Assembly: GCF_000182745.2 (NCBI RefSeq)
Contig: NC_016027.1
Coordinates: 1,479,501 to 1,543,500, forward strand
Source of the DNA: Komagataeibacter medellinensis NBRC 3288
GTDB lineage: Bacteria; Pseudomonadota; Alphaproteobacteria; Acetobacterales; Acetobacteraceae
Length of the DNA stretch: 64,000 bases
Direction: 5' to 3'
Part shown: positions 1-64,000 of the stretch, piece after piece
Layout of the letters: each line of letters opens with the position of its first letter
Position numbering within the stretch: position 1 is the stretch's first letter
Notes under the pieces: model-generated
Told to the model about the DNA's origin: nothing
What the model saw: only the letters and a program-made list of their open reading frames with translations
Database searches by the model: none
Translations under genes and position numbers: made by a program

Positions 1-142
1 ATGAAAGACAGGGAAACGGGCAGGCACGCGGAAACTCTCATCAACGCATTCGTCGGCCCAGCGACAGCGCACGTCAAGTGCAAAGCCCCTGTTGCTGCTG
101 GCCCCGTGCAGTTTCGCTACGGTCGTGATATGCAGGAATGTG
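1..142. other. window edge, unresolved; possible divergent minus-strand gene start
   Basis: No plus-strand gene is convincing here. On the minus strand one frame is open from an ATG at 171 to the window edge (57 codons) and would give the N-terminus of a divergent gene. It would overlap the glycosyltransferase start by about 29 bases, and its third codon positions are only about 58 percent G or C, lower than neighbouring genes. I cannot name a product. Sequence to the left of the window would decide it. Confidence 0.2.
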
Positions 143-1372
143 ATGCAAACCGTTTCCGACCGACCTGTCATACTGCAGGCGCTGCCCGCGCTCGAATCCG
201 GCGGGATAGAACATGGCACGCTGGAAATGGCACAGGCCATTGTTCAGGCGGGCGGCACCGCCATCGTGGCCAGCGCTGGCGGCCGCCTTGTGCCGCGCCT
301 GAAATATATCGGCGCCATCCCGGTGGAAATGGAACTGGGGGCCAAGAACCCCGTTTCCATCATGCGCAATGCTGGGCGATTGCGACAGGTCATGCGGCAA
401 TATGGCGTACATCTTGTCCATGCCCGCTCACGCGCGCCCGCATGGGCCGCGCATTTCGCGTGCGGGCGGCTGGGCGTGCCCATGGTCACGACCTGGCACG
501 GGGTGCATGAAGCCAACCTGCCGGGCAAGAAGCGCTACAACAGCGTGCTGGCATCGGGCGCGCGGGTCATTGCCATAAGCCGCTACATCGCTACCCGCCT
601 GAGCGAGGAATACAAGGTGGGCAGCGACCGCCTGCGCCTGATCCCGCGTGGGGCGGACATGATGCGTTTCAACCCTGCCAGCGTGCGGGGTAACCGGATC
701 CAGAAGCTGATGGGACTGTGGGACATTCCCGATGGGGCCACCGTCATCATGCTGCCCGCGCGCGTAACGGCGTGGAAAGGTCATGCGGTCCTGATCGAGG
801 CACTGGCCCACCTGCACCGGACCGGCGGGTTCGCGCGCGACTGGGTATGCATTTTCGTAGGTGAGACGAACGCCAGGGAGGGCAGGCAACTCGTAGCCCT
901 GGCCCAGCAGGGCGGCATTGCGGCCAACCTGCGCTTTGCCGGCCACTGTGCGGACATGCCGGCCGCCATGATGCTGGCGGACATGGTCATCGTGCCATCG
1001 CGCCGGCCCGAACCCTTCGGGCGCGTGGTGGTGGAAGCTCAGGCCATGGGGCGCCCCGTAATCGTATCGGGCCATGGCGCGGCACTGGAAACAGTAGAAG
1101 ACGGCGTGACCGGATTCTCCTTCCCACCTGATGACACAACGGCGCTGGCCGCATGCATCCAGCATGTAGCCGGACTGGACAGCGCGGCGCGCGCGATCCT
1201 GGCCGGGCATGCGCGCGAAAACGTGCGCACGCATTATTCCACCCAGGCTATGCAGTACGCGACCCTGACGGTGTATGATGAACTTCTACAGACCCGGCTT
1301 GCCGATACCTTTTACTACAACATGGCAGGAGACGGCCCGTGGAATGAGGAAGCTCTGCCTGAAGCAGGCTAG
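143..1372 (+). CDS. glycosyltransferase family 4 (GT-B fold)
   Basis: This is a retaining GT-B glycosyltransferase that would move a sugar from a nucleotide donor to a lipid or polysaccharide acceptor at the inner face of the cytoplasmic membrane. The N-terminal half carries the acceptor-side Rossmann domain (PALESGGIEHGTLEMAQ near residue 15). The C-terminal half has the family 4 donor-site signature EPFGRVVVEAQAMGRPVI around residue 305, including the E-x7-E pair. The ATG at 143 is preferred over a TTG at 92 because AGGA lies about 5 bases upstream. It is a single gene, so the acceptor (LPS core or an exopolysaccharide) cannot be read from context. Confidence 0.85.
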   Translation: MQTVSDRPVILQALPALESGGIEHGTLEMAQAIVQAGGTAIVASAGGRLVPRLKYIGAIPVEMELGAKNPVSIMRNAGRLRQVMRQYGVHLVHARSRAPAWAAHFACGRLGVPMVTTWHGVHEANLPGKKRYNSVLASGARVIAISRYIATRLSEEYKVGSDRLRLIPRGADMMRFNPASVRGNRIQKLMGLWDIPDGATVIMLPARVTAWKGHAVLIEALAHLHRTGGFARDWVCIFVGETNAREGRQLVALAQQGGIAANLRFAGHCADMPAAMMLADMVIVPSRRPEPFGRVVVEAQAMGRPVIVSGHGAALETVEDGVTGFSFPPDDTTALAACIQHVAGLDSAARAILAGHARENVRTHYSTQAMQYATLTVYDELLQTRLADTFYYNMAGDGPWNEEALPEAG

Positions 1373-1607
1373 GCCGGACTGGCCGGAACACTCTGCCACA
1401 TCTGGCGGCAGCGAGCCTTGATCTGGCTCACAAGCTGCCCGGAAACCCCGGATGAGCTTCCTGCATTAAGCATGAGCCTTATGCAGCTTGTGGTTTTACA
1501 ATCGACAACACGAATAAAATTCTTCACCCATTGCGCATTCTTCCATCTGGCGGACGGGCAACGCCCGTAGCCCGCCGTTGCAACGCGAATATTCGGGACC
1601 GCACCAC

Positions 1608-2741
1608 ATGAACCAGATTTCCCCCGTCCAGGCAGACACCGCACCCAAGGCTCCCCGGCCCGACCTGCGCCGGGTCGATTGCGACCCGGATTTCTGGTAC
1701 CCCGTGGCGTGGTCAGCCGACCTGAAAAAAGACAAGACGCTGGCGGTCAGCTACGCGGGCACGCCCATCGTGCTGGTCCGCCCCGAAGAAGGCAGCGTGT
1801 TCGCGCTGTATGATCGCTGCCCCCACCGCCAGGTACCGCTGAGCAAGGGCACCGTGAACGGCCAGACCGTGCGCTGCTGCTACCATGGCTGGGCATTTGG
1901 CCGCTCGGGCCGCTGCATTGACGTACCTTATCTGGGCAAGGGCAAGCTGCCCAACGGGGTGCGCACCTTCCCCGTGCGCGAAGCGGGTGGACTGATCTTC
2001 ATCTTTCCCGGTGACCCGGAAAAAGCTGATACCGTGCCCTTCCCCAAGCTGGCGCAGACCGACAACCCCAAATACAAGACCAAGCATTTCAGCCCGCGCG
2101 TGAACTGCCACTACACATTCATGCACGAGAACCTGATGGACATGAACCACCAGTTCCTGCACCGCCGCCAGATGGGGCAGATCAAGGCGCGTTTCCTGGG
2201 GCAGGACAAGGGCGAAAACTTTATCGAGGCGCGTTACAGCTTCATGCGCTGCGCGGGGCAGCAGCCGCTGGCCGAACGCCTGATCTTTGGCAAGCACAAG
2301 GACCTGCAGGGCAAGGAACAGCCCGTTGAGGAAGTTGTGACCATCCGCACGGAATACCCGTACCAGACCCTGCGCATCACCGATAAGGACGGTGACCTGA
2401 TCATGGATCTGTGGACCGCCTACGTGCCGGTGGACAAGGAACAGCGCGTGACCCAATCCTTTGGCCTGCTGTCCATCCTGCGCCCGCAGACCCCGCTGCT
2501 GATCGACCTGATCTGGCCGGCGCTCGGCTGGTTCACCAACCGCATCTTCCTTGAGGACAAGGAAATCGTGGAACTGGAGCAGGCGGCATGGAATGAAGTG
2601 GGCCATGACCGCAATGTGGAGATTTTCCCCGTTGTAGTGGGCCTGCGCGAACTGCTGGCACGCTGCGGCATCGCGCATGACGACGACACCCGGCCGGATA
2701 CAAAACCCGCAGCCCCTGCCACAGCCCCCACTACAGTCTGA
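1608..2741 (+). CDS. Rieske [2Fe-2S] aromatic-ring-hydroxylating oxygenase alpha subunit
   Basis: A cytoplasmic oxygenase of the Rieske non-heme iron type. The N-terminal Rieske domain (about residues 25-125) has the cluster ligands C71-x-H73 and C90-x2-H93 (CPHR and CCYHGW). The catalytic domain contains NLMDMNHQFLHR near residue 180, which supplies the mononuclear iron ligands, and the C-terminal segment FLEDKEIVELEQ is typical of the PaO/vanillate-demethylase-like branch. No ferredoxin or reductase gene is adjacent, so the electron donor must be encoded elsewhere. The substrate is unknown. The ATG at 1608 is chosen over an in-frame TTG at 1578 because the Rieske fold starts soon after it. 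Confidence 0.85.
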   Translation: MNQISPVQADTAPKAPRPDLRRVDCDPDFWYPVAWSADLKKDKTLAVSYAGTPIVLVRPEEGSVFALYDRCPHRQVPLSKGTVNGQTVRCCYHGWAFGRSGRCIDVPYLGKGKLPNGVRTFPVREAGGLIFIFPGDPEKADTVPFPKLAQTDNPKYKTKHFSPRVNCHYTFMHENLMDMNHQFLHRRQMGQIKARFLGQDKGENFIEARYSFMRCAGQQPLAERLIFGKHKDLQGKEQPVEEVVTIRTEYPYQTLRITDKDGDLIMDLWTAYVPVDKEQRVTQSFGLLSILRPQTPLLIDLIWPALGWFTNRIFLEDKEIVELEQAAWNEVGHDRNVEIFPVVVGLRELLARCGIAHDDDTRPDTKPAAPATAPTTV

Positions 2742-2797
2742 TCCCGCGCCTCGCCCCATTCGGGGCGGGCTTCCTCCAGCCTGACGAAACACGCACC

Positions 2798-2989
2798 ATG
2801 ACCGAACGGCCAGACACACCCCGCCTGACCGACCGGGCAGAAGAAGCCCGGCGCAGCCGCCAGCAGCGCGAGGCCGAGGCCCTGCGCGCCAACCTGCGCC
2901 GCCGCAAGCAGCAGAGTCGCGCCCGCGCCGCCCCGACCGATGGACCCACACCGCCTGCGGGCCACGACATATCCCGCAACGAAGCGTGA
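2798..2989 (+). CDS. small basic, charged hypothetical protein (63 aa)
   Basis: A 63-residue protein between the Rieske gene and dcd. The middle (about residues 12-45) is an almost continuous Arg/Glu/Gln/Ala helix, with runs such as RRSRQQREAEALR and RRRKQQSR, and the ends are Pro-rich and disordered. It has no signal peptide and no cysteines. The composition suggests a nucleic-acid-binding or coiled peptide, but no family is recognised. It is called real because it has an ATG start, fits the gap between same-strand genes and has codon use like its neighbours. Confidence 0.55.
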   Translation: MTERPDTPRLTDRAEEARRSRQQREAEALRANLRRRKQQSRARAAPTDGPTPPAGHDISRNEA

Positions 2990-3076
2990 TTGGCGGTTGC
3001 GGTCGGGCGGTCACTTCGTTAGGGATCGGCCTGCGGCGCGTGTGCCCGCGCCACTCATGCCAAGGGAAGGGATTCC

Positions 3077-3631
3077 ATGCCAATAATGCCTGATACGTGG
3101 ATTCGCCGCATGGCCACGGAACAGGGCATGATCGAGCCCTTCGTGGAAAAGCAGAGCCGCGAGGGCGTGATCTCCTTCGGCCTGTCCTCCTATGGCTACG
3201 ATGCGCGGGTTGCCAACGAATTCAAGATTTTCACCGATGTGGACAACGCGGTGGTCGATCCCAAGAACTTTGCCGAGAACAGCTTCGTCACCCGACGGGG
3301 CGCATGCTGCACCATCCCGCCGCACAGCTTCGTGCTGGCGCATACGGTCGAGTATTTCCGCATACCGCGTGACACGCTGGTGGTCTGCCTAGGCAAGTCC
3401 ACTTATGCGCGCTGCGGCATCATCGTGAACGTGACCCCGCTGGAGCCGGAATGGGAAGGCCAGGTCACGATCGAGATCAGCAACACCACCCCCCTACCCG
3501 CGCGCATCTACGCCAATGAGGGGATCTGCCAGTTCCTGTTCTTCCAGGGCGCATCGCCATGTGAAGTCAGCTACGCCGACCGCAAGGGCAAATACATGGG
3601 GCAGGTTGGCGTCGCCCCTCCGCGTATGTAA
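3077..3631 (+). CDS. dcd: dCTP deaminase
   Basis: Deaminates dCTP to dUTP, feeding dTMP synthesis through dUTPase. The 184-residue length and the sequence across the whole protein match the trimeric Dcd family: [10 protein letters not shown] at the N-terminus, [11 protein letters not shown] near residue 36, [10 protein letters not shown] near residue 110 and [20 protein letters not shown] with the catalytic Glu near residue 138. It sits 19 bases before murA and probably shares its transcript. Confidence 0.96.
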
Positions 3632-3649
3632 GGGCAGGAAGCGCATATC

Positions 3650-4912
3650 ATGGACCGTTTCATTATTCACGGTGGCCACCCGCTGCGTGGGGACATTGTT
3701 ATTGGCGGGGCGAAGAATTCCGCCCTCAAGCTGCTGGTGGCGGGACTGCTCACTCCCGAACGCCTGGTGCTGGACAACGTGCCCCGCATTGCCGATATCC
3801 GTACCATGCGCAGGCTGCTCGCGCAGCATGGGCTGGATGTGGAGGATGTGAACGGCGATGGCGGCACGCTGGCGGTAGGCGGTGCCATTACCAATACCGA
3901 AGCCCCGTACGATATCGTGTCCATGATGCGCGCCTCCATCCTGGTGCTCGGCCCGCTACTGGCCCGTTGTGGGGAAGCGCGCGTGTCCCTGCCCGGTGGC
4001 TGCGCCATCGGCACCCGCCCGGTAGACATGCACCTCAAGGCGCTGGAAACGCTGGGCGCGAAAATCACGCTCGAGAACGGCTATATCCATGCCGAAGCCC
4101 CGAACGGACTGAAGGGCGAGCGGGTAATCCTGCCGTTCGCCTCGGTCGGAGCCACGGAAAACCTGCTCATGGCCGCAACTCTGGCAAAAGGGCGGACCGA
4201 GATCGTCAATGCCGCGCGCGAGCCCGAAATCGGGGATCTTGTCGGCTGCCTCAACGCCATGGGAGCGCGGATTACCGGCATTGGCACCGGCAAGCTGGTG
4301 ATTGACGGGGTAGAAGGGCTGCATGGTGCGCGTTACCGTGTCATGCCCGACCGGATCGAATGCGGCACCTATGCCTGTGCCGCCGCCATTACCGGGGGTG
4401 AACTGCGGCTGGTTGGCGGGCAGATCGAGCACCTTGGCGCCGTGGTGCGCGCGCTGGAGGAAGCTGGCGTGGAAATGGTGCAGGAAGAAGGTGCCGTACG
4501 TGTGCAGCGCACCGGCGCGCTGCGCGGGGTCGATATCATGACCGAGCCCTATCCCGGCTTCCCGACCGACATGCAGGCCCAGTTCATGGCGCTGCTCTCG
4601 GTAGCCGAAGGGGCATCCATGGTGACCGAAACCATTTTCGAAAACCGCTTCATGCATGTACCCGAACTCAACCGCATGGGTGCGCGCATCAACGTACATG
4701 GTTCCTCGGCCATTATCCGGGGCGTGCACTCGCTCTCGGGCGCGCCGGTCATGGCAACTGACCTGCGGGCCTCGTTCTCGCTCATCCTTGCGGGGCTTGC
4801 CGCCCATGGCGAGACGATCCTGAGCCGTGTCTACCACCTGGACCGGGGATATGAAGCGGTGGAACGCAAGCTGGCGCAGTGTGGCGCGCATATCGAGCGC
4901 GTTTCGGGCTGA
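3650..4912 (+). CDS. murA: UDP-N-acetylglucosamine 1-carboxyvinyltransferase
   Basis: Catalyses the first committed step of peptidoglycan synthesis, adding enolpyruvate from PEP to UDP-GlcNAc in the cytoplasm. It is 420 residues, the usual length. Visible motifs are GGAKNSALK near residues 19-27 (the conserved Lys22-Asn23) and [13 protein letters not shown], where C118 is the nucleophile that fosfomycin alkylates; the Cys is present, so this enzyme is expected to be fosfomycin-sensitive. The Asp of [13 protein letters not shown] near residue 305 is also present. An AGGA about 9 bases upstream supports the ATG. Confidence 0.97.
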
Positions 4913-5016
4913 CGGGCCGCTGCCCCGAGAAAACTGCCCTTCCTGCATGATGGCTGAATGTGGTATGCGCGCATGTCACCAAAGGCGTGCCCTGTATTGT
5001 GGGGGTGCGTGCCTTC

Positions 5017-5757
5017 ATGTCGGAGAATGCATTGACCGTCCTGTCACCGGCCCACAACGCCGTTCCGCAAACGGATAGCCCGCTGATACTGGCCCTGCCC
5101 AAGGGCCGTATCCTCAAAGCTGCGGCGCCGCTTCTGCATATGGCGGGCATCGTGCCCGGACCGGACTTCAATGACGAGAAAAGCCGCCTGCTGCGCTTTG
5201 AAACCAACGACCCCGGCATAGACGTGGTGCGCGTGCGCTCGTTCGATGTCGCGACCTTCGTGGCCTTTGGCGGCGCACAGGTCGGCATCTGCGGCGCGGA
5301 TGTGCTGATGGAGTTCGACTACCCCGAAATCTATGCCCCACTTGACCTGGGGATTGGCGGGTGCCGCATTTCCATCGCCCAGCCCAAGGACCGCACAGGG
5401 CGCGAAGACAACCCCAACCGCCTCTCACAGGTACGGGTGGCGACCAAGTACCCCGCCCTGACGCGGCGGCATTTCGCGGCGCGGGGCATCAACGCCAGCA
5501 TCGTCCACCTGCATGGCGCGATGGAACTGGCCCCGGTGCTTGACCTTTCGCACCTGATCGTGGACCTGGTGGATACCGGCTCCACCCTGCGCGCCAACGG
5601 GTTGGAAGAAACGCACACCATCGCCCACATCACCAGCCGCCTGATCGTGAACCGTACGGCGCTCAAGACCCAGCCCGAGCGCATTACCGCCATCATCAAC
5701 CGATTCCGTACGGCGCTGGCCTCTGGCACAGCGCAAGCCAAGGACCAGCAGGCATGA
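5017..5757 (+). CDS. hisG: ATP phosphoribosyltransferase, short form
   Basis: First enzyme of histidine synthesis, joining ATP and PRPP. Motifs are LALPKGRILK near residue 26, ADVLMEFDYPEIYAPLDL near residue 95 and the PRPP-binding stretch LIVDLVDTGSTLRANGLEE near residue 185. At 246 residues it lacks the C-terminal allosteric domain of the 299-residue E. coli enzyme, so it is of the HisGS type that normally needs the HisZ regulatory subunit; hisZ is not in the window. The ATG at 5017 is preferred to a GTG at 4960 because of an upstream G-rich site and because the protein core begins soon after. Its stop overlaps hisD in ATGA. Confidence 0.93.
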   Translation: MSENALTVLSPAHNAVPQTDSPLILALPKGRILKAAAPLLHMAGIVPGPDFNDEKSRLLRFETNDPGIDVVRVRSFDVATFVAFGGAQVGICGADVLMEFDYPEIYAPLDLGIGGCRISIAQPKDRTGREDNPNRLSQVRVATKYPALTRRHFAARGINASIVHLHGAMELAPVLDLSHLIVDLVDTGSTLRANGLEETHTIAHITSRLIVNRTALKTQPERITAIINRFRTALASGTAQAKDQQA

Positions 5758-7067
5758 AGCGCCTCGATACCACGCAGCCCGACTTCCGTGCCCAGTTTGC
5801 AGCACTGCTGGCTGACCGTGACAGCGACACCGCCCGCGTTGATGGCCCGGTAACCGAGATCCTGGCCGCCGTGCGCGCGCGTGGTGATGAAGCCCTGTGC
5901 GAATTCACCAACCGCTTTGACCGCACCCGTGTCACCCCCGCCACCCTGCGCATTACCGAAGCCGAGATCGAGGCCGCCTGCGCCAAGGTGCCGACCGAAC
6001 TGCTGGCGGCCCTTGAAGTAGCCGCCACCCGTATTGAATCCTTCCACCGCGCGCAGATGCCCGCCGACCTGCGTTACGTGGATGGTGCCGGGGTTACGCT
6101 GGGCATGCGCTGGACGGCTCTGGATTCGGTTGGCCTTTACGTGCCCGGTGGCAAGGCGGCCTATCCTTCTTCCGTGCTAATGAACGCCATCCCCGCCCAT
6201 GTGGCAGGCGTGGGGCGCATTGCCATGTGCGTACCAACACCTGATGGCGTGCTCAACCCGCTGGTACTGGCGGCGGCCCGCCGCGCGGGCGTGACCGAAA
6301 TCTACCGCGTGGGTGGAGCGCAGGCCGTAGGCGCCATGGCCTACGGCACGGCCACCATCGCCCCGGTTGACCGCGTGGTGGGTCCGGGCAACGCTTATGT
6401 GGCCGAAGCCAAGCGGCAGGTGTTCGGCAAGGTGGGAATCGACAGCATTGCCGGCCCATCGGAAGTCGTGGTGATAGCCGATGCCAACAATGACCCACGC
6501 GCCATCGCCCTCGACCTGCTGGCGCAGGCGGAACATGACCCCATGGCCCAGTCCATCCTGATCACGCCCAATGCAGATCTGGCGGACAGGGTCGCACGCG
6601 CCGTCGCGACCGAGCTTGAAACCCTGCCGCGTGCCGAAATCGCCCGTGCCAGCTGGGATGCCCACGGCGCGATCATGACCGTACGCAACCTTGATGAGGC
6701 GGCAGACCTTGTAAACGAGATCGCACCCGAACATCTGGAACTGATGGTGGACACACCTGAGCCGGTTTTCGAGCGGGTGCGACACGCGGGCGCGATCTTC
6801 ATCGGACGGTACTGTCCCGAAGCCATTGGCGATTATGTCGGTGGTCCGAACCATGTGCTGCCAACCAGTCGCACGGCGCGTTTCTCATCCGGCCTGTCGG
6901 TGTTCGACTTTATCAAACGCACCACGTTCATTGAAGCACAGGCCGAGTCGCTACGTGAAATCGGGCCCGCCGCCGTAAGCCTGGCCGAGGCGGAAGGCCT
7001 TGATGCCCATGCGCTAAGCGTGTCGATCCGGCTTGACAGCCTGATGCACGCGCACAACGGAGCTTGA
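5754..7067 (+). CDS. hisD: histidinol dehydrogenase
   Basis: Catalyses the last two steps of histidine synthesis, oxidising histidinol to histidine with two NAD+. It has the expected 437 residues. Motifs include GLYVPGGKAAYPSSVLMNAIPA near residue 125 and the GPGNAYVAEAKRQVFG and IAGPSEVVVIAD blocks from about residue 207. The Zn/catalytic region is EIAPEHLELM near residue 325, and the C-terminal GPNHVLPTSRTARFSSGLS is conserved. Its start overlaps the hisG stop by four bases, so the two are translationally coupled. Confidence 0.97.
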   Translation: MKRLDTTQPDFRAQFAALLADRDSDTARVDGPVTEILAAVRARGDEALCEFTNRFDRTRVTPATLRITEAEIEAACAKVPTELLAALEVAATRIESFHRAQMPADLRYVDGAGVTLGMRWTALDSVGLYVPGGKAAYPSSVLMNAIPAHVAGVGRIAMCVPTPDGVLNPLVLAAARRAGVTEIYRVGGAQAVGAMAYGTATIAPVDRVVGPGNAYVAEAKRQVFGKVGIDSIAGPSEVVVIADANNDPRAIALDLLAQAEHDPMAQSILITPNADLADRVARAVATELETLPRAEIARASWDAHGAIMTVRNLDEAADLVNEIAPEHLELMVDTPEPVFERVRHAGAIFIGRYCPEAIGDYVGGPNHVLPTSRTARFSSGLSVFDFIKRTTFIEAQAESLREIGPAAVSLAEAEGLDAHALSVSIRLDSLMHAHNGA

Positions 7068-7155
7068 CCCGGACCGCGTGCATCCCCACATAAACCAACC
7101 GTACTGCGTGCAGCCCTTGCCGCAGGACGGCAAACCTTGATGATTGAAGGACACG

Positions 7156-7374
7156 ATGTCGAAAGAAGACATGATTGAGTTCAGCGGCACAGTTACCGAA
7201 CTGCTGCCCAACGCCATGTTCCGCGTTACACTGGATAATGAGCATACCATCCTGGCGCATACCAGCGGCAAGATGCGCAAGAACCGTATCCGCGTACTGG
7301 CGGGTGACCGCGTGAACGTGGAAATGACGCCCTATGACCTGACAAAGGGTCGCATCACCTTCCGCTTCAAGTAA
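7156..7374 (+). CDS. infA: translation initiation factor IF-1
   Basis: A 72-residue OB-fold protein that binds the ribosomal A site during initiation. Almost every position is family-typical: [20 protein letters not shown], then [19 protein letters not shown] and [18 protein letters not shown]. The ATG at 7156 has AAGGA four bases upstream; the in-frame TTG at 7144 is not needed. It lies between hisD and maf, only 16 bases before maf, so infA-maf-rng-yacG look like one transcript. Confidence 0.98.
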
Positions 7375-7390
7375 GCCGCCCTTGCCGGTC

Positions 7391-8020
7391 ATGACCGAAA
7401 ACACCGCTCCCACCGGGGCGGATGCGGGCGCGCAACTTATCCTTGGCTCGGCCTCGCCCCGCAGGCTTGAACTCCTGCGCCAGATCGGGATCATTCCCGA
7501 CCGGGTGTGCCCGGCCGATCTTGATGAAACACCCCGACGCGACGAACTGCCCCGGCCATATGCCCAGCGCCTTGCGATGGAAAAGGCCGATCATGTGGCA
7601 GGCCTGATGGATATTCCGGCTCTCGTCCTTGCAGCCGACACCGTTGTTGCCCTGGGTCGGCGCATCCTGCCCAAGGCAGAGGATGCGGCAACGGCACGCG
7701 CCTGCCTTAACCTGCTTTCTGGGCGGCGTCATACCGTTTTTACCGCCGTAGCCCTGCGTCCCACCGCCGCATGGAAGGACGGGCGCGCGGGCAACCGACT
7801 GGTGGCCAGCACGGTCGCCTTCGCGCGCCTGACCCCACGGCAGATCGATGCGCTGATCGAAGCGGGGGACTGGCAGGGCAAGGCTGGCGGCTATGCCATA
7901 CAGGGCCATGCAGCGGCGTTTGTGCGGTTCATGTCGGGCAGCTATAGCGGCATTGTGGGCCTTCCCCTGTTCGAGACGGCACAGATGCTGCGCGGGCAGA
8001 AGGGGTGCTGGCTGCGGTGA
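7391..8020 (+). CDS. maf: Maf family nucleotide pyrophosphatase
   Basis: A house-cleaning nucleoside triphosphate pyrophosphatase that hydrolyses non-canonical or damaged (d)NTPs. It starts with the family signature [18 protein letters not shown], carries [10 protein letters not shown] (the catalytic Asp) near residue 80 and ends with [10 protein letters not shown] and [11 protein letters not shown]. Its length of 209 residues is normal. The ATG at 7391 is preferred to a TTG at 7382. The stop overlaps the next gene in GTGA. Confidence 0.93.
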
Positions 8021-9135
8021 GCATGCGCATCTGCGCCAGCAGCAGCCCCGGAGAGGTCCGCATTGCCGTAACCGACAGGGACAGCCTGCTTGATTTCGCA
8101 CTATGGCGGCCGGACATGGCCGATGGCGTGGGCGATATCTACCGTGCACGTGTCAGTGCGCACGTACCGGCCCTTGGGGGCACCTTCATTACCCTGCCGG
8201 GGCTGGAACATGCCGGATTCCTGCCCGATTCGGAAGGGCTGGGTCCACTGACACAGGGCCAGACGGTACTGGTTAGCGTGACCCGCAGCGCACAGGGCGG
8301 CAAGGGGGTGCGACTGGGTGCGCGCAACCTCCCGCCCGACCTGCCCGGTGGGTCCGAACCCAGCCTGCTGCGCTGCGGCCCGACCCCGCTGGAGCGGCTG
8401 GCCCGGTCCTACCCTGATGCGCCCATTGTCCTTGATGATGCTGCCATTGCCGCAGCGCTGCCCGCCAACCTCCATCCCCGCCTAACACGCTCGGGGGCCG
8501 CATTCGACAGCGATATCCGCGCACGGGTTGATGCGCTGGAAGACCCGGTCGTAGCCCTGCCCGGCGGTATGTCGGCCAGCATTACCCCCACACCGGCACT
8601 GGTTGCGATCGACATGGATGGCGGAGCCGCCAGCATGGACCGCCGCCCCAAGCAGACCGCGCAGTTCGCCGCCAACCGTGATGCCCTGCCCGACCTGCTG
8701 CGCCAGTTGCGCCTGCGCAACCTGTCGGGGGCGATCATTGTGGATGTGGCGGGTCTGGCCATACGCAAGCGCCGCGCCCTGACGGAAACGGTGGAGACCG
8801 TGCTGAAAGAGGATCCGCTACGCCCGCGCTTCCTCGGCTTTACCGCGCTGGGGCTTGCGGAAATCGTACGCCCACGCGTGCATCCGCCACTGCATGAACT
8901 GTTGCATTCACCCGAAGGGCGGGTGCTCAGTGCCCTGCGCGGGCAGATGCAGGTCTATCGTGGCATGCCGCCGACGGGACAGCCCGTAACTCTGGCCTGT
9001 GGCCATGCCATCATGCGACTGATGCAGGCCCATCCGGGCTGGGTAGCGGATTTCGTGCGGCTAACGGGCCGCGTGCTGCACCCTGTTACCGACCCGGCGC
9101 TACCTGCCAATGGCTGGAGATTTGGTCATGACTGA
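8017..9135 (+). CDS. rng: ribonuclease G/E-like protein, short form without a Zn-link
   Basis: Endoribonuclease of the RNase E/G family, expected to process rRNA or decay mRNA. An S1-like segment ([17 protein letters not shown]) is followed by the DNase-I-like catalytic subdomain. LVAIDMDGG carries the first catalytic Asp, [19 protein letters not shown] the second, and [14 protein letters not shown] closes the fold. It is only 372 residues, against about 490 for E. coli RNase G. The CPxC Zn-link motif that joins subunits in E. coli RNase E/G is absent, so its oligomeric state may differ. GTG at 8017 overlaps the maf stop in GTGA; an ATG at 8023 is an alternative. Confidence 0.85.
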
Positions 9136-9337
9136 ACCCACGACAACCCTGCCCTCCTGCCCCATCTGCGGTCAGCCCGCGCAGGCGCGTTACCGGCCGT
9201 TCTGCTCGCGCCGCTGCGCGGATGTGGACCTTGGCCGCTGGTTTTCCGGCCAGTACCGCGTTCCCTCGACAGAGATTCCATCCGAAGCGGATGAAAAATA
9301 CACAAGACGGGTTGATCCCGATGATGAGGTAGGTTAA
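9128..9337 (+). CDS. yacG: DNA gyrase inhibitor / zinc-binding protein YacG
   Basis: A 69-residue zinc-ribbon protein. Four cysteines (CPICG, then FCSRRCADVDLGRW) form the binding site, and the tail is acidic. In E. coli YacG binds GyrB and blocks DNA binding by gyrase. The ATG at 9128 has GGAGA seven bases upstream and overlaps the end of the RNase G-like gene by eight bases; an ATG at 9110 in the same frame has no comparable site. Confidence 0.93.
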   Translation: MTEPTTTLPSCPICGQPAQARYRPFCSRRCADVDLGRWFSGQYRVPSTEIPSEADEKYTRRVDPDDEVG

Positions 9338-9398
9338 ACGCTTGTCCAACGTCAGAGCGGCCTTGGTTGCTCTGATTAAGCCGGACAGACGGCCCGGT

Positions 9399-9474
9399 GC
9401 CCAAGTAGCTCAGTTGGTAGAGCATGCGACTGAAAATCGCAGTGTCGGTGGTTCGATCCCGCCCTTGGGCACCA
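9399..9474 (+). tRNA. tRNA-Phe (GAA)
   Basis: A 76-base cloverleaf. The acceptor stem is GCCCAAG with CTTGGGC, then the A discriminator and an encoded CCA. The D arm is GCTCAGTTGGTAGAGC, the anticodon stem TGCGA/TCGCA has loop CTGAAAA (anticodon GAA), and the T loop is GGTTCGATCCC. All stems pair. Confidence 0.97.
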
Positions 9475-9584
9475 TTCAATTCCCTTAAAAAATAATAGTT
9501 TCTTACGGATCGGTCGATGCCCGTGTCCTGCCCGCATGTCATCTAGCAGGACGGCTCAACGCCATACCCTTCAAAAACATAAAG

Positions 9585-9659
9585 AAGTTTTTGGTAAAGC
9601 TTTTTCCAAAAAGCTTCAGGAACGTCGCCTTTTTGAAAAAAGGCGACACCCAAAAACTT
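9585..9659. repeat. structured intergenic repeat, copy 1
   Basis: A 75-base element with terminal inverted repeats AAGTTTTTGG (9585-9594) and CCAAAAACTT (9650-9659). Inside are two hairpins: AAGCTTTTT pairing with AAAAAGCTT (9597-9616), and GTCGCCTTTTT pairing with AAAAAGGCGAC (9624-9647). A close copy lies at 42636-42711 and decayed copies at 26024-26107 and 35064-35127. It sits at the 3' end of the dihydroorotase gene and may double as its terminator. The rest of the gap between tRNA-Phe and that gene shows nothing else. Confidence 0.85.
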
Positions 9660-9689
9660 TTATCGCTTTCTATCGGCAGGTCATGCCAC

Positions 9690-11030
9690 TCACGCGCCCT
9701 GCGGGCGATCCGTGGCCTCGAACAGCAGCGGCGCGCCCTGTGCGGTCGGGGCAAGCTGACCTTCCCACATCACCACATTGCCACGAATGATCGTACCCAT
9801 GGGGCGGCCCATCAGTTCCCGCCCGACAAACGGCGACCAGCCACATTTCGAGGCCAGCCATTCCTGCTGCACCGTCCAGCGCGCGGCAAGGTCCACTACC
9901 GAGAAATCGGCATCATATCCCACCGCGATACGCCCCTTGCGCACCAGCCCGAACAGCCGCTGCGGGCCGGCAGATGTCATGTCCACCACCCGGCGCAGCG
10001 ACAGACGCCCATGGGCCACGTGATCCAGCATGAGCGGCAGCAGGGTCTGCACGCCGGGCATGCCTGAAGGCGTTTCAGGATAGCTGCGCTGCTTGGCTTC
10101 CAACGTGTGGGGGGCATGATCGGAACCGATGATGTCGGGTACCCCCTGCCCCAGCCAGTACCACAGCCCGTCACGCCATGCCCGGCCACGAATGGGTGGG
10201 TTCATCTGCGCCAGCGTACCCAGTTCAGCATAGGCTTCCTCTCCCGCCAGCGTCAGGTGCTGGGGGGTTACCTCGCAACTGGCGATATCCTTGTGGCCTG
10301 ACAGGAATTCCAGTTCGGCAGGCGTGGTGATATGCAGCACATGAATGCGCCGCCCCGTGCGCCGCGCCAGGTGCACGATACGCCGCGTAGCCCGCAGCGC
10401 CGTCTCATCATCGCGCCATACGGGGTGGGAGGACGGATCGCCCGGCCTGCGTTCGGACAGGCGTTCATGCAGGCGGCTCTCGTCCTCGGCATGGATGGCC
10501 ACACGACGGCGGCCCGAGCGCAGCACACGCTCCAGCACGCCATCATCCGATACCAGCAAGTTGCCGGTGGATGAGCCCATAAAGATCTTGATCCCCGCCG
10601 TGCCGGGTAACATTTCCAGCTCCCCGCAGCGATCGGCATTATCGGTCGTGGCGCCAACATAAAAGGCATGGTCACACCACATGCGCCCACGCGCATGTTC
10701 CAGCTTGCTCACCACGGCTTCGGGGCAGTCGGTCGCGGGCTTTGTATTGGGCATCTCGAACACGGCAGTCACACCACCCATAACGGCGGCCATGCTGCCC
10801 GTTGCCAGGTCTTCCGCCCCAGTCAGGCCGGGTTCACGGAAATGGACCTGCGTATCAATCACGCCGGGCAGGATGGTCAGCCCCGTGCAATCGATCACAC
10901 GCCCCGCATCACCCTGCCCGCCAATGCGGGCAATGCGTCCATCACGCACGTACACATCGGTCACGACCGTGGCATCAGGCAGGACAACGCTGCCATTTTT
11001 CAGGCACAGATCAAAAACGGGGAGGGTCAT
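9690..11030 (-). CDS. pyrC: dihydroorotase, class I (or close amidohydrolase)
   Basis: Cyclises carbamoyl-aspartate to dihydroorotate in pyrimidine synthesis. The amidohydrolase metal ligands are visible: the HxH of DTQVHFREPG near residue 58, the carbamylated Lys in GIKIFMGSSTG near residue 148, the His of HVLHITTP and the Asp of GSDHAPHT near residue 310. The C-terminal tail closes the small beta domain. Its length of 446 residues fits class I. Of two ATGs, the one at 11030 has AGGA seven bases upstream and is preferred over 11036. No other pyrimidine gene is nearby, and a hydantoinase-type function is less likely given the HFREPG motif. Confidence 0.88.
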   Translation of the reverse strand: MTLPVFDLCLKNGSVVLPDATVVTDVYVRDGRIARIGGQGDAGRVIDCTGLTILPGVIDTQVHFREPGLTGAEDLATGSMAAVMGGVTAVFEMPNTKPATDCPEAVVSKLEHARGRMWCDHAFYVGATTDNADRCGELEMLPGTAGIKIFMGSSTGNLLVSDDGVLERVLRSGRRRVAIHAEDESRLHERLSERRPGDPSSHPVWRDDETALRATRRIVHLARRTGRRIHVLHITTPAELEFLSGHKDIASCEVTPQHLTLAGEEAYAELGTLAQMNPPIRGRAWRDGLWYWLGQGVPDIIGSDHAPHTLEAKQRSYPETPSGMPGVQTLLPLMLDHVAHGRLSLRRVVDMTSAGPQRLFGLVRKGRIAVGYDADFSVVDLAARWTVQQEWLASKCGWSPFVGRELMGRPMGTIIRGNVVMWEGQLAPTAQGAPLLFEATDRPQGA

Positions 11031-11202
11031 GGACATATCCTGTGGTCATGTCCCGCAGCCCAAGGGCGGGATACGGGCAACGGATGGCGTGGTGGGCCAG
11101 ATGCTGCGTGACCCCACATGCCGGTCATTCGATGTATGGCATGCACCCGCCAGCGTGCAAACCGTTCGGGCCAATACATGAAACCATATGCACCCCGGAT
11201 AC

Positions 11203-11233
11203 AAAAACACCCCGATCCATGCGGACCGGGGTG
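11203..11233 (-). terminator. rho-independent terminator of the c-di-GMP gene at 11261
   Basis: Read on the minus strand, an 11-bp stem (11208-11218 with 11223-11233, one wobble) closes a four-base loop and is followed by TTTTT at 11207-11203. It lies 28 bases after the stop of the PAS-GPNEF-EAL gene. The remaining gap to the dihydroorotase start shows no gene. Confidence 0.8.
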
Positions 11234-11260
11234 CATTGGCACTACGTGCGGACAATAGGC

Positions 11261-13480
11261 TCACTCGCCTGAAGGAATGGCGACCGAAGTCTCCTTTGCT
11301 TCCTTCAGCACGGCCGCCAGCCTGCCATCACGAATCCACTCCTCCAACTTGTCCGGCGTCATGGGCCGGGCAAACAGATAACCCTGCACCACGTCACACC
11401 CGAGCTGGCACAGCAGGTCAAGCTGGCGAATGGTTTCCACCCCTTCCGTCACCACCGTCATGTCCAGACGGCCACCAATGCCGATCACAGCGGTAGTGAC
11501 CGCCTGTGCATTAGCATCATGCTCAAGGTTCATGATGAAACTACGGTCGATCTTGATCTCGGTCAGCGGCAGGCGCGACAGGCTGGAATATCCCGTGCCG
11601 AAATCATCCATGGACAGGGCTACGCCGAGGTTACGGATGGCCTGCAGGACCATGTTCGTATCCTCGTTTTCCGTCATCATGACGCTTTCGGTAATCTCCA
11701 CCGTCAGGCGATGCGGTTCCAGTTTACTGTCATTGAGCAGGCGGGCAATAAAACCGGGCAGGTTACGATTGCGGAAATGCCCAGCCGACAGGTTGACCGC
11801 AACGGTGGGCACATGCACGCCATGGGCATCCCATTCCAGTATCTGCTGCACAGCGCGTTCAAGTGACCATGTGCCGATCGCCTCGATCTGGCCGGTCTCC
11901 TCCGCCACCGCAATGAAGCGTGAGGGATAGATGTTGCCCAGAGTGGGATGGTTCCACCGCGAGAGCGCCTCCACGCCATACAGCGTGTTGTTACGTACGT
12001 CGACCTGCGGCTGGTAATGCAGGTTGAGCAGCCCTTTGGCAAGGGATTCACGCAGGGCAGACCCCAGCAGCAGCCGGTCCTGCGCCGCCTTGTTATCTTC
12101 CGAACGGGCAAGGTGGGTCATGCCCAGGCCCGCGCGCTTGGCATGGCGCATGGCCTGCTCGGCGTAGCTGAGCAGGGATTCGCCATCCGGCCCGTTTTCG
12201 GGGAAGACACTGATGCCGATACCCAGCGTGGGCACGATCATGTTGCCGCCGATCTCGATCGGCTGCTTGACGGAATCATGCAGCATGGTGGCGAACTTGA
12301 CCGCATCTTCCTTGCGGGTGTTCGGCACGATGATCAGGAATTCGTTCGGACCGGACCGGCTGAGTACGTAGTTGCTGCGTGAGACACCCTTCAGCCGCTC
12401 CGACACGGATTTGAGGAACCCGTCGCCATTGATATGGCCCAGCGCATCATTGATATCGCGGAAGCGGTCGATATCAATCATGTACAGCGCGAAGTGGTTG
12501 TCACCGGGCTGGCCGATCATGGACCGGATTACCTTATGCACGGCGGTACGGTTGAGGAAACCCGTCAGCGGATCAAAATTGGACAGCTGTGAGATGTGCT
12601 GGCGCGCCTCATGCTGCTCGATCAGCACACCACAGAAGGGCACGCAGCTGCTCACGATCTGCGCTGGCCATTCCCCACGATTACGCTCGGAACGCGAATA
12701 CAGCGCAAAGATGCCGGTAATGCGACCATTACGCGTACGGATGGCCGACGCCCAGCAATGGTGCAGCCCCAGCGAGATGCCAACGGAGCGATAGCTGTCC
12801 CACACGATGGTGGTGGCCTCATTCAGGTCATTAGCCAGTGCCGCGATGTCTGCCTCCGTCAGGCGCATCTCTTCCAGTGCTGCGGCAAAGCGGCGCGGCA
12901 TGCCGGGGCCGGACAGGATACGCAGACGGTTCTGCTCATCCAGCAGGATCAGTACGGCGACCGAGTTGGGCACCAGCACTTCCACTTCGCGGCAGACCAT
13001 GTCGGCCACGTCCTGGATCTGGATTTCGCTGGAAAGCGAGCGGAAAACCGTGTTCTGCAGTTCCATCACCCGGCTGCGATGGCCCGCACCGGTAATGCCG
13101 CGCACCATCATCAGCCGGTAATTCCGGCCCGACGCCCCAACTCTGGCTGCACTCAGGCTGACCTCGGCAGAGATGTAATCGCCGCTACGGTTCTCGAACG
13201 TGACCTCGCCCGCAACAGGCTCCTGCGTGCTGTCCGGCGCTTCCATGCTGAATGGCAGGCGGCTGTTTTCAACCGACGCCGCAAGCAGTTCGCTGACCGG
13301 TTTGCCCGCCAGCACACCCGGGTCATACCCCCATAATGTCTCGGCTGCCGGGTTGGCATAGAGGATCGTATTGTGGTCATCAATGATGACCATGCCATCC
13401 TTTGCCTGACTAAGCAGTTCGAAACTAATGTCAGGAATGGTTTCAGCGGCGGGTAGAGGAATGGAATTCTTGGGTTTCAT
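11261..13480 (-). CDS. PAS-GAF-GGDEF-EAL protein with degenerate GGDEF (GPNEF) and shortened EAL
   Basis: A predicted cytoplasmic c-di-GMP protein of 739 residues. The order is PAS (about 16-135), GAF (about 145-290), GGDEF-like (about 303-465) and EAL (about 473-735). The diguanylate cyclase motif reads GPNEF at residues 377-381 (bases 12338-12352), so cyclase activity is unlikely. The EAL domain keeps EAL (504-506), NLSAGHF, VEITESVMM, DDFGTGYSS, KIDRSF, TEGVET and QGY. Compared with its paralogue and the usual EAL spacing, three residues are missing between DDFGTGYSS and KID. Its PAS lacks the heme-ligand His seen in the gene just upstream. The paralogue ends 76 bases before this start, so they are likely co-transcribed. 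The start at 13480 is chosen by alignment to the paralogue. Confidence 0.9.
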   Translation of the reverse strand: MKPKNSIPLPAAETIPDISFELLSQAKDGMVIIDDHNTILYANPAAETLWGYDPGVLAGKPVSELLAASVENSRLPFSMEAPDSTQEPVAGEVTFENRSGDYISAEVSLSAARVGASGRNYRLMMVRGITGAGHRSRVMELQNTVFRSLSSEIQIQDVADMVCREVEVLVPNSVAVLILLDEQNRLRILSGPGMPRRFAAALEEMRLTEADIAALANDLNEATTIVWDSYRSVGISLGLHHCWASAIRTRNGRITGIFALYSRSERNRGEWPAQIVSSCVPFCGVLIEQHEARQHISQLSNFDPLTGFLNRTAVHKVIRSMIGQPGDNHFALYMIDIDRFRDINDALGHINGDGFLKSVSERLKGVSRSNYVLSRSGPNEFLIIVPNTRKEDAVKFATMLHDSVKQPIEIGGNMIVPTLGIGISVFPENGPDGESLLSYAEQAMRHAKRAGLGMTHLARSEDNKAAQDRLLLGSALRESLAKGLLNLHYQPQVDVRNNTLYGVEALSRWNHPTLGNIYPSRFIAVAEETGQIEAIGTWSLERAVQQILEWDAHGVHVPTVAVNLSAGHFRNRNLPGFIARLLNDSKLEPHRLTVEITESVMMTENEDTNMVLQAIRNLGVALSMDDFGTGYSSLSRLPLTEIKIDRSFIMNLEHDANAQAVTTAVIGIGGRLDMTVVTEGVETIRQLDLLCQLGCDVVQGYLFARPMTPDKLEEWIRDGRLAAVLKEAKETSVAIPSGE

Positions 13481-13556
13481 GGTAATCCAAAATGATGAAC
13501 ACCTGTTTCCAACCAGGTACCGGGATAAAGAGGCAGCCATGTGATCATGGCAGGGT

Positions 13557-15836
13557 TTATGTCGTCTGTCCGCCTTCGCGCGCCGTGGCCTCGCTTATAC
13601 TGGCCTCCAGCAGGCGACCAGCCCCGCGTGACCACTCCAACAGGTCCCCCGGCGCCATGGGGCGGGCAAACAGGTAGCCCTGTACCACATCGCAGTTCAG
13701 CCCCTGCAGCAACTTGAGTTGGGCCTCGGTCTCCACACCCTCGGTCACGACCGTCATGCCCAGGCGGTTGCCGATGCCGATTACCGCAGTTGTAACAGCC
13801 TGAGCATTGGGATCATGCTCAAGGTTCATGATGAAGCTGCGATCAATCTTGATCTCGGTCAATGGCAGGCGCGTCAGGCGCGACAGGCTGGAATATCCCG
13901 TACCGAAATCGTCCATCGACAGACCGACTCCAAGGTTGCGGATGGCGGCAAGGCCGGCCATCGTATCCTCGTTTTCATCCATCATCACGCTTTCCGTGAT
14001 TTCAACACACAGACGCTCGGGCGAGAGCCTGCGCTCCTTGAGAATCCGCTCGATCAGCGCGGGAAGCCCACGATTGCGGAAATGCGCGGCGGAAAGGTTG
14101 ACCGAAACGGTGGGAACATGCAGGCCCTTGCTTTCCCACTCCAGGATCTGACGCGTCGCCTCCTCCAGCGACCATGTGCCAATCGTCTCGATCTGGCCAG
14201 TATCTTCCGCCACGGCAATGAAGCGCGAGGGATAGATGTTGCCCAGCGTGGGGTGGTTCCATCGCGACAGCGCCTCAACACCATACAGGCGCCCGGTCTG
14301 GATATCGATCTGCGGCTGGTAGTGCAGGTTGAGCATGCCTTTGGCCAGGGATTCACGCAGCGCGGAACCCAGCAGCAGGCGGTCCTGTGCGGCGCGATTG
14401 TCTGCGGTGCTGGACACACAGTACCCGCCACGGGATTCCTTCTTGCACCGGCGCATGGCAATCTCGGCATGGCCAAGCAGGGATTCCCCGTCCGGCCCGT
14501 TCTCGGGGAACAGGCTGATGCCGATGCCAAGGGATACAACCAGCAGGTTACCCGCGATCTCGATGGGTTCCTGCATGGCCTTGATCAGGCTTTCGGCAAA
14601 GATGGTTGCCCTTTCCTCATCACTGTCGGGCACGACAATGATGAACTCGTCCCCCCCCGAGCGGCTGAGGATGTAGTTACTGCGCGACATCATCTTGAGC
14701 CGCTCGGCAATGGCGCGCAGGAAGGCGTCGCCATTCATGTGGCCCAGGGTATCGTTAATGTCACGAAAGCGGTCGATATCAATCATGAAGACCGCGAACT
14801 GGTTATCGCCCGGGCGGTCGATCATTGACTTGATGATCTTGTGGATCGCCGTGCGGTTGAGGAAACCGGTCAGGGAATCATGGTTGGCCAGTTGCGAGAT
14901 GTGCTGCTGGGCTTCGTAGTTCTCAATCACCACGCTACAGAACGGCACGCACCCACTTACGATCTTCTGAGGCCAGTCGCTCAGTTTGTACTGGTTGCGC
15001 GAATACAGTGCGAAAATGCCCGAAATCCGCCCGTTGCGCGACTTGATTGCTGATGCCCAGCAGTTATGCAGCCCCAGCGAGATGCCAAGCGAGCGGTAGC
15101 TGTCCCATACGATGGAGTTGGCTTCCGACAGGTCATTGCCCAACGCTGCAAGGTCGCCTTCGGTCAGCGACATGTTCTCAAGTGCGGCAGCATAGCGGCG
15201 TGGCAGGCCGGGACCGGACAGGATGCTCAGCCGGTTGTTCTCATCAAGCAGCATGATGACGGATACGGTATTGGGCACGAAGCTTTCCACTTCGCGGCAT
15301 ACCAGATCGGCCACGTCCTCCACCTGCATGTCGTTAGAGATGGCCTGGAACACCGTATTCTGCAGGTCCAGCAGCTTGCGGCGGTGGCTCTCCTCGGTCA
15401 CGCCCTTCATGAAGGCCATGTAATAGCGTTTCTTCTCCGGGCCGAGCAGGGCTGTGGAAATCGACATCTCACCCGAGATGTAATCCCCGGCCTTGTTCTC
15501 GAACGTGACCTCACGCGAGGTACCGACAATGCGGTTCACGCCGGTCTTGCGGTTCTTGTAGATATAGCTGTCATGATCGCCACGGTAGACGGAAGGTACG
15601 AGGCAACTGACATTGCGACCCAGCACTTCGCTTTCGGTAAAGCCCCACAACTTTTCCGCAGCCGGATTGAAGAATACCACCTCGTTGCGTTCGTTAATGA
15701 TGACAACGCCGTCCGTCGCCTGCTCTAGAAGCTGCAGGCTGACATCAGCAGTCATGTCCAGTTCACGGTCGGCCGGTTTTTCTTCAGTCGTCAGGGGTGC
15801 TTCATGTAGGTTCATTACATGCTCGTACTGTTTCAT
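13557..15836 (-). CDS. heme-PAS-GAF-GGDEF-EAL c-di-GMP enzyme (PdeA/DosP-like oxygen sensor)
   Basis: A 759-residue c-di-GMP enzyme with PAS (about 33-150), GAF (about 160-310), GGDEF (about 318-478) and EAL (about 488-745). The PAS stretch FFNPAAEKLWGF and the His88 of RGDHDSYI match the heme-binding PAS of E. coli DosP (His77 ligand) and suit the known A. xylinum heme sensor PDEA1, so oxygen-controlled c-di-GMP turnover is likely. GGDEF (394-398) is intact and has no RxxD inhibitory site before it. All main EAL residues are present: EAL, NLSAAHF, EITE, DDFGTG, KID, EGVET and QGY. It is followed by its degenerate paralogue. ATG 15836 has GGAA six bases upstream; ATGs at 15896 and 15815 are alternatives. 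Confidence 0.9.
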   Translation of the reverse strand: MKQYEHVMNLHEAPLTTEEKPADRELDMTADVSLQLLEQATDGVVIINERNEVVFFNPAAEKLWGFTESEVLGRNVSCLVPSVYRGDHDSYIYKNRKTGVNRIVGTSREVTFENKAGDYISGEMSISTALLGPEKKRYYMAFMKGVTEESHRRKLLDLQNTVFQAISNDMQVEDVADLVCREVESFVPNTVSVIMLLDENNRLSILSGPGLPRRYAAALENMSLTEGDLAALGNDLSEANSIVWDSYRSLGISLGLHNCWASAIKSRNGRISGIFALYSRNQYKLSDWPQKIVSGCVPFCSVVIENYEAQQHISQLANHDSLTGFLNRTAIHKIIKSMIDRPGDNQFAVFMIDIDRFRDINDTLGHMNGDAFLRAIAERLKMMSRSNYILSRSGGDEFIIVVPDSDEERATIFAESLIKAMQEPIEIAGNLLVVSLGIGISLFPENGPDGESLLGHAEIAMRRCKKESRGGYCVSSTADNRAAQDRLLLGSALRESLAKGMLNLHYQPQIDIQTGRLYGVEALSRWNHPTLGNIYPSRFIAVAEDTGQIETIGTWSLEEATRQILEWESKGLHVPTVSVNLSAAHFRNRGLPALIERILKERRLSPERLCVEITESVMMDENEDTMAGLAAIRNLGVGLSMDDFGTGYSSLSRLTRLPLTEIKIDRSFIMNLEHDPNAQAVTTAVIGIGNRLGMTVVTEGVETEAQLKLLQGLNCDVVQGYLFARPMAPGDLLEWSRGAGRLLEASISEATAREGGQTT

Positions 15837-15938
15837 GAGGGGTTCCGGGACGCTCAGATCTCGGGATGACAGAAAAGCGAAAGGGCTACTGCCCATAGCA
15901 GGCGGCCAGCAAAGACCTGGCGCATGCCATGTGCATCA

Positions 15939-17954
15939 TCAGGCCGGGGACCGGAGAGGCACGGCTACCACCTGATCCGGAAGGCCCAGCAGGTAGCCCT
16001 GTCCTTCGTCACACCCTTTGGCCGATACCACAGCAAGCTGGGCCGCCGTCTCGATTCCCTGCGCCAGCACGGAAATACGCAGCGCATGCCCCGCCACCAG
16101 GACCGAACGGACCAGTTCGGCCATGGCAGGATCGGTATCCACCTTCTGCATGATGGAACGGTCAATCTTGATCTTGTCGAACGGGAAGTCGCACAGCATC
16201 GACAGGACGGAATGCGGGCCACCGAACTCATCAAGCGCCAGACGTACCCCCAGCGCATGCACCTTGTGCGCCATGGCAAGCGCACGGCGGCGGTCACGCT
16301 GCACCGTGGCTTCACTGATCTCGATAACCAACCGGTCAGCGGGCAGGCCACTGCTGGCAAGGGTATTAGCCACGATCTGGTCAAAACCGAGCTGGAGAAA
16401 CTGGGTGGCGGACATGTTGACCGCAACGCGCACATTCCCGTCCCACTTCACTGCGGCATGGCAGGCACGATCCAGCACCCATTCACCCAACTGGATGATC
16501 AGGCCGTGCTCATCAGCAAGCTCCAGTATCTCCTCTGGCGCAATGGCGCCACGCACCGGATGTTCCCAGCGCAGCAGGGCCTCGTAGCCCGATACCGCAC
16601 CCGTGGCGACCACGGTCTGAACCTGGAAGAACAGCGAAAGCTGACCTTCCGCCATGGCTTTCTTCAGATCCTCACCCAGGGCACGACGGACGCAGATATT
16701 CCGGTCAAGCGAGCTTTCGTAATACCATACGGTCTCGTGCGGGTCGGTCTTGGCACGATACATGGCCAGGTCCGCACGCGAGATCAGGGTTTCACTGTCC
16801 TTCGCATCGACCGGATAGACCGCAACACCGATACTGCCCCCACTGGTTACGATATAATCATCAATGGGAATGGGCTGGTTGAGCGCATGCCGGATGCGCT
16901 CGACAAAATCATGCAGTTCGGCACGGTCGGAAGTGCGATGGATGGCAATGAACTCATCCCCACCCAGACGGGCCACGAACTCCCCCTTACCCAGCAGGGC
17001 GCTGAAACGCTCCGCAAGCGTGATCAGGACAACATCGCCTGCCGCATGGCCACGGGTATCATTGATTTCCTTAAATTTGTTCAGGTCGATACCGATCAGC
17101 GCGAACTGCTGGCCGCTCTGGTCGGCCATCGCGACTTCCTGCTCCAGCCGTTCATTGAAACTGATGCGGTTGGGCAGCCCCGTCAACGCATCCGACATCG
17201 CCATGCGGTGCAGTTCGCGGTAGGAATCCTGCCGCAGGCTGCCGTCAATCACGTAGCAGGCGATCCCGGCGATGATCGTCAGCATGGAGCCGCCGATAAC
17301 CGCAAAACCGATGGCCTGGAACTGGACGCTGTCGCCCGTCATGTCCATGTGGGGCTGGGCTACGATATGCATGGCGGCCATACCGGTGAAATGCAGCCCG
17401 GCCACGGCACCGACCATGGCAAGCGTCATCTCGACCTGGCGGTGCAGGCTTGCGCTTTGCAGCGCAAGCGTAAGCGCAACCACCGACAGCCCGATGCCGA
17501 TCACGACCGACAGGCCAACCAGCCACGGGTTCCATACCACCAGGGCATCCACATGATAGGCGAGCATGCCGATGTAGTGCATGCTGGCGATGCCGAGCCC
17601 GAGGATCACACCACCCAGCAGGCAGCCACCACGGCCATGCAGACGGACCGCCGCCATGATCGCGAATGGAATGGCTATAAACATGGCCAGCAAGGACAGT
17701 ACCGTCTCGAACGGATCAAGATGGACACTGGCACTGCAGTTATAAGCCAGCATGGCGGCGAAATGCGTGCACCACACAAAGCTGGCACCCGCCATAGCCG
17801 CAAGGAAATACCAGCCGATACGCTGCCTGCCCGCGGTTTCCGACACACGAACAACCAGGCGCATGGTAATCCACGCACCGGCCAGGCAGACAATGAACGC
17901 GCCAGCAAGCAGGAAGGGATTATAAACCCTCAATTCATAAATATGATTGCTCAT
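15939..17954 (-). CDS. MHYT-GGDEF-EAL membrane c-di-GMP protein
   Basis: An inner-membrane signalling protein of 671 residues. The first 240 residues hold about seven membrane helices with three MHYT-type motifs (WCTHFAAM, SMHYIGM, LHFTGMAAMH), which are proposed to bind metal and sense small ligands such as O2, CO or NO. The GGDEF domain is intact (LGGDEF, residues 330-335). The EAL domain keeps EALLRW, NMSA, EIS, KIDRS and QGY. However, the DDFGTGYSS loop reads DEFGGPHS and the EGVET Glu is Gln (QGIET), so phosphodiesterase activity is doubtful and it is more likely a cyclase. ATG 17954 has GGAA about five bases upstream; 17963 is an alternative. Confidence 0.88.
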   Translation of the reverse strand: MSNHIYELRVYNPFLLAGAFIVCLAGAWITMRLVVRVSETAGRQRIGWYFLAAMAGASFVWCTHFAAMLAYNCSASVHLDPFETVLSLLAMFIAIPFAIMAAVRLHGRGGCLLGGVILGLGIASMHYIGMLAYHVDALVVWNPWLVGLSVVIGIGLSVVALTLALQSASLHRQVEMTLAMVGAVAGLHFTGMAAMHIVAQPHMDMTGDSVQFQAIGFAVIGGSMLTIIAGIACYVIDGSLRQDSYRELHRMAMSDALTGLPNRISFNERLEQEVAMADQSGQQFALIGIDLNKFKEINDTRGHAAGDVVLITLAERFSALLGKGEFVARLGGDEFIAIHRTSDRAELHDFVERIRHALNQPIPIDDYIVTSGGSIGVAVYPVDAKDSETLISRADLAMYRAKTDPHETVWYYESSLDRNICVRRALGEDLKKAMAEGQLSLFFQVQTVVATGAVSGYEALLRWEHPVRGAIAPEEILELADEHGLIIQLGEWVLDRACHAAVKWDGNVRVAVNMSATQFLQLGFDQIVANTLASSGLPADRLVIEISEATVQRDRRRALAMAHKVHALGVRLALDEFGGPHSVLSMLCDFPFDKIKIDRSIMQKVDTDPAMAELVRSVLVAGHALRISVLAQGIETAAQLAVVSAKGCDEGQGYLLGLPDQVVAVPLRSPA

Positions 17955-17969
17955 GGTTTCCATTTTTGA

Positions 17970-18364
17970 GCGGCCATTACCATAACAACAATCGGCAGAT
18001 TTTGGATAATATCTGACGCCGCATGGGAAAAATGCGAAAAATTATATGGCATTAACCGCCTACAACAGGGACATCAAAACAGGCGATTCAGCTGTTTTAT
18101 TTTTTATTTGCTGAGATTAACCAGATGTTAGTAAACATTCTTCTCATATGCAACAAAAAAATATTGGTGACCACTCTAATAGCGATATGTTACGAATTTC
18201 TGCAAAAAGTGCATAGCGGTCAACCATTTCACCAGCACGCAATAGCCTCTTCATAACAAGTTATAGGTTTATATTCCTATATTTATACTTGTATATGTTA
18301 CACTTATCCAGTGAATTGCAATTCCATAGGAATTTACACAAAGGCCCATTTATATCAGGCCCAA
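17970..18364. other. AT-rich intergenic region upstream of the MHYT gene
   Basis: About 395 bases, clearly richer in A and T than the flanking genes. It lies between the 5' end of the MHYT gene and the 3' end of the cytochrome b561 gene, which runs the same way. I see no open frame with coding character and no RNA gene. The region probably holds the MHYT promoter and perhaps silencer or IHF-type sites, but no single box stands out. Confidence 0.5.
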
Positions 18365-18922
18365 TCAAGGTAACATGCGCTGGAATATCCGGTCACGGTG
18401 GACGCACAGATGGTACAGGGCGGCACCCGCATGCAAAAGCACCACAACAACCAGTAACCATGCATTCCAGTGATGTAACCATGCGAAAAAGGAATGCGTT
18501 CCGCGTATCAGGACAGGAAAAGGCGAATTGATCGGCACGCCAAAGGCCATTACCGGGCGACCGGCAGACCAGCGCGCCATGTAGCCAAATATGATTTCAC
18601 CCCCCAGCAGCAGATACAGCACCCGGTGCATGCTCCGCGCCACGCGTTCCTGAAAGGTTATGACAGGAAAGCGAATAGCTCGCCCCCCGGTCAGGCCCCA
18701 CGCAATGCGGGTCACGAATACGGCCGCCAGCACCACGCCCAAAGACGTATGGGTCGTTACAAGGAAGGCACGCAACGGCAACCCGTGGTCAAGGAGGTGC
18801 CAGCCCACCTGCCCCACGGCAAACTGTTCGATCACCAGCACAGCGGTCAGCCAGTGCAGCCAACGGGTTTCCCAGCTGTAGCGCACGGGCAGCCGTGGGG
18901 AAGCAGGGGAATGTACGGTCAT
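18365..18922 (-). CDS. cytochrome b561 family protein
   Basis: A di-heme b-type cytochrome of the inner membrane, about 185 residues with four helices. It moves electrons between a quinol pool and a periplasmic or membrane partner. Candidate heme ligands are the His residues in WLHWLTA, THTSLGV, MHRVLYL and LHHWNAWLL, with LHAGAALYH in the last helix. The ATG at 18922 has GGTGA about five bases upstream and begins just before the first helix; the longer reading from 19030 has no such support. It follows the small secreted protein gene by 70 bases on the same strand, which suggests they are expressed together. Confidence 0.88.
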   Translation of the reverse strand: MTVHSPASPRLPVRYSWETRWLHWLTAVLVIEQFAVGQVGWHLLDHGLPLRAFLVTTHTSLGVVLAAVFVTRIAWGLTGGRAIRFPVITFQERVARSMHRVLYLLLGGEIIFGYMARWSAGRPVMAFGVPINSPFPVLIRGTHSFFAWLHHWNAWLLVVVVLLHAGAALYHLCVHRDRIFQRMLP

Positions 18923-18992
18923 TTCGGTCACCCATGATCCAAATGGCCGGTTGTTACAGACGGCCCGCAGGGGCCGGTCCGCGTTGCCGTGT

Positions 18993-19358
18993 TCAGTTGA
19001 CGCCGGGCAGCAGGGCGCTGTCCTCGCCACCGATATTCATATTGGAATAACTGCCATCCGTCATGCCGGGGGCACGGCTACCGGAAGCGGAACCGGGCAT
19101 CATCATCGCACCGGTCATCTGGTCGGCTTCACCGTTGCCTTCCTGACCGAACTGCGGCATATCGCCGCCTGCGCCTGTTTCCGGCGCGCTGTAGCGCGAT
19201 ACGCCAGCAGCAGCACTCTGGCCTGCCGTCTCGCCCGGCATGTAACCGCCAGCAGTACTGCCGCCTGACTGCCCACGTGCCTGCGCGGCCCCGGCACTCC
19301 CTGCAAGCATGACCCCGATGGCCAGCGCCACAAGACTCTTCTTCATGTAAACCGACAT
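18993..19358 (-). CDS. secreted Gly/Ser/Met-rich protein of unknown function
   Basis: A 121-residue protein with a clear Sec signal peptide (MKKSLVALAIGVMLAGSAGA, cleavage likely after AQA). The mature part is low-complexity, rich in Gly, Ser and Met (for example TGAMMMPGSASGS), with no Cys and no recognised domain. Met-rich exported proteins can bind copper, but no His/Met repeat is regular enough to claim that. It lies directly upstream of the cytochrome b561 gene. ATG 19358 is chosen for the GAGAGAAG site; ATG 19346 is the other option. Confidence 0.6.
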   Translation of the reverse strand: MSVYMKKSLVALAIGVMLAGSAGAAQARGQSGGSTAGGYMPGETAGQSAAAGVSRYSAPETGAGGDMPQFGQEGNGEADQMTGAMMMPGSASGSRAPGMTDGSYSNMNIGGEDSALLPGVN

Positions 19359-19608
19359 CTGACTTCTCTCCCGTTGCATGCCATGGTGCGTGCTCCATGG
19401 TGTTTCACATCTACATGGGAACACCTGCCTCGACAGATCAACATTACCGCGCCTGCACGCAGATCGGGACAGTTCTGCCACGCATGTCACGCGCGTGTGC
19501 CATGCAGCATGAAACACATGGGCGGGCGCATGGTTGTCATGAAACGGAACGGGGCGCACAGTCCATGCCACTGTACTAATGGTCCGTACCGTGATGGAGA
19601 CAGCAAGA

Positions 19609-20130
19609 ATGACCACACTCGCCACCCTCCCCCTAAGTCAGATGACCGTCGTGCCCGACCTGCTGGCCGCCCCCGTCGGCACGGTGATGATCACCTCCGA
19701 AAAATCGCGTGACGAGCAGAAGATCGTCATCCGCAGCCGCCAGATCTCGGCCAGCGGCTCAACGCCCGGCCTGATCATGATGGCAGCCAAGACGAAGGGC
19801 TATTTCGTGCCTGACGACGCCTGCTCGGCATTCGTTCGTACCGCACTGGATGTAACCGCCGTCATGCCATTGCTGCTGACGAAAATCCTGCCCGGCTTCC
19901 GTTATGAATATGATGCCGTGGTGCGGGGCGACGTATGGCAGTTGCGCGATGAATCCGGCAAGGAATTCGTAGGTCTGGCCATCAATTCATCCGATGAAGA
20001 GGAAAGCAAGGTCTCCGCCTATGCCCACATCGAAGGCGGACGGATTGGCGAGATCGTGCCCGCAACCCGGGTCGCCTATCTGGGCCAGCTTGATTTTGGC
20101 GCAGGGCCCGCCGTGCCTACGCTGGGCTGA
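19609..20130 (+). CDS. hypothetical protein, 173 aa
   Basis: A soluble protein with no signal peptide or membrane helix and no domain I recognise. The sequence looks like a compact alpha/beta protein (VGTVMITSEKSRDEQKIVI, then ALDVTAVMPLLLTKILPGF, then VWQLRDESGKEFVGLAI) ending in a Gly/Pro tail. Three in-frame ATGs exist (19579, 19594, 19609); 19609 has GGAG nine bases upstream. It is divergent from the secreted protein at 18993-19358 and convergent with the ferritin-like gene. Confidence 0.7.
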   Translation: MTTLATLPLSQMTVVPDLLAAPVGTVMITSEKSRDEQKIVIRSRQISASGSTPGLIMMAAKTKGYFVPDDACSAFVRTALDVTAVMPLLLTKILPGFRYEYDAVVRGDVWQLRDESGKEFVGLAINSSDEEESKVSAYAHIEGGRIGEIVPATRVAYLGQLDFGAGPAVPTLG

Positions 20131-20140
20131 ACTCTTCCCG

Positions 20141-20176
20141 CCTTTGCGCCCATGGCAAGGCCCATGGGCGCAAAGG
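20141..20176. terminator. 15-bp inverted repeat between convergent genes
   Basis: Bases 20141-20155 pair perfectly with 20162-20176 around a six-base loop (stem CCTTTGCGCCCATGG). It sits between the stops of two convergent genes, 11 bases after one and 11 before the other. There is no T-run, so it is a termination or mRNA-end-protecting hairpin rather than a textbook terminator. Confidence 0.65.
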
Positions 20177-20186
20177 GGTAGATGGC

Positions 20187-21191
20187 TCATGCCGCGCCGG
20201 GCTGGCTTTCAAGGCTGGCTGAATTGGGCGTGCGCTTGAGGAACAGCCGGATGAAGCGCGCAAGGTTGGGTGCGAGTTTCGGCCGCAGCAGGCGCGGATC
20301 GTAACCCGAGAAGCGGCGTTCGTTCTCGATCAGGCAGATATCGATCATGTCGCGCAGCGGCACATCAATATCGGCTACTTCCTTGGTGCCATTTACGGTA
20401 AAGTTGTTGTCCTGCTCGTGCTTGTTGCCATCGGCATCGAAGGTGGTGACCATGCCCAGCCGCTCGTACAGCAGGAAGAACCACACGCCGATCACACGCG
20501 CCTCGAACCACGGGCGCTTCCACAGCGGCATGGTGGCGCGGTGCCACGCCAGCCAGTTGGCGAACAGCAGGATATGGCGGCATTCCTCCTGCATCACCGG
20601 CTCGAACGTATCGATCAACGCGGGAGGGAAGAAAGCGGATTTCTGGGCAATGGCGAACAGGCCAAAGGCGAAGAAGCTGTCCACACATTCCGAAAAACCG
20701 GTAACCATATAGGCCCATTCCACATCGCGCGGCTCGATGTAGGGCGGTTCGGATGCCAGCGGGATGTCATAGGCCGCCACCATCTTGGACAGGACTTCCT
20801 TATGGCGGTTTTCCTCCCACGCATTGCGGGACAGGGCATCCTTCATGTCCGGGTCATCGATCAGCCGGGCATAGGCGGCCATACGCAGGCGGGCCTTGCC
20901 TTCGGTCTGGACCGCAATATCCCAGATGGGCAGCGAGGTCACGCGCTTGAGCGTTTCAGGGTCCAGCTTCGGCCATTCAATAACCGATGGCTTGTAGGGA
21001 TTGAAGGTATCGCGGAACATGTCCGCCACTGCCTTCTTGTGTGCATTCGACCCCGGCTTGAGCGGTCCCGGCACCGGACTGGACCAGTGGCGGGCGTTGA
21101 AATCGGCCTTCGCCACCGCATCGGCGGTGGCAGCACCCGGATCACGGGCTTCGGGCAGGGTTGTATAAATATCGGAAAGTGATTTCGTCAT
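20187..21191 (-). CDS. ferritin-like domain protein (putative diiron oxygenase)
   Basis: A 334-residue helical protein. Two E-x2-H motifs typical of carboxylate-bridged diiron proteins are visible: NAWEENRHKEVLSKM near residue 128 and MQEECRHILLFANWLAWHR near residue 200. The spacing fits a four-helix bundle, flanked by an N-terminal proline-rich segment and a C-terminal basic tail. The reaction is unknown; relatives include fatty-acid and amine oxidising enzymes. ATG 21191 is chosen over 21287 because the stretch between them is unlike protein and Arg-rich; the ribosome site is weak. It is convergent with the gene at 19609. Confidence 0.75.
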   Translation of the reverse strand: MTKSLSDIYTTLPEARDPGAATADAVAKADFNARHWSSPVPGPLKPGSNAHKKAVADMFRDTFNPYKPSVIEWPKLDPETLKRVTSLPIWDIAVQTEGKARLRMAAYARLIDDPDMKDALSRNAWEENRHKEVLSKMVAAYDIPLASEPPYIEPRDVEWAYMVTGFSECVDSFFAFGLFAIAQKSAFFPPALIDTFEPVMQEECRHILLFANWLAWHRATMPLWKRPWFEARVIGVWFFLLYERLGMVTTFDADGNKHEQDNNFTVNGTKEVADIDVPLRDMIDICLIENERRFSGYDPRLLRPKLAPNLARFIRLFLKRTPNSASLESQPGAA

Positions 21192-21406
21192 GTCGGCTCG
21201 CTGCTCGGACCGGCGTCGGGTGGATATGCCGCACGCGGCGGCGTACATCCCCCCGGCCTGACACCCCTGTCGCCGGTTCCCGTTCATTTAAAGACACCAA
21301 CCGGTGCCGTACTGTTATCGAAAACCTGCAGGGAACACCCGGAGGCACCCCTGCCGGATACAACGCCAGCATTATGGGCGAGCCGGAACGGCCGCCTTGT
21401 TCTGGA

Positions 21407-22081
21407 TCAATGCAGGTCGGAGATCTTGTCGATCACGCGGGTGACCAGGCCGTATTCGATCGCTTCGGGGGCGGACATCCAGTAATTGCGGTCCGTATCC
21501 TTGCAGACCTTCTCGTAAGGCTGACCGGTCTCACGCGCGAAGATGTGGTTGAGGCGCGCGCGCATCTTGATGATCTCGCGTGCCTCGATGTCGATATCGG
21601 TCGCTGGTCCACGCACGCCACCCATGGGCTGATGCAGCAGGAAGCGCGTATTAGGCAGGCAGAAACGGCGTGCCTTGTTGCCCGCGGCAAAGATCAGCGC
21701 ACCGGCGGAAGCGACCCAGCCCGTTCCGATTATGTTGACCGGAGCAAGCGAATCGACAAAGCGGATCATGTCGTGAATGGTGTCGCCACTTTCCACATGG
21801 CCGCCGGGTGAGTTCACGTACACATCAATCGGCTTGTCCGACGCCCCGGCCAGCGCAAGCAGGCGGCCGGTCACATCACGGGCGATCTTGTCGTTGATCG
21901 GGCCGAACACCAGAACCTTGCGCTGATCGAACAGGCGGTTTTCCAGTTCGCCAATGGGCGAGGAAAGCGTGCGGTTCTTGTCAGGTTCCTCGGTTTCCGG
22001 ACCCTGGGGTTCGGGGATATCGGGATCTCTCGGATCTTCATCATCCATGCGGATGCGGTCTTTCGGCTGCATGCCGTTCAT
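21407..22081 (-). CDS. clpP: ClpP family ATP-dependent protease proteolytic subunit (paralogue)
   Basis: Serine peptidase of the ClpP fold. It has an acidic N-terminal extension of about 35 residues (DDEDPRDPDIPEP...). The core then shows NDKIARDVTGRLLAL, VYVNSPGGHVESGDTIHDMI, the nucleophile in GWVASAGALIFAAG and the His of TRFLLHQPMGG. The Asp is probably in DTDRNYWMSAPEAIEYGL. The nucleophile elbow is ASAGA rather than the common ASMGA, and no clpX follows, so this is likely a second ClpP rather than the main one. The start at 22081 has GGGAGAA close upstream; ATG 22117 would add 12 residues. Confidence 0.88.
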   Translation of the reverse strand: MNGMQPKDRIRMDDEDPRDPDIPEPQGPETEEPDKNRTLSSPIGELENRLFDQRKVLVFGPINDKIARDVTGRLLALAGASDKPIDVYVNSPGGHVESGDTIHDMIRFVDSLAPVNIIGTGWVASAGALIFAAGNKARRFCLPNTRFLLHQPMGGVRGPATDIDIEAREIIKMRARLNHIFARETGQPYEKVCKDTDRNYWMSAPEAIEYGLVTRVIDKISDLH

Positions 22082-22265
22082 CGGGTTCTCCCTATTCTCC
22101 GGGACTGTCCTGGTCATGCCCTTATCCTGCGCCGCCTTGCGCCCGGTGCCAAGTCCCCCGGTGGCACAGCCGTAAGGGCTTACCCCCTCGCTAAGATCGG
22201 CATTGCAGGCTAGTTTGTCCGCGTTATGTCGTGTGCAGGCCGAAACCGGCCATGGGAGCTAGAGA

Positions 22266-23282
22266 TTGGGAAAGCGGGCCGCATCGCCAAGTCCCGGAAG
22301 ATTTTTTTTTCCGCCAGCCGGACTCATACCCCCCGCACGGGCCGCATGCGCAGCACTGCTGGTCATGGGCCTGGGGGCGTGCGCGCACCATGAAGATACG
22401 GTCGACAGCCTGTCGGACTGGTACCACCGCTACCAGGGCGGCGTGATCAGCGAGCAGCGCCCACCGCCGCCGGGCACACACCAGCCCTATCCCAAGATCG
22501 GGCTGGGGCCGAACAGGCTGCCGCAACTCCCCTCGCCTGACCTGCGCGAGGACATTACCGCCGACCTTGAGGCCCAGCGCGAACTCAACCAGCGCCAGGA
22601 CGCGATCATGGGCACAATGCCCACGGCAGCTGACATCCCGCCCATTCCCACCCACCCGGCAGCGGGCAGCCAGTCCGCCTCGCTCCAGGCAGCCGACAGC
22701 ACTGGCGGGACCGGAAACGGCGCCACGACCGGGGGAAGCCCTGCCACCCATGACACGCCCCGGAGCGCGCGCGGCATGGCGGGTCAGCCCGAACCCGCGC
22801 GTGACGGTAACGGGCAACTGCTCATGCCCGAAATCACCACAACGGTGCCCGACCACCCCGAAGCGGTGCCGGCCAACCTGCCTCCTGTTGCCGCTGCCCC
22901 GCCGGAACTGCCCAGCGTGGGCGGGATCAACCTGCCCGACAACGCGCCGCGCGATGGCATGACCCTGCCCACCTACCACCTTGCCAGCCCCGATGATGGC
23001 ACCTCCGTGCACTTCCTGCCCGGATCGGACCAGATCGAGCCGGGGGAAGAAGACGTGGTGGATGCCACCGTGAAGGAACGCGGCAATAAATTCGTGATCG
23101 TAAACGGTTATGGCAATGCCGCCACCGCCACGGCAGAAGGACAGACCGCGGCACTGAAGCTTGCCATACTGCGTGCCCGCACGCTTTCGCGCCTGCTGCA
23201 GGCGCGTGGCGTACCCGCCAGTCGCATCACGGTGCACGCCCATGCCTTTGGTAATGGTGCAAGACTGGCCATCGTGCGCTAG
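22266..23282 (+). CDS. OmpA-like lipoprotein with a TTG start
   Basis: A 338-residue outer-membrane lipoprotein candidate. A short hydrophobic leader ends in the lipobox VMGLGAC. A long Pro/Thr/Gly-rich linker (about residues 45-235) follows, then an OmpA/MotB-like domain (VHFLPGSDQIEPGEEDVVDATV, then ILRARTLSRLLQARGVPASRI) that would touch peptidoglycan. The only sensible start is TTG 22266, seven bases after GGGAG. The leader codons contain a run of nine T (22302-22310), a possible slippage site. It precedes the aminotransferase gene by 86 bases. Confidence 0.75.
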   Translation: MGKRAASPSPGRFFFPPAGLIPPARAACAALLVMGLGACAHHEDTVDSLSDWYHRYQGGVISEQRPPPPGTHQPYPKIGLGPNRLPQLPSPDLREDITADLEAQRELNQRQDAIMGTMPTAADIPPIPTHPAAGSQSASLQAADSTGGTGNGATTGGSPATHDTPRSARGMAGQPEPARDGNGQLLMPEITTTVPDHPEAVPANLPPVAAAPPELPSVGGINLPDNAPRDGMTLPTYHLASPDDGTSVHFLPGSDQIEPGEEDVVDATVKERGNKFVIVNGYGNAATATAEGQTAALKLAILRARTLSRLLQARGVPASRITVHAHAFGNGARLAIVR

Positions 23283-23368
23283 ACTGGCGCGGCGGGCCTG
23301 CCCCCAGGCAGTACCGGCCTTGTTTTCCAACCTGGCGCGCGTATCGTGCGCCCTCAACAGAGCGTCCC

Positions 23369-24610
23369 ATGACCGAAGAATTCCACCGTATCCGCCGCCT
23401 GCCGCCCTATGTCTTCGCTGAAGTCAACAAGGCCAAGGCCCAGGCCCGAGCGCGGGGGGAGGATATTATTGACCTGGGCATGGGCAACCCCGATACCCCC
23501 ACCCCACCGCATATCGTGCAGAAATTGGTGGAGACGGTGGCCGACCCGCGTGCGCACCGCTATTCGGTCAGCCGCGGCATTCCCGGCCTGCGGCGGGCAC
23601 TGGCAGGGTATTACGAACGCCGCTTCAACGTAAAGCTCGACCCCGAGACGGAAGTGATCGCCACCCTTGGTTCCAAGGAAGGGCTGGCCAACCTTGCCTC
23701 CGCCATTACCAGTCCGGGCGACACCATCCTGGTGCCCAACCCGTCCTACCCGATCCACCAGTTCGGCTTCATCATTGCGGGCGCCTCCGTGCGCTCCATC
23801 CCGGCCACACCGGATGATGAAATGCTGGAGGCGCTGGAGCGTGCGGTGCGCCATTCGGTGCCCAAGCCCACGGCGCTGATCGTCAACTTCCCCTCCAACC
23901 CCACGGCTTACCTGGCGGACATCGATTTCTACCGCAAGCTGGTGGCATTTGCCCGCAAGCACGAGATCTGGATCCTGTCCGACCTGGCATATGCCGAAAT
24001 CTATTTTGGCGACAATGTGCCACCCTCGATCCTGGCGGTGCCGGGGGCGAAGGACATTGCGGTGGAGTTCACGTCACTGTCCAAGACGTATTCCATGGCA
24101 GGCTGGCGCATGGGGTTTGCCGCGGGCAACCCCAAGCTGATCGCAGCGCTTACGCGCATCAAGTCCTATCTGGATTATGGCGCGTTCACACCCATCCAGG
24201 TCGCTGCCGTTGCCGCCCTGAGCGGCCCGCAGGACTGCGTTGCCGAAATTCGTGACATCTACCGCAAGCGCCGCGACGTGCTGATCCATGGCCTGCACGC
24301 AGCGGGGTGGGACGTACCCTCGCCCGAAGGCTCAATGTTCGCCTGGGCACCGATTCCGCAGCGGTTTAGGGAACTGGGCAGTGTCGGCTTTTCCAAGCTT
24401 CTGCTGCAGAAGGCAGGCGTGGCCGTGGCCCCCGGCCTTGGTTTTGGTGAACACGGCGAAGGCTTCGTGCGCATCGGCTTGGTGGAAAATACCCAGCGCC
24501 TGCGTCAGGCCACGCGCTCCATCCGCCACTTCATGGCGGAGCATGGCGGCATTGCCCCCACCACGCAGCAGGCCCCGCCCCTGCCTGATGAACAGCCCGC
24601 CCATTCATGA
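23369..24610 (+). CDS. class I/II PLP aminotransferase (AlaC/DapL-like)
   Basis: A 413-residue fold-type I aminotransferase. Family residues are seen in IDLGMGNPDTPTP near residue 35, YSVSRGIPGLRRALAGYY near residue 68 and NFPSNPTAYLAD near residue 175. The PLP Lys is in SLSKTYSMAGWRMGF near residue 237, and the substrate carboxylate-binding Arg is near RIGLVEN. It overlaps hom by four bases, so a role in alanine, aspartate or diaminopimelate synthesis is likely; sequence alone does not separate AlaC (glutamate-pyruvate) from DapL. Confidence 0.88.
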   Translation: MTEEFHRIRRLPPYVFAEVNKAKAQARARGEDIIDLGMGNPDTPTPPHIVQKLVETVADPRAHRYSVSRGIPGLRRALAGYYERRFNVKLDPETEVIATLGSKEGLANLASAITSPGDTILVPNPSYPIHQFGFIIAGASVRSIPATPDDEMLEALERAVRHSVPKPTALIVNFPSNPTAYLADIDFYRKLVAFARKHEIWILSDLAYAEIYFGDNVPPSILAVPGAKDIAVEFTSLSKTYSMAGWRMGFAAGNPKLIAALTRIKSYLDYGAFTPIQVAAVAALSGPQDCVAEIRDIYRKRRDVLIHGLHAAGWDVPSPEGSMFAWAPIPQRFRELGSVGFSKLLLQKAGVAVAPGLGFGEHGEGFVRIGLVENTQRLRQATRSIRHFMAEHGGIAPTTQQAPPLPDEQPAHS

Positions 24611-24636
24611 CTGCCCTATCGGTTAACGGAAAAGAA

Positions 24637-25971
24637 ATGACATCTACTCCCCCCATGTCTGAACCCAAGCCCCTGCGCATCGGCATTGCGGGGCTTGGCA
24701 CGGTTGGCGCCGGCGTTGTCAGGCTGCTGCGCGAGAATGCGACCCTGATCCGCGCCCGCGCGGGCCGCGAACTGGTCGTAACCGCCGTAAGCGCACGCGA
24801 CCGCACGCGCGACCGCGGCATCGACCTGTCCAGCGTGGCATGGTGCGACACACCCGAGGAACTGGCCACCCACCCCGATGTGGATGTGGTGGCCGAACTG
24901 ATCGGGGGGGCAGAAGGCACTGCGCGGCTGACCGTCAGCCGCGCGCTGGAGCACCGCCGCCCCGTAGTAACCGCCAACAAGGCGCTAATCGCCATCCATG
25001 GGGCGGAGTTGGCCTGCACGGCGCAGCAGGCCGGTGTGCCGCTGATGTTCGAGGCAGCGGTGGCCGGTGGCATTCCCGCCATCAAGACCGTGCGTGAGGG
25101 CTTGGCGGCCGACCGCATCCTGCGGATTGGCGGCATCCTGAATGGCACCTGCAACTATATCCTCAGCGTCATGCACGAGACCGGGCGCGACTTTGCCGAG
25201 ATCCTGGCCGATGCCCAGAAGCTGGGCTATGCCGAGGCCGATCCCTCGACCGATGTGGACGGCATCGACACCGCCCACAAGCTGGCTATCCTGGCGGGAC
25301 TGGCCTTCGGGCGGCCGGTGGTGTTCGCCTCGCTCTATATCGAGGGGATCCGCCGCATTGGTGCGCTTGACCTGCAGTTCGCCCACAAGATGGGCTACCG
25401 TATCAAGCTGCTGGGCATCGCCCGCCAGCGCGAAGACGGAATCGAGGCCCGCGTGCATCCCTGCCTGGTGCCGCAGGATGCTTCGCTCGCACAGGTCAAC
25501 GGCGTGTTCAACGCCGTGGTGGCGGAAGGCGCCTTTGTTGGCCGCCTGATGCTTGAAGGTCGCGGAGCGGGTGAAGGGCCAACAGCCACCGCCGTCTGTG
25601 CCGACCTGATCGACATTGCCCGTGGTGCCGCCATTCCGGTCTGGGGCTGCGATGCCGACAGCCTGACACAGGCCGTGGCCCTGCCGGCGAAGGCGTTTAC
25701 GGGTGAGTACTACCTGCGGCTGAATGTTCGTGACCGTCCAGGTGTGATTGCCGACATTACGGCGGTACTGCGTGATAACGGCGTATCGCTGCGCAGCATG
25801 CTCCAGCACGCGGATGCCCATGAAGTCCGCCCCGATGGCACCCATGCCGTGCCCCTGGTGCTGCTGACGCACAAAACCAGCGAAGCCGCCATGCAGCACG
25901 CCCTGCATCACATTGCCGAACTGGAAGCAGTTCTGGACGAACCTGCCCTGATCCGCATCGAGGCAGGTTGA
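24637..25971 (+). CDS. hom: homoserine dehydrogenase
   Basis: Reduces aspartate semialdehyde to homoserine for threonine and methionine. The NAD(P) fold is GIAGLGTVGAGVV (about residue 16 of the reading from 24637). NKALIAIHG and GGIPAIKTVREGL lead to GILNGTCNYIL, and the catalytic Lys is in DVDGIDTAHKLAILAGLAFG. A C-terminal ACT domain (about residues 345-440, YYLRLNVRDRPGVIADITA) allows allosteric control by threonine. ATG 24637 has GGAAAAG upstream; ATG 24607 overlaps the aminotransferase stop and would add ten residues. Confidence 0.95.
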   Translation: MTSTPPMSEPKPLRIGIAGLGTVGAGVVRLLRENATLIRARAGRELVVTAVSARDRTRDRGIDLSSVAWCDTPEELATHPDVDVVAELIGGAEGTARLTVSRALEHRRPVVTANKALIAIHGAELACTAQQAGVPLMFEAAVAGGIPAIKTVREGLAADRILRIGGILNGTCNYILSVMHETGRDFAEILADAQKLGYAEADPSTDVDGIDTAHKLAILAGLAFGRPVVFASLYIEGIRRIGALDLQFAHKMGYRIKLLGIARQREDGIEARVHPCLVPQDASLAQVNGVFNAVVAEGAFVGRLMLEGRGAGEGPTATAVCADLIDIARGAAIPVWGCDADSLTQAVALPAKAFTGEYYLRLNVRDRPGVIADITAVLRDNGVSLRSMLQHADAHEVRPDGTHAVPLVLLTHKTSEAAMQHALHHIAELEAVLDEPALIRIEAG

Positions 25972-26023
25972 ATCAGGCAGCTGTTTGAAAAACCTGCCTG
26001 GAAAACATCAAGCAACCATACGC

Positions 26024-26107
26024 TCGTTTCTGGTCAAGCCTTCCCTCCGGAAACGCCAGGGAAGGCCGCCTTTGAGGAAAGAGGAGGCACCGGAAACTTT
26101 TTTTATC
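26024..26107. repeat. structured intergenic repeat, decayed copy
   Basis: A degenerate copy of the element at 9585-9659: GTTTCTGGTCAAGC at the left end, GGCCGCCTTTGAGGAAAGAGGAGGC in place of the second hairpin, and CGGAAACTTTTTTTAT at the right end. It fills the gap between hom and recJ, again at a gene 3' end. The rest of the 230-base gap shows no gene; AAGGA before the recJ ATG is its ribosome site. Confidence 0.55.
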
Positions 26108-26201
26108 ACCGGTTGCTTTCAGACAGTCCTTGCGGGACCGGGCGGTTTTCGAGGCCATCTGTCCCATTTTTATCCGGTGACCGTACAAAAGGATCGATTC
26201 C

Positions 26202-28046
26202 ATGCCCGCTGACCTGCTGCCTTCCCCTTCCGCCACACATGTCGGAGAGGACGGGCAGACACCGGTCGTTCTGGGTGTGACATGCAGCGTGACAGGCCGC
26301 CAGTGGCACTGGCGCGCAGGCAGCCAGGCCAGCCAGACCGACCGCATGGGTATGGCCATTGCCCAGCAGGCGGACCTGCCTGAAATCGTGGGTCGGATGC
26401 TGGCTCTGCGGGGTGTCCCCCCCGAACAGGTGGCTACCTACCTTTCCCCTACCCTACGGGCACTCATGCCCAATCCATCCGTGATGGTGGAGATGGAAAC
26501 CGCAGCAGGTCGCCTTGCCACCGCCATCCGCAATGGTGAAACGGTGGGCCTGTTTGGCGATTATGACGTGGATGGCGCGTGTTCCACCGCCCTGCTGGCC
26601 ACCTTTTTACAGGAACAGGGCTGCACGGTCCTGACCCACATCCCCGACCGCATGACGGAAGGCTACGGCCCCAACACCCCCGCCATTGCCGCCATGCAGG
26701 ATAATGGTGCCAGTCTGATCATATGCCTGGACTGCGGCACGGCGGCGGTAGAGGTGCTGGAGCATGCAAGCCTGCGCAGTGATGTGATCATTCTCGATCA
26801 CCACCAGGTCCAGGGCCCGCTGCCCCAAGTGGTGGCGACGGTCAATCCCAACCGGCCGGACTGCCCCTCGCGCCTGCATGGCCTGTGTGCGGCGGCGGTC
26901 ACGTTCATGACCCTTGTCGCAACCCGCCGCGCCCTGGATGAGGCGGGATGGTTTGCCTCCCGGCCCAAGCCCGACCTGATGGAATGCCTGGACCTGGTGG
27001 CGCTGGCCACCGTATGCGACGTGATGCCGCTGAGCGGACTGAACCGGGCCTTTGTCACACAGGGGCTGACCATCATGGCCCGGCGCCAGCGCGTGGGGCT
27101 GGCGGCCCTGCTGGAGGTGGCGGGGGCACGCAACCCGCTTTCCGCCTTTACCTGTGGCTTCGGGGTGGGGCCGCGCATCAACGCAGGCGGCCGCATTGCC
27201 GATTCGGGACTGGGGCTACGCCTGCTGCTGTGCACCAACCCCGCCGAGGCCCGCGTGCTGGCCGAACGGCTCAACTCCGTCAACCACAGCCGCCAGGGTG
27301 TCGAATCCGGCATTCTGGACCGTGCGATGGAGCTGGCCGCCGCCCAGCGCGCGCAGGGCCATGCCGTGCTGGTACTGAGCGGGCGGGACTGGCATCCCGG
27401 CGTGGTGGGGATCGTGGCCGGGCGTATCAAGGAAAAATTCAACCGTCCCGTGCTGGTCGGCGCGGAACTGGATGATGGCAGCGTGAAAGGCTCCGCCCGC
27501 TCGGTACCCGGACAGGACCTTGGGGGCGCCATCATTGCCGCACGGCAGGCGGGGCTGCTGTCCACCGGTGGGGGCCATGCCATGGCGGCGGGCTTTGGCC
27601 TGCCAGCCACGGGTCTTGCCGCATTGCAGGAATTCCTTGACCGCCACCTGGCCACCGCCGCCAACCTGCCCGATGCGGTGGACCTGACCATCGATGCGGT
27701 GGTGAATGTGGCCGCCGCCGACGTGGCGCTGGCCGAGGACATGAACCGGCTGGCCCCCTTTGGCACCGGCAATGATGAACCGCTGATCGCCCTGCCCCGC
27801 GTGCGCGTAGCCTATGCCGAGCGTATTGGCAGCGAGCGCAATACCCTGCGCCTGACGCTGGAGGGAGAAGGCCGTGGCCCACGGCTGAAAGCGCTGGTGT
27901 TCCGCGCCAATGAAAGCCCGCTTGCCCCCGTGCTGGAAGACCGCGATGCCCCGCCCCTGCATCTTGCGGGCTGGCTGCGCGCGGAAAGCTGGAATGGGCG
28001 CACATCAGCCACATTCTTCATCCGTGACGTAGCCATCGCCCAATAA
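26202..28046 (+). CDS. recJ: single-stranded-DNA-specific exonuclease RecJ
   Basis: A 5'-3' ssDNA exonuclease used in RecF-type recombination and mismatch repair. The DHH metal motifs are FGDYDVDGACSTALL near residue 115, CLDCGTAA near residue 180, ILDHHQVQGPLP near residue 195 and VALATVCDVMPL near residue 268. The DHHA1 domain ends in LSTGGGHAMAAGFGL near residue 455, and a C-terminal OB domain follows. Length is 614 residues, slightly more than E. coli RecJ. AAGGA lies nine bases before the ATG. Confidence 0.95.
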   Translation: MPADLLPSPSATHVGEDGQTPVVLGVTCSVTGRQWHWRAGSQASQTDRMGMAIAQQADLPEIVGRMLALRGVPPEQVATYLSPTLRALMPNPSVMVEMETAAGRLATAIRNGETVGLFGDYDVDGACSTALLATFLQEQGCTVLTHIPDRMTEGYGPNTPAIAAMQDNGASLIICLDCGTAAVEVLEHASLRSDVIILDHHQVQGPLPQVVATVNPNRPDCPSRLHGLCAAAVTFMTLVATRRALDEAGWFASRPKPDLMECLDLVALATVCDVMPLSGLNRAFVTQGLTIMARRQRVGLAALLEVAGARNPLSAFTCGFGVGPRINAGGRIADSGLGLRLLLCTNPAEARVLAERLNSVNHSRQGVESGILDRAMELAAAQRAQGHAVLVLSGRDWHPGVVGIVAGRIKEKFNRPVLVGAELDDGSVKGSARSVPGQDLGGAIIAARQAGLLSTGGGHAMAAGFGLPATGLAALQEFLDRHLATAANLPDAVDLTIDAVVNVAAADVALAEDMNRLAPFGTGNDEPLIALPRVRVAYAERIGSERNTLRLTLEGEGRGPRLKALVFRANESPLAPVLEDRDAPPLHLAGWLRAESWNGRTSATFFIRDVAIAQ

Positions 28047-28062
28047 TTTCAATATTTTTGCT

Positions 28063-28087
28063 ACAGGGGGTTGACCGCTCCCCCTGT
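28063..28087 (+). terminator. hairpin after recJ
   Basis: ACAGGGGG (28063-28070) pairs with CCCCCTGT (28080-28087) around a nine-base loop, 17 bases after the recJ stop and ahead of tRNA-Glu. It has no following T-run, so termination strength is uncertain. Confidence 0.55.
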
Positions 28088-28115
28088 GTCGGGATACCTA
28101 CCGCTCACGCCTTTA

Positions 28116-28191
28116 GTCCCGTTCGTCTAGAGGCCTAGGACACCGCCCTTTCACGGCGGCAACACGGGTTCGAATCCCGTACGGGACGCCA
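28116..28191 (+). tRNA. tRNA-Glu (TTC)
   Basis: A 76-base cloverleaf. The acceptor stem is GTCCCGT with ACGGGAC, then the G discriminator and an encoded CCA. The anticodon stem CCGCC/GGCGG has loop CTTTCAC (anticodon TTC), and the T arm is ACGGGTTCGAATCCCGT. Confidence 0.97.
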
Positions 28192-28306
28192 GCCACTTCG
28201 CCGCAGTCTATGCGGGTATTGGCTGAATTACAGGCACTTTTCCTGTTTTATAGTTTATCAGGCAACCAGTCCGGCGTGTTTTCATCACGCACGGCGGTTC
28301 TCCGAT

Positions 28307-28453
28307 CATGCCGCCATAACGGTGGACAGTCTTGCCGTACTGTATCGCGCCACGGGACGGCCACAGGAAGCCGAGCAGCTTCTTGCCCAGATGAATCCGT
28401 CAGGGACGCCTGTTACAGGCACCACCAAGCATAACACCATCCCTACGGCATAA
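28307..28453 (+). pseudogene. remnant of a TPR protein (C-terminal end)
   Basis: One plus-strand frame ending in TAA at 28451 reads like the last TPR repeat of a longer protein: SLAVLYRATGRPQEAEQLLA, then QMNPSGTPVTG. It has no start codon or repeat units upstream that look like protein, so it appears to be a truncated leftover about 115 bases after tRNA-Glu. The rest of the 28192-28610 gap shows nothing convincing. The similarity is by eye only. Confidence 0.35.
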
Positions 28454-28610
28454 CACATCATGCCTCCTCGACAGGAGACTGGCCCTAACCGTCCTGCCTG
28501 GCATGAAAGCAGTTCCGGCATAGGTCTTTTCCTGACCGGATGAATGACACGATCCCTTCCCGCCGATCGCAGGGAGGCGTTACGTGTACATGCCATCTGC
28601 CCCGCGCAGG

Positions 28611-29414
28611 TTAATGGCGGCGACGATGTGCACGGGCGACATCCATAAGCAGCGGGGGAGCAAGGCGGCGCAGGATCACTTCAAGCCGCTGTGAAAGCGA
28701 TTGCCCGGCAGTGGTCAGGTACTGCGTCTGCCTGCTGCGCGCCCCCGCCCCGGTGCGGGGGGCGGTATAGAAATACGCGATCAACGCCCGCCGCACACGG
28801 CCGGACCGCACCACCTGCGGATGCCCGTGCCATGAGCGGGCCGACTGCTCCATCAGCACCGTGCGCGCAAAGGACGGACGGATTGCCACCGCCCGCCGCC
28901 GGGGCGTAGCGTGCCACAGTTCCAGGCCGCCGCCATCGTCGTGCTTCCAGTCCGTATTGAGGTAGGTAATCAGGACCAGGCGATTTTCCAGTTGGGTGAC
29001 AGGATGGTGGCTGAAATCAAGATGCACCTGAAAATGCCCCTGCCCCGCCACTTCATGCATGCCGCCACCATACAGATACGGATCAGGCACCAGCCCCGTT
29101 ATGCCGGTCAGGCGCGTAAGCAGGCGCAGGAACGGCGCCGCATGTACGATATTGAAAAACCGCTGCACGGTCGGCGGCAGGACGGTGGCCATGCTGGTGG
29201 AACGTTTGGTCTGCATCTGGTTACGGAAGTCATTCACGTCATTTAGTCTGGAGAGGTTAAATTCCCGCAACGCGCTTTCCAGCAGGTCTGCCGGAAACAG
29301 ATCATCCATAACCAGATACGGAAAGGGCCGTGCGGTTGCATAATGCTGCCCCAACCGGTCCAGTACTGGCGAATCCGGTCGCTCAAGTTCACGCAGCAGA
29401 GGAAGTTCAGTCAT
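28611..29414 (-). CDS. 2-oxoglutarate/Fe(II)-dependent oxygenase (prolyl-4-hydroxylase-like)
   Basis: A 267-residue soluble oxygenase. The double-stranded beta-helix facial triad is visible: HxD in FQVHLDFSHHP near residue 138, the distal His in RSWHGHPQVV near residue 198, and the 2OG-binding Arg in RRALIAYFYT about 13 residues later. Such enzymes hydroxylate peptide or small-molecule substrates. The C-terminal 50 residues are basic and outside the fold. The ATG at 29414 has AGGA seven bases upstream. No partner gene is adjacent. Confidence 0.85.
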   Translation of the reverse strand: MTELPLLRELERPDSPVLDRLGQHYATARPFPYLVMDDLFPADLLESALREFNLSRLNDVNDFRNQMQTKRSTSMATVLPPTVQRFFNIVHAAPFLRLLTRLTGITGLVPDPYLYGGGMHEVAGQGHFQVHLDFSHHPVTQLENRLVLITYLNTDWKHDDGGGLELWHATPRRRAVAIRPSFARTVLMEQSARSWHGHPQVVRSGRVRRALIAYFYTAPRTGAGARSRQTQYLTTAGQSLSQRLEVILRRLAPPLLMDVARAHRRRH

Positions 29415-29674
29415 GCAGGAATCCTGTAAAAACCTGAACATTTGAAATAATTATGTCTTTTTTTGAAATATTTTCATTAAATTCAATTAAAATATTATTA
29501 AAACAAAATATTTTAATTTAATTTTATAAACAACATAGTCCGTAATCCCTATTCAAGCACGCAAGGGACAACCCTGCATTGTCGCCGCATGGCTGGTGTA
29601 CGGGCACGACCCATCCCCCTGCCGCCCCAGATCGTGGCATATTGCCCCATCCTTCAACGAGGTAGACAGAACTC
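29415..29674. other. AT-rich divergent promoter region
   Basis: This region lies between the divergent oxygenase (minus) and small hypothetical (plus) genes. About 100 bases from 29445 are nearly all A and T. No gene or RNA is seen. It probably contains both promoters. Confidence 0.45.
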
Positions 29675-30004
29675 ATGGAACCGTGGACTTCATTCACCCT
29701 GTTCGGAAAATCCGGCACGATCTACCAGTTCCGGCGCGTGCCCTCACCCCGGCCCGCGCAGGCGGCCGTCTTTTTGCTGACAACCGTTATGGGCTCAACG
29801 GCCAGGGGTGGATCATGGCAGTTTGTGGAACCTGCCATCGGCACCGTTACGTCACTGGCGGGGGAATGGGACAGCGTGATCACCCCCGCGCGCACGGCAA
29901 AGGCGGAGAGTGACGACATCCTTGTCTGCTTTCCCGAAAGCGGAGATGTGCCCGATGCTTACACGGACCTGATTGAAGGCGGCGCCCAGCCCCTGCCGTC
30001 ATAG
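29675..30004 (+). CDS. hypothetical protein, 109 aa
   Basis: A small soluble protein with no signal peptide, no Cys cluster and no family I know. It starts MEPWTSFTLFGKSGTIYQF and contains VFLLTTVMGSTARGGSWQFVE and SDDILVCFPESGDVPDAY. GAGG lies about twelve bases upstream of the ATG. It precedes the exported amidohydrolase gene by 66 bases on the same strand. Confidence 0.55.
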   Translation: MEPWTSFTLFGKSGTIYQFRRVPSPRPAQAAVFLLTTVMGSTARGGSWQFVEPAIGTVTSLAGEWDSVITPARTAKAESDDILVCFPESGDVPDAYTDLIEGGAQPLPS

Positions 30005-30070
30005 ACGTGACTGGACGCGGGCGGGGCGTGTGCACAACACTGCCCACCACAGCCGGATGGAGTTCCCGCC

Positions 30071-31489
30071 ATGTCCCCCCGCCGCCATGCTCTGATCGTC
30101 CTTGCAACCGGCCTGCTGGCCACCCATGCCGCTCTGCCCGCCTGCGCGGCCTCGGCGCGTGCGGATGACAGGCCGGTCCTGCTGCGCAACGCCACCGTCA
30201 TCGACGGGACCGGCAGTGCCGCCCGACCCGATACGGATATCCTTATACAGCAGGGGCACATCACACAGGTAGGCCACGCGTTGCCCGTACCCGCCCATGC
30301 CCGCGTGGTTGAACTGCGCGGTCAGACGGTGCTGCCGGGGCTTGTTTCCGACCACAGCCATGTGGGGCAGGTCAGCGGCATGCAGAACGGGGAAGTCAAC
30401 TACACCCGTGCCAACATCCTGGCCGCACTGGCGCAGTACGAACATTATGGCGTGCTGACCATTACCGCGCTGGGCCTCAACCGCTCGCCCCTGTTCGATG
30501 ACCTGCGCCATGAGCAGCATGCCGCCCTCAACCCAGGCGCCGACCTGTATGGCGTGGACCAGGGCATTGGCGCGCCCGATGGCGTACCACCGCAGAACAT
30601 GTTCCATCTGGGCGCCGACCAGATCTTCCGCCCCACCTCCCCCGAAGAAGCCCGGGCGGCCGTCGATAAAATGGCCGATGAAGGCACGGACCTGATAAAG
30701 CTGTGGGTGGATGACTTCCGCAATGGCGTACCCGGCGCGCATCCCCTGCCCAAGATGCGGCCTGTCATATACCGCGCCGTTATTGCGCAGGCGCATCTGC
30801 GCGGCAAACGGGTAGCAGCCCATATCCATGACCTGTCCGATGCCCGCGCGCTGGTGGCGGCAGGCGTGGACATCCTGGCCCACGGCGTGCGCGACAAACC
30901 TGTTGATGAAGCCCTGATCAGCGCCATGACCCAGCAGCGCACCAGCTACATCGCAACGCTGGACCTTGATGAAGCCAATTACATCTTTGCCGAACACCCG
31001 GAATGGCTGGATGATCCCTTCCTGTCCTACGGGCTGTCACCCGCGCTGCGCCAGCAGTTTGCCGATCCCGCGTGGCGGCACAAAGTGTTGGCCGCCCCGC
31101 TTACCGCAGCATCACGCAAGGCGCTGGCGCTGAACATGCACAACCTGCTCACGCTGTACCGCGCGGGCATTACCATCGGCTTTGGCACGGATTCGGGGGC
31201 AACGCCCACCCGTATTCCCGGCTTTGCGGAACATCGGGAACTGCACCTGTCCATCATGGCGGGACTGACACCACTACAGGCCATAACCCTGGCAACGGGC
31301 GATGCGGCCCGCCTCATGCAGCTATCCGACCGGGGCACGATCGCGCCGGGACAACTGGCGGACCTGCTGGTGGTACAGGGAGATCCGCTGGCGGACCCGC
31401 GTGCGTTCGACCGCCTGCGACAGGTGTGGCACCATGGCAGGCTGGTCCCTGGCCCGCTACCTGGCCAGCATCAGGCCAGCCTGCCCTGA
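30071..31489 (+). CDS. exported amidohydrolase (imidazolonepropionase-like)
   Basis: A 472-residue periplasmic metal-dependent hydrolase. A Sec signal peptide (about residues 1-31, ending near PACAASARA) precedes the amidohydrolase barrel. Metal ligands are HSH in SDHSHVGQ near residue 99, the carbamylated Lys in DLIKLWVDD near residue 218, His in AAHIHD and LAHGVRD, and Asp in GFGTDSGATP near residue 378. The substrate is unknown; exported members act on cyclic amides or dipeptides. The small lipoprotein follows 38 bases later, so the pair may be one unit. Confidence 0.87.
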   Translation: MSPRRHALIVLATGLLATHAALPACAASARADDRPVLLRNATVIDGTGSAARPDTDILIQQGHITQVGHALPVPAHARVVELRGQTVLPGLVSDHSHVGQVSGMQNGEVNYTRANILAALAQYEHYGVLTITALGLNRSPLFDDLRHEQHAALNPGADLYGVDQGIGAPDGVPPQNMFHLGADQIFRPTSPEEARAAVDKMADEGTDLIKLWVDDFRNGVPGAHPLPKMRPVIYRAVIAQAHLRGKRVAAHIHDLSDARALVAAGVDILAHGVRDKPVDEALISAMTQQRTSYIATLDLDEANYIFAEHPEWLDDPFLSYGLSPALRQQFADPAWRHKVLAAPLTAASRKALALNMHNLLTLYRAGITIGFGTDSGATPTRIPGFAEHRELHLSIMAGLTPLQAITLATGDAARLMQLSDRGTIAPGQLADLLVVQGDPLADPRAFDRLRQVWHHGRLVPGPLPGQHQASLP

Positions 31490-31527
31490 ACCAGAAAACC
31501 CCTCCACACCATGACAGGACCCACCCC

Positions 31528-31782
31528 ATGCCAGAACAGAAGGCCCGGCCTACCCCGCGCCTTGCCGCACTGCTCGTGATACTGGCGGCACCGCTTGCGG
31601 CCTGCGCAGGCCCCACCGGACCACAGTTGACAGGCCCCGATGGACCGCCGATCGCCAACAATGACTGGAATGAACATAATTACGGCATGGGCTATTATTC
31701 CGGCCCATATGACGACGGCTTTGAAGCTGAAGGGCTGGATGGTGGCCCACCGGCCTATCTGGGTGATGAGTTCATGCGCTGA
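31528..31782 (+). CDS. small lipoprotein of unknown function
   Basis: An 84-residue protein with a basic N-terminus, a hydrophobic leader and lipobox LAACAG (lipidated Cys near residue 26). The mature part is short, acidic and aromatic (NEHNYGMGYYSGPYDDGFEAEG) and probably disordered. AGGA eight bases before the ATG supports the start. It follows the exported amidohydrolase on the same strand and is convergent with the exonuclease gene 12 bases away. Confidence 0.65.
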   Translation: MPEQKARPTPRLAALLVILAAPLAACAGPTGPQLTGPDGPPIANNDWNEHNYGMGYYSGPYDDGFEAEGLDGGPPAYLGDEFMR

Positions 31783-31794
31783 TGCATCTGCCCG

Positions 31795-32724
31795 CTAGCA
31801 ACGGGTAGAAAAACGGTCCCACGGCGTGATGCGGGTTACGGGCAGTTCCACCGGGTGGCCGTATACCTCAGCCGAAAGGAAAGCCAGTTCCGCCTCCACG
31901 GCATTTTCGACCAGGGAGATGGACCACGCGCGCGGGTTGCCATCGGTACCGTCATTCCACCGGTAGCCACGCTGGCGCAGTATGTCCTTGTATTCATAAG
32001 GGGCGTTCTCAGCCCAGATCCGGCAACGGATCTGGCGTGCGTTTTCCAGCAGCGCCGCTAGCGCCGGACGACCTGATACCGGTAACACCCGGTCCAGGAT
32101 GGCAATACCCGCCTGGCAGTCATCCGCCGCGCGGTGCCCGTCAAACCAGAACCCTGCCTGCATGCCCAGATAGGACAGCTTGCGCCCCTCGTACCCTTCC
32201 GCCGCCCAGTCCACATCCTGCATGGAACATGCCCAGGGCTTGGTGATGAAAACGGCGCTGAAACGCTCGGCAAACCTACGGTCAAAGCTGGCATTATGCG
32301 CAATGATCAGGGAGGCGGGGGCGACGAACTGCGCCACTTCATCCGCCGTAACACTCTGCCCGGCCACCATCTCGGGCGTGATGCCGGTCAGCGACGTGAT
32401 CTGGGGGGGGATGGGGCAGGACGGCTCGCGCAGGCGGCTAAACGGTTCCAGCGTGCCCAGAATTTTCCCCTCAAGCGTGTAAACGAAGGGTACGATACCA
32501 AATTCGATGATCTCGTCCTTCGCCGCACTCAGTCCCGTTGTCTCAAGGTCAAGAAACATGCCAAGCCGCGTGCCACTACCCTGCGGTCCATCATCCGCCG
32601 GGTAATGTTCCAGCACGCGCGGGGCGAGCGGGCGCAGGATACGGTAACGCCCGCTGCCTTCCAGCGTACGGGCCATCCGTTCCATCTGCACGGGGTCGGG
32701 ATCGGTTACGGCTGGATCATCCAT
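31795..32724 (-). CDS. 3'-5' exonuclease, DnaQ/RNase T superfamily (DEDDh)
   Basis: A 309-residue protein. The exonuclease domain (about residues 50-215) has FLDLETTGL (D-x-E), IIAHNASFDRRF (Asp of motif II) and HRAADDCQA (His and Asp of motif III). About 90 residues follow with YEYKDILRQRGYRWNDG, a segment seen in other stand-alone DnaQ-like nucleases. It is too short and isolated to be the Pol III epsilon gene with certainty. It is divergent from the KirBac gene. Confidence 0.87.
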   Translation of the reverse strand: MDDPAVTDPDPVQMERMARTLEGSGRYRILRPLAPRVLEHYPADDGPQGSGTRLGMFLDLETTGLSAAKDEIIEFGIVPFVYTLEGKILGTLEPFSRLREPSCPIPPQITSLTGITPEMVAGQSVTADEVAQFVAPASLIIAHNASFDRRFAERFSAVFITKPWACSMQDVDWAAEGYEGRKLSYLGMQAGFWFDGHRAADDCQAGIAILDRVLPVSGRPALAALLENARQIRCRIWAENAPYEYKDILRQRGYRWNDGTDGNPRAWSISLVENAVEAELAFLSAEVYGHPVELPVTRITPWDRFSTRC

Positions 32725-32794
32725 GCATCATCTCTCCTGGCGGGATTTCATGGGTATGCGAAGCGTGCACACACCTGTCCAGACAGAAGTGACA

Positions 32795-32824
32795 TTGCAG
32801 ATAGACATATGCTGTAATATTACA
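32795..32824 (+). promoter_or_regulatory. putative KirBac promoter with palindrome over the -10
   Basis: TTGCAG (32795-32800), a 17-base spacer and TATTAC (32818-32823) make a plausible sigma-70 promoter. A perfect 12-bp palindrome, TGTAATATTACA (32813-32824), covers the -10 box, 58 bases before the channel start codon, and could be a repressor site. Confidence 0.4.
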
Positions 32825-32881
32825 AACATTGTCAGGTTTCCCGAAACTGACTCACTCCGTCATGCACAGACAGGATATGCC

Positions 32882-33859
32882 ATGGCACGCACCGCCGGGC
32901 CCATACCCCCTTCCCCACCCGACAGCACCGACCCGCTATCCCGCCAGACCCGACACCCCCACCATGTGGAGGACCATGGCCACGACAGGATCGTGCGCGT
33001 AGGGCAGGTGGACCGGATCTGGTCAGATTTCTACCACCATGCGCTGACCGCGCCATGGAGCACGTTCTTCTGGGGTTCGCTGCTGGTCTATGTGGTGGTG
33101 AATTTGATCTTTGCGCTGCTTTACATGGTTGATGGCGACGGGGTCAGGGGCGCGCAGGCGGACAGCTTTGCCGATTTCTTCTTTTTCAGCGTGCAGACAC
33201 TTTCCACCGTCGGTTATGGCGGCATGGTCCCGGTCAGCCGCACCGCCAACCTGATCGCAACATTCGAAGTGCTGGGCGGCATGATGATCAATGCCCTGGC
33301 CACGGGGCTGATCTTTGCCCGCTTTTCCCGCCCGCGCGCGCGGGTCATGTTCAGCGACAAGGCGCTCATCCTGCTTGAAAACGGGCAGATGCACCTTGAT
33401 ATCCGCATTGCCAACTGCCGACGCAGCCCGATCCTGTCGGTTGATGTGGAGTTCGCCCTGGCCCGCCTGATCCGCATGCCCACAGGAAGAGTTGTGCGCC
33501 AGTTCGACCCGCTGGTATTGCAACAGTCGCATGTGCCCGTACTACGCTTTGCCTGCATGCCCACCCATATCATCAACACGCAAAGCCCGCTGCATGGCCT
33601 GAGCGAAGCCGACCTCGCAGCGCAGGAGGCGGAAGTCATCGTCAGTCTGACCGGCACGGATGAAGCCTCTGGCCAGACAGTCTTCGCACGTTCGGCTTAC
33701 GGATTTGACCGGATGCTGTATAATCATCGTTTCGTTGACATCATAAACGCCGGGCCGGATGGGCGGATCACCGTTGATTATACCCGCTTTGACCATACCG
33801 AATCCCCACAGGATGAAAACGCAATCCGCGCGGAATACCTGTCCGACCAGCCCGACTGA
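32882..33859 (+). CDS. inward-rectifier potassium channel (KirBac)
   Basis: A 325-residue tetrameric potassium channel. Two membrane helices (about residues 60-85 and 118-142) flank the pore loop TLSTVGYGGM, with the selectivity filter TVGYG at residues 109-113. The remaining 180 residues form the cytoplasmic immunoglobulin-like Kir domain (MFSDKALILLENGQMHLDIRIANCR...). ATG 32882 has AGGA six bases upstream; the longer frame reading from 32723 would lack a normal slide helix. It is separated from the next gene by 7 bases, so they may be co-transcribed. Confidence 0.92.
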   Translation: MARTAGPIPPSPPDSTDPLSRQTRHPHHVEDHGHDRIVRVGQVDRIWSDFYHHALTAPWSTFFWGSLLVYVVVNLIFALLYMVDGDGVRGAQADSFADFFFFSVQTLSTVGYGGMVPVSRTANLIATFEVLGGMMINALATGLIFARFSRPRARVMFSDKALILLENGQMHLDIRIANCRRSPILSVDVEFALARLIRMPTGRVVRQFDPLVLQQSHVPVLRFACMPTHIINTQSPLHGLSEADLAAQEAEVIVSLTGTDEASGQTVFARSAYGFDRMLYNHRFVDIINAGPDGRITVDYTRFDHTESPQDENAIRAEYLSDQPD

Positions 33860-33866
33860 GCGCCCT

Positions 33867-35030
33867 ATGGGCCATAGGGCGCCCAGTCGGCGCCTGCATG
33901 CGCTGGTACTGTTGCTGATGGCCGGTACCTGCCCCGCAGGCGTGGCCCGCGCGGCCCCGCATGCCCGCCATACCATACCCCTGCAAGCCCAGACCCCAGC
34001 CTCGATCCCGGCCATGCTGTATGGTCTGCCTGCTGCCTGCCTGAGCCATGTCATTACCGCGCCATTGCTGACCAACAGCGGCAGCCCCGTCGTGCCTGCC
34101 ACCTTCAATGACACCACCGGACTGGCCTATCTGAGCGTGACACAGGACGAAATAGGCGTCTATGGCACGGTGGGAAAGGAATTCCCGGTCGAATCCGTCG
34201 TGAACATCCGCACCATCGCGGGTCAGGATACGACTTACGCCACGACGCTGCATACCCTGCGCATCAGCAACGGTGTAGCCAGTGACGTCCCCGCCCTGCT
34301 GATCGGCTCCACCCTGCCCCATATCGGCACCCAACCGGTACTGGGCGTGATCGGCTACGATGTGCTGGGCAATTACGACCTTTTGCTGGATTTCCAGCAG
34401 CGCCGCATGGTCATGTTCATGCCCGTGCATGCCCCGGCCTGCCCCCCTGTGGCTGAGTGGCTGGGCACGGACGGTATGGGTATGCCCCTTCTGCCCGACT
34501 CGATGGGTCGCATGACCGGCGTTGTCATGCAGGTGGGCGACCAGGCCGTGCGGATGGAGATTGAACCGGGGGCGGATATATCCTCCCTCTCACGGCGGGA
34601 TGCGAAAACACTGGGCCTGACACCCGCCATCCTGCATGAGGACATGCATGTCCGCACCAATGCGGGCAGGATCCTGAACGGGCGGCGGCACCATTTTGAC
34701 CATGTCATGCTGGGGGGCGGGCGGGACTTTGCGCTGGACGTCAATGTGGAAAAGACCAGCTACAGCATCCTGGCCATGAACTTCCTGCGTCGCAGGCGCG
34801 TCCTGCTGGCCTTCCCGCAGAACATGCTGTTCCTGACCCCGCAGCAGGATACCCCCGATGACCGGGGACAGGCCACGCACGGCATGCTGAGCACCCGCAC
34901 CGCCATCGCCCGCATGGTTGACACACCGCAGCCCCTACCCATGCCCGTGCCAGATAGCGTGAAGGTGCGCACCCTGATCCAGCCCGACACGCCTGCACCC
35001 ACCTCCGGCGCGCAGGCACCCGCACACTGA
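33867..35030 (+). CDS. exported protein with two retropepsin-like domains and eroded active sites
   Basis: A 387-residue protein with a Sec signal peptide (about residues 1-30). Two halves each resemble the retropepsin/aspartyl-protease family fold. The first has NDTTGLAYLS (residues 81-90) where a DTGA motif is expected, and ends VIGYDVLGNYDLLLDF. The second has EIEPGADISSLS (231-242) where DTGAS is expected, and ends YSILAMNFLRRRRVLLAF. Neither half has an intact D-[TS]-G, so proteolysis is doubtful and a binding role is possible. The C-terminus is Pro-rich. It follows the KirBac gene by 7 bases. Confidence 0.65.
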   Translation: MGHRAPSRRLHALVLLLMAGTCPAGVARAAPHARHTIPLQAQTPASIPAMLYGLPAACLSHVITAPLLTNSGSPVVPATFNDTTGLAYLSVTQDEIGVYGTVGKEFPVESVVNIRTIAGQDTTYATTLHTLRISNGVASDVPALLIGSTLPHIGTQPVLGVIGYDVLGNYDLLLDFQQRRMVMFMPVHAPACPPVAEWLGTDGMGMPLLPDSMGRMTGVVMQVGDQAVRMEIEPGADISSLSRRDAKTLGLTPAILHEDMHVRTNAGRILNGRRHHFDHVMLGGGRDFALDVNVEKTSYSILAMNFLRRRRVLLAFPQNMLFLTPQQDTPDDRGQATHGMLSTRTAIARMVDTPQPLPMPVPDSVKVRTLIQPDTPAPTSGAQAPAH

Positions 35031-35063
35031 ACATCCGGCGGTTTACCGATCAAGGCTCCTGCG

Positions 35064-35127
35064 TGCCTTCTTTGTGCGGGAAGGCAATATCCTTCAAAGT
35101 TTTTTTAAAAAAGCTTCACCAAAAGAT
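35064..35127. repeat. structured intergenic repeat, decayed inverted copy
   Basis: The segment 35099-35127 (AAAAAAGCTTCACCAAAAG) matches the reverse complement of the left end of the copies at 9585 and 42636. A preceding hairpin GCCTTC...GAAGGC replaces the second stem. It lies between two convergent genes, so it may act as their shared terminator. Confidence 0.5.
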
Positions 35128-35135
35128 CCAATGGC

Positions 35136-36947
35136 CTATGCCAGCCCAACAGCCAGCAGCCGATCACGATAGGGACCGGGCACGCGCTCCAGTTCTGCCA
35201 TACTGCCCTGCTGGGCGATCTGGCCGTGTTCCATCACCACAATACGGTCAAACCCGCGCAGGGTGGAAAGCCGGTGCGCCACCGCAATCACGGTGCGCCC
35301 GACCATCAGCCGTTCAAGGGCGGCATGCACATGGCGCTCGCTCTCGCCATCAAGCGCACTGGTCGCCTCATCCAGTATCAGGATCGGCGCATTGCGCAGA
35401 AAGGCGCGTGCAATGGCAAGGCGCTGGCGCTGTCCACCCGAAAGCATGACCCCACGCTCCCCCACCACCGTATCGAACCCGTGCGGCATGGCAGCGATGA
35501 AACCGGTACACCCTGCTGCTTCCGCTGCGGCCCTGATCGCCGCATCGGACGCATCGGGACAGCCGTAGCGGATATTCTCAAGCACCGAGCGGCGCAGCAG
35601 GGACACATCCTGCGGCACCACCGCCATGCTGGCACGCAGGCTGGCCTCGTCTAGTTCAAGGATGTTGATGCCATCAATCTCCACCGCTCCTTCCTGCACA
35701 AAGCGCTGGCGCTGCAGCAGGGCCAGCACCGTGCTCTTGCCCGAACCCGACACCCCGACAAGCCCGACGCGCATACCCGCCGGAATATCCAGGTCAAAAT
35801 GGGACAGGACCGGCGGGGCACCGGGATAGGCGAATGTCACGTCGCGCAGCCTGACGTGACCGTGGCAGTCGGCAGGATGCAGGCGCACGGTCTCGGGCAC
35901 GCCACTGCGCTCATGCGGAACCAGCAGGTGGCCCAGCGTCTCATCCAGGCGGGTGACGTGCTTCATCGCCTCTACCATGGAAAAGGCGAGGTCGCGCGTG
36001 CAGTTCAGGATCAGGAAGCCCAGCGTGGTCACCATCACCACGTCGCCCGTGGTGGCCTTGTGCCACCGCCACAGCAGCACCGCCCACAACAGCAGCCCCG
36101 TGGTCATGACGGCAGTGACAATGGAATGGATCATGCGCAGCTTTTCCATGTACCGCAGCGAGCGCGTATGCAGCGCGGTCTCGCCACCAATACGCGCGCG
36201 CATGCGCCCGTGCTCGGTGCCAATCATGCCATAGGCGCGCACCAGTGGCAGGTTCTGCATAACGTCCAGCATCTCGCCATCCACCTCCGCCGCTTCCGCC
36301 GCATAAGCCAGATGCAGCCCCTGCCCCCGGCCCGCCAGCCGGTAGATGCCAAGCCCCAGCAACACGGTCATGCCCACCAGAACCACCACCATCAGCGGGC
36401 TGACGGTGCCAAGGGTGATGATAGCCAGCACCATGTTCAGCGCGGAAGGCAGCAGGTTCCACGCGGCCATGTTTTCCAGCGCCACCACGGCATTGGCGGC
36501 AGCCGAAACACGGGCCGCCAACGCGCCCGAAAGCCGGTCGGCAAAATAGGTAGCAGCATGCCCGGTCAGGTAGCGGAACAGGTCCTGGCGTACATCGCTG
36601 CCCACGCGCACGAACACGCCCGATGCCATCCACCCCGCCACGCGCCAGGCGGCGTTGTCACACACGATGGTCAGGCAGAACAGGATGATGGACACCCACA
36701 CTGCCCCCATGCCCTGCCCGCCCTGCGTCATGCCGTTGACGAGATGACGGATGATGGCGGACATGCCCACGTTGCACGCAACCGCAACCGCGATGGCGGT
36801 GATGATGATGGCATGCCAGCGCGCATGCAGCCGCACATAATGGCCGATAAAGGCCAGCGGGCGGTGACGGTAGCGTTGAAGGATGGCCGCATCCGCATGG
36901 TCGGGCCGGGGCGGCTGTTCGGTCGGATAACTGGTGGGTGTCGTCAT
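35136..36947 (-). CDS. ABC transporter, fused permease and ATPase (exporter type)
   Basis: A 603-residue half transporter that dimerises in the inner membrane. The N-terminal domain (about residues 40-330) has six helices typical of type IV exporters. The ATPase domain has Walker A GVSGSGKST near residue 393, the Q-loop in VVPQDVSLL, the signature MLSGGQRQR near residue 490, Walker B ILILDEATSALD and the switch His in VAHRLST. The cargo is not evident; close relatives move lipids, heavy metals or drugs. ATG 36947 is the first start before the Pro-rich leader; 36971 is possible. Confidence 0.9.
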   Translation of the reverse strand: MTTPTSYPTEQPPRPDHADAAILQRYRHRPLAFIGHYVRLHARWHAIIITAIAVAVACNVGMSAIIRHLVNGMTQGGQGMGAVWVSIILFCLTIVCDNAAWRVAGWMASGVFVRVGSDVRQDLFRYLTGHAATYFADRLSGALAARVSAAANAVVALENMAAWNLLPSALNMVLAIITLGTVSPLMVVVLVGMTVLLGLGIYRLAGRGQGLHLAYAAEAAEVDGEMLDVMQNLPLVRAYGMIGTEHGRMRARIGGETALHTRSLRYMEKLRMIHSIVTAVMTTGLLLWAVLLWRWHKATTGDVVMVTTLGFLILNCTRDLAFSMVEAMKHVTRLDETLGHLLVPHERSGVPETVRLHPADCHGHVRLRDVTFAYPGAPPVLSHFDLDIPAGMRVGLVGVSGSGKSTVLALLQRQRFVQEGAVEIDGINILELDEASLRASMAVVPQDVSLLRRSVLENIRYGCPDASDAAIRAAAEAAGCTGFIAAMPHGFDTVVGERGVMLSGGQRQRLAIARAFLRNAPILILDEATSALDGESERHVHAALERLMVGRTVIAVAHRLSTLRGFDRIVVMEHGQIAQQGSMAELERVPGPYRDRLLAVGLA

Positions 36948-37040
36948 GAAATGGTGATGCCCCTGTAACATCGCGGGCCGGAATGCTCCGCAGTTCTGCC
37001 GCATTTCGCCCGGTATCATGCCTGCATGACAGACGCACCC

Positions 37041-38375
37041 CTATCCCGCGTGGCGGGACGCATCACCTTCATGTCGCTGCTGGTCCTGTGGCTGGTCATC
37101 ATGGCGCACGACCCGGTTTCCCTGCCCTTCTGAAACCCGTCGGGACGGTGGGGGTTCGTATCCGAATACCGACCGGCCGCCATATTCATGCGAACGCTCA
37201 CGTTCCCCTGCCATAATTGCGGAAAGCGAAGGCCCGGTCGCCTTCCGCTCCAGCCGTCGTGTGGCACTGTCCAGCCTGCGGATGGCTTCCAGCCGTTCCT
37301 CCCGTCCCAGTCTTGCGGCTGAGATGGCCGCCTTCATGACCGACAGCGTGCGGTCATACACCGCCACCGGCACAGGATAGGGGTGACGGTCCTTGCCACC
37401 ATGGGCAAGGGAGAAACGCGCCGGATCAGAAAAACGGCATGGCGCGCCATGCACCACTTCCGCCACCAGCGCCAGCGCGCGCACCGTGCGCGCCCCCACG
37501 CCGGGCACGCGCAGCAGGTCGGCAAAATCCTGCGGTCCCGCCTCGCTTGCCGCCGCAAGCGCACCGTGCAGGCGGCGCATGTTCACATCTGCCGGACGTA
37601 CATCATGGTGAGCGGGCAGGAACAGGTGCGGCAGTTCCGCCTGCACCGGGGCAGGCGGCGCCCTGCCTTCGATGCGCATGACTTCCTGGACCAGACGGTC
37701 CGGCCCCATAGCATGCAGCAGGTCCATCTGCCCCTGGCGCGAAGGAGCGGCGCGTCGGTCCGTCAGGTTCATGATCGCGCTGCCTGCCCTGCGCCCATCA
37801 ATGGCCGCATGCGGGGTCTCAACAAAACTGTTCAGCCCTTCAGAAAGCCAGTGATAACGCCGCGCCATGCGCTGCCCGGTATGCATGCCCTGCTGGATGA
37901 CTGCCCACCGGCCATCCGTCGCCACAACAAAACCATGCAGGTACAGGTCGAACCCGTCCTGCACGGCGGCACTGTCCACCTTGGCCACCATCTTGCTGGT
38001 TGCCACCAACGGGGCCGCATCAAGGCCAGTCGCATCCCCAATCGCCCGCAGTTCATCAGGCGTACGGCGGGAATGGCGGCCACGCCCGCCGCATACATAC
38101 AGCCCCAATTCACCCGATAGCGGGGCCAGCCCGCGCTTGAGCGCCCCGATCACGGCGGTGGTCATGCCTGATGAATGCCAGTCCATGCCCATAACCGCGC
38201 CAAAGGACTGGAACCAGAACGGATGGGCAAGGCGGCACAGGAATTCGTCACGCCCGTAATGATGGATGACCGCCTGCGTGATGACCGCACCCAACCGGGC
38301 CATGCGCTGGCCCAGCCATGCGGGCACCCGGCCGGTATGGAGCGGCAGGTCGGCAGCACCCGCGCGCCGGGTCAT
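37041..38375 (-). CDS. DUF763 domain protein
   Basis: A 444-residue protein of the DUF763 family, found in bacteria and archaea and of unknown function. Features are the N-terminal RRAGAADLPLHTGRVPAWL, the GAVMGMDWHSSGMTTAV block, LYVCGGRGRHSRRTP and a helix-hairpin-helix motif LLRVPGVGARTVRALAL near residue 300, which suggests DNA or RNA binding. The C-terminus is basic and likely disordered. It follows mntR on the same strand by 48 bases. The ATG at 38375 is favoured over 38408 by AGG spacing. Confidence 0.85.
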   Translation of the reverse strand: MTRRAGAADLPLHTGRVPAWLGQRMARLGAVITQAVIHHYGRDEFLCRLAHPFWFQSFGAVMGMDWHSSGMTTAVIGALKRGLAPLSGELGLYVCGGRGRHSRRTPDELRAIGDATGLDAAPLVATSKMVAKVDSAAVQDGFDLYLHGFVVATDGRWAVIQQGMHTGQRMARRYHWLSEGLNSFVETPHAAIDGRRAGSAIMNLTDRRAAPSRQGQMDLLHAMGPDRLVQEVMRIEGRAPPAPVQAELPHLFLPAHHDVRPADVNMRRLHGALAAASEAGPQDFADLLRVPGVGARTVRALALVAEVVHGAPCRFSDPARFSLAHGGKDRHPYPVPVAVYDRTLSVMKAAISAARLGREERLEAIRRLDSATRRLERKATGPSLSAIMAGERERSHEYGGRSVFGYEPPPSRRVSEGQGNRVVRHDDQPQDQQRHEGDASRHAG

Positions 38376-38423
38376 GGGGTGGCCTGCGGGGTATCCGCCG
38401 CCCGCCATGCCCGGCGGGATGGA

Positions 38424-38927
38424 TCAGTCACGACGGGATGCTGCCTGCATGAAGGTGGCGAGCCCCGCATCAAGCGCATGGCGCAGGGCCGCCAGCGTTT
38501 CCTTGCCTACATAATGTTCCATGCCCTCGGCATCAACGCACGCGCTGGCCTCGCTCACACCCAGCGCACGCAGGAACTGCTCGACCACCACATGGCGCTC
38601 GCGGCTTTCGCGCGCCATGTCATGGCCGGTATCAGTCAGGAAAATGCCACGGTAGCGACGACGCGTGACCAGTCCTTCCGCCTCCAGCCGCACAAGCATC
38701 TTGGCCACCGTTGGCTGCGAGACGCCAAGCCTTGTCGCGATATCGACCTGACGCGCCTCCTGCCCGTCATGGAGCAGGTCGGCGATCAGTTCGACATAAT
38801 CCTCGACCAGCGCCGTCTTGCGCGCCAGACGCGCCTGACGGAAACCGGCGGACTGCATATCCGCATCCATCATGGCCTGCCCGCGCGCGCCACGGCCCCT
38901 GTCCGGGGCAGGCTTACGGTCGGGCAT
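38424..38927 (-). CDS. mntR: manganese-responsive regulator MntR (DtxR family)
   Basis: A 167-residue dimeric repressor that senses Mn(II) (or Fe(II)) and controls metal uptake genes. The winged helix (about residues 38-95) includes VDIATRLGVSQPTVAKMLVRLEAEGLV. The dimer and metal domain has RHVVVEQFLRALGVSEASA and the AEGMEHYVG metal motif near residue 138. A basic N-terminal tail of about 35 residues is longer than in E. coli MntR. No mntH transporter is in the window. It sits 29 bases after the peroxiredoxin gene. Confidence 0.93.
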   Translation of the reverse strand: MPDRKPAPDRGRGARGQAMMDADMQSAGFRQARLARKTALVEDYVELIADLLHDGQEARQVDIATRLGVSQPTVAKMLVRLEAEGLVTRRRYRGIFLTDTGHDMARESRERHVVVEQFLRALGVSEASACVDAEGMEHYVGKETLAALRHALDAGLATFMQAASRRD

Positions 38928-38956
38928 GATGCTTTCTCCCGCTTCCCGCCATGGCG

Positions 38957-39628
38957 CTAACGCGTACGGTCCGTATCGGGCATGGTGTCATAGAACCAGC
39001 ACCGGCCCGTGGCCTTGCTTACGGCAGCCTGCGTGGTGGGTACGGGCCTGACCACATCGCAGCCCGGTGTCCAGCCTTCGGGGGTCATGACGGTATTGCC
39101 ATCGCTGCGGCGCAGGGCTTCGACAAGGCGGAGCAGCTCCTCCACCGAACGGCCAACCGACATGGGGTACCAGACCAGCGCGCGGATGACCCCGTGCGGA
39201 TCGATCACATAGGTTGCCCGCACCGTCGCGCTGTTCTGCGCGGTCTGGTCCAGCATGCCATAGGCGCGGCAGACCGCCATGGATGGATCTTCCACCAGCG
39301 GAAACGGGATCTGCACGCCAAAACGTTCCTGTATCGTCTCCAGCCAGGCAAGATGGGCGTACAGGCTGTCAACCGACAGGCCGAGCAAGGCACAGTCCAG
39401 TTTTTCAAAACGGTCGGCAGCCTTGGCCAGCGCCATGAATTCGCTGGTGCAGACGGGCGTGAAATCAGCCGGATGCGAGAAAAACAGGAGCCAGCGCCCG
39501 CGGAAATCCGACAGACGTATCTCCCCTCTGGTGGTACGGGCCGTGAAATCAGGCGCCATATCGCCAATATGCAACGGACGCATCGCAAGCGCGCTGCCAC
39601 CTGTGGATATGCTACCCTCGGTATTCAT
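38957..39628 (-). CDS. peroxiredoxin (Prx6/archaeal AhpC-TSA type)
   Basis: A 223-residue thiol peroxidase that reduces H2O2 and organic peroxides. The peroxidatic Cys is in HPADFTPVCTSEF near residue 60 (the conserved P-x3-T-x2-C). RATYVIDPHGVIRAL and WYPMSVGRSVEELLR are typical of the long Prx6-like branch. A C-terminal PEGWTPGCDVV places a second Cys that could resolve the disulfide. AAGGG lies six bases before the ATG. Its 5' end faces the sulfide operon; mntR and DUF763 follow on the same strand. Confidence 0.92.
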   Translation of the reverse strand: MNTEGSISTGGSALAMRPLHIGDMAPDFTARTTRGEIRLSDFRGRWLLFFSHPADFTPVCTSEFMALAKAADRFEKLDCALLGLSVDSLYAHLAWLETIQERFGVQIPFPLVEDPSMAVCRAYGMLDQTAQNSATVRATYVIDPHGVIRALVWYPMSVGRSVEELLRLVEALRRSDGNTVMTPEGWTPGCDVVRPVPTTQAAVSKATGRCWFYDTMPDTDRTR

Positions 39629-39655
39629 CCTCTGCCCTTTTGCATCTGACGTGGC

Positions 39656-39692
39656 TTGACGCAAGCCATCTCATAACATACATTTATTATGT
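39656..39692 (+). promoter_or_regulatory. promoter and palindromic operator of the sulfide-detoxification operon
   Basis: TTGACG (39656-39661), a 17-base spacer and TACATT (39679-39684) form a likely promoter ahead of the persulfide dioxygenase gene. ACATA-N7-TATGT (39676-39692) overlaps the -10. In many proteobacteria such operons are repressed by the ArsR-type persulfide sensor BigR/SqrR; no bigR is in this window, so the assignment is an inference. Confidence 0.5.
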
Positions 39693-39718
39693 AATTCATA
39701 AACTATGGAAGACTTTCC

Positions 39719-40642
39719 ATGCCAGACCCTGCCATTCAGGCCGCCACGCGCCAGATTGCCACATGCCGCGCAACAGGCAGGGCACCCGTTATCAAAACAT
39801 TTTTTGACAACCCGACCTTCACCGCCACCCATATCGTGCACGATCCGGCCACACGCGCCTGTGCCGTGGTGGACAGCGTGATGGACTACGATCCCGCATC
39901 GGGCAAAATCGATTACGCCATGGCGCAGGAAGTGGTGGATTATATCACAGCCGAAAAGCTGAAGGTGGACTGGCTGCTCGAGACCCATGTCCATGCCGAC
40001 CACCTGTCCGCAGCACCCTGGCTGCAGGAACGTCTGGGTGGCAGGCTGGCCATCGGCGCCGATATCAAGACCGTACAGAATATCTTCGGCAAGCTGTTCA
40101 ACGCTGGCACGCGCTTTGCGCGTGATGGTTCGCAGTTCGACCACCTGTTCCATGATGGCGAGACCTTCACGCTTGGCAGCCTGCCCGCCATCGCCCTGCA
40201 TGTGCCCGGCCACACACCGGCGGATATGGCCTACGTGATCGGGGATGCCGCCTTCATTGGCGATACCCTGTTCATGCCCGACTACGGTACGGCGCGGGCC
40301 GACTTTCCGGGCGGCAATGCGCGCACGCTATACCAGTCCATCCGCAGGCTTCTCTCCCTGCCCGAGGAGACACGGCTTTTCCTGTGTCACGACTACAAGG
40401 CACCGGGGCGCGACACCTATGCATGGGAAACCACCATCGGCGCGGAACGGGCCCATAACGTCCACGTTCATAATGGAGTGGATGAAGAAACATTCGTTGC
40501 CATGCGCACGGCACGCGATGCCACGCTGTCGCTGCCGAACCTGATCATGCCATCCGTGCAGGTCAACATGCGCGGCGGCCACCTGCCCGAACCGGAAGAC
40601 AATGGTGTAAGTTACATCAAGATACCGGTCAGCGGTTCCTGA
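39719..40642 (+). CDS. persulfide dioxygenase (ETHE1/Blh-like MBL-fold hydrolase)
   Basis: A 307-residue metallo-beta-lactamase fold protein that oxidises glutathione persulfide to sulfite and glutathione. Iron ligands are in ETHVHADHLSA (HxHxDH) near residue 90, VPGHTPADM near residue 163, FIGDTLFMPD near residue 180 and FLCHDYKAPG near residue 222. The Cys-His pattern and the directly downstream SQR gene (54-base gap) support the Blh/ETHE1 assignment over glyoxalase II. No rhodanese domain is fused. Confidence 0.9.
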   Translation: MPDPAIQAATRQIATCRATGRAPVIKTFFDNPTFTATHIVHDPATRACAVVDSVMDYDPASGKIDYAMAQEVVDYITAEKLKVDWLLETHVHADHLSAAPWLQERLGGRLAIGADIKTVQNIFGKLFNAGTRFARDGSQFDHLFHDGETFTLGSLPAIALHVPGHTPADMAYVIGDAAFIGDTLFMPDYGTARADFPGGNARTLYQSIRRLLSLPEETRLFLCHDYKAPGRDTYAWETTIGAERAHNVHVHNGVDEETFVAMRTARDATLSLPNLIMPSVQVNMRGGHLPEPEDNGVSYIKIPVSGS

Positions 40643-40696
40643 CAGGCCCTGTATCCTTAATTACTTTCCCCCTTATCGTGCTTACGGAGATCATTC

Positions 40697-41983
40697 ATGA
40701 CAGACACCGCGCCATCCGCCCCCAGCCTGTCCAGCGCCGTGCGGGGACTGACCTATGACGTTGTCGTGGTGGGCGGAGGGGCTGCGGGCCTGTCCACCGC
40801 CGCCAGCATCCTCAAGCGCCGCGGCGGCATTACGGTTGCCATCATCGAGCCCTCTACCTCGCATTTCTACCAGCCTGGCTGGACACTGGTGGGCGGCGGT
40901 GTGTTCAAGCAGTCCCAGACGCGGCGGTCGGAAAGCCGGCTGATCCCGGCCGGTGCCGACTGGGTGCAGGCGGCGGCTACCGGGTTTGAGCCTGAAGCCA
41001 ACCTCGTGCACCTGTCCACCGGGTCCTCCATCCGCTACAGCGTGCTGGTGGTGGCTACCGGCCTGACCCTGAACTGGGATGGGATCGAGGGGCTGAGCGA
41101 GACGCTGGGCCGCAATGGCGTTACGTCGAACTACCGCTACGACCTGGCCCCCTACACCTGGCAGATGGTGCAGACACTGGGGCGTGGCAACGCGGTATTC
41201 ACCCAGCCGCCCATGCCCATCAAGTGCGCGGGCGCACCGCAGAAGGCGATGTACCTGGCCTGTGACGCATGGCGCAGGCGCGGGCTTGCCGACAATATCA
41301 ACGTCTCCTTCCACACCGCCACGCCGGGGCTGTTCGGGGTGAAGGAATTCGTGCCGCCGCTGATGGAATACATCCACCGCTACCACATTGACCTGTGCCT
41401 GAAATCCAACCTGAAGAAGGTGGACGGCAAGAACCGCATCGCCACGTTCGAGAACGTGGCCGAGGATGGCAGCAAGACCACCACCGAGACCGAATTCGAC
41501 ATGCTGCATGTCGTCCCGCCCCAGTGCGCGCCTGAAGTGATCCGCAACAGTCCGCTTGCGGGCGATGGCGGCTGGGTATCGGTTGATCCCGCCACCCTGC
41601 GCCACACCAAATTCGAGAATGTTTTCGCACTGGGCGATGTAGCGGGCACATCCAACGCCAAGACGGCCGCCGCCGTGCGCGTGCAGGCGCCGGTGGTTGC
41701 GGTCAACGTACTGGCCACACTGGACCACAAGCCCATGGCTGCCGATTACGATGGTTATGGCGCCTGCCCGCTTACGGTGGAGCGCGGCAAGATCGTACTG
41801 GCCGAATTCGCCTATGGCGGCAAGCTGGACCCCACCCTGCCGACATGGCTGCTCAATGGCCGCAAGCCCACCCATATGGCATGGTTCCTCAAGGAATGGG
41901 TGATGCCGGTACTGTACTGGGATGGCATGCTCAAGGGCCGTGAACTGATGGTCGCCCCCCACAAGATCGGCACACCGCGCTGA
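40697..41983 (+). CDS. sqr: sulfide:quinone oxidoreductase (type II, SQRDL-like)
   Basis: A 428-residue membrane-associated flavoprotein that oxidises sulfide and passes electrons to quinone, making a persulfide that the upstream dioxygenase removes. FAD binding is DVVVVGGGAAGLSTAA near residue 20. PPMPIKCAGAPQKAMYLA near residue 173 contains a catalytic Cys, the second FAD block is NVFALGDVAGTSNAKTAAAV, and the tail has YGACPLTVERGKIVLAEF. The ribosome site CGGAGA lies about eight bases upstream. The protein lacks a membrane helix; attachment is by C-terminal amphipathic helices. Confidence 0.93.
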   Translation: MTDTAPSAPSLSSAVRGLTYDVVVVGGGAAGLSTAASILKRRGGITVAIIEPSTSHFYQPGWTLVGGGVFKQSQTRRSESRLIPAGADWVQAAATGFEPEANLVHLSTGSSIRYSVLVVATGLTLNWDGIEGLSETLGRNGVTSNYRYDLAPYTWQMVQTLGRGNAVFTQPPMPIKCAGAPQKAMYLACDAWRRRGLADNINVSFHTATPGLFGVKEFVPPLMEYIHRYHIDLCLKSNLKKVDGKNRIATFENVAEDGSKTTTETEFDMLHVVPPQCAPEVIRNSPLAGDGGWVSVDPATLRHTKFENVFALGDVAGTSNAKTAAAVRVQAPVVAVNVLATLDHKPMAADYDGYGACPLTVERGKIVLAEFAYGGKLDPTLPTWLLNGRKPTHMAWFLKEWVMPVLYWDGMLKGRELMVAPHKIGTPR

Positions 41984-42001
41984 TCGTAACAGGGTTGGTA
42001 C

Positions 42002-42619
42002 ATGGCATGGCCGTGCCGCGGGGTGGACCTGCGCGCGGCCATGCGTATGAATACGGCCATGGATACCAAGCAGCCTTCCGCCCACAATGTGGGATCCTCG
42101 CGCCCGTTGCGTCTGGCCGATGATGTTGTCAGCCATGCCATCTATGGCGGCCCGGACAAATGTTACCGCTATGCCCTGACACGGACATGGGATGCATCGC
42201 GCCCCGCCGTGATGTGGCTCATGATGAACCCATCCGTTGCCACGGAAGATGGAGATGACCGCACCGTGGCCAAGTGCCAGCGCTATGCCCGCGCCTGGGG
42301 TTACGGCACGCTGCTGGTTGGCAACACCTTCGCCTACCGCTGCACCGACCAGAAGCGCCTGACTGAAGTGCCCGACCCGGTCGGCCCCGAAAACGATACC
42401 AACCTGTTGGCCATGGCGCGCCGGGCCGACCTGGTGGTGGCAGCCTATGGCTCACCCCAGATCAAAAGCCTGCTGCCACGTGGGCCGGAAGTGGTGCGCA
42501 TGTTGCAGAAGCACGGCATAACCATAAGCGCCATGCGGTTGAGTGCGCGCTCGGGCCGGCCCGAGCACCCACTCTACCTGCCCGGCACGCTGCGCCCCAC
42601 GCCACTGCCCGCTCTATAA
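42002..42619 (+). CDS. DUF1643 domain protein
   Basis: A 205-residue (or shorter) protein with the DUF1643 core: YRYALTRTWD, PAVMWLMMNPSVATEDGDDRTVAKCQRYARAWGYG and LLVGNTFAYRCTDQKRL, then LVVAAYG. The family function is unknown. AGGG lies seven bases before the ATG at 42002; ATGs at 42041, 42047 and 42059 also fit, and the conserved core starts after all of them. It follows sqr by 18 bases and probably joins that transcript by read-through. Confidence 0.82.
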   Translation: MAWPCRGVDLRAAMRMNTAMDTKQPSAHNVGSSRPLRLADDVVSHAIYGGPDKCYRYALTRTWDASRPAVMWLMMNPSVATEDGDDRTVAKCQRYARAWGYGTLLVGNTFAYRCTDQKRLTEVPDPVGPENDTNLLAMARRADLVVAAYGSPQIKSLLPRGPEVVRMLQKHGITISAMRLSARSGRPEHPLYLPGTLRPTPLPAL

Positions 42620-42635
42620 ACCAGAAAACGTAGAG

Positions 42636-42711
42636 AAGTTTTTGGTGAAGCTTTTTTCAATAAGCTGCGAAGAACGCTGCCTTTTTGAAAAAAGGTAGCA
42701 CTCAAAAACTT
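42636..42711. repeat. structured intergenic repeat, copy 2
   Basis: A 76-base element with ends AAGTTTTTGG (42636-42645) and TCAAAAACTT (42702-42711), about three quarters identical to the 9585 copy and in the same orientation. The second hairpin (GCTGCCTTTTT with AAAAAGGTAGC) keeps pairing through a G-T wobble. This copy lies between the convergent DUF1643 and dinB genes, so selection for the hairpin as a bidirectional terminator is plausible. Confidence 0.8.
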
Positions 42712-42727
42712 TTATTCCCTTTTCACT

Positions 42728-43807
42728 TCAGCCAAAAAGGGCCAGTTGCTGCGGCGCAGGCATGCCACCGGCGGTCCGTAACCCCGAGACCGTAATGCCC
42801 ATCAGCCGTATGCCGCGCGGGGGCGGAAAGCATGGTGCGAACAGCAAGGCGGCACGCTGCTGCACGTCGGCCGCATCACGCACTGCATCCGGCCCGGTGC
42901 GCCCGCGCACGATCTGCCTGAAATCATTATACTTGACCTTGACGGTTACGGTCACGCCAGTCAGATCACGCGCCTGGCAGCGGTTCCAGACCTTGTGCGC
43001 AAGATCATGAATGCTGGCCTGCGCTGCCAGCCATTCATGGATATCGGTATCGAACGTCTTTTCAGCCCCTACGGAACGGCGTGGGCGGTTGACCTCCACG
43101 GGACGGTCATCAATTCCGCGCGCAATACCATGATAAAAACCGGCGGCCTTGCCAAAATGCCGCAGCAGGCGCGATAGCGGCTGTCTACGCAGGTCCAGCC
43201 CCGTGCGAATGCCCAGCGCGTTCATGCGCGCGGCAGTAGCAGGCCCGATACCATGGAAGCTGCTCACCGGCAGGCTGGCCACAAAATCCGCACCCATGGC
43301 CGGTGTAATGACAAACTGGCCATTGGGCTTGCGATAATCCGATGCCAGCTTGGCCAGGAATTTATTGTAGGATACACCCGCCGATGCGGTCAGCCCCGTC
43401 TGGGCATGGATAAACCCCCGGATGGCAGTAGCCATGGCGGTCGCCGATGGGTAAGGCAATAGCGGCTGCGTTACATCCAGATAGGCTTCATCAAGCGAAA
43501 GCGGCTGGATCAGGCTGGTAAAGCGGGCAAAGATTGCCTGCACCTGCGCCGAGACCGCACGGTACACCTCAAATCGGGGTGGCACGAACACAAGATCAGG
43601 GCACTTGCGCAGCGCCGTGACCGAAGGCATGGCAGATCGGACCCCGAAGCGCCGGGCTTCATAACTGGCTGCAGCCACAACGCCACGGCGTCCGGCGCTG
43701 CCTACGGCAACCGGTCGGCCACGCAGGGCCGGATTGTCGCGCTGTTCCACCGATGCGTAGAATGCATCCATGTCCACATGGATGATTCGGCGGCACGCCT
43801 GCGTCAT
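42728..43807 (-). CDS. dinB: DNA polymerase IV (Y family)
   Basis: A 359-residue translesion polymerase. Motifs are IIHVDMDAFYASVEQRD at the N-terminus (first catalytic Asp), RRGVVAAASYEARRFGVRSAM, PLSLDEAYLDVT with the catalytic DE pair near residue 105, and GVSYNKFLAKLASD. The HhH segment is FHGIGPATAARMNALGI. The C-terminal QLALFG fits the beta-clamp binding consensus QLxLF. ATG 43807 starts two residues before the Arg-rich lead-in; the ribosome site is weak. Confidence 0.95.
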   Translation of the reverse strand: MTQACRRIIHVDMDAFYASVEQRDNPALRGRPVAVGSAGRRGVVAAASYEARRFGVRSAMPSVTALRKCPDLVFVPPRFEVYRAVSAQVQAIFARFTSLIQPLSLDEAYLDVTQPLLPYPSATAMATAIRGFIHAQTGLTASAGVSYNKFLAKLASDYRKPNGQFVITPAMGADFVASLPVSSFHGIGPATAARMNALGIRTGLDLRRQPLSRLLRHFGKAAGFYHGIARGIDDRPVEVNRPRRSVGAEKTFDTDIHEWLAAQASIHDLAHKVWNRCQARDLTGVTVTVKVKYNDFRQIVRGRTGPDAVRDAADVQQRAALLFAPCFPPPRGIRLMGITVSGLRTAGGMPAPQQLALFG

Positions 43808-43877
43808 GCCACACCGGGGCTGCAACCCTGCACGGCCATGCCCCCGCAGGGCACGGCCGGCAGGCAATCAGGCTGGA

Positions 43878-43997
43878 TCAGCCGTTGCACTTCTTTTTCT
43901 TGAGGAAAAATACGATAAGGCCGGCAATCGCGCCGAAAACCAGGATGCCCTTCATGCTGGGGCACTTGGAGGGGCACTTGGTCGTACAGTCAGACAT
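43878..43997 (-). CDS. 39-residue Cys-rich single-pass membrane peptide
   Basis: A small gene that is easy to overlook. It reads MSDCTTKCPSKCPSMKGILV, then FGAIAGLIVFFLKKKKCNG. Three Cys occur in a CxxxCxxxC pattern before one hydrophobic helix (about residues 17-32) and a fourth Cys near the lysine-rich C-terminus. AAGGA lies seven bases before the ATG. It could bind a metal or form disulfides at the membrane, but no family is known to me. It is 71 bases from the dinB start on the same strand. Confidence 0.6.
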   Translation of the reverse strand: MSDCTTKCPSKCPSMKGILVFGAIAGLIVFFLKKKKCNG

Positions 43998-44209
43998 GGT
44001 TCATTCCTTGATAAACAGGGCCGCTCCAGATGGGGACGGCGCATCCCCATACTACCGCATGCCTGAAACATGACCATACCGCATTTTACATCTCCCCGCC
44101 CCTTGCGGCCTGACATGCGATGACAGGGCAGCCGCATTGCGTTGTGCTATCTTTTGTTACGTGAAGCGGCGGGCAATGATGGCCCGACAAAGACCGGAGA
44201 ATATGACCC

Positions 44210-44911
44210 ATGAAGAAAATCGCCCTGCTGCCCGCCGCCCTGCTTATGCTTGGAACGGCGGCTGGCGCTGCCCATGCCACGCCGTCTGCCGGGCGTGCGG
44301 TCAACCGTGATTTCGCCAAGCTGTCGGTCGATGGCAGCCGCGCGTTTGACGACATTGCCATGGCCCGCACGGCACTGGCCAACAACGACACAGCCGGTGC
44401 CGTAAAACTGCTGACCGACGCCAACAATGCCCTCAAGCGCGCCAAAAGCGACAACAAGGTGTTCATGAAGGCCGAAGCCCAGCTGACCCCGCCCAAGAAG
44501 GCCCCGGCTGGCGCACCGGCCCCTGCGGCTGCCGCCTCCACCAAGCCGGTCGCCTGGCTGCCGGTTGATGGCGAATACATCGTAACCGAAGACCTTGAGC
44601 CCAGCTCCACCAAGGCCACTGCCGTTACTTCCGCCAATACCAGCCTGAACAAGGGCCAGCCCGCACAGGCGGCGCAGAACCTGCAGGTTGCGGCTGTGGA
44701 TGTTGATTTCGTTCTGGCCATCGCCCCGCTTGATACCAGCGCCAGCGATGTCTACCGCGCCACCAACCTGCTGGCGGGCAAGGATACCAAGGGGGCCGAC
44801 AACGCCCTGCAGGAAGCCCAGAACAGCATCCGCTTCGTATCGGAAGACATGGTCGGCACGCCTGACGGCCAGAAGCCGACGGGTCACGGCAAAAAAGCCG
44901 CCAACAACTGA
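44210..44911 (+). CDS. yfdX: YfdX family periplasmic protein
   Basis: A 233-residue exported protein. The signal peptide MKKIALLPAALLMLGTAAG ends near AHA at residue 23. The YfdX-type alpha-helical domain has RDFAKLSVDGSRAFDDIAMARTAL and VSEDM-type repeats, and about 15 residues are Pro/Ala-rich near residue 95. In E. coli YfdX lies in an EvgA-regulated acid-stress locus and has chaperone-like behaviour; in an acid-producing host a similar role is an inference. A CGGAGAA site lies nine bases before the ATG. Confidence 0.8.
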   Translation: MKKIALLPAALLMLGTAAGAAHATPSAGRAVNRDFAKLSVDGSRAFDDIAMARTALANNDTAGAVKLLTDANNALKRAKSDNKVFMKAEAQLTPPKKAPAGAPAPAAAASTKPVAWLPVDGEYIVTEDLEPSSTKATAVTSANTSLNKGQPAQAAQNLQVAAVDVDFVLAIAPLDTSASDVYRATNLLAGKDTKGADNALQEAQNSIRFVSEDMVGTPDGQKPTGHGKKAANN

Positions 44912-44931
44912 CCTGCTGGTTGTTCCCAGTC

Positions 44932-45585
44932 ATGTCGATGCACTGCCCTGCCCTGCCTGTCCTGCTAGTCGGGGCGGGCATGGTCGGGGTAGCCATCGGC
45001 CTGCCCACGCAAGCTGCCCGCGCTGCGGGTGAGATCATGCTCTGCCTCGAGCGCCATCCCGTGAACAATAGCTTCGTGCAGGCCCAGCCTGAACCGAAAT
45101 CCGTGCCAGTGCCCGCAGGTACCGTATTCAATTACGCGGGCCATGCGTTTGGCCCGGCCGACGACCCGCTTGACCGGGCGCATGCCAATCCTGATGGAGA
45201 TGGCTGGCGTGGCATTTCCCCTACGGAAGAAACCCGCCGCCGTAACCTGCAGATGGAAGACATCGGGGGAGATGGCGCCTATCACCGCCCCCAGGCCGGT
45301 CTTATGACCACCGGCGCCGTGACGCTGTCACCCGCCCATCCCTGCGCCCGCATTGGAGCGCAGGCGCTCCTGTCCGCTGACTGGACATGGACAATGGAAA
45401 GCATTCCTGCCCGTCCTGACATGTATTTCCAGGTTTATGGTACCGTGCATGACCAGCAGCTTGACCCGACATTCAATAACGATGCCGATCCCTTCCAGCA
45501 GATCGCGGCGCGTGGCGGCATAAACGCCATTGTCACACAGACGGTTGATCAGGCGGTAACCCTGCATTCGCCCGACATGCCCTGA
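44932..45585 (+). CDS. exported hypothetical protein, 217 aa
   Basis: A signal peptide (about residues 1-32, ending ARAAG) leads a mature protein with two Cys (IMLCLERH and HPCARIGA) that may form a disulfide. The sequence contains GDGAYHRPQAGLMTTGAVTLSP and TVDQAVTLHSPDMP at the end. No family recognised. ATG 44932 is preferred to TTG 44920. It follows YfdX by 20 bases, so the pair is probably one transcript. Confidence 0.65.
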   Translation: MSMHCPALPVLLVGAGMVGVAIGLPTQAARAAGEIMLCLERHPVNNSFVQAQPEPKSVPVPAGTVFNYAGHAFGPADDPLDRAHANPDGDGWRGISPTEETRRRNLQMEDIGGDGAYHRPQAGLMTTGAVTLSPAHPCARIGAQALLSADWTWTMESIPARPDMYFQVYGTVHDQQLDPTFNNDADPFQQIAARGGINAIVTQTVDQAVTLHSPDMP

Positions 45586-45649
45586 ACCGGGCGGCATGGC
45601 GGCAGGGCCATATTTTAGGGGTGCGCTTACTCCGTTTCAGTCGTGGCCT

Positions 45650-45666
45650 TTACCCCCACCGGGGGT
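45650..45666 (+). promoter_or_regulatory. CsoR/FrmR-like G-tract palindrome
   Basis: TACCCCC (45650-45656), ACC, GGGGGTA (45660-45666): a perfect seven-bp inverted repeat overlapping a TATACA (45665-45670) that could be a -10 box. CsoR/RcnR/FrmR-type repressors bind operators of this TACC-Gtract form. The assignment is by resemblance only. Confidence 0.4.
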
Positions 45667-45713
45667 ATACAACCCACCATGGAACCGATACAGGGCTGTT
45701 CCCATAGGGAAAC

Positions 45714-45727
45714 ATAACATGCATGTT
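45714..45727. promoter_or_regulatory. perfect 14-bp palindrome
   Basis: TAACATGCATGTTA is self-complementary over 14 bases, 70 bases before the gene at 45798 and 48 bases after the G-tract palindrome. It could be a second regulator site. Between 45728 and 45797 there is only the GGAG ribosome site. Confidence 0.4.
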
Positions 45728-45797
45728 AAAGGTAATTTTATAAGACCTGAGATATGCAGGGCAGTCCGGGCAACTGATGGAAATCATGGAGAAAGGG

Positions 45798-46040
45798 ATG
45801 GCGCTCTACCAGTCGGCACAGTTTATCGACCTGTGGACAGATCCTGAATTCGACAAGATCCATCCTCCCCGTACTGTTGCCCCTCATTCCGGCATTTACC
45901 GCTGCGTGGGCTGCGGGGTAGAAATAGCGGTGGTGGAAGGGCAACTGCTCCCCTCTATCCATGCCCACCCACACCGGCTTGGCACGAGAGAGGCATGGCA
46001 GATGATCGTCTATGCCGACCACCGCCACAAACCGGGCTGA
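45798..46040 (+). CDS. small CxxC protein, 80 aa
   Basis: A soluble 80-residue protein starting MALYQSAQFIDLWTDPEFDK. It has one CxxC-type knuckle in IYRCVGCGVEIAVVEG and a downstream HAHPH stretch that could complete a zinc or iron site. No family name is known to me. GGAG six bases before ATG 45798 fixes the start better than the upstream ATGs at 45777 and 45786. It lies under two operator-like palindromes, which suggests metal-controlled expression. Confidence 0.65.
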   Translation: MALYQSAQFIDLWTDPEFDKIHPPRTVAPHSGIYRCVGCGVEIAVVEGQLLPSIHAHPHRLGTREAWQMIVYADHRHKPG

Positions 46041-46073
46041 ATATTCAGCCGTTGCGCATGTATCGGTTGGCTA

Positions 46074-46520
46074 TCACCACCAACCGCCGCCCCACGGCCC
46101 GCCCCAGCCGCCGCCCCAACCCCACATGCCCCAGTTCCATGAGGCATCTTGGTACATATCAGCCGTCATCTGCTGCTGGTCAGCCAGATTCTGCGCCTGC
46201 ACATAGGACATGTAGCGCCCATAGGCTGCCTGATTGCCAACATACAGGCAGTTGCAGACCTTGGGATCGGAATAGATGTAGAGCATGTGGTCCCCGAATG
46301 ATTTCTGCAGGAACCGGTTGGGTGGCAGTTTCTGCAGCATCAACTGCCGCTCAGGGTTGTTGGCAGGCCGGGCCACAAAACCAGCAGCGGCAAGGCTGTT
46401 TTCCTTGTCCGTAATCTGGTCATGCACGCTTTCGCACCCTGCAAGCCCGGTAGATGCAACCAGCAGCAAAGCACTGCCTGCATAAAGATGACTCAGCACC
46501 CTTTTTATTCCGATCGACAT
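46074..46520 (-). CDS. lipoprotein with Gly/Trp-rich tail
   Basis: A 148-residue lipoprotein. The leader ends in the lipobox STGLAGC. The middle (SVHDQITDKENSLAAAGFVA to VCNCLYVGNQ) is a soluble domain with a CNC pair that appears in small envelope proteins of acetic acid bacteria. The last 22 residues are almost only Gly, Trp, Met and Pro (WNWGMWGWGG, GPWGGGWW), and could stack on membranes or polysaccharide. ATG 46520 has AGG five bases upstream. It is convergent with the CxxC gene. Confidence 0.75.
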   Translation of the reverse strand: MSIGIKRVLSHLYAGSALLLVASTGLAGCESVHDQITDKENSLAAAGFVARPANNPERQLMLQKLPPNRFLQKSFGDHMLYIYSDPKVCNCLYVGNQAAYGRYMSYVQAQNLADQQQMTADMYQDASWNWGMWGWGGGWGGPWGGGWW

Positions 46521-46710
46521 GCTGCCTATTTCCATCATGGTTAATGGGTGCATCCTGTCTCATGCCACGCACGGAATAAAGACGTGACGGAAAAAACAGA
46601 TGCATTATTCCCGTAGAGTTTGATTTATCTCATGTCCAGAACGGGAACGCCAATGCCATAACATAAGGGCGATGGGGGCATCGCATATCGAATCATCACT
46701 TAAAAACCTT

Positions 46711-46745
46711 GGCAGGTTCCTTTCATGGGAGCCTGCCATTTTTTT
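46711..46745. terminator. bidirectional terminator hairpin
   Basis: GGCAGGTTCC (46711-46720) pairs with GGGAGCCTGCC (46727-46737). On the plus strand it is followed by seven T (46739-46745). On the minus strand it is followed by a TTTTT four bases away, so it can end the CtrA-like transcript (stop 46819). The rest of the 46521-46818 gap shows no gene. Confidence 0.7.
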
Positions 46746-46818
46746 ATGAACACCTGCCTGTTCGCGCCCCGCACGGGCAGAAAAGGATCATGATACCTGG
46801 ATGGTAGCCGGGCTGTTT

Positions 46819-47544
46819 TCAGGCCGTCGTGGCCTGCGCCATCGCGTTGCCCTGATGCATGTGCACGGGGCTGACTTCATCACGCAGTACGTAGCCCTGC
46901 CCCCATACGGTCGTGATAAGATGCCCCGTGCCCGCGCTCTGCAGTTTCTTGCGCAGCTTGCAGATGAAGACATCAATGATCTTCATTTCCGGCTCGTCCA
47001 TGCCGCCATACAGGTGGTTGAGGAAGGCGTCTTTTGTCAGGACCATGCCCTTGCGCAGCAGCAGCAGTTCCAGGATCATGTATTCCTTGCCCGTCAGGTG
47101 CACCCCATGCCCGTGCACGCTGACCTCCCGGCTACCAAGGCATAGTTCCAGGTGGCCAGCACGCAGAGTCGGCTCACTGTACCCCTTCGAGCGGCGAATG
47201 ACCGCCTGCATCCGCGCGGTCAGTTCCATGGATTCATAGGGGCGGGTCACATAGTCATCCGCGCCAGTTGAAAACGCCTTTACCTTCGAGGTCGCTGCCT
47301 TTTCCTCCGACAGGATCATGACCGGGGTGGGGAGCCGTGCGGCACGGCTTATGCGGATCACTTCAAACCCATCCATATCGGGCAGATCCACGTTCATGAC
47401 TGCAAGGTCATAATTATAGGATTTTAACATCCCCAGGGCATCATGACCGGTGTCGACATGATCCACCGTAAATCCGGCTTTTTCCATATGCCGGGTGGTC
47501 TCTTCGACCTTTCTGGCACAGGGCTCAACTAGCAAAATCCGCAT
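46819..47544 (-). CDS. CtrA-like response regulator with degenerate receiver (D51N)
   Basis: A 241-residue OmpR-type DNA-binding protein that aligns without gaps to Caulobacter CtrA for the first 100 residues. The DNA-binding end is nearly the CtrA one: HLTGKEYMILELLLLRKG, NHLYGGMDEPEMKIIDVF and VWGQGYVLRDE. The receiver has lost key acidic and basic positions: E7-D8-D9 is EPC, the phosphoacceptor D51 is N51 and K101 is R101. It is therefore unlikely to be switched by phosphorylation. Whether it is the main CtrA or a paralogue cannot be told here. The start at 47544 is set by alignment to CtrA. Confidence 0.85.
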   Translation of the reverse strand: MRILLVEPCARKVEETTRHMEKAGFTVDHVDTGHDALGMLKSYNYDLAVMNVDLPDMDGFEVIRISRAARLPTPVMILSEEKAATSKVKAFSTGADDYVTRPYESMELTARMQAVIRRSKGYSEPTLRAGHLELCLGSREVSVHGHGVHLTGKEYMILELLLLRKGMVLTKDAFLNHLYGGMDEPEMKIIDVFICKLRKKLQSAGTGHLITTVWGQGYVLRDEVSPVHMHQGNAMAQATTA

Positions 47545-47671
47545 ATCGACCATCCAGTAGATATTTGTCCTGTATCTACCTATAGGTGTGAGTATTAATT
47601 TTAACAACCTAAAGTTGACAATATATTAGGAGCATTTAATACGTTTTATGAATTAAAAGATTTATATTTAA

Positions 47672-47686
47672 TTAATAAACAGTTAA
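47672..47686. promoter_or_regulatory. candidate CtrA box TTAA-N7-TTAA
   Basis: TTAA at 47672-47675 and TTAA at 47683-47686 have exactly seven bases between them, the Caulobacter CtrA consensus. The box lies 128 bases upstream of the CtrA-like start codon and touches the thiD stop codon. The region is AT-rich, so chance cannot be excluded. Confidence 0.35.
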
Positions 47687-48480
47687 CTGAACGCGCCCGC
47701 CGCATGATCCAGCGGCCCAGCACCCGCACCATAGCCGGGAGCGGCTGCAATCGCCTTGCGAACATAGGTCCGTGCCCGTACCACCGCATCGCGTAGCGTC
47801 ATGCCCTGTCCCAGCCCGGTGGCAATGGCACTGGCAAGCGTGCAGCCGGTACCATGGGTATGCCGGGTGGGAATGCGCGTCCCGGCAAAGGCTTCCATCC
47901 GCCCGCCCTGTTCCACCAGTATGTCCACCAGGTCGTCCCCATCCATATGCCCACCCTTGAGCAGTACGGCACGCGGGCCAAGGGCCAGCAGGTCATGCGC
48001 AGCCGCCACCATTCCATCCGGCCGGCCAATAATGGTGTGGCCCAGCAGGGCTTCGGCCTCGGGCAGGTTGGGGGTAAGCACGGTGGCCAGCGGCACCAGA
48101 CGGTCACGCAGGGTCGTCAGCGCCGTATCATGCAGCAGGGCAGCGCCCCCCTTGGCCACCATGACCGGGTCAAGCACGTAAGGGATGTCAGCCGATGTCA
48201 TCAGCACGGCAGCGATCGCCTCGATCACTTCCGGTCGGTCCAGCATGCCGCTCTTGAACGCATCCACACCCAGGTCATCCATGACACAGCGCATCTGCGC
48301 CACAATGAATTCAGGCGAGACCGGCATGACATCGTGCACGCCAAGCGTATTCTGTGCCGTAAGCGCGGTAATGGCGGTCATGGCAAAGCCGCCCAGAACC
48401 GTCACGGTCTTGATATCAGCCTGAATACCCGCGCCACCGCCACTATCACTGCCAGCCATGATGAGAATACGCCCGCGCAT
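47683..48480 (-). CDS. thiD: hydroxymethylpyrimidine/phosphomethylpyrimidine kinase
   Basis: A 265-residue ribokinase-fold enzyme that phosphorylates HMP and HMP-P for thiamine synthesis. It has MAGSDSGGGAGIQADIKTV near residue 8, ALTAQNT, VLDPVMVAKGGAALL near residue 103, TPNLPEAEALLG and the anion hole RHTHGTGCTLASAIA near residue 208. It lies four bases after glmM. No TPP riboswitch-like element is seen, as expected inside this run of genes. Confidence 0.94.
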   Translation of the reverse strand: MRGRILIMAGSDSGGGAGIQADIKTVTVLGGFAMTAITALTAQNTLGVHDVMPVSPEFIVAQMRCVMDDLGVDAFKSGMLDRPEVIEAIAAVLMTSADIPYVLDPVMVAKGGAALLHDTALTTLRDRLVPLATVLTPNLPEAEALLGHTIIGRPDGMVAAAHDLLALGPRAVLLKGGHMDGDDLVDILVEQGGRMEAFAGTRIPTRHTHGTGCTLASAIATGLGQGMTLRDAVVRARTYVRKAIAAAPGYGAGAGPLDHAAGAFS

Positions 48481-48484
48481 GGTC

Positions 48485-49843
48485 TCAGTTCGCCATCTGG
48501 ATGGCGTTGATGGAGTCGCACATGTCTTCCACCACTTCTTTTACCAGCGCTTCGTCTTCCGCTTCCACCATGACGCGCACCAGCGGCTCGGTCCCGCTTT
48601 CACGCAGCAGCAGGCGCCCGTGCTCGCCCAACCGCTTTTCCGCCGCCTTGCGGGCTTCATGCACCTGCGGTTCGTTCAGCGGGCTCTTGCCAACAAACCG
48701 GATATTGCGCAGCAACTGCGGATAGGGCCTGAACATGCGGCAGACCGCACTGGCGGGGCGACCTGTCTCCACTACCTCGGCCAACACCTGCAACGCTGCG
48801 ATCAGCCCGTCACCCGTAGTGGCGAAATCGGACAGTACCATGTGGCCAGACTGTTCACCCCCGATATTGGCGCCCAGTTCACGCATCTTTTCCACCACGT
48901 AGCGATCGCCCACCGCCGTGCGCACCAGTTCCAGCCCCTGCGTGTGCAGATAGCGTTCAAGTCCCATGTTGGACATGACGGTCGCAACGATATGCCGCCC
49001 CGACAGGCGCCCCTGCCGCGCCCAGGAAGTGGAAATCAGTGCCAGAATCTGGTCCCCGTCGATCAGCCGCCCCTTTTCATCGGAAATCAGCACCCGGTCC
49101 GCATCCCCATCCAGCGCTATGCCGATATCGGCGCGATGGCGCAGCACGGCGGCGCACAGCGCCTCCGGCCGGGTGGAGCCACAACCTTCGTTGATGTTGA
49201 TGCCATCGGGGTCACAGCCAATGCGTACGACTTCCGCCCCCAGTTCCCACAGGGCAGTGGGGGCCACGCGATAAGCGGCGCCATTGGCGCAGTCGATCAC
49301 GATGCGCAACCCATCCAGCCGCAGCCCGCGCGGGAAGGCAGACTTGGCATTTTCAACATACCGGCCCGCCGCATCATTAAGGCGCGAGGCACGGCCGATC
49401 TGGTCAGGGGCGGCCAGCCTGTCTGTCAGGTCCATGCCCATATCTTCTTCGATCCCGGCCTCCGTCTCGTCTGACAGCTTGAACCCGTCCGGCCCGAACA
49501 GCTTGATGCCATTATCACCATACGGATTGTGGGATGCCGAGATCATGACCCCCAAATCCGCCCGTAGCGAGCGGGTGAGCATGGCGATGGCCGGTGTGGG
49601 CATGGGGCCTACCAGAGTCACATCCATGCCCGCCGACAGGAAGCCCGATACAAGCGCGCATTCGATCATGTAGCCCGACAGGCGCGTATCCTTGCCCAGC
49701 AGCACGCTGTGACGGTGCGTACCCTGTATGAACCGCAGCCCGGCAGCCTGGCCCAGCTTCTGCGCCACTTCGACCGTCATGGGGAAACGGTTGGCGGTAC
49801 CCCGAATTCCATCCGTGCCGAAAAGCCTGCGTGTCTTTACCAT
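48485..49843 (-). CDS. glmM: phosphoglucosamine mutase
   Basis: Converts glucosamine-6-phosphate to glucosamine-1-phosphate for UDP-GlcNAc. It is 452 residues. The phosphoserine loop is [15 protein letters not shown] near residue 100, the metal loop [14 protein letters not shown] near residue 243, and the sugar loop [10 protein letters not shown] near residue 325. [15 protein letters not shown] is at the C-terminus. It follows folP by 51 bases, the usual alphaproteobacterial order. Confidence 0.97.
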
Positions 49844-49894
49844 TAACGGGGATCTCCAGATACGTTCCTGTCGTACATCGACCTACCTTACCTA

Positions 49895-50932
49895 TCAGGG
49901 CCGATCCAGCCCCTGACTGACCTGGACGGCCTGCATCATCGCACCAACATTATGAACACGCAGCACGGGATGGGGAAACACCATGGCCGACAGGCTTGCC
50001 GCCACCGTGGCCGGATCACGCAGCAGTGCATCGGGTTCGTGACAGATCTCGCCCAGCATCCGCTTGCGTGATACCCCCACGACAACCCGGCAACCCAGAT
50101 TGGCCAGTAGCGGCAGGCGCGCCAGCAGGTTCAGATTGTCCGCCATGGTCTTGGCAAAACCGATACCGGGATCAACCAGTATCCGCGCCCGGTCAATACC
50201 TGCCGCCACGGCTTCATCCACCCGGACGGATATCTCACGCAGCACGTCAACCGCCACATCTTCATATTCGGCATGTGCCGCCATGGTGGCCGGCGTGCCG
50301 CGCATATGCATGAGCATGACCGGGCAGCCATGACGCGCCACCACCGTGCGAGCCGCGGGGTCATGGGTCAGGGCCGAGACATCATTGATCACATCGGCCC
50401 CCGCATCGAGTGCACGATCCATGACCGAAGCCTGTCGCGTATCAATGGACAACCGCAGGTCAGCCAGTGTGGAGCAGTCCCTGACTGCGCGAATGACCGG
50501 CCCGATGCGCCGCCATTCTTCATCCACGGACACAGCCGGGGCACCGGGGCGGGTGCTTTCGCCACCAATGTCAACAATCCGGCAACCAGCCGCATACATG
50601 GCTTGTATGGATTCAAGGGCCGGGCGTACCCGATAATGCTGCCCGCCATCACTGAAACTGTCGGGGGTCACGTTGATGATCCCCATCACCTGCGGCCCCG
50701 GTGGCAGGCCGGCGTCAGGTGCTGGCAGGCTGACGCGCAGGGCCGCCTCCGCCCAATGCGGCGCGATCATGCAGGCCGGTACGATCCGCCCCGCGCCATC
50801 ACCTCCCAGCAGTCGCGCCAGCGCATAGGCGTGTGGTCCCCCTGCCAGCCAGCGCGCCTGCCCCGCCGCCACGGCCTGCTGTGCTGCACTGCCACGCAGC
50901 AGCGCCAGGGGTTCGATCAGCGGGTTATCCAT
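49895..50932 (-). CDS. folP: dihydropteroate synthase
   Basis: Condenses p-aminobenzoate with the pterin diphosphate in folate synthesis and is the target of sulfonamides. The barrel starts VMGIINVTPDSFSDGG near residue 82; GGESTRPGA, VINDVSAL and MLMHMRGTP follow, and RILVDPGIGFAKT and RVVVGVSRKRML complete it. An N-terminal extension of about 80 residues precedes the barrel; it contains SLPAPDAGLPPGPQ and is seen in related bacteria. AGGA with AAGG lies directly before the ATG. Confidence 0.95.
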   Translation of the reverse strand: MDNPLIEPLALLRGSAAQQAVAAGQARWLAGGPHAYALARLLGGDGAGRIVPACMIAPHWAEAALRVSLPAPDAGLPPGPQVMGIINVTPDSFSDGGQHYRVRPALESIQAMYAAGCRIVDIGGESTRPGAPAVSVDEEWRRIGPVIRAVRDCSTLADLRLSIDTRQASVMDRALDAGADVINDVSALTHDPAARTVVARHGCPVMLMHMRGTPATMAAHAEYEDVAVDVLREISVRVDEAVAAGIDRARILVDPGIGFAKTMADNLNLLARLPLLANLGCRVVVGVSRKRMLGEICHEPDALLRDPATVAASLSAMVFPHPVLRVHNVGAMMQAVQVSQGLDRP

Positions 50933-51032
50933 GCCTTATCCTGCGGGTCCGGTTCCGGTGCACTACAAACAGACATGGCGGGACAGCCACCGGCCACCCC
51001 GCCATGCTTTCTCCATACAGAGGCCCGCAGGA

Positions 51033-52976
51033 CTAGCCCGCCGGGGCCGTAGTACCCACGCCATCATCTCCCTTTGCCACGGGCAACGGTGCCACGGGGG
51101 CTGAAGGGGCCGAAGGCGGCACGGACGGGCGACGATTTTCCGGCATCGGGTCATCCACCACCACGCGCTCGATCTTCTCACCGCGCAGCACCTGCCGGAT
51201 TTCCTCACCGGTCAGGGTTTCATATTCCAGCAGGGCGGAACCAAGCCTGTGCAACTGGTCAATATGATCAAGCAGCAGGGTCCGGGCGCGGTCATAGGCA
51301 GCATCAATCAGCTTGCGGACCTCGTTATCGATCTCGCGTGCCGTCTCTTCAGACACATTCTTGTTCTGCGTCACACTATGGCCAAGGAAAACTTCCTGCC
51401 CGTTACCACCATAGGCAACCATGCCCAGCTTTTCGCTCATGCCCCATTCGGTCACCATGCGGCGGGCCACATCGGTCGCCATCTTGATGTCACCCGAAGC
51501 ACCAGTAGACACGTTATCTGGACCAAAGATGATTTCTTCCGCCGCACGCCCACCCATGGCCAGCGTCAGTTTGCCGATGCACCACGACCGGCTTTCAGAA
51601 TAACGGTCCTTCTCCGGCAGGCTCATCACCATACCCAGCGCACGGCCGCGTGGAATGATGGTAGCCTTGTGCACCGGGTCGGAACCAGGGGTCAGGATAC
51701 CTACCAGCGCATGACCACCTTCATGATAGGCGGTCATCTTCTTTTCATCCTCGGTCATGACAAGCGACCGGCGTTCGGCCCCCATCATCACCTTGTCCTT
51801 GGCGTTCTCGAACTCCAGCATGGCAACCGTGCGCTTGCCAAGGCGGGCAGCCATCAGGGCCGCTTCGTTGACAAGGTTGGCCAGATCCGCACCCGAGAAA
51901 CCGGGGGTGCCACGGGCAATGACCTTGGGGTCCACGTCAGATGCCAGCGGCACCTTACGCATATGCACGCGCAGGATCTTCTCCCGGCCCGCCACATCGG
52001 GGTTGGGCACCACAACCTGCCGGTCGAAGCGGCCAGGCCGCAGCAGGGCGGGGTCAAGCACGTCGGGGCGGTTGGTCGCGGCAATCAGGATCACGCCCTC
52101 ATTGCTGTCAAAACCGTCCATCTCGACCAGCATCTGGTTCAGGGTCTGCTCGCGCTCGTCATTGCCGCCGCCCAGACCCGCGCCACGATGGCGGCCAACA
52201 GCATCGATTTCGTCAATGAAGATGATGCAGGGAGCGGCCTTCTTGCCCTGTTCAAACATGTCACGGACACGCGATGCACCCACGCCTACGAACATTTCCA
52301 CGAAGTCGGAGCCGGAAATGGTAAAGAACGGGACATTCGCCTCACCCGCAATGGCACGGGCCAGCAACGTCTTGCCCGTGCCGGGGGGGCCGACAAGCAG
52401 CACACCCTTGGGAATCTTGCCACCCAGACGGGTAAACTTCTGCGGATCGCGCAGGAAGTCCACGATTTCCTGCAATTCACTCTTGGCTTCATCAATGCCC
52501 GCCACGTCATCAAACGTCACGCGGCCCTGCTTTTCGGTCAGCATGCGTGCACGCGACTTGCCAAAGCCCATAGCGCGCCCGCCACCGGACTGCATCTGAC
52601 GCATGATGAAGATCCACGCACCCACCATGAGCAACAGCGGCGCATAGTTGATCAGGTAGCGCAGGAAGGGATTGGTATCGTTCTCAAGCGGTTTGGCCGC
52701 GACTTCGATCCCCTTTTCCGTCAGGCGGGGGATCAGGGTCGGATCCTGCGGCGCATAGGTGTCGAACGATGTGCCATCGGTCAGCGTGCCGGTAATGTTG
52801 TGTTCCTGCACGACAACAGAGCGCACATGGCCGCTGTTCACGTCCCCGATGAAATCGGAATATGCCAGTTGCTGCGATGCGTGCTGCACGCTTCCCGGCT
52901 GGAAAACGTTAAACAGCAGCAGCAACAGGACGATGATGATAACCCACAGGGCCAGGTTGCGGCCGAAATTGTTCAT
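51033..52976 (-). CDS. ftsH: ATP-dependent zinc metalloprotease FtsH
   Basis: A membrane-anchored AAA+ protease that degrades unassembled membrane proteins and regulators such as LpxC or sigma-32. Two N-terminal helices flank a periplasmic domain. Walker A is VGPPGTGKT, Walker [12 protein letters not shown], the second region of homology is [21 protein letters not shown], and the zinc motif is AYHEGGHAL near residue 415 with the third ligand in the [10 protein letters not shown] helix. The 647-residue protein ends in a Pro/Ala-rich disordered tail. ATG 52976 has AGG five bases upstream. Confidence 0.97.
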
Positions 52977-53107
52977 CTTGCCTACTGTTCCATCCGCTGG
53001 CCCTTCCGCCATCGCCCCGGATCAGGCGGATGAGCAGACGCCACGTTCACTAAGTTCTATCATACATAGGACGATCAAGGGATATTCACACCCCCATCCA
53101 TTACCTT

Positions 53108-54397
53108 TTATGACACCCGGCCCACCAGATTGCCCTGAGTCCCCCCGAACAGCATCCCCGGCAGCATGGGTTGGGGAGGATGGTTTGCAAAAACCGCATC
53201 CGCCGCCCAGTCCATCCTGCATACGCCCATATGGGGCACGGCAACCACCTGCCCCCCCAGCCACAGCGCGGGAAGCGTGCGCAGCACGCGCGCGGGCCAT
53301 GCAGGCCTTCCCCACGCGCGTGGCCACCATGCCGCCACGGGGCCTGCTGCCCCGACCTCACACCCGGGGGGCAGGGTACGGGCACGTAGTACGAACCGCC
53401 GGTCCCATACACATCCCACTACTGCGGGCATGCGTGGCGCCATGGCCGCTTCCTCGCGTGCTACAAGCCACTGTCCTTCACGCCATTGCATGAGTGCAAC
53501 GCCTGCCAGCGTTGCGGGTTGTGCGGCATGGGCAAGTAAAGTGATCCGCGCACGGTCAGGGGGATAGTCATGCCCCCCCACAACCCGAACCAGACCCGAC
53601 AGCACCCGGGGGGGCGCCAGCCCTGCGGGAAGCACCACCCACCCACCGGGGTGAAAACGGGCATGGATGGCCAGCCAGCCTGCATCCGCCCGGTCACGCG
53701 CCATGCGGGCCTGCCCCGCGCGCAGGGCCTGTGTCTTCAGCGCGGCATCAAGTTCGCCATCCTGCGCCAATGCCTGCCGCGCGCGAGCCCGTTCAGTGCG
53801 CAGGTCCGCGTTAGAGGGGTCTTCCACCCATGCTACACCCGCCGCACGCACCGTGGCGTAAAGGGCAGGCTTGGTAAAGGGCAGCAGAGGCCGGACAATC
53901 CGCACATCCAGCATGGGGGTGGCCAGCGCCATACCCGCCAACCCATCATCCCCGCTAGCGGCCCGTCTGCGCATCATGACTGTTTCGGCCTGGTCGCCCG
54001 CATGATGGGCCACCAGCAGGTCCAGCGCCCCGATTTCGCGGCAAGCGGCAAAGAGGGCCGCGTAACGCATGCGCCTGGCACGTTCGGCCATGCGGGTGCC
54101 GCGTTCCAGCCCCGCCAGCACCAGCAGGTGTGCGGACATGCCCAGAGCGGACAGGCGGCTTATGGTCTGTTCCGCCTCCCGCCGGGATTCGGCACGCAGG
54201 CCATGATCAACCACAAGCCCGACCACGTCTGGCCGCCACTGCCGGGCCAGAACCGCCAGCGCCATGCTGTCCGCCCCACCCGAAACTGCAACCGCAACCG
54301 GCACGCCTGCACCCGGCCATGGACCAAGGGCTGCCATGACAGGGCCGAAATGCCTCAGACCCAGCGGTTCATCCGGGCCGGACGGCGGCGTCGCCAC
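53108..54397 (-). CDS. tilS: tRNA(Ile)-lysidine synthase
   Basis: Makes lysidine at C34 of the minor tRNA-Ile (CAU), so AUA is read as Ile. It contains VAVAVSGGADSMALAVLARQ (PP-loop) near residue 35, VVDHGLRAESRREAE and LVAHHAGDQAETVMMRR. The C-terminal half carries a less conserved tRNA-binding region of about 200 residues. It starts with GTG exactly at the cpoB stop (TGAGTG), so translation is coupled. Arg/Ala content and length (429) are normal for GC-rich hosts. Confidence 0.93.
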   Translation of the reverse strand: MATPPSGPDEPLGLRHFGPVMAALGPWPGAGVPVAVAVSGGADSMALAVLARQWRPDVVGLVVDHGLRAESRREAEQTISRLSALGMSAHLLVLAGLERGTRMAERARRMRYAALFAACREIGALDLLVAHHAGDQAETVMMRRRAASGDDGLAGMALATPMLDVRIVRPLLPFTKPALYATVRAAGVAWVEDPSNADLRTERARARQALAQDGELDAALKTQALRAGQARMARDRADAGWLAIHARFHPGGWVVLPAGLAPPRVLSGLVRVVGGHDYPPDRARITLLAHAAQPATLAGVALMQWREGQWLVAREEAAMAPRMPAVVGCVWDRRFVLRARTLPPGCEVGAAGPVAAWWPRAWGRPAWPARVLRTLPALWLGGQVVAVPHMGVCRMDWAADAVFANHPPQPMLPGMLFGGTQGNLVGRVS

Positions 54398-55153
54398 TCA
54401 GTTGCTGCACTTGGCGCGCTTGCGATAGACCTGTTCGGCCGACTTGATACGCGGCGCGGGTACGGGAAACTCGCTGGCCAGCTTGTCCAGCGCCTGGCAG
54501 GCAGATGCCTTGTCATTGAGCGCCACAAGCGTTGCTGCAACCCCCAGCAGGGCGCTAGGTGCCTTTGCGCCATGGGGTGCACGGTTATAAGCATCGTAAT
54601 AGGCAAGGGCTGACTGACGGTACTGCTTCTGGCCCGCCAGCGACTGGGCAAGCAGATACTGCGCATCAACCTGTTTGGCCGATTTGGGGCCGGAGAGCAC
54701 CTGCTGCGCATCGGTCTGCGCGGTTGCAAAATCCTGCTGCATCAGCGCATCGTTACCGGCCTTGAGCAGGTCGTCCGCGCTGCGTTTCACTGCCGGGGCG
54801 GCAGGAGTTGCAGCGGTGGCGGCTGCGGCAGTTGCAGCAGTTGCTGGCACTCCCCCACCCGCGCCACCATGGCCATGCTGCATGGCGAAGTTCATGTCTT
54901 CGATCTGCTTGTTCATGGCAGCATTCTGCTGCTGGACCTGATTGTTTAACTGATCAATCTGGCCGCGCATGTCGCGCGTTTCCTGCTCAAGCGTATTGAC
55001 ACGGTCGAGCAGTTGCAGGGTCAGGTTATTATTGTCATCGGCCCGTGCCGTACCAAGGCCGGCCAGCGCGATACCGCCCGCCAGCATGCCCATCCTGCCC
55101 CATCGACACGACCGGAAGGCAACCGAAAGGAAACCCGACATTACAGACCGCAT
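54398..55153 (-). CDS. cpoB: Tol-Pal system protein CpoB (YbgF)
   Basis: A 251-residue periplasmic protein that links the Tol-Pal machine with peptidoglycan synthesis. A signal peptide (about residues 1-38, ending ARADD) leads a trimerising coiled coil (LTLQLLDRVNTLEQETRDM to KQIEDMNFAM). An Ala/Gly linker then joins TPR repeats (AGNDALMQQDFATAQTDAQ, ALAYYDAYNRAPHGAKAPSA) in the last 130 residues. AAGGGG lies nine bases before ATG 55153; 55141 is an alternative. Confidence 0.93.
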   Translation of the reverse strand: MRSVMSGFLSVAFRSCRWGRMGMLAGGIALAGLGTARADDNNNLTLQLLDRVNTLEQETRDMRGQIDQLNNQVQQQNAAMNKQIEDMNFAMQHGHGGAGGGVPATAATAAAATAATPAAPAVKRSADDLLKAGNDALMQQDFATAQTDAQQVLSGPKSAKQVDAQYLLAQSLAGQKQYRQSALAYYDAYNRAPHGAKAPSALLGVAATLVALNDKASACQALDKLASEFPVPAPRIKSAEQVYRKRAKCSN

Positions 55154-55197
55154 GAACCAAACCCCTTATGATGACAACACCTGCCTACCTGAAACAA

Positions 55198-55228
55198 AAC
55201 CGGCCGAGCGATGAACGCCCGGCCGGTT
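55198..55228 (-). terminator. terminator after pal
   Basis: On the minus strand a 13-bp stem with one mismatch (55216-55228 with 55198-55210, AACCGGCC core) closes a five-base loop and is followed by TTGTTT. It lies 36 bases after the pal stop and 45 before cpoB, so cpoB-tilS may have their own promoter or depend on read-through. Confidence 0.7.
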
Positions 55229-55264
55229 CCATACTACCACGCCTGAGAAAGCGGCGGCAGGGAC

Positions 55265-55738
55265 TTACTGTACCGCCGTGATAGCGTTACGGTTCTGGGC
55301 CCAGGAGGACTCGTCGTCACCAACAGCAGTCGGACGGTCCTTGCCATAGGAGATGGTGGTCATGCGCGAAGCATTAACACCCTTCGCCACCAGGTAATCA
55401 TGTGCGGCGTTCGCACGGCGCTCACCCAGTGCGATGTTGTATTCTTCCGTGCCACGGTCATCGCAGTTGCCGGCGATCTGCACGTGTACCTGCGGGTACT
55501 TGGCCAGCCATGCGGCCTGCTTGTCGAGAGCAGCCTTTGAATCGCTCGACAGCGTGCTCTGGTTCAGCGCGAACAGAACGCGGTCGCCCGCCGTTGCCAC
55601 CAGATCAGCCTCGCTACCCGGCGCGGGGCCGACCTGCTGCTGCGTGGCTGCGCCCGTGTTCGCGTTCTTGTCTGCATGATCGGAACAGGCGGCGAGGAAA
55701 AGGGCCATGCCGGCCGCACCAAGAAGCTTTAGTTTCAT
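55265..55738 (-). CDS. pal: peptidoglycan-associated lipoprotein
   Basis: A 157-residue outer-membrane lipoprotein that ties the outer membrane to peptidoglycan. Leader MKLKLLGAAGMALFLAAC has lipobox LAAC (Cys18). The OmpA-like domain has VLFALNQSTLSSDSKAALD near residue 55 and VQIAGNCDDRGTEEYNIALGERRA near residue 90, with the diaminopimelate-binding Asp and Arg. The ATG at 55738 has AGGA ten bases upstream. It lies 248 bases after tolB and has its own likely promoter. Confidence 0.97.
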   Translation of the reverse strand: MKLKLLGAAGMALFLAACSDHADKNANTGAATQQQVGPAPGSEADLVATAGDRVLFALNQSTLSSDSKAALDKQAAWLAKYPQVHVQIAGNCDDRGTEEYNIALGERRANAAHDYLVAKGVNASRMTTISYGKDRPTAVGDDESSWAQNRNAITAVQ

Positions 55739-55879
55739 TACTTTTGATCCTGGATCGGTTTCTTTGATCGAAACCAGTTGTTGAATTTCCGGATTTAAAT
55801 ATGGAACGGTCCCGAGTCTCGTTGCGCCCTGCCAAACAAACTGTAAAACAGAAACTCGCGATCGCTGGAAACCGGCACT

Positions 55880-55909
55880 AGCATAGACGGAAAAGCCCGC
55901 TTTCGTCAA
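55880..55909 (-). promoter_or_regulatory. promoter of pal
   Basis: On the minus strand TTGACG (55909-55904), an 18-base spacer and TATGCT (55885-55880) give a good sigma-70 promoter. It lies in the 248-base tolB-pal gap and predicts a 5' leader of about 135 bases before the pal ATG. Confidence 0.55.
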
Positions 55910-55986
55910 TGTTGGACAAACACATACCGGCCATCCGTCCAGAACGGGGATCCCGGCATACTATCTGCCCAACATATTGATATTTA

Positions 55987-57357
55987 TTACTTATTTAGCG
56001 GCGACCATGTCGGGTCGGACGCACTGCCCGCCGGGAGCGCGCGCTCATGGAAGCCGGTGATATCAATTGTGCTGATACCTGTTGCAAATCCGGCACCACC
56101 ACTCCCCGAAGCACTCTGGCGGCAGAAGGCCAGAACGCGGCCATTGGGGCAGAAAGTCGGGCTTTCCACAGTAAAGCCCTGCGTCAGTATCCGCTCTCCC
56201 GTTCCGTCCGGCGCCATGACACCCAGCGAGAAACTACCATTGGCGATGCGTGAGAACGCGATCAGGTCCCCGCGCGGCGACCAGACGGGCGATCCGTACT
56301 GCCCATGGCCATAGGAGATCCGCTTTGCCTCCCCGCCTGCTGCGCTCATGACATAAAGCTGAGGCGAACCACCACGGTCGGAGTTGAAGACGATCTGTGA
56401 CCCGTCGGGGCTGAAGGACGGACTGGTGTCAATCGCACCTGATGCCGTCAACTGCCGCCGCGACATGCTGGCAAGGTCCACCAGGTAGATATCGGACCCG
56501 CCACCACGCGTGACCGACAGGATGACTGACCGCCCATCGGGAGAGAAACGGGGGGCAAACGAAATACCGGAAAAATCGCCAAGCAGGCGTTGCTGCCCGG
56601 TATTGAGGTTGAACAGGTAAACACGCGGCCTGTAGTTGGCATATGACATGAATGCCAGTTCACTATTGGCCGGATTGAAGCGCGGGGTCAGGGTCAGCCA
56701 CTGACCGTTGGTCAGGTAACGGCTGTCCGCCCCGTCCTGGTCCATAATGGCAAGCCGCGTGGTCTGGTGTGCGCGCGGGCCAGAACGCGCGATATAGGCA
56801 ATGCGGGAGTTGAAGTAGCCCTGCTCGCCCAACATGCGGCTATAGATCACATCGGCGATCACATGCGCGATGCGGCGCCAGTCCTGTGCCGCAGCGGTAT
56901 AGGCCGTGCCCTGGATCTGCTTGCCCACCAGCACATCCCACAGGCGGAATTCCACCCGAAGTGAACCGCCCTGGTCAATGACCTTGCCAGTCACGGCGGC
57001 GCGTGCGCCCATGGACTTGTAGGAAGCAAAATCTGGCGCGCCCTGCGGCATGCTGGCACTGATGGGGCGGAACAGCCCGCAATTGCCCAGATCGGCCGAG
57101 ATCACATCGGTAATCTGCTGGGCAACTCCGCTGCCAAGTGAGGGCAGGACAATGGGAATGGGTGCCGTCCGGGCCTGGTCCACCGTAATCTCGGCCTCAC
57201 CTGCGGCCTGCGCGTGGGCGGAACCCGCTGCGAACAGCGGTGTGGCCAGCAGACCACCGGCCACGCCCGCACCCATGAAACCACGCCGGCTGAATGCTGC
57301 TGCCAGGCGTGCTGCATCATCATCGGGAATCAGTGGCTTTACGCTTCTTGACGTCAT
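55987..57357 (-). CDS. tolB: Tol-Pal system protein TolB, with Tat-type leader
   Basis: A 456-residue periplasmic beta-propeller that binds Pal and TolA. An N-terminal domain is followed by propeller blades with FSPDG repeats ([45 protein letters not shown]). The leader has SRRGFMGAG at residues 23-31 and a hydrophobic core ending SAHAQ, which is a twin-arginine signal; E. coli TolB uses Sec. Export may therefore be by Tat. It follows tolA by 30 bases. Confidence 0.95.
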
Positions 57358-57387
57358 CTTCCTCTCCTCGCCTTCGTCCGCTGCATA

Positions 57388-58380
57388 TCAGGGACGGAAT
57401 ACGAATTTCAGTTGTCTGGTCTGACCCAACAGGTTCTGCGGAATGGGCAGCTTGGCACAGGTGGGGCTGAGCACCGCATCACGCGCGCGTTCCGCCAGCG
57501 CACGGTATGACGGGTCCGCGTCCATCTGCGCCTGTGTCTGCGGTGCGAATTCCACCAGTCGCGCCGTGCCGGTCTCATCCACGGTTACGACCAGATGCGC
57601 CACGAACTGGGCATAATTGCGCGCGGCCGTATCTTCAGAATAACAGCGGCGTACGGCACTGCCGATCGCCTTCTGCTGGGTTGATGTCAGGGCACTGGTA
57701 ATATCCCCATCCGGCGTGCCGCCGCCATCGGGCGCGCCACCCTGCACGGGGTTGGCGCGGGCCTTGGGCGGGTGGGTCTGCTTCTGGTCCGCACGGAAGG
57801 AATCCAGTGTCGCCAGCAGGGAATGCGTGTCCGGGACATGCTTCTTCGCCTCATTGGGCTGGGTCGTGCTTGAGTGTTCCTGCACCTTGGGCGCAGCCGT
57901 GGGGTCCGGCTGAGCCGAAGGGGGCACCGGGGCATGCGCCTGCGCGGGGGCTGCCTTGGCCGGCGTGGGCGGCAGCTTGACCGCATCGGGCGAAGGCTGC
58001 TGCTCACGCGGCGGCGTTGGCGCATCGGGCACCGGCTTGGGTGCCTGCTGCGGCGGCGGCATGGGCGGCGGAGGCGGCGGCGGGGGCGCCGCTTCCTCGT
58101 TGGGGGTCTTTTCGGGCGGCGTGGGTGCCGGCGGCGCTTCCTGCTTTACCGGCGCAGGTGCGGGTGCCGGTTTGGGCGCGGGTTTATCGCCCTTGTGCGG
58201 GGTGGATGTGCCGGTATCGGCAGCGAATTCCATCTCGACCGTAGGCGGCGGTGGCGGTTCAGGAGGAACCGGCACCGGCAGCCTGAGCAGCACGGTCAGC
58301 AGCAGAGCCACATGCAGGCCGCCCGATACCAGGACGGAACGCCGCATGAGGATACGTTCAGAGCGACGCGGTGGCACCAC
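57388..58380 (-). CDS. tolA: TolA-like envelope energy transducer (Pro/Ala-rich)
   Basis: A 330-residue inner-membrane protein. A short cytoplasmic tail and one helix (SVLVSGGLHVALLLTVLLRL) lead into a very long Pro/Ala/Lys-rich periplasmic spacer (about residues 38-200, with runs of Pro). A C-terminal domain related to TolA/TonB follows: AIGSAVRRCYSEDTAARNYAQFVAHLVVTVDETG, with a Cys pair (C near 245 and 311). The start is GTG 58380, with GGGAG nine bases upstream; ATG 58347 would leave only the helix. Confidence 0.9.
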   Translation of the reverse strand: MVPPRRSERILMRRSVLVSGGLHVALLLTVLLRLPVPVPPEPPPPPTVEMEFAADTGTSTPHKGDKPAPKPAPAPAPVKQEAPPAPTPPEKTPNEEAAPPPPPPPPMPPPQQAPKPVPDAPTPPREQQPSPDAVKLPPTPAKAAPAQAHAPVPPSAQPDPTAAPKVQEHSSTTQPNEAKKHVPDTHSLLATLDSFRADQKQTHPPKARANPVQGGAPDGGGTPDGDITSALTSTQQKAIGSAVRRCYSEDTAARNYAQFVAHLVVTVDETGTARLVEFAPQTQAQMDADPSYRALAERARDAVLSPTCAKLPIPQNLLGQTRQLKFVFRP

Positions 58381-58410
58381 GATTAGACGGCTCCCGATAT
58401 GCGGTTCAGG

Positions 58411-58854
58411 TCAGTGGCCGCCGCCGGGCGGCTGCTGTGCAAGAAGGGCTACATGCGTGAACCCGCCAGCCGTGATCTGCCCCATGACCTGCATGACGCG
58501 GCCATAATCGATATGGGAATCACCGCGCACGAAGATGCGGTGCTCACGGTCATTCTGGGCAGCCGCCTTCAACTGGTCCACCAACTGGTCCTGCGAGACG
58601 GGGTCATCACCAAGGTACAGGTCGCCATTGGACCGGATGGAGACGGTGATGGGCTTGGTATCGGTATTGACCGGCGCCGCATCGGTCTTGGGCAGGTCCA
58701 CGTTCACGCCGCTTGTCATCATCGGTGCCGTCACCATGAAAATGATGAGCAGCACCAACATCACGTCAACCAGCGGGGTGACGTTGATTTCCGCCATGGG
58801 CCGCCGCTTGCGCCGCCGCCCACGCAGATCGCCCAGGCTTGCCCCCATGCTCAC
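58411..58854 (-). CDS. tolR: Tol-Pal system protein TolR (ExbD family)
   Basis: A 147-residue proton-channel partner of TolQ. The helix has AEINVTPLVDVMLVLLIIFM with the conserved Asp that carries protons near residue 30. The periplasmic domain has VDLPKTDA and VFVRGDSHIDYGRVMQVM-type strands. Translation starts with GTG, overlapping the tolQ stop in GTGA, so the two are coupled. Confidence 0.95.
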   Translation of the reverse strand: MSMGASLGDLRGRRRKRRPMAEINVTPLVDVMLVLLIIFMVTAPMMTSGVNVDLPKTDAAPVNTDTKPITVSIRSNGDLYLGDDPVSQDQLVDQLKAAAQNDREHRIFVRGDSHIDYGRVMQVMGQITAGGFTHVALLAQQPPGGGH

Positions 58855-59570
58855 GCACCCCTTTCTTCGGACTGGCGTGACAGGATGGCCGCGAACTCGG
58901 TGCCGAAGGCATCCAGCCGGTCCTCGAACACGCCCATGCTGTTGCTGATCACGTTATAGGCGATCACCGCCGGAATGGCCGTGACCAGGCCGATGGCGGT
59001 TGCGAACAGGGCTTCCGAAATACCAGGAGCCACAACCGACAGGTTGGTATTATGCATCGCCGCGATCGAGCCGAAGGCGTGCATGATGCCCCATACCGTG
59101 CCAAACAGGCCGATGAAGGGAGCCACCGGCCCGATGGTCGCCAGAAAGATGATCCACCGGTTCAGCCGGTCCATCTCACGCGTGATGGTGATGGCCATGG
59201 CGCGGTTGACGCGGTCCTGCACCCCCCCATGCACAAGGTCGATACCGGATATGCGCGATGAACGCCGCCATTCACCCATGGCCGCGCCAAATACCGCAGC
59301 CATAGGGTGCACAGGCTTCGCCCCATCCGATTCGTACAGATCTTCCAGGCTGCCACCCGCCCAGAACCGCTCCTCAAAATCATTAGCCAGCCGGTTGACC
59401 CGACGAACGGTCGTGAATTTGTCGAAAATGATTGCCCATACAATCACACTACAGGTCACAAGGCCGATCATCACCAGCTTCACGACAATGGATGCATGCA
59501 TGAACAATGCCCACATCGACAGATCGCCTGCTGCAGCCCCTAGATTTGCCGCATTAACCGCTTGGTCCAA
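58851..59570 (-). CDS. tolQ: Tol-Pal system protein TolQ (ExbB/MotA family)
   Basis: A 239-residue inner-membrane proton-channel subunit. Three helices are seen: VVKLVMIGLVTCSVIVWAII near residue 33, FLATIGPVAPFIGLFGTVWG near residue 145 and ISEALFATAIGLVTAIPAVIAYN near residue 185. They carry the conserved Thr and Gly of the ion path. The start is TTG, five bases after a perfect AGGAGG. It begins the tolQRAB run. Confidence 0.95.
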   Translation of the reverse strand: MDQAVNAANLGAAAGDLSMWALFMHASIVVKLVMIGLVTCSVIVWAIIFDKFTTVRRVNRLANDFEERFWAGGSLEDLYESDGAKPVHPMAAVFGAAMGEWRRSSRISGIDLVHGGVQDRVNRAMAITITREMDRLNRWIIFLATIGPVAPFIGLFGTVWGIMHAFGSIAAMHNTNLSVVAPGISEALFATAIGLVTAIPAVIAYNVISNSMGVFEDRLDAFGTEFAAILSRQSEERGA

Positions 59571-59575
59571 ATATG

Positions 59576-59581
59576 CCTCCT
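59576..59581 (-). promoter_or_regulatory. strong ribosome binding site of tolQ
   Basis: AGGAGG, read on the minus strand, lies five bases before the TTG start codon. It justifies the unusual start. The tolQ-ybgC gap (59571-59717) shows no other clear signal. Confidence 0.8.
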
Positions 59582-59717
59582 GCCCACCTTGACCGTTCGC
59601 TCAAACACGAAGATTGCCCATTTAGCAAGTCACGGCCAACCTGCTTTCCGCACAGCCTTGCATCACGGTCAACCCATGACACGAAAAGACCCTGCACAAC
59701 GCATGACTTGGTGGTGT

Positions 59718-60137
59718 TTACGCGATCAGTGCACGTAACAGATCACGCCAAGGCGGCGGAAATCGGGCAGCGCGCCCATCTGTTGCGCGCACGCAGGCCA
59801 GACGGACATCAAGCGTGCCACATCCTGTTCCCGCTGCGTCTCCCACCTTGTGAAATTCCTGCCACAGCCGACAGCTTGCCGCCCCCAGTTCGGTCAGGCG
59901 AGTCGTAACGCGCACGATGTCATCCAGCCGCAACGGCGCGCGGTAGTCGATGATGGCCTGCCTGACCACGAAGGCCAGCCCGTAATCAGCCAGCAGATCG
60001 GAAGCCGATCGCCCCTGCGCGCGGATGGCCTCGGTGCGCGCCCGCTCGGCCAGCCCCAGGTAGCGGGCGTGATAGACCACGCCCCCCGCATCCGTATCCT
60101 CGTAATAGATGCGGAAGTCGATATTATGTTGCACCAT
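59718..60137 (-). CDS. ybgC: acyl-CoA thioesterase YbgC
   Basis: A 139-residue hotdog-fold thioesterase, usually the first gene of tol-pal clusters and linked to phospholipid acyl turnover. The signature is FRIYYEDTDAGGVVYHARYLGLAERART, with the catalytic Asp in DTDAGG. LDDIVRVTTRLTELGAASCRLWQE follows. The ATG at 60137 has GGGGGA eight bases upstream and starts four bases after ruvB stops. The longer reading from 60251 would overlap ruvB. Confidence 0.93.
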   Translation of the reverse strand: MVQHNIDFRIYYEDTDAGGVVYHARYLGLAERARTEAIRAQGRSASDLLADYGLAFVVRQAIIDYRAPLRLDDIVRVTTRLTELGAASCRLWQEFHKVGDAAGTGCGTLDVRLACVRATDGRAARFPPPWRDLLRALIA

Positions 60138-60141
60138 CGGT

Positions 60142-61185
60142 TCAATCCCCCAGCAGGTCGCCCTGTCCGGGCGTACGGGCGGGGGGTTGAAGGCCCAGAT
60201 GCCGCCACCCCCTCTCGCCCAGCATGCGCCCCCGGCTTGTCCGCAGCACAAGCCCTTCCTGGATCAGGTACGGCTCGATCACGTCTTCCAGCGTATCACG
60301 GGCTTCAGCCAGGGCGGCAGCCAGCGTTTCCACCCCCACCGGACCACCGTGGTGGAATTCGGCAATGCGGCGCAAGTAGCGGCGGTCCATGCTGTCCAGC
60401 CCCATCGAATCGACTTCCAGCCGGGAGAGTGCGGCATCGGCCAGCACCCGGTCCACCGGCCCGCGCCCTGCGCGCGCCACGGCGGCAAAATCGCGTACCC
60501 GGCGCAACAGCCTGCCTGCGATACGTGGTGTCCCGCGGGAGCGGCGGGCGATTTCCTCCGCCCCTTCCGGTGTCAGGTCGAATTCCAGCTTGCGCGCACC
60601 CCGGGTCACAATCTGGCACAACTCTTCCGGCGTATAGAACACTAACCGCAGCGGAATGCCGAACCGGTCACGCAGCGGGGTAGCCAGCAGGCCCGCGCGC
60701 GTGGTGGCCGCCACTAGCGTGAAGGGAGAGAGGTCGATCCGCACGGAACGCGCGGCTGGCCCTTCACCAATAATCAGGTCGAGCTGGAAATCCTCCATCG
60801 CCGGGTAGAGCACTTCCTCAATAGCAGGGTGCAGGCGGTGGATCTCATCAATGAACAGCACGTCGCGCGGCTGGAGGTTGGTCAGGATCGCGGCAAGATC
60901 ACCCGCACGCTGGATGACCGGCCCGGATGTGGCGCGAAAGCCTACGCCAAGTTCACGCGCCACGATCTGGGCCAGCGTGGTCTTGCCCAGGCCCGGCGGC
61001 CCGTGCAACAGCACATGGTCAAGCGCATCGCCACGCTGACGGGCTGCGGCGATGAAGATGGCAAGGTTTTCACGGCTGGCCTTCTGGCCGGTAAAATCAT
61101 CGAGCGTCTGGGGTCGCAGCGTGCCTTCGTTGCCGTCTTCTTCACTCCTGCGGGCGTCGATCTCGCGTTCTGGCAGTTCACTCAT
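60142..61185 (-). CDS. ruvB: Holliday junction helicase motor RuvB
   Basis: A 347-residue AAA+ ATPase that drives branch migration with RuvA. It has [12 protein letters not shown] near residue 23, Walker [14 protein letters not shown] near residue 60, Walker [15 protein letters not shown] near residue 110, sensor GATTRAGLL-like [18 protein letters not shown] and the arginine finger in [18 protein letters not shown]. The C-terminal winged helix is [20 protein letters not shown]. Its ATG overlaps the ruvA stop by four bases. Confidence 0.97.
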
Positions 61186-61802
61186 CGAGCCAGTTCCTTC
61201 AGCGCGTCACGGATCACGACATCAAGGTCTACCTTGCCTTCATGCCGCTCAATCACCCGTTCCACCACCGACAGCGCCTCCCCGCGCCTGAAGCCAAGGC
61301 CAGACAGCGCAAGCAGCGCATCCGCCGCAATGCTGTGCGGCGTGGGCATGGTAATGGTCACACCCGCCACGCCTGCCCCCGCTGCCACGCCGGTGGGCAT
61401 ACCTTCGCACTTGTCACGCAGTTCAGTCACGATTCGCTGGGCCAGTCGCGCACCCACGCCGCCTGCGCGGGTCAGCATGGCCTTGTCACCCGACCCGATG
61501 GCCACCATGAGTTCAGGCGGCGGCAAAACCGACAGGATGGCCAGCGCCACTTTGGCTCCCACGCCCTGCACCGTGGTCAGCAGACGGAACCATGAGCGTT
61601 CCGATGGCTCGGCAAAGCCGTACAGCAGGATCGCGTCCTCGCGCACCACGGTTTCCACCAGTACCAAAGCCAGTTCCGGCGGCTGGGGCAGTACCGCCAG
61701 CGTGCGGCTGGATGCCTGCACAAGATAGCCCACACCGCTTACGTCAATCACGCAGCGGTCGGCTTCCACCTGCGCCAGCAGGCCGCGCAACTGTGCGATC
61801 AT
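61182..61802 (-). CDS. ruvA: Holliday junction DNA-binding protein RuvA
   Basis: A 206-residue tetrameric protein that binds four-way junctions and recruits RuvB. The OB domain [26 protein letters not shown] is followed by HhH motifs ([31 protein letters not shown]). A Gly/Ala linker follows, then the C-terminal domain that contacts RuvB ([18 protein letters not shown]). Starts and stops overlap ruvC and ruvB by four bases, a tight operon. Confidence 0.96.
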
Positions 61803-62305
61803 GCCATTCTCGTGGCGCGGGCAATGTGGGCGGCACTGGTGCGATGATGGGCATGGCAGATGGCCACGGCCAGCGCATCCGCCGCATCGGCGCGCTTGAG
61901 CAGGGCGGTAGGCAGGATCCGGCGGACCATCATGCTGACCTGTTCCTTTGTCGCGGCCCCTGTGCCCACCACCGCGCGCTTGACCGTTTTTGCCCCGTAT
62001 TCGGACACGGGAATATCCAGCAGCATCGGCACCAGCAGCCCCACGCCACGAGCATAGCCCAGCTTGAGCGTGGCAGCCCCGTTACGGTTGACGTAGGTTT
62101 CCTCCACCGCGGCTTCATCGGGGGCAAAGCTGCGGGCCAGTTCCAGCAGCGCATCATGCAGGTGGCGCAGCCGTTCGGGCACGCTGAGTGCCGAGTCGGT
62201 TGCAATCACCCCATCGGCCACATGGGCCAGACGGTTGCCCTGCGCGGTAATGACCCCCCAGCCGGTAAAACGCAGGCCGGGGTCAATGCCCAGGATGCGG
62301 ACCAT
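61799..62305 (-). CDS. ruvC: crossover junction endodeoxyribonuclease RuvC
   Basis: A 168-residue RNase H-fold resolvase that cuts Holliday junctions. The catalytic acids are Asp in ILGIDPGLRFTGWGV (residue 7), Glu in AVEETYVNRN near residue 68, and Asp residues in KRADAADALAVAICHAHH near residue 141. It is nine bases after yebC and overlaps ruvA by four, so yebC-ruvC-ruvA-ruvB-ybgC look like one transcript. Confidence 0.96.
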   Translation of the reverse strand: MVRILGIDPGLRFTGWGVITAQGNRLAHVADGVIATDSALSVPERLRHLHDALLELARSFAPDEAAVEETYVNRNGAATLKLGYARGVGLLVPMLLDIPVSEYGAKTVKRAVVGTGAATKEQVSMMVRRILPTALLKRADAADALAVAICHAHHRTSAAHIARATRMA

Positions 62306-62313
62306 CGACCCGC

Positions 62314-63063
62314 TCAGGCCGAAAGCTTTTCGGCCACGTCATCCGGCAGGTCGAAATTGGCATACACGGCCTGCACGTCGTCATGGTCTTCCAGCGTGTC
62401 GATCAGCTTGAACACGCTCCGCGCCTTGTCCTCGTCCAGTTCGACCGTATTGCCCGGCCGCCAGTCCAGCTTGGCCGAGGCTGGTTCGCCAAAACGGGTT
62501 TCCAGCGCATCACGCACGGCAAAGAAGGACTCAACCGGGCAGGTCACTTCATGCATGCCGTCCACAGTCTCGACATTCTCGGCACCGGCTTCCAGACCTG
62601 CCTCAATCAGGTCGTCCTCGCTGGCCGCATCAAGCGGATAGGCAATCACGCCCAGCCGGGTGAACATGAAGGAAACCGAATTGGTCTCCCCCAGCGAGCC
62701 GCCATGCTTGGAAAACGCTGCGCGTACATCGGATGCCGTGCGGTTGCGGTTGTCGGTCAACCCTTCCACGATCACGGCTACACCGGCGGGGCCGTAGCCT
62801 TCGTACCGGACCTCGGTATAATCATCACCGCCGCCAGCACCCGATGCCTTCTTGATCGCGCGCTCGACCGTATCCTTGGGCATGTTGACTTCACGCGCGG
62901 CGGAAATGGCGGCACGCAGGCGCGGGTTCATGGCCGGGTCAGGCATGCCTTCGCGCGCGGCCACGGTAATTTCACGAATGACCTTGGCAAACTGCTTGGC
63001 CCGCTTGGCGTCCTGCGCGCCCTTGCGGTGCATGATGTTCTTGAACTGGGAATGACCCGCCAT
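62314..63063 (-). CDS. YebC/PmpR family translation or transcription factor
   Basis: A 249-residue protein of the YebC/PmpR family, which includes DNA-binding regulators and factors that help ribosomes through proline stretches. It begins [18 protein letters not shown] and has [10 protein letters not shown]-type [17 protein letters not shown], with [18 protein letters not shown] near residue 60. [23 protein letters not shown] and [13 protein letters not shown] are further domain-typical parts. Its usual place is just upstream of ruvC, as here. Confidence 0.95.
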
Positions 63064-63123
63064 CGTTCGTCCCTGAATCCTGTATCGTCTGTTATTCTTG
63101 CCTGTCTGCCAAGGGCAGGCTGG

Positions 63124-64000
63124 TCAGACCAGCCGCCCGTGGCAGTGCTTGTATTTCTTGCCCGACCCGCACGGGCAGGCGGCATTGCGCGAGACCTCGC
63201 CCCAGCTTGACGGGTCATCGGGCATGATCGCGGCCCCTCCGATTGGCGTTGCCATGGCCGGGTCCGGCTGGCGGCCCGTGGCATCGGGCATCAGGCCCGG
63301 ACCGGGCTCGTTCTCCAGCCCCGGCACCTCGGGGTCGGAATGGATCTCGGCCACACCGGCGAAGGGGTTGTCGATGGGCGGGGGCGCCATTTCCACCCGC
63401 GCCATGGTACCGGTCACGCGTACGCGCAGGTGATCGAGCATGGCGTGGAACAGTTCAAATGCCTCGTGCTTGAACTCGTTCAGCGGGTCCTTCTGGCCAT
63501 AGGCGCGCAGGCCGATGCCCTGACGCAGTTGGTCCAGCGCCAGCAGGTGTTCCTTCCACACCGCATCAAACGTGGTGAGCAGCACCTGCTTTTCAACATA
63601 ACGCATGACAGAGGGGCCAAAATTGGCCGCCCGGCTGGCCTGCGACTGCGCCGCCGCCTGCTCGATCCGTTCGGTCACGACGCCCGCGTCCACGCCATCT
63701 TCCTTCGCCCATTCCGCGATGGGCAAGGACAGGTTGAGCGTTGTCTGCACATCCTGCGCCAGTTCATCCTTCAGCCACTGCTCGGGGAAGGATTTTTCCG
63801 GGATGCGGCGGGCCACCATATCGTGGATCACATCCTCGCGCATTTCGGCGACGATGGGTGAGACATCTTCCGATGCCATGTATTCCCGGCGCTGGGCATA
63901 GACTTCCTTGCGCTGGTCATTCATCACGTCATCGTATTTGAGCGTGTTCTTGCGCATGTCGAAGTTGCGGGCCTCGACCTTTTTCTGCGCACGCTCAAGT
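63124..64000 (-). CDS. secA: preprotein translocase ATPase SecA (C-terminal part)
   Basis: The last 292 residues of SecA, with the gene running off the right edge. The reading frame stays open to 64000: [40 protein letters not shown], then [34 protein letters not shown]. The protein ends in a Zn-binding motif [14 protein letters not shown] that contacts SecB. The upstream start is outside the window. Confidence 0.97.

Follow-up and report, generated by a model that had tools for sequence, protein, structure and literature searches.

Judged from sequence, the key change in the regulator CtrA of acetic acid bacteria (AAB) is the loss of its phosphorelay together with its receiver chemistry, and it reaches beyond the D51N substitution of a single species. 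In alphaproteobacteria, the CckA–ChpT–CtrA pathway is the classic cell-cycle oscillator of the textbooks. The ctrA gene under study lies in a stretch of 64,000 nucleotides of Komagataeibacter medellinensis NBRC 3288 (the window; contig NC_016027.1, positions 1,479,501 to 1,543,500), and its product is a CtrA by descent that has probably turned into a kinase-independent pseudo-receiver regulator, controlled by its amount.

The window CtrA and its receiver

The ctrA frame is open and starts at position 47544 on the minus strand, a strand that the original prediction, made from the bare DNA, had left unnamed; its reading of the protein as CtrA-like, with Asn51, Pro8, Cys9 and Arg101, was borne out residue by residue, and the protein is a CtrA by descent (Table 1). 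The best NCBIfam model for the protein is that of CtrA, at 301 bits and thus under the model's 350-bit cut-off. Among the named loci compared, GlmM of the window species is closest to that of K. rhaeticus (97% identical).

Table 1 Features of the window ctrA gene (window coordinates) and of one interrupted copy elsewhere in the genus (coordinates within L366)
Feature	Position	Strand	Remarks
ctrA	46819..47544	-	241 aa; sole CtrA ortholog found in the genome
Receiver domain, residues 3-112, aspartate-less pseudo-receiver	47209..47538	-	Pfam PF00072, 68 bits; fold kept in predicted model
Codon 51, AAC, Asn replacing the phosphoacceptor Asp	47392..47394	-	Codon read
Codons 8-9, CCC TGT, Pro Cys replacing Asp Asp	47518..47523	-	Position 8 normally holds the direct metal ligand
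Codon 101, CGC, Arg replacing the conserved Lys	47242..47244	-	Codon read
Winged-helix DNA-binding domain, residues 146-220	46885..47109	-	Pfam PF00486 (Trans_reg_C), 72 bits; strong conservation
C-terminus, Thr-Ala and stop, instead of the Ala-Ala degradation tag	46819..46827	-	End of the ORF
TTAA-N7-TTAA CtrA-type box	47672..47686	.	142 bases 5' of the ctrA start; overlaps the thiD end
IS4/5-family transposase ORF in ctrA	L366 2942-3778	-	Remaining ctrA open downstream

Of the residues that serve phosphorylation, Glu7 and Ser79 are kept in the window protein, and Asp8, Asp51 and Lys101 are lost. The same alignment columns in 100 ChpT-bearing relatives hold Asp at positions 51 and 8 (99 proteins in each case, with one Glu), Asp or Glu at position 9, and Lys at position 101. 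By the CtrA-to-PhoB numbering, we take the acidic metal pair (DD1, DD2) to be Glu7 and Asp8, and the window CtrA has therefore retained the former and lost the latter, the direct metal ligand. The prediction had correctly placed Pro and Cys at positions 8 and 9, but the pair that binds the metal is E7/D8 and not D8/D9. The DD1, DD2, D, T and K residues of receivers and their roles are defined in the accessible part of PMC12632262.

In a predicted structural model (mean pLDDT 86.5; residues 224–241 disordered), Pro8–Cys9 lie just past strand 1 and Asn51 just past strand 3, with a pLDDT of about 96 at these places. The model puts the substituted residues where a normal receiver has them, in a receiver fold predicted to be intact. 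Another aspartate at the phosphorylation site would have told against the prediction; none aligns there, and Asp46 and Asp56 only flank it. With D51, D8 and K101 all lost, it is very improbable that the protein is phosphorylated in the usual manner, just as anticipated.

A second CtrA in the genome was considered and rejected. In the 99.98%-complete assembly, the next-best regulator is 34% identical to CtrA, and its receiver site is an ordinary one. One of the roles proposed for the window protein, that of competing with a normal CtrA, is unsupported because no such second copy was found.

Relay and receiver across Acetobacteraceae

A table of ChpT occurrence based on Pfam PF10090, which matched 184/298 family genomes, was superseded by one from a profile built from Acetobacteraceae ChpT, which matched 174/298 with the best 10 candidates per genome scored; both returned 0/7 Komagataeibacter genomes. 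Over 80 chosen genomes, ChpT profile scores were 157–208 bits in five known ChpT-bearing controls; the remaining 75 did not exceed 43.7 bits, with matches that lay in large kinase ORFs. For CckA, the Brucella model at E 1e-100 (best three candidates per genome scored) matched 171/298 family genomes, many of which matches may be paralogs, and 0/7 Komagataeibacter. An Acetobacteraceae CckA profile (best 17 candidates per genome scored) yielded 538–880 bits in four control genomes and no more than 336 bits in the remaining genomes with a match. By these homology searches, the CckA–ChpT phosphorelay is not found in the window genome or in the other AAB searched. Since a single CtrA was found and CckA and ChpT were not, the cell-cycle wiring has changed in this group, as the prediction had proposed for the case of a sole CtrA.

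Several further searches bear on the pathway. In the flanks of 80 named ctrA loci, inspected with a method verified on positive controls, no ChpT was seen. A search of 80 genomes for SciP (PF06627) gave nothing above the cut-off even in the ChpT-bearing controls and is therefore uninformative. One kinase of the window genome (L136) was rejected as CckA: it has a receiver–PAS–kinase–receiver architecture with two receiver stretches, adjoins ORFs that by eye resemble cheA and cheB, and scores 331 bits against the Brucella CckA model (cut-off 1000 bits) and 259 bits against the Acetobacteraceae profile (538–880 in controls). Among 23 receiver matches in the genome, only L327 (120 aa) is short enough for a stand-alone receiver; it was rejected as DivK or CpdR, its best model being of the PhyR type and its score against the CpdR model 22 bits (cut-off 180).

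CtrA itself was taken from 179/299 family genomes, 246/299 having matched at E 1e-50. Where ChpT is present by the Acetobacteraceae profile, Asp51 is found in 101/102 genomes; where it is absent, in 23/77, the others having Glu (44), Ala (3), His (2), Asn (2), Arg (2) or Ser (1). By tblastn positions, all five phosphorylation residues are canonical in 98/102 ChpT-bearing as compared to 8/77 ChpT-less genomes, and five of these eight have a completeness of at most 90%. A MAFFT alignment with four genes left out returned 100/101 and 9/74, respectively; the two counts differ because tblastn had misaligned three of the four exceptions with ChpT, and because one protein from a ChpT-less genome turned canonical. 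These genome counts are not independent events. On the tree of DNA-binding domains the ChpT label changes nine times, with two independent pairs on supported branches, so that a paired test of the ChpT–receiver link is powerless and significance out of reach; the independent events are few. In a tree of 118 CtrA proteins computed without the trait columns and including one misframed row (L300), Glu51 rows form large blocks and the deep order is poorly resolved.

Two side observations concern the edges of this distribution. One ChpT-bearing genome, an 88%-complete draft from genus g58 (G133; L079 / L216), has Glu51 in its CtrA and gave no CckA match at E 1e-60. Three CtrA-like proteins (L301 from G096, L303 from G023 and L304 from G224), from ChpT-less genomes of g96, g24 and g68, are strongly diverged (38–40% identical), carry Arg or Ser at position 51 and lack Lys101; they possibly represent a second, independent receiver decay.

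For closer comparison, 53 AAB genomes picked by hand were set against the 100 ChpT-bearing ones. Glu51 occurs in 43/53 AAB and Asp, Asn, His or Ala in the other ten; a permanent phosphomimetic charge is therefore not needed by all of them. Glu51 is also the residue of the named loci from Acetobacter, Gluconacetobacter and Novacetimonas. The Komagataeibacter loci examined all carry Pro8 and Arg101 but vary at position 51 between Glu, Asp and Asn; the codons used there are GAG, GAT, GAC and AAC, so that a single step separates Asn from Asp. Asn51 as such is rare and was seen in three of 208 distinct CtrA proteins, namely those of the window species, of K. rhaeticus (L025) and of a genome from another genus (G214). 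All three read N-V-D, with an aspartate two residues on, perhaps by chance or perhaps as a shifted acidic residue; Asp53 is also present in L053, G219, G001 and G276.

This aspartate raises the prospect of phosphorylation by another route, whereby another kinase or acetyl phosphate would modify Asp53 in the window species (D+2; window 47386-47388) or Asp51 in Asp-bearing Komagataeibacter. We hold this to be highly improbable: while Asp53 is shared by the three Asn51 proteins, Asp51 persists in some Komagataeibacter and the genome still encodes 15 histidine-kinase domains, every Komagataeibacter protein examined has Pro8 and Arg101, and none of them besides the Asn51 proteins has Asp53.

Constraint on the protein, its upstream box and its interruption

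Nineteen positions that are at least 95% fixed in ChpT-bearing proteins fell to 70% or less in the 53 AAB. Those of the phosphotransfer chemistry are among them: D8 and D51 are retained in 5/53 each, P55 (D+4) in 18/53, G80 (T+1) in 9/53, K101 in 30/53 and F103 (K+2) in 26/53. Five of the 19 positions lie outside the receiver (120, 172, 199, 216 and 221) and moved mostly to similar residues, with partial shifts of E172 to Asp, K199 to Arg and R216 to Gln in the DNA-binding half. For sites fixed in ChpT-bearing proteins, mean retention is 0.93 over the 50 sites of the DNA-binding domain and 0.77 over the 46 sites of the receiver. When proteins of like DNA-binding-domain identity are compared (0.85–0.90 bin), AAB receivers are more diverged than those of ChpT-bearing relatives (0.60 versus 0.75). 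The C-terminus has changed as well: Ala-Ala ends 76/100 ChpT-bearing versus 4/53 AAB proteins, and the last residue is Ala in 93/100 versus 17/53.

Residues K87, D96, D97, E107, R111 and R118, presumably the active-dimer face of the OmpR/PhoB type, are kept in 52–53 of the 53 AAB, and the window protein has all six. By residue identity, this dimer face is thus kept in the window CtrA and in AAB. Across 13 Komagataeibacter ctrA genes, dN/dS amounts to 0.10 in the receiver and 0.05 in the DNA-binding domain. A receiver that is under purifying selection and predicted to fold could point to a pseudo-receiver under a different signal, with DNA binding switched on and off by a small molecule or partner protein that occupies the degenerate pocket; the pocket-side positions 50, 80 and 103 are changed in AAB, and cases of this kind are reviewed in the accessible part of PMC12632262. 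Given that no ligand or partner candidate emerged from the searches, which were directed at the relay, and that fold stability and dimerisation alone could account for the selection, we regard such a signal as rather unlikely.

Upstream of ctrA lies the box listed in Table 1. The window contains two exact TTAA-N7-TTAA sites, as compared to 0.05 expected from shuffles, although the spot at -142 is AT-rich. Among 14 Komagataeibacter upstream regions, the ctrA box is exact with N7 in 12 and has one mismatch in two, and no exact match occurs at spacings of 4–6 or 8–10; conservation is 0.98 for the half-sites, 0.74 for the spacer, and 0.50 and 0.69 for the flanks. The box was present in 0/14 Novacetimonas and Gluconacetobacter upstream regions, 6/62 other non-D51 upstream regions and 6/154 D51 upstream regions. 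Genome-wide there is no excess of such boxes (59 sites at spacings 5–9 versus 134 for the reversed control), and spacings 5 to 9 account for 9, 8, 12, 13 and 8 of the 50 listed among these 59 sites, N7 thus for 12 (by-eye count). As the box is kept in Komagataeibacter but not in excess across the genome, its pattern makes binding by the present CtrA plausible at -142.

Other elements were noted alongside. A promoter scan 5' of ctrA returned nothing above threshold. Two short palindromes, ACCTATAGGT (47578-47587) and CAACCTAAAGTTG (47605-47617), separate the box from the ctrA start and by eye recur in Komagataeibacter upstream regions, the former also in Novacetimonas and Gluconacetobacter; they may serve a different regulator as promoter or operator. 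The second exact TTAA-N7-TTAA site (window 29487-29501) lies 46 bases 5' of a 276-aa ORF (28611..29441, minus strand), which is a candidate CtrA target. A perfect 16-base palindrome, TTAACGACGTCGTTAA, has at least six copies in the window genome (G000; C3:212107, 244276, 385730, 481345, 1878625 and 2065894) and may belong to a mobile element or to a site that organises the chromosome.

In one Komagataeibacter genome (G281; L366, G281:C1:2066500-2072500), a 278-aa IS4/5-family transposase ORF is located inside ctrA at codons 55–56. Frame breaks were found in K. rhaeticus LMG 22126, K. xylinus K2G30, G247 and G032, as well as in the ChpT-bearing G062, and some of these may be draft sequence errors; interrupted or frame-broken copies thus comprise three from Komagataeibacter and two from other AAB. 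At E 1e-36, 4/42 re-searched genomes returned no CtrA. Considering the interrupted copies and these four genomes, CtrA may be dispensable, or optional.

The same copies and absences, together with a receiver that, for a given divergence of the DNA-binding half, evolves faster than its counterpart in ChpT-bearing relatives, would also fit a regulator in decay, which lost its central role with the relay, became dispensable and is drifting towards loss. Against this reading, which we judge quite unlikely, speak the low dN/dS of intact copies, the near-invariant dimer face and the upstream box kept in Komagataeibacter; moreover, sequencing errors in drafts can produce frame breaks, and one of them affects a ChpT-bearing genome.

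A proposed route to a kinase-free CtrA and its known relatives

We favour the reading of the window protein as a kinase-independent CtrA controlled by amount. In the sequences behind it, the CckA–ChpT relay is not found in the AAB searched, and the CtrA receiver has lost D8, D51 (replaced in most by Glu) and, in part, K101. Unphosphorylated CtrA would dimerise and bind its boxes, and its output would be set by the amount made, through autoregulation and other promoter inputs, rather than by a kinase or by cell-cycle proteolysis. Counting against this reading are the ten AAB without Glu51, the interrupted or missing copies, the lack of a genome-wide excess of boxes, the small number of independent events and the shifted sites of the DNA-binding half. 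Relay loss with the D8 change first, then D51E and tag loss, is a plausible order because CckA and ChpT were not found in genus g57 and residue 8 is Gly or Ser there (5/5), but D51 (5/5) and mostly the Ala-Ala end (4/5) are kept; from its sequences, g57 looks like the first step of the change. A broader proposal holds that AAB lost CckA–ChpT and fixed bypass-class changes (D8, D51E and loss of Ala-Ala), such that CtrA is constitutive and non-oscillating, the cell cycle is independent of its phosphorylation and proteolysis, and CtrA is optional in some lineages; we consider the chances of this to be about even.

Like a canonical CtrA, the window protein joins a receiver to a Trans_reg_C domain in the same order, with an orthologous and highly conserved DNA-binding domain and the dimer-face residues, and as in other Komagataeibacter a TTAA-N7-TTAA box, to which it would bind, stands 5' of its own gene. 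It is unlike a canonical CtrA in that Asp51 is Asn, Asp8 is Pro next to a kept Glu7, Lys101 is Arg with Ser79 kept, the end is Thr-Ala instead of Ala-Ala, and neither CckA nor ChpT was found in its genome; a further difference within the genus is the interrupted gene of one genome.

The combination of D51E with a stabilised CtrA was reportedly lethal in Caulobacter, in Domian's work of 1997. According to the accessible part of PMC12421884, Caulobacter ctrA(D8G) permits growth without cckA, and a change of Ala-Ala to Asp-Asp stabilises the protein; in the accessible part of PMC6363796, D51E serves as a phosphomimetic in Rhodobacter capsulatus CtrA. By analogy, the D8 change, D51E and tag loss of AAB resemble laboratory alleles that free CtrA from CckA, mimic the phosphate and stabilise the protein. 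As far as these sources go, the natural changes fall in the same three places (D8 to Ser, Pro, Asn, Gly or Thr; D51 to Glu; Ala-Ala lost), yet in AAB they co-occur in a natural group without the relay, whereas the alleles were engineered into a relay-bearing cell. Komagataeibacter has gone further than the laboratory alleles, with Pro8, Arg101 and Glu, Asp or Asn at position 51.

Aspartate-less receiver (ALR) regulators, defined in the accessible part of PMC12632262 with ChxR, GlnR, HP1043 and Rem as named examples, lack at least one of the five key residues, D included. The window CtrA, without the phosphoacceptor D51 and without D8 and K101, belongs with them and, like them, is presumed active without phosphorylation; unlike the cases described there, a single-copy cell-cycle regulator here became an ALR group-wide, together with relay loss. 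For cluster D of the Rhodospirillales, the accessible part of Brilli et al. 2010 (PMC2877005) reports relay members, DivK and CpdR–RcdA as missing, chpT as not found and cckA as present, and its main text makes no mention of D51, aspartate or receiver. In contrast to that report on cckA, the present searches of AAB yielded no CckA ortholog. In titles and abstract starts, with subscription journals mostly outside the scope, no paper on CtrA receiver loss in acetic acid bacteria was found.

CtrA appears to be a kinase-free regulator across acetic acid bacteria, which would have shed both kinase relay and degradation tag while keeping the DNA-binding half, a stepwise dismantling of an essential phospho-switch. 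Their CtrA proteins would be natural counterparts of laboratory suppressor alleles, and the cellulose-making Komagataeibacter, along with Acetobacter and Gluconacetobacter, are systems for studying the role of a CtrA that lacks its switch. The findings also caution against carrying the Caulobacter model over to such industrial organisms.
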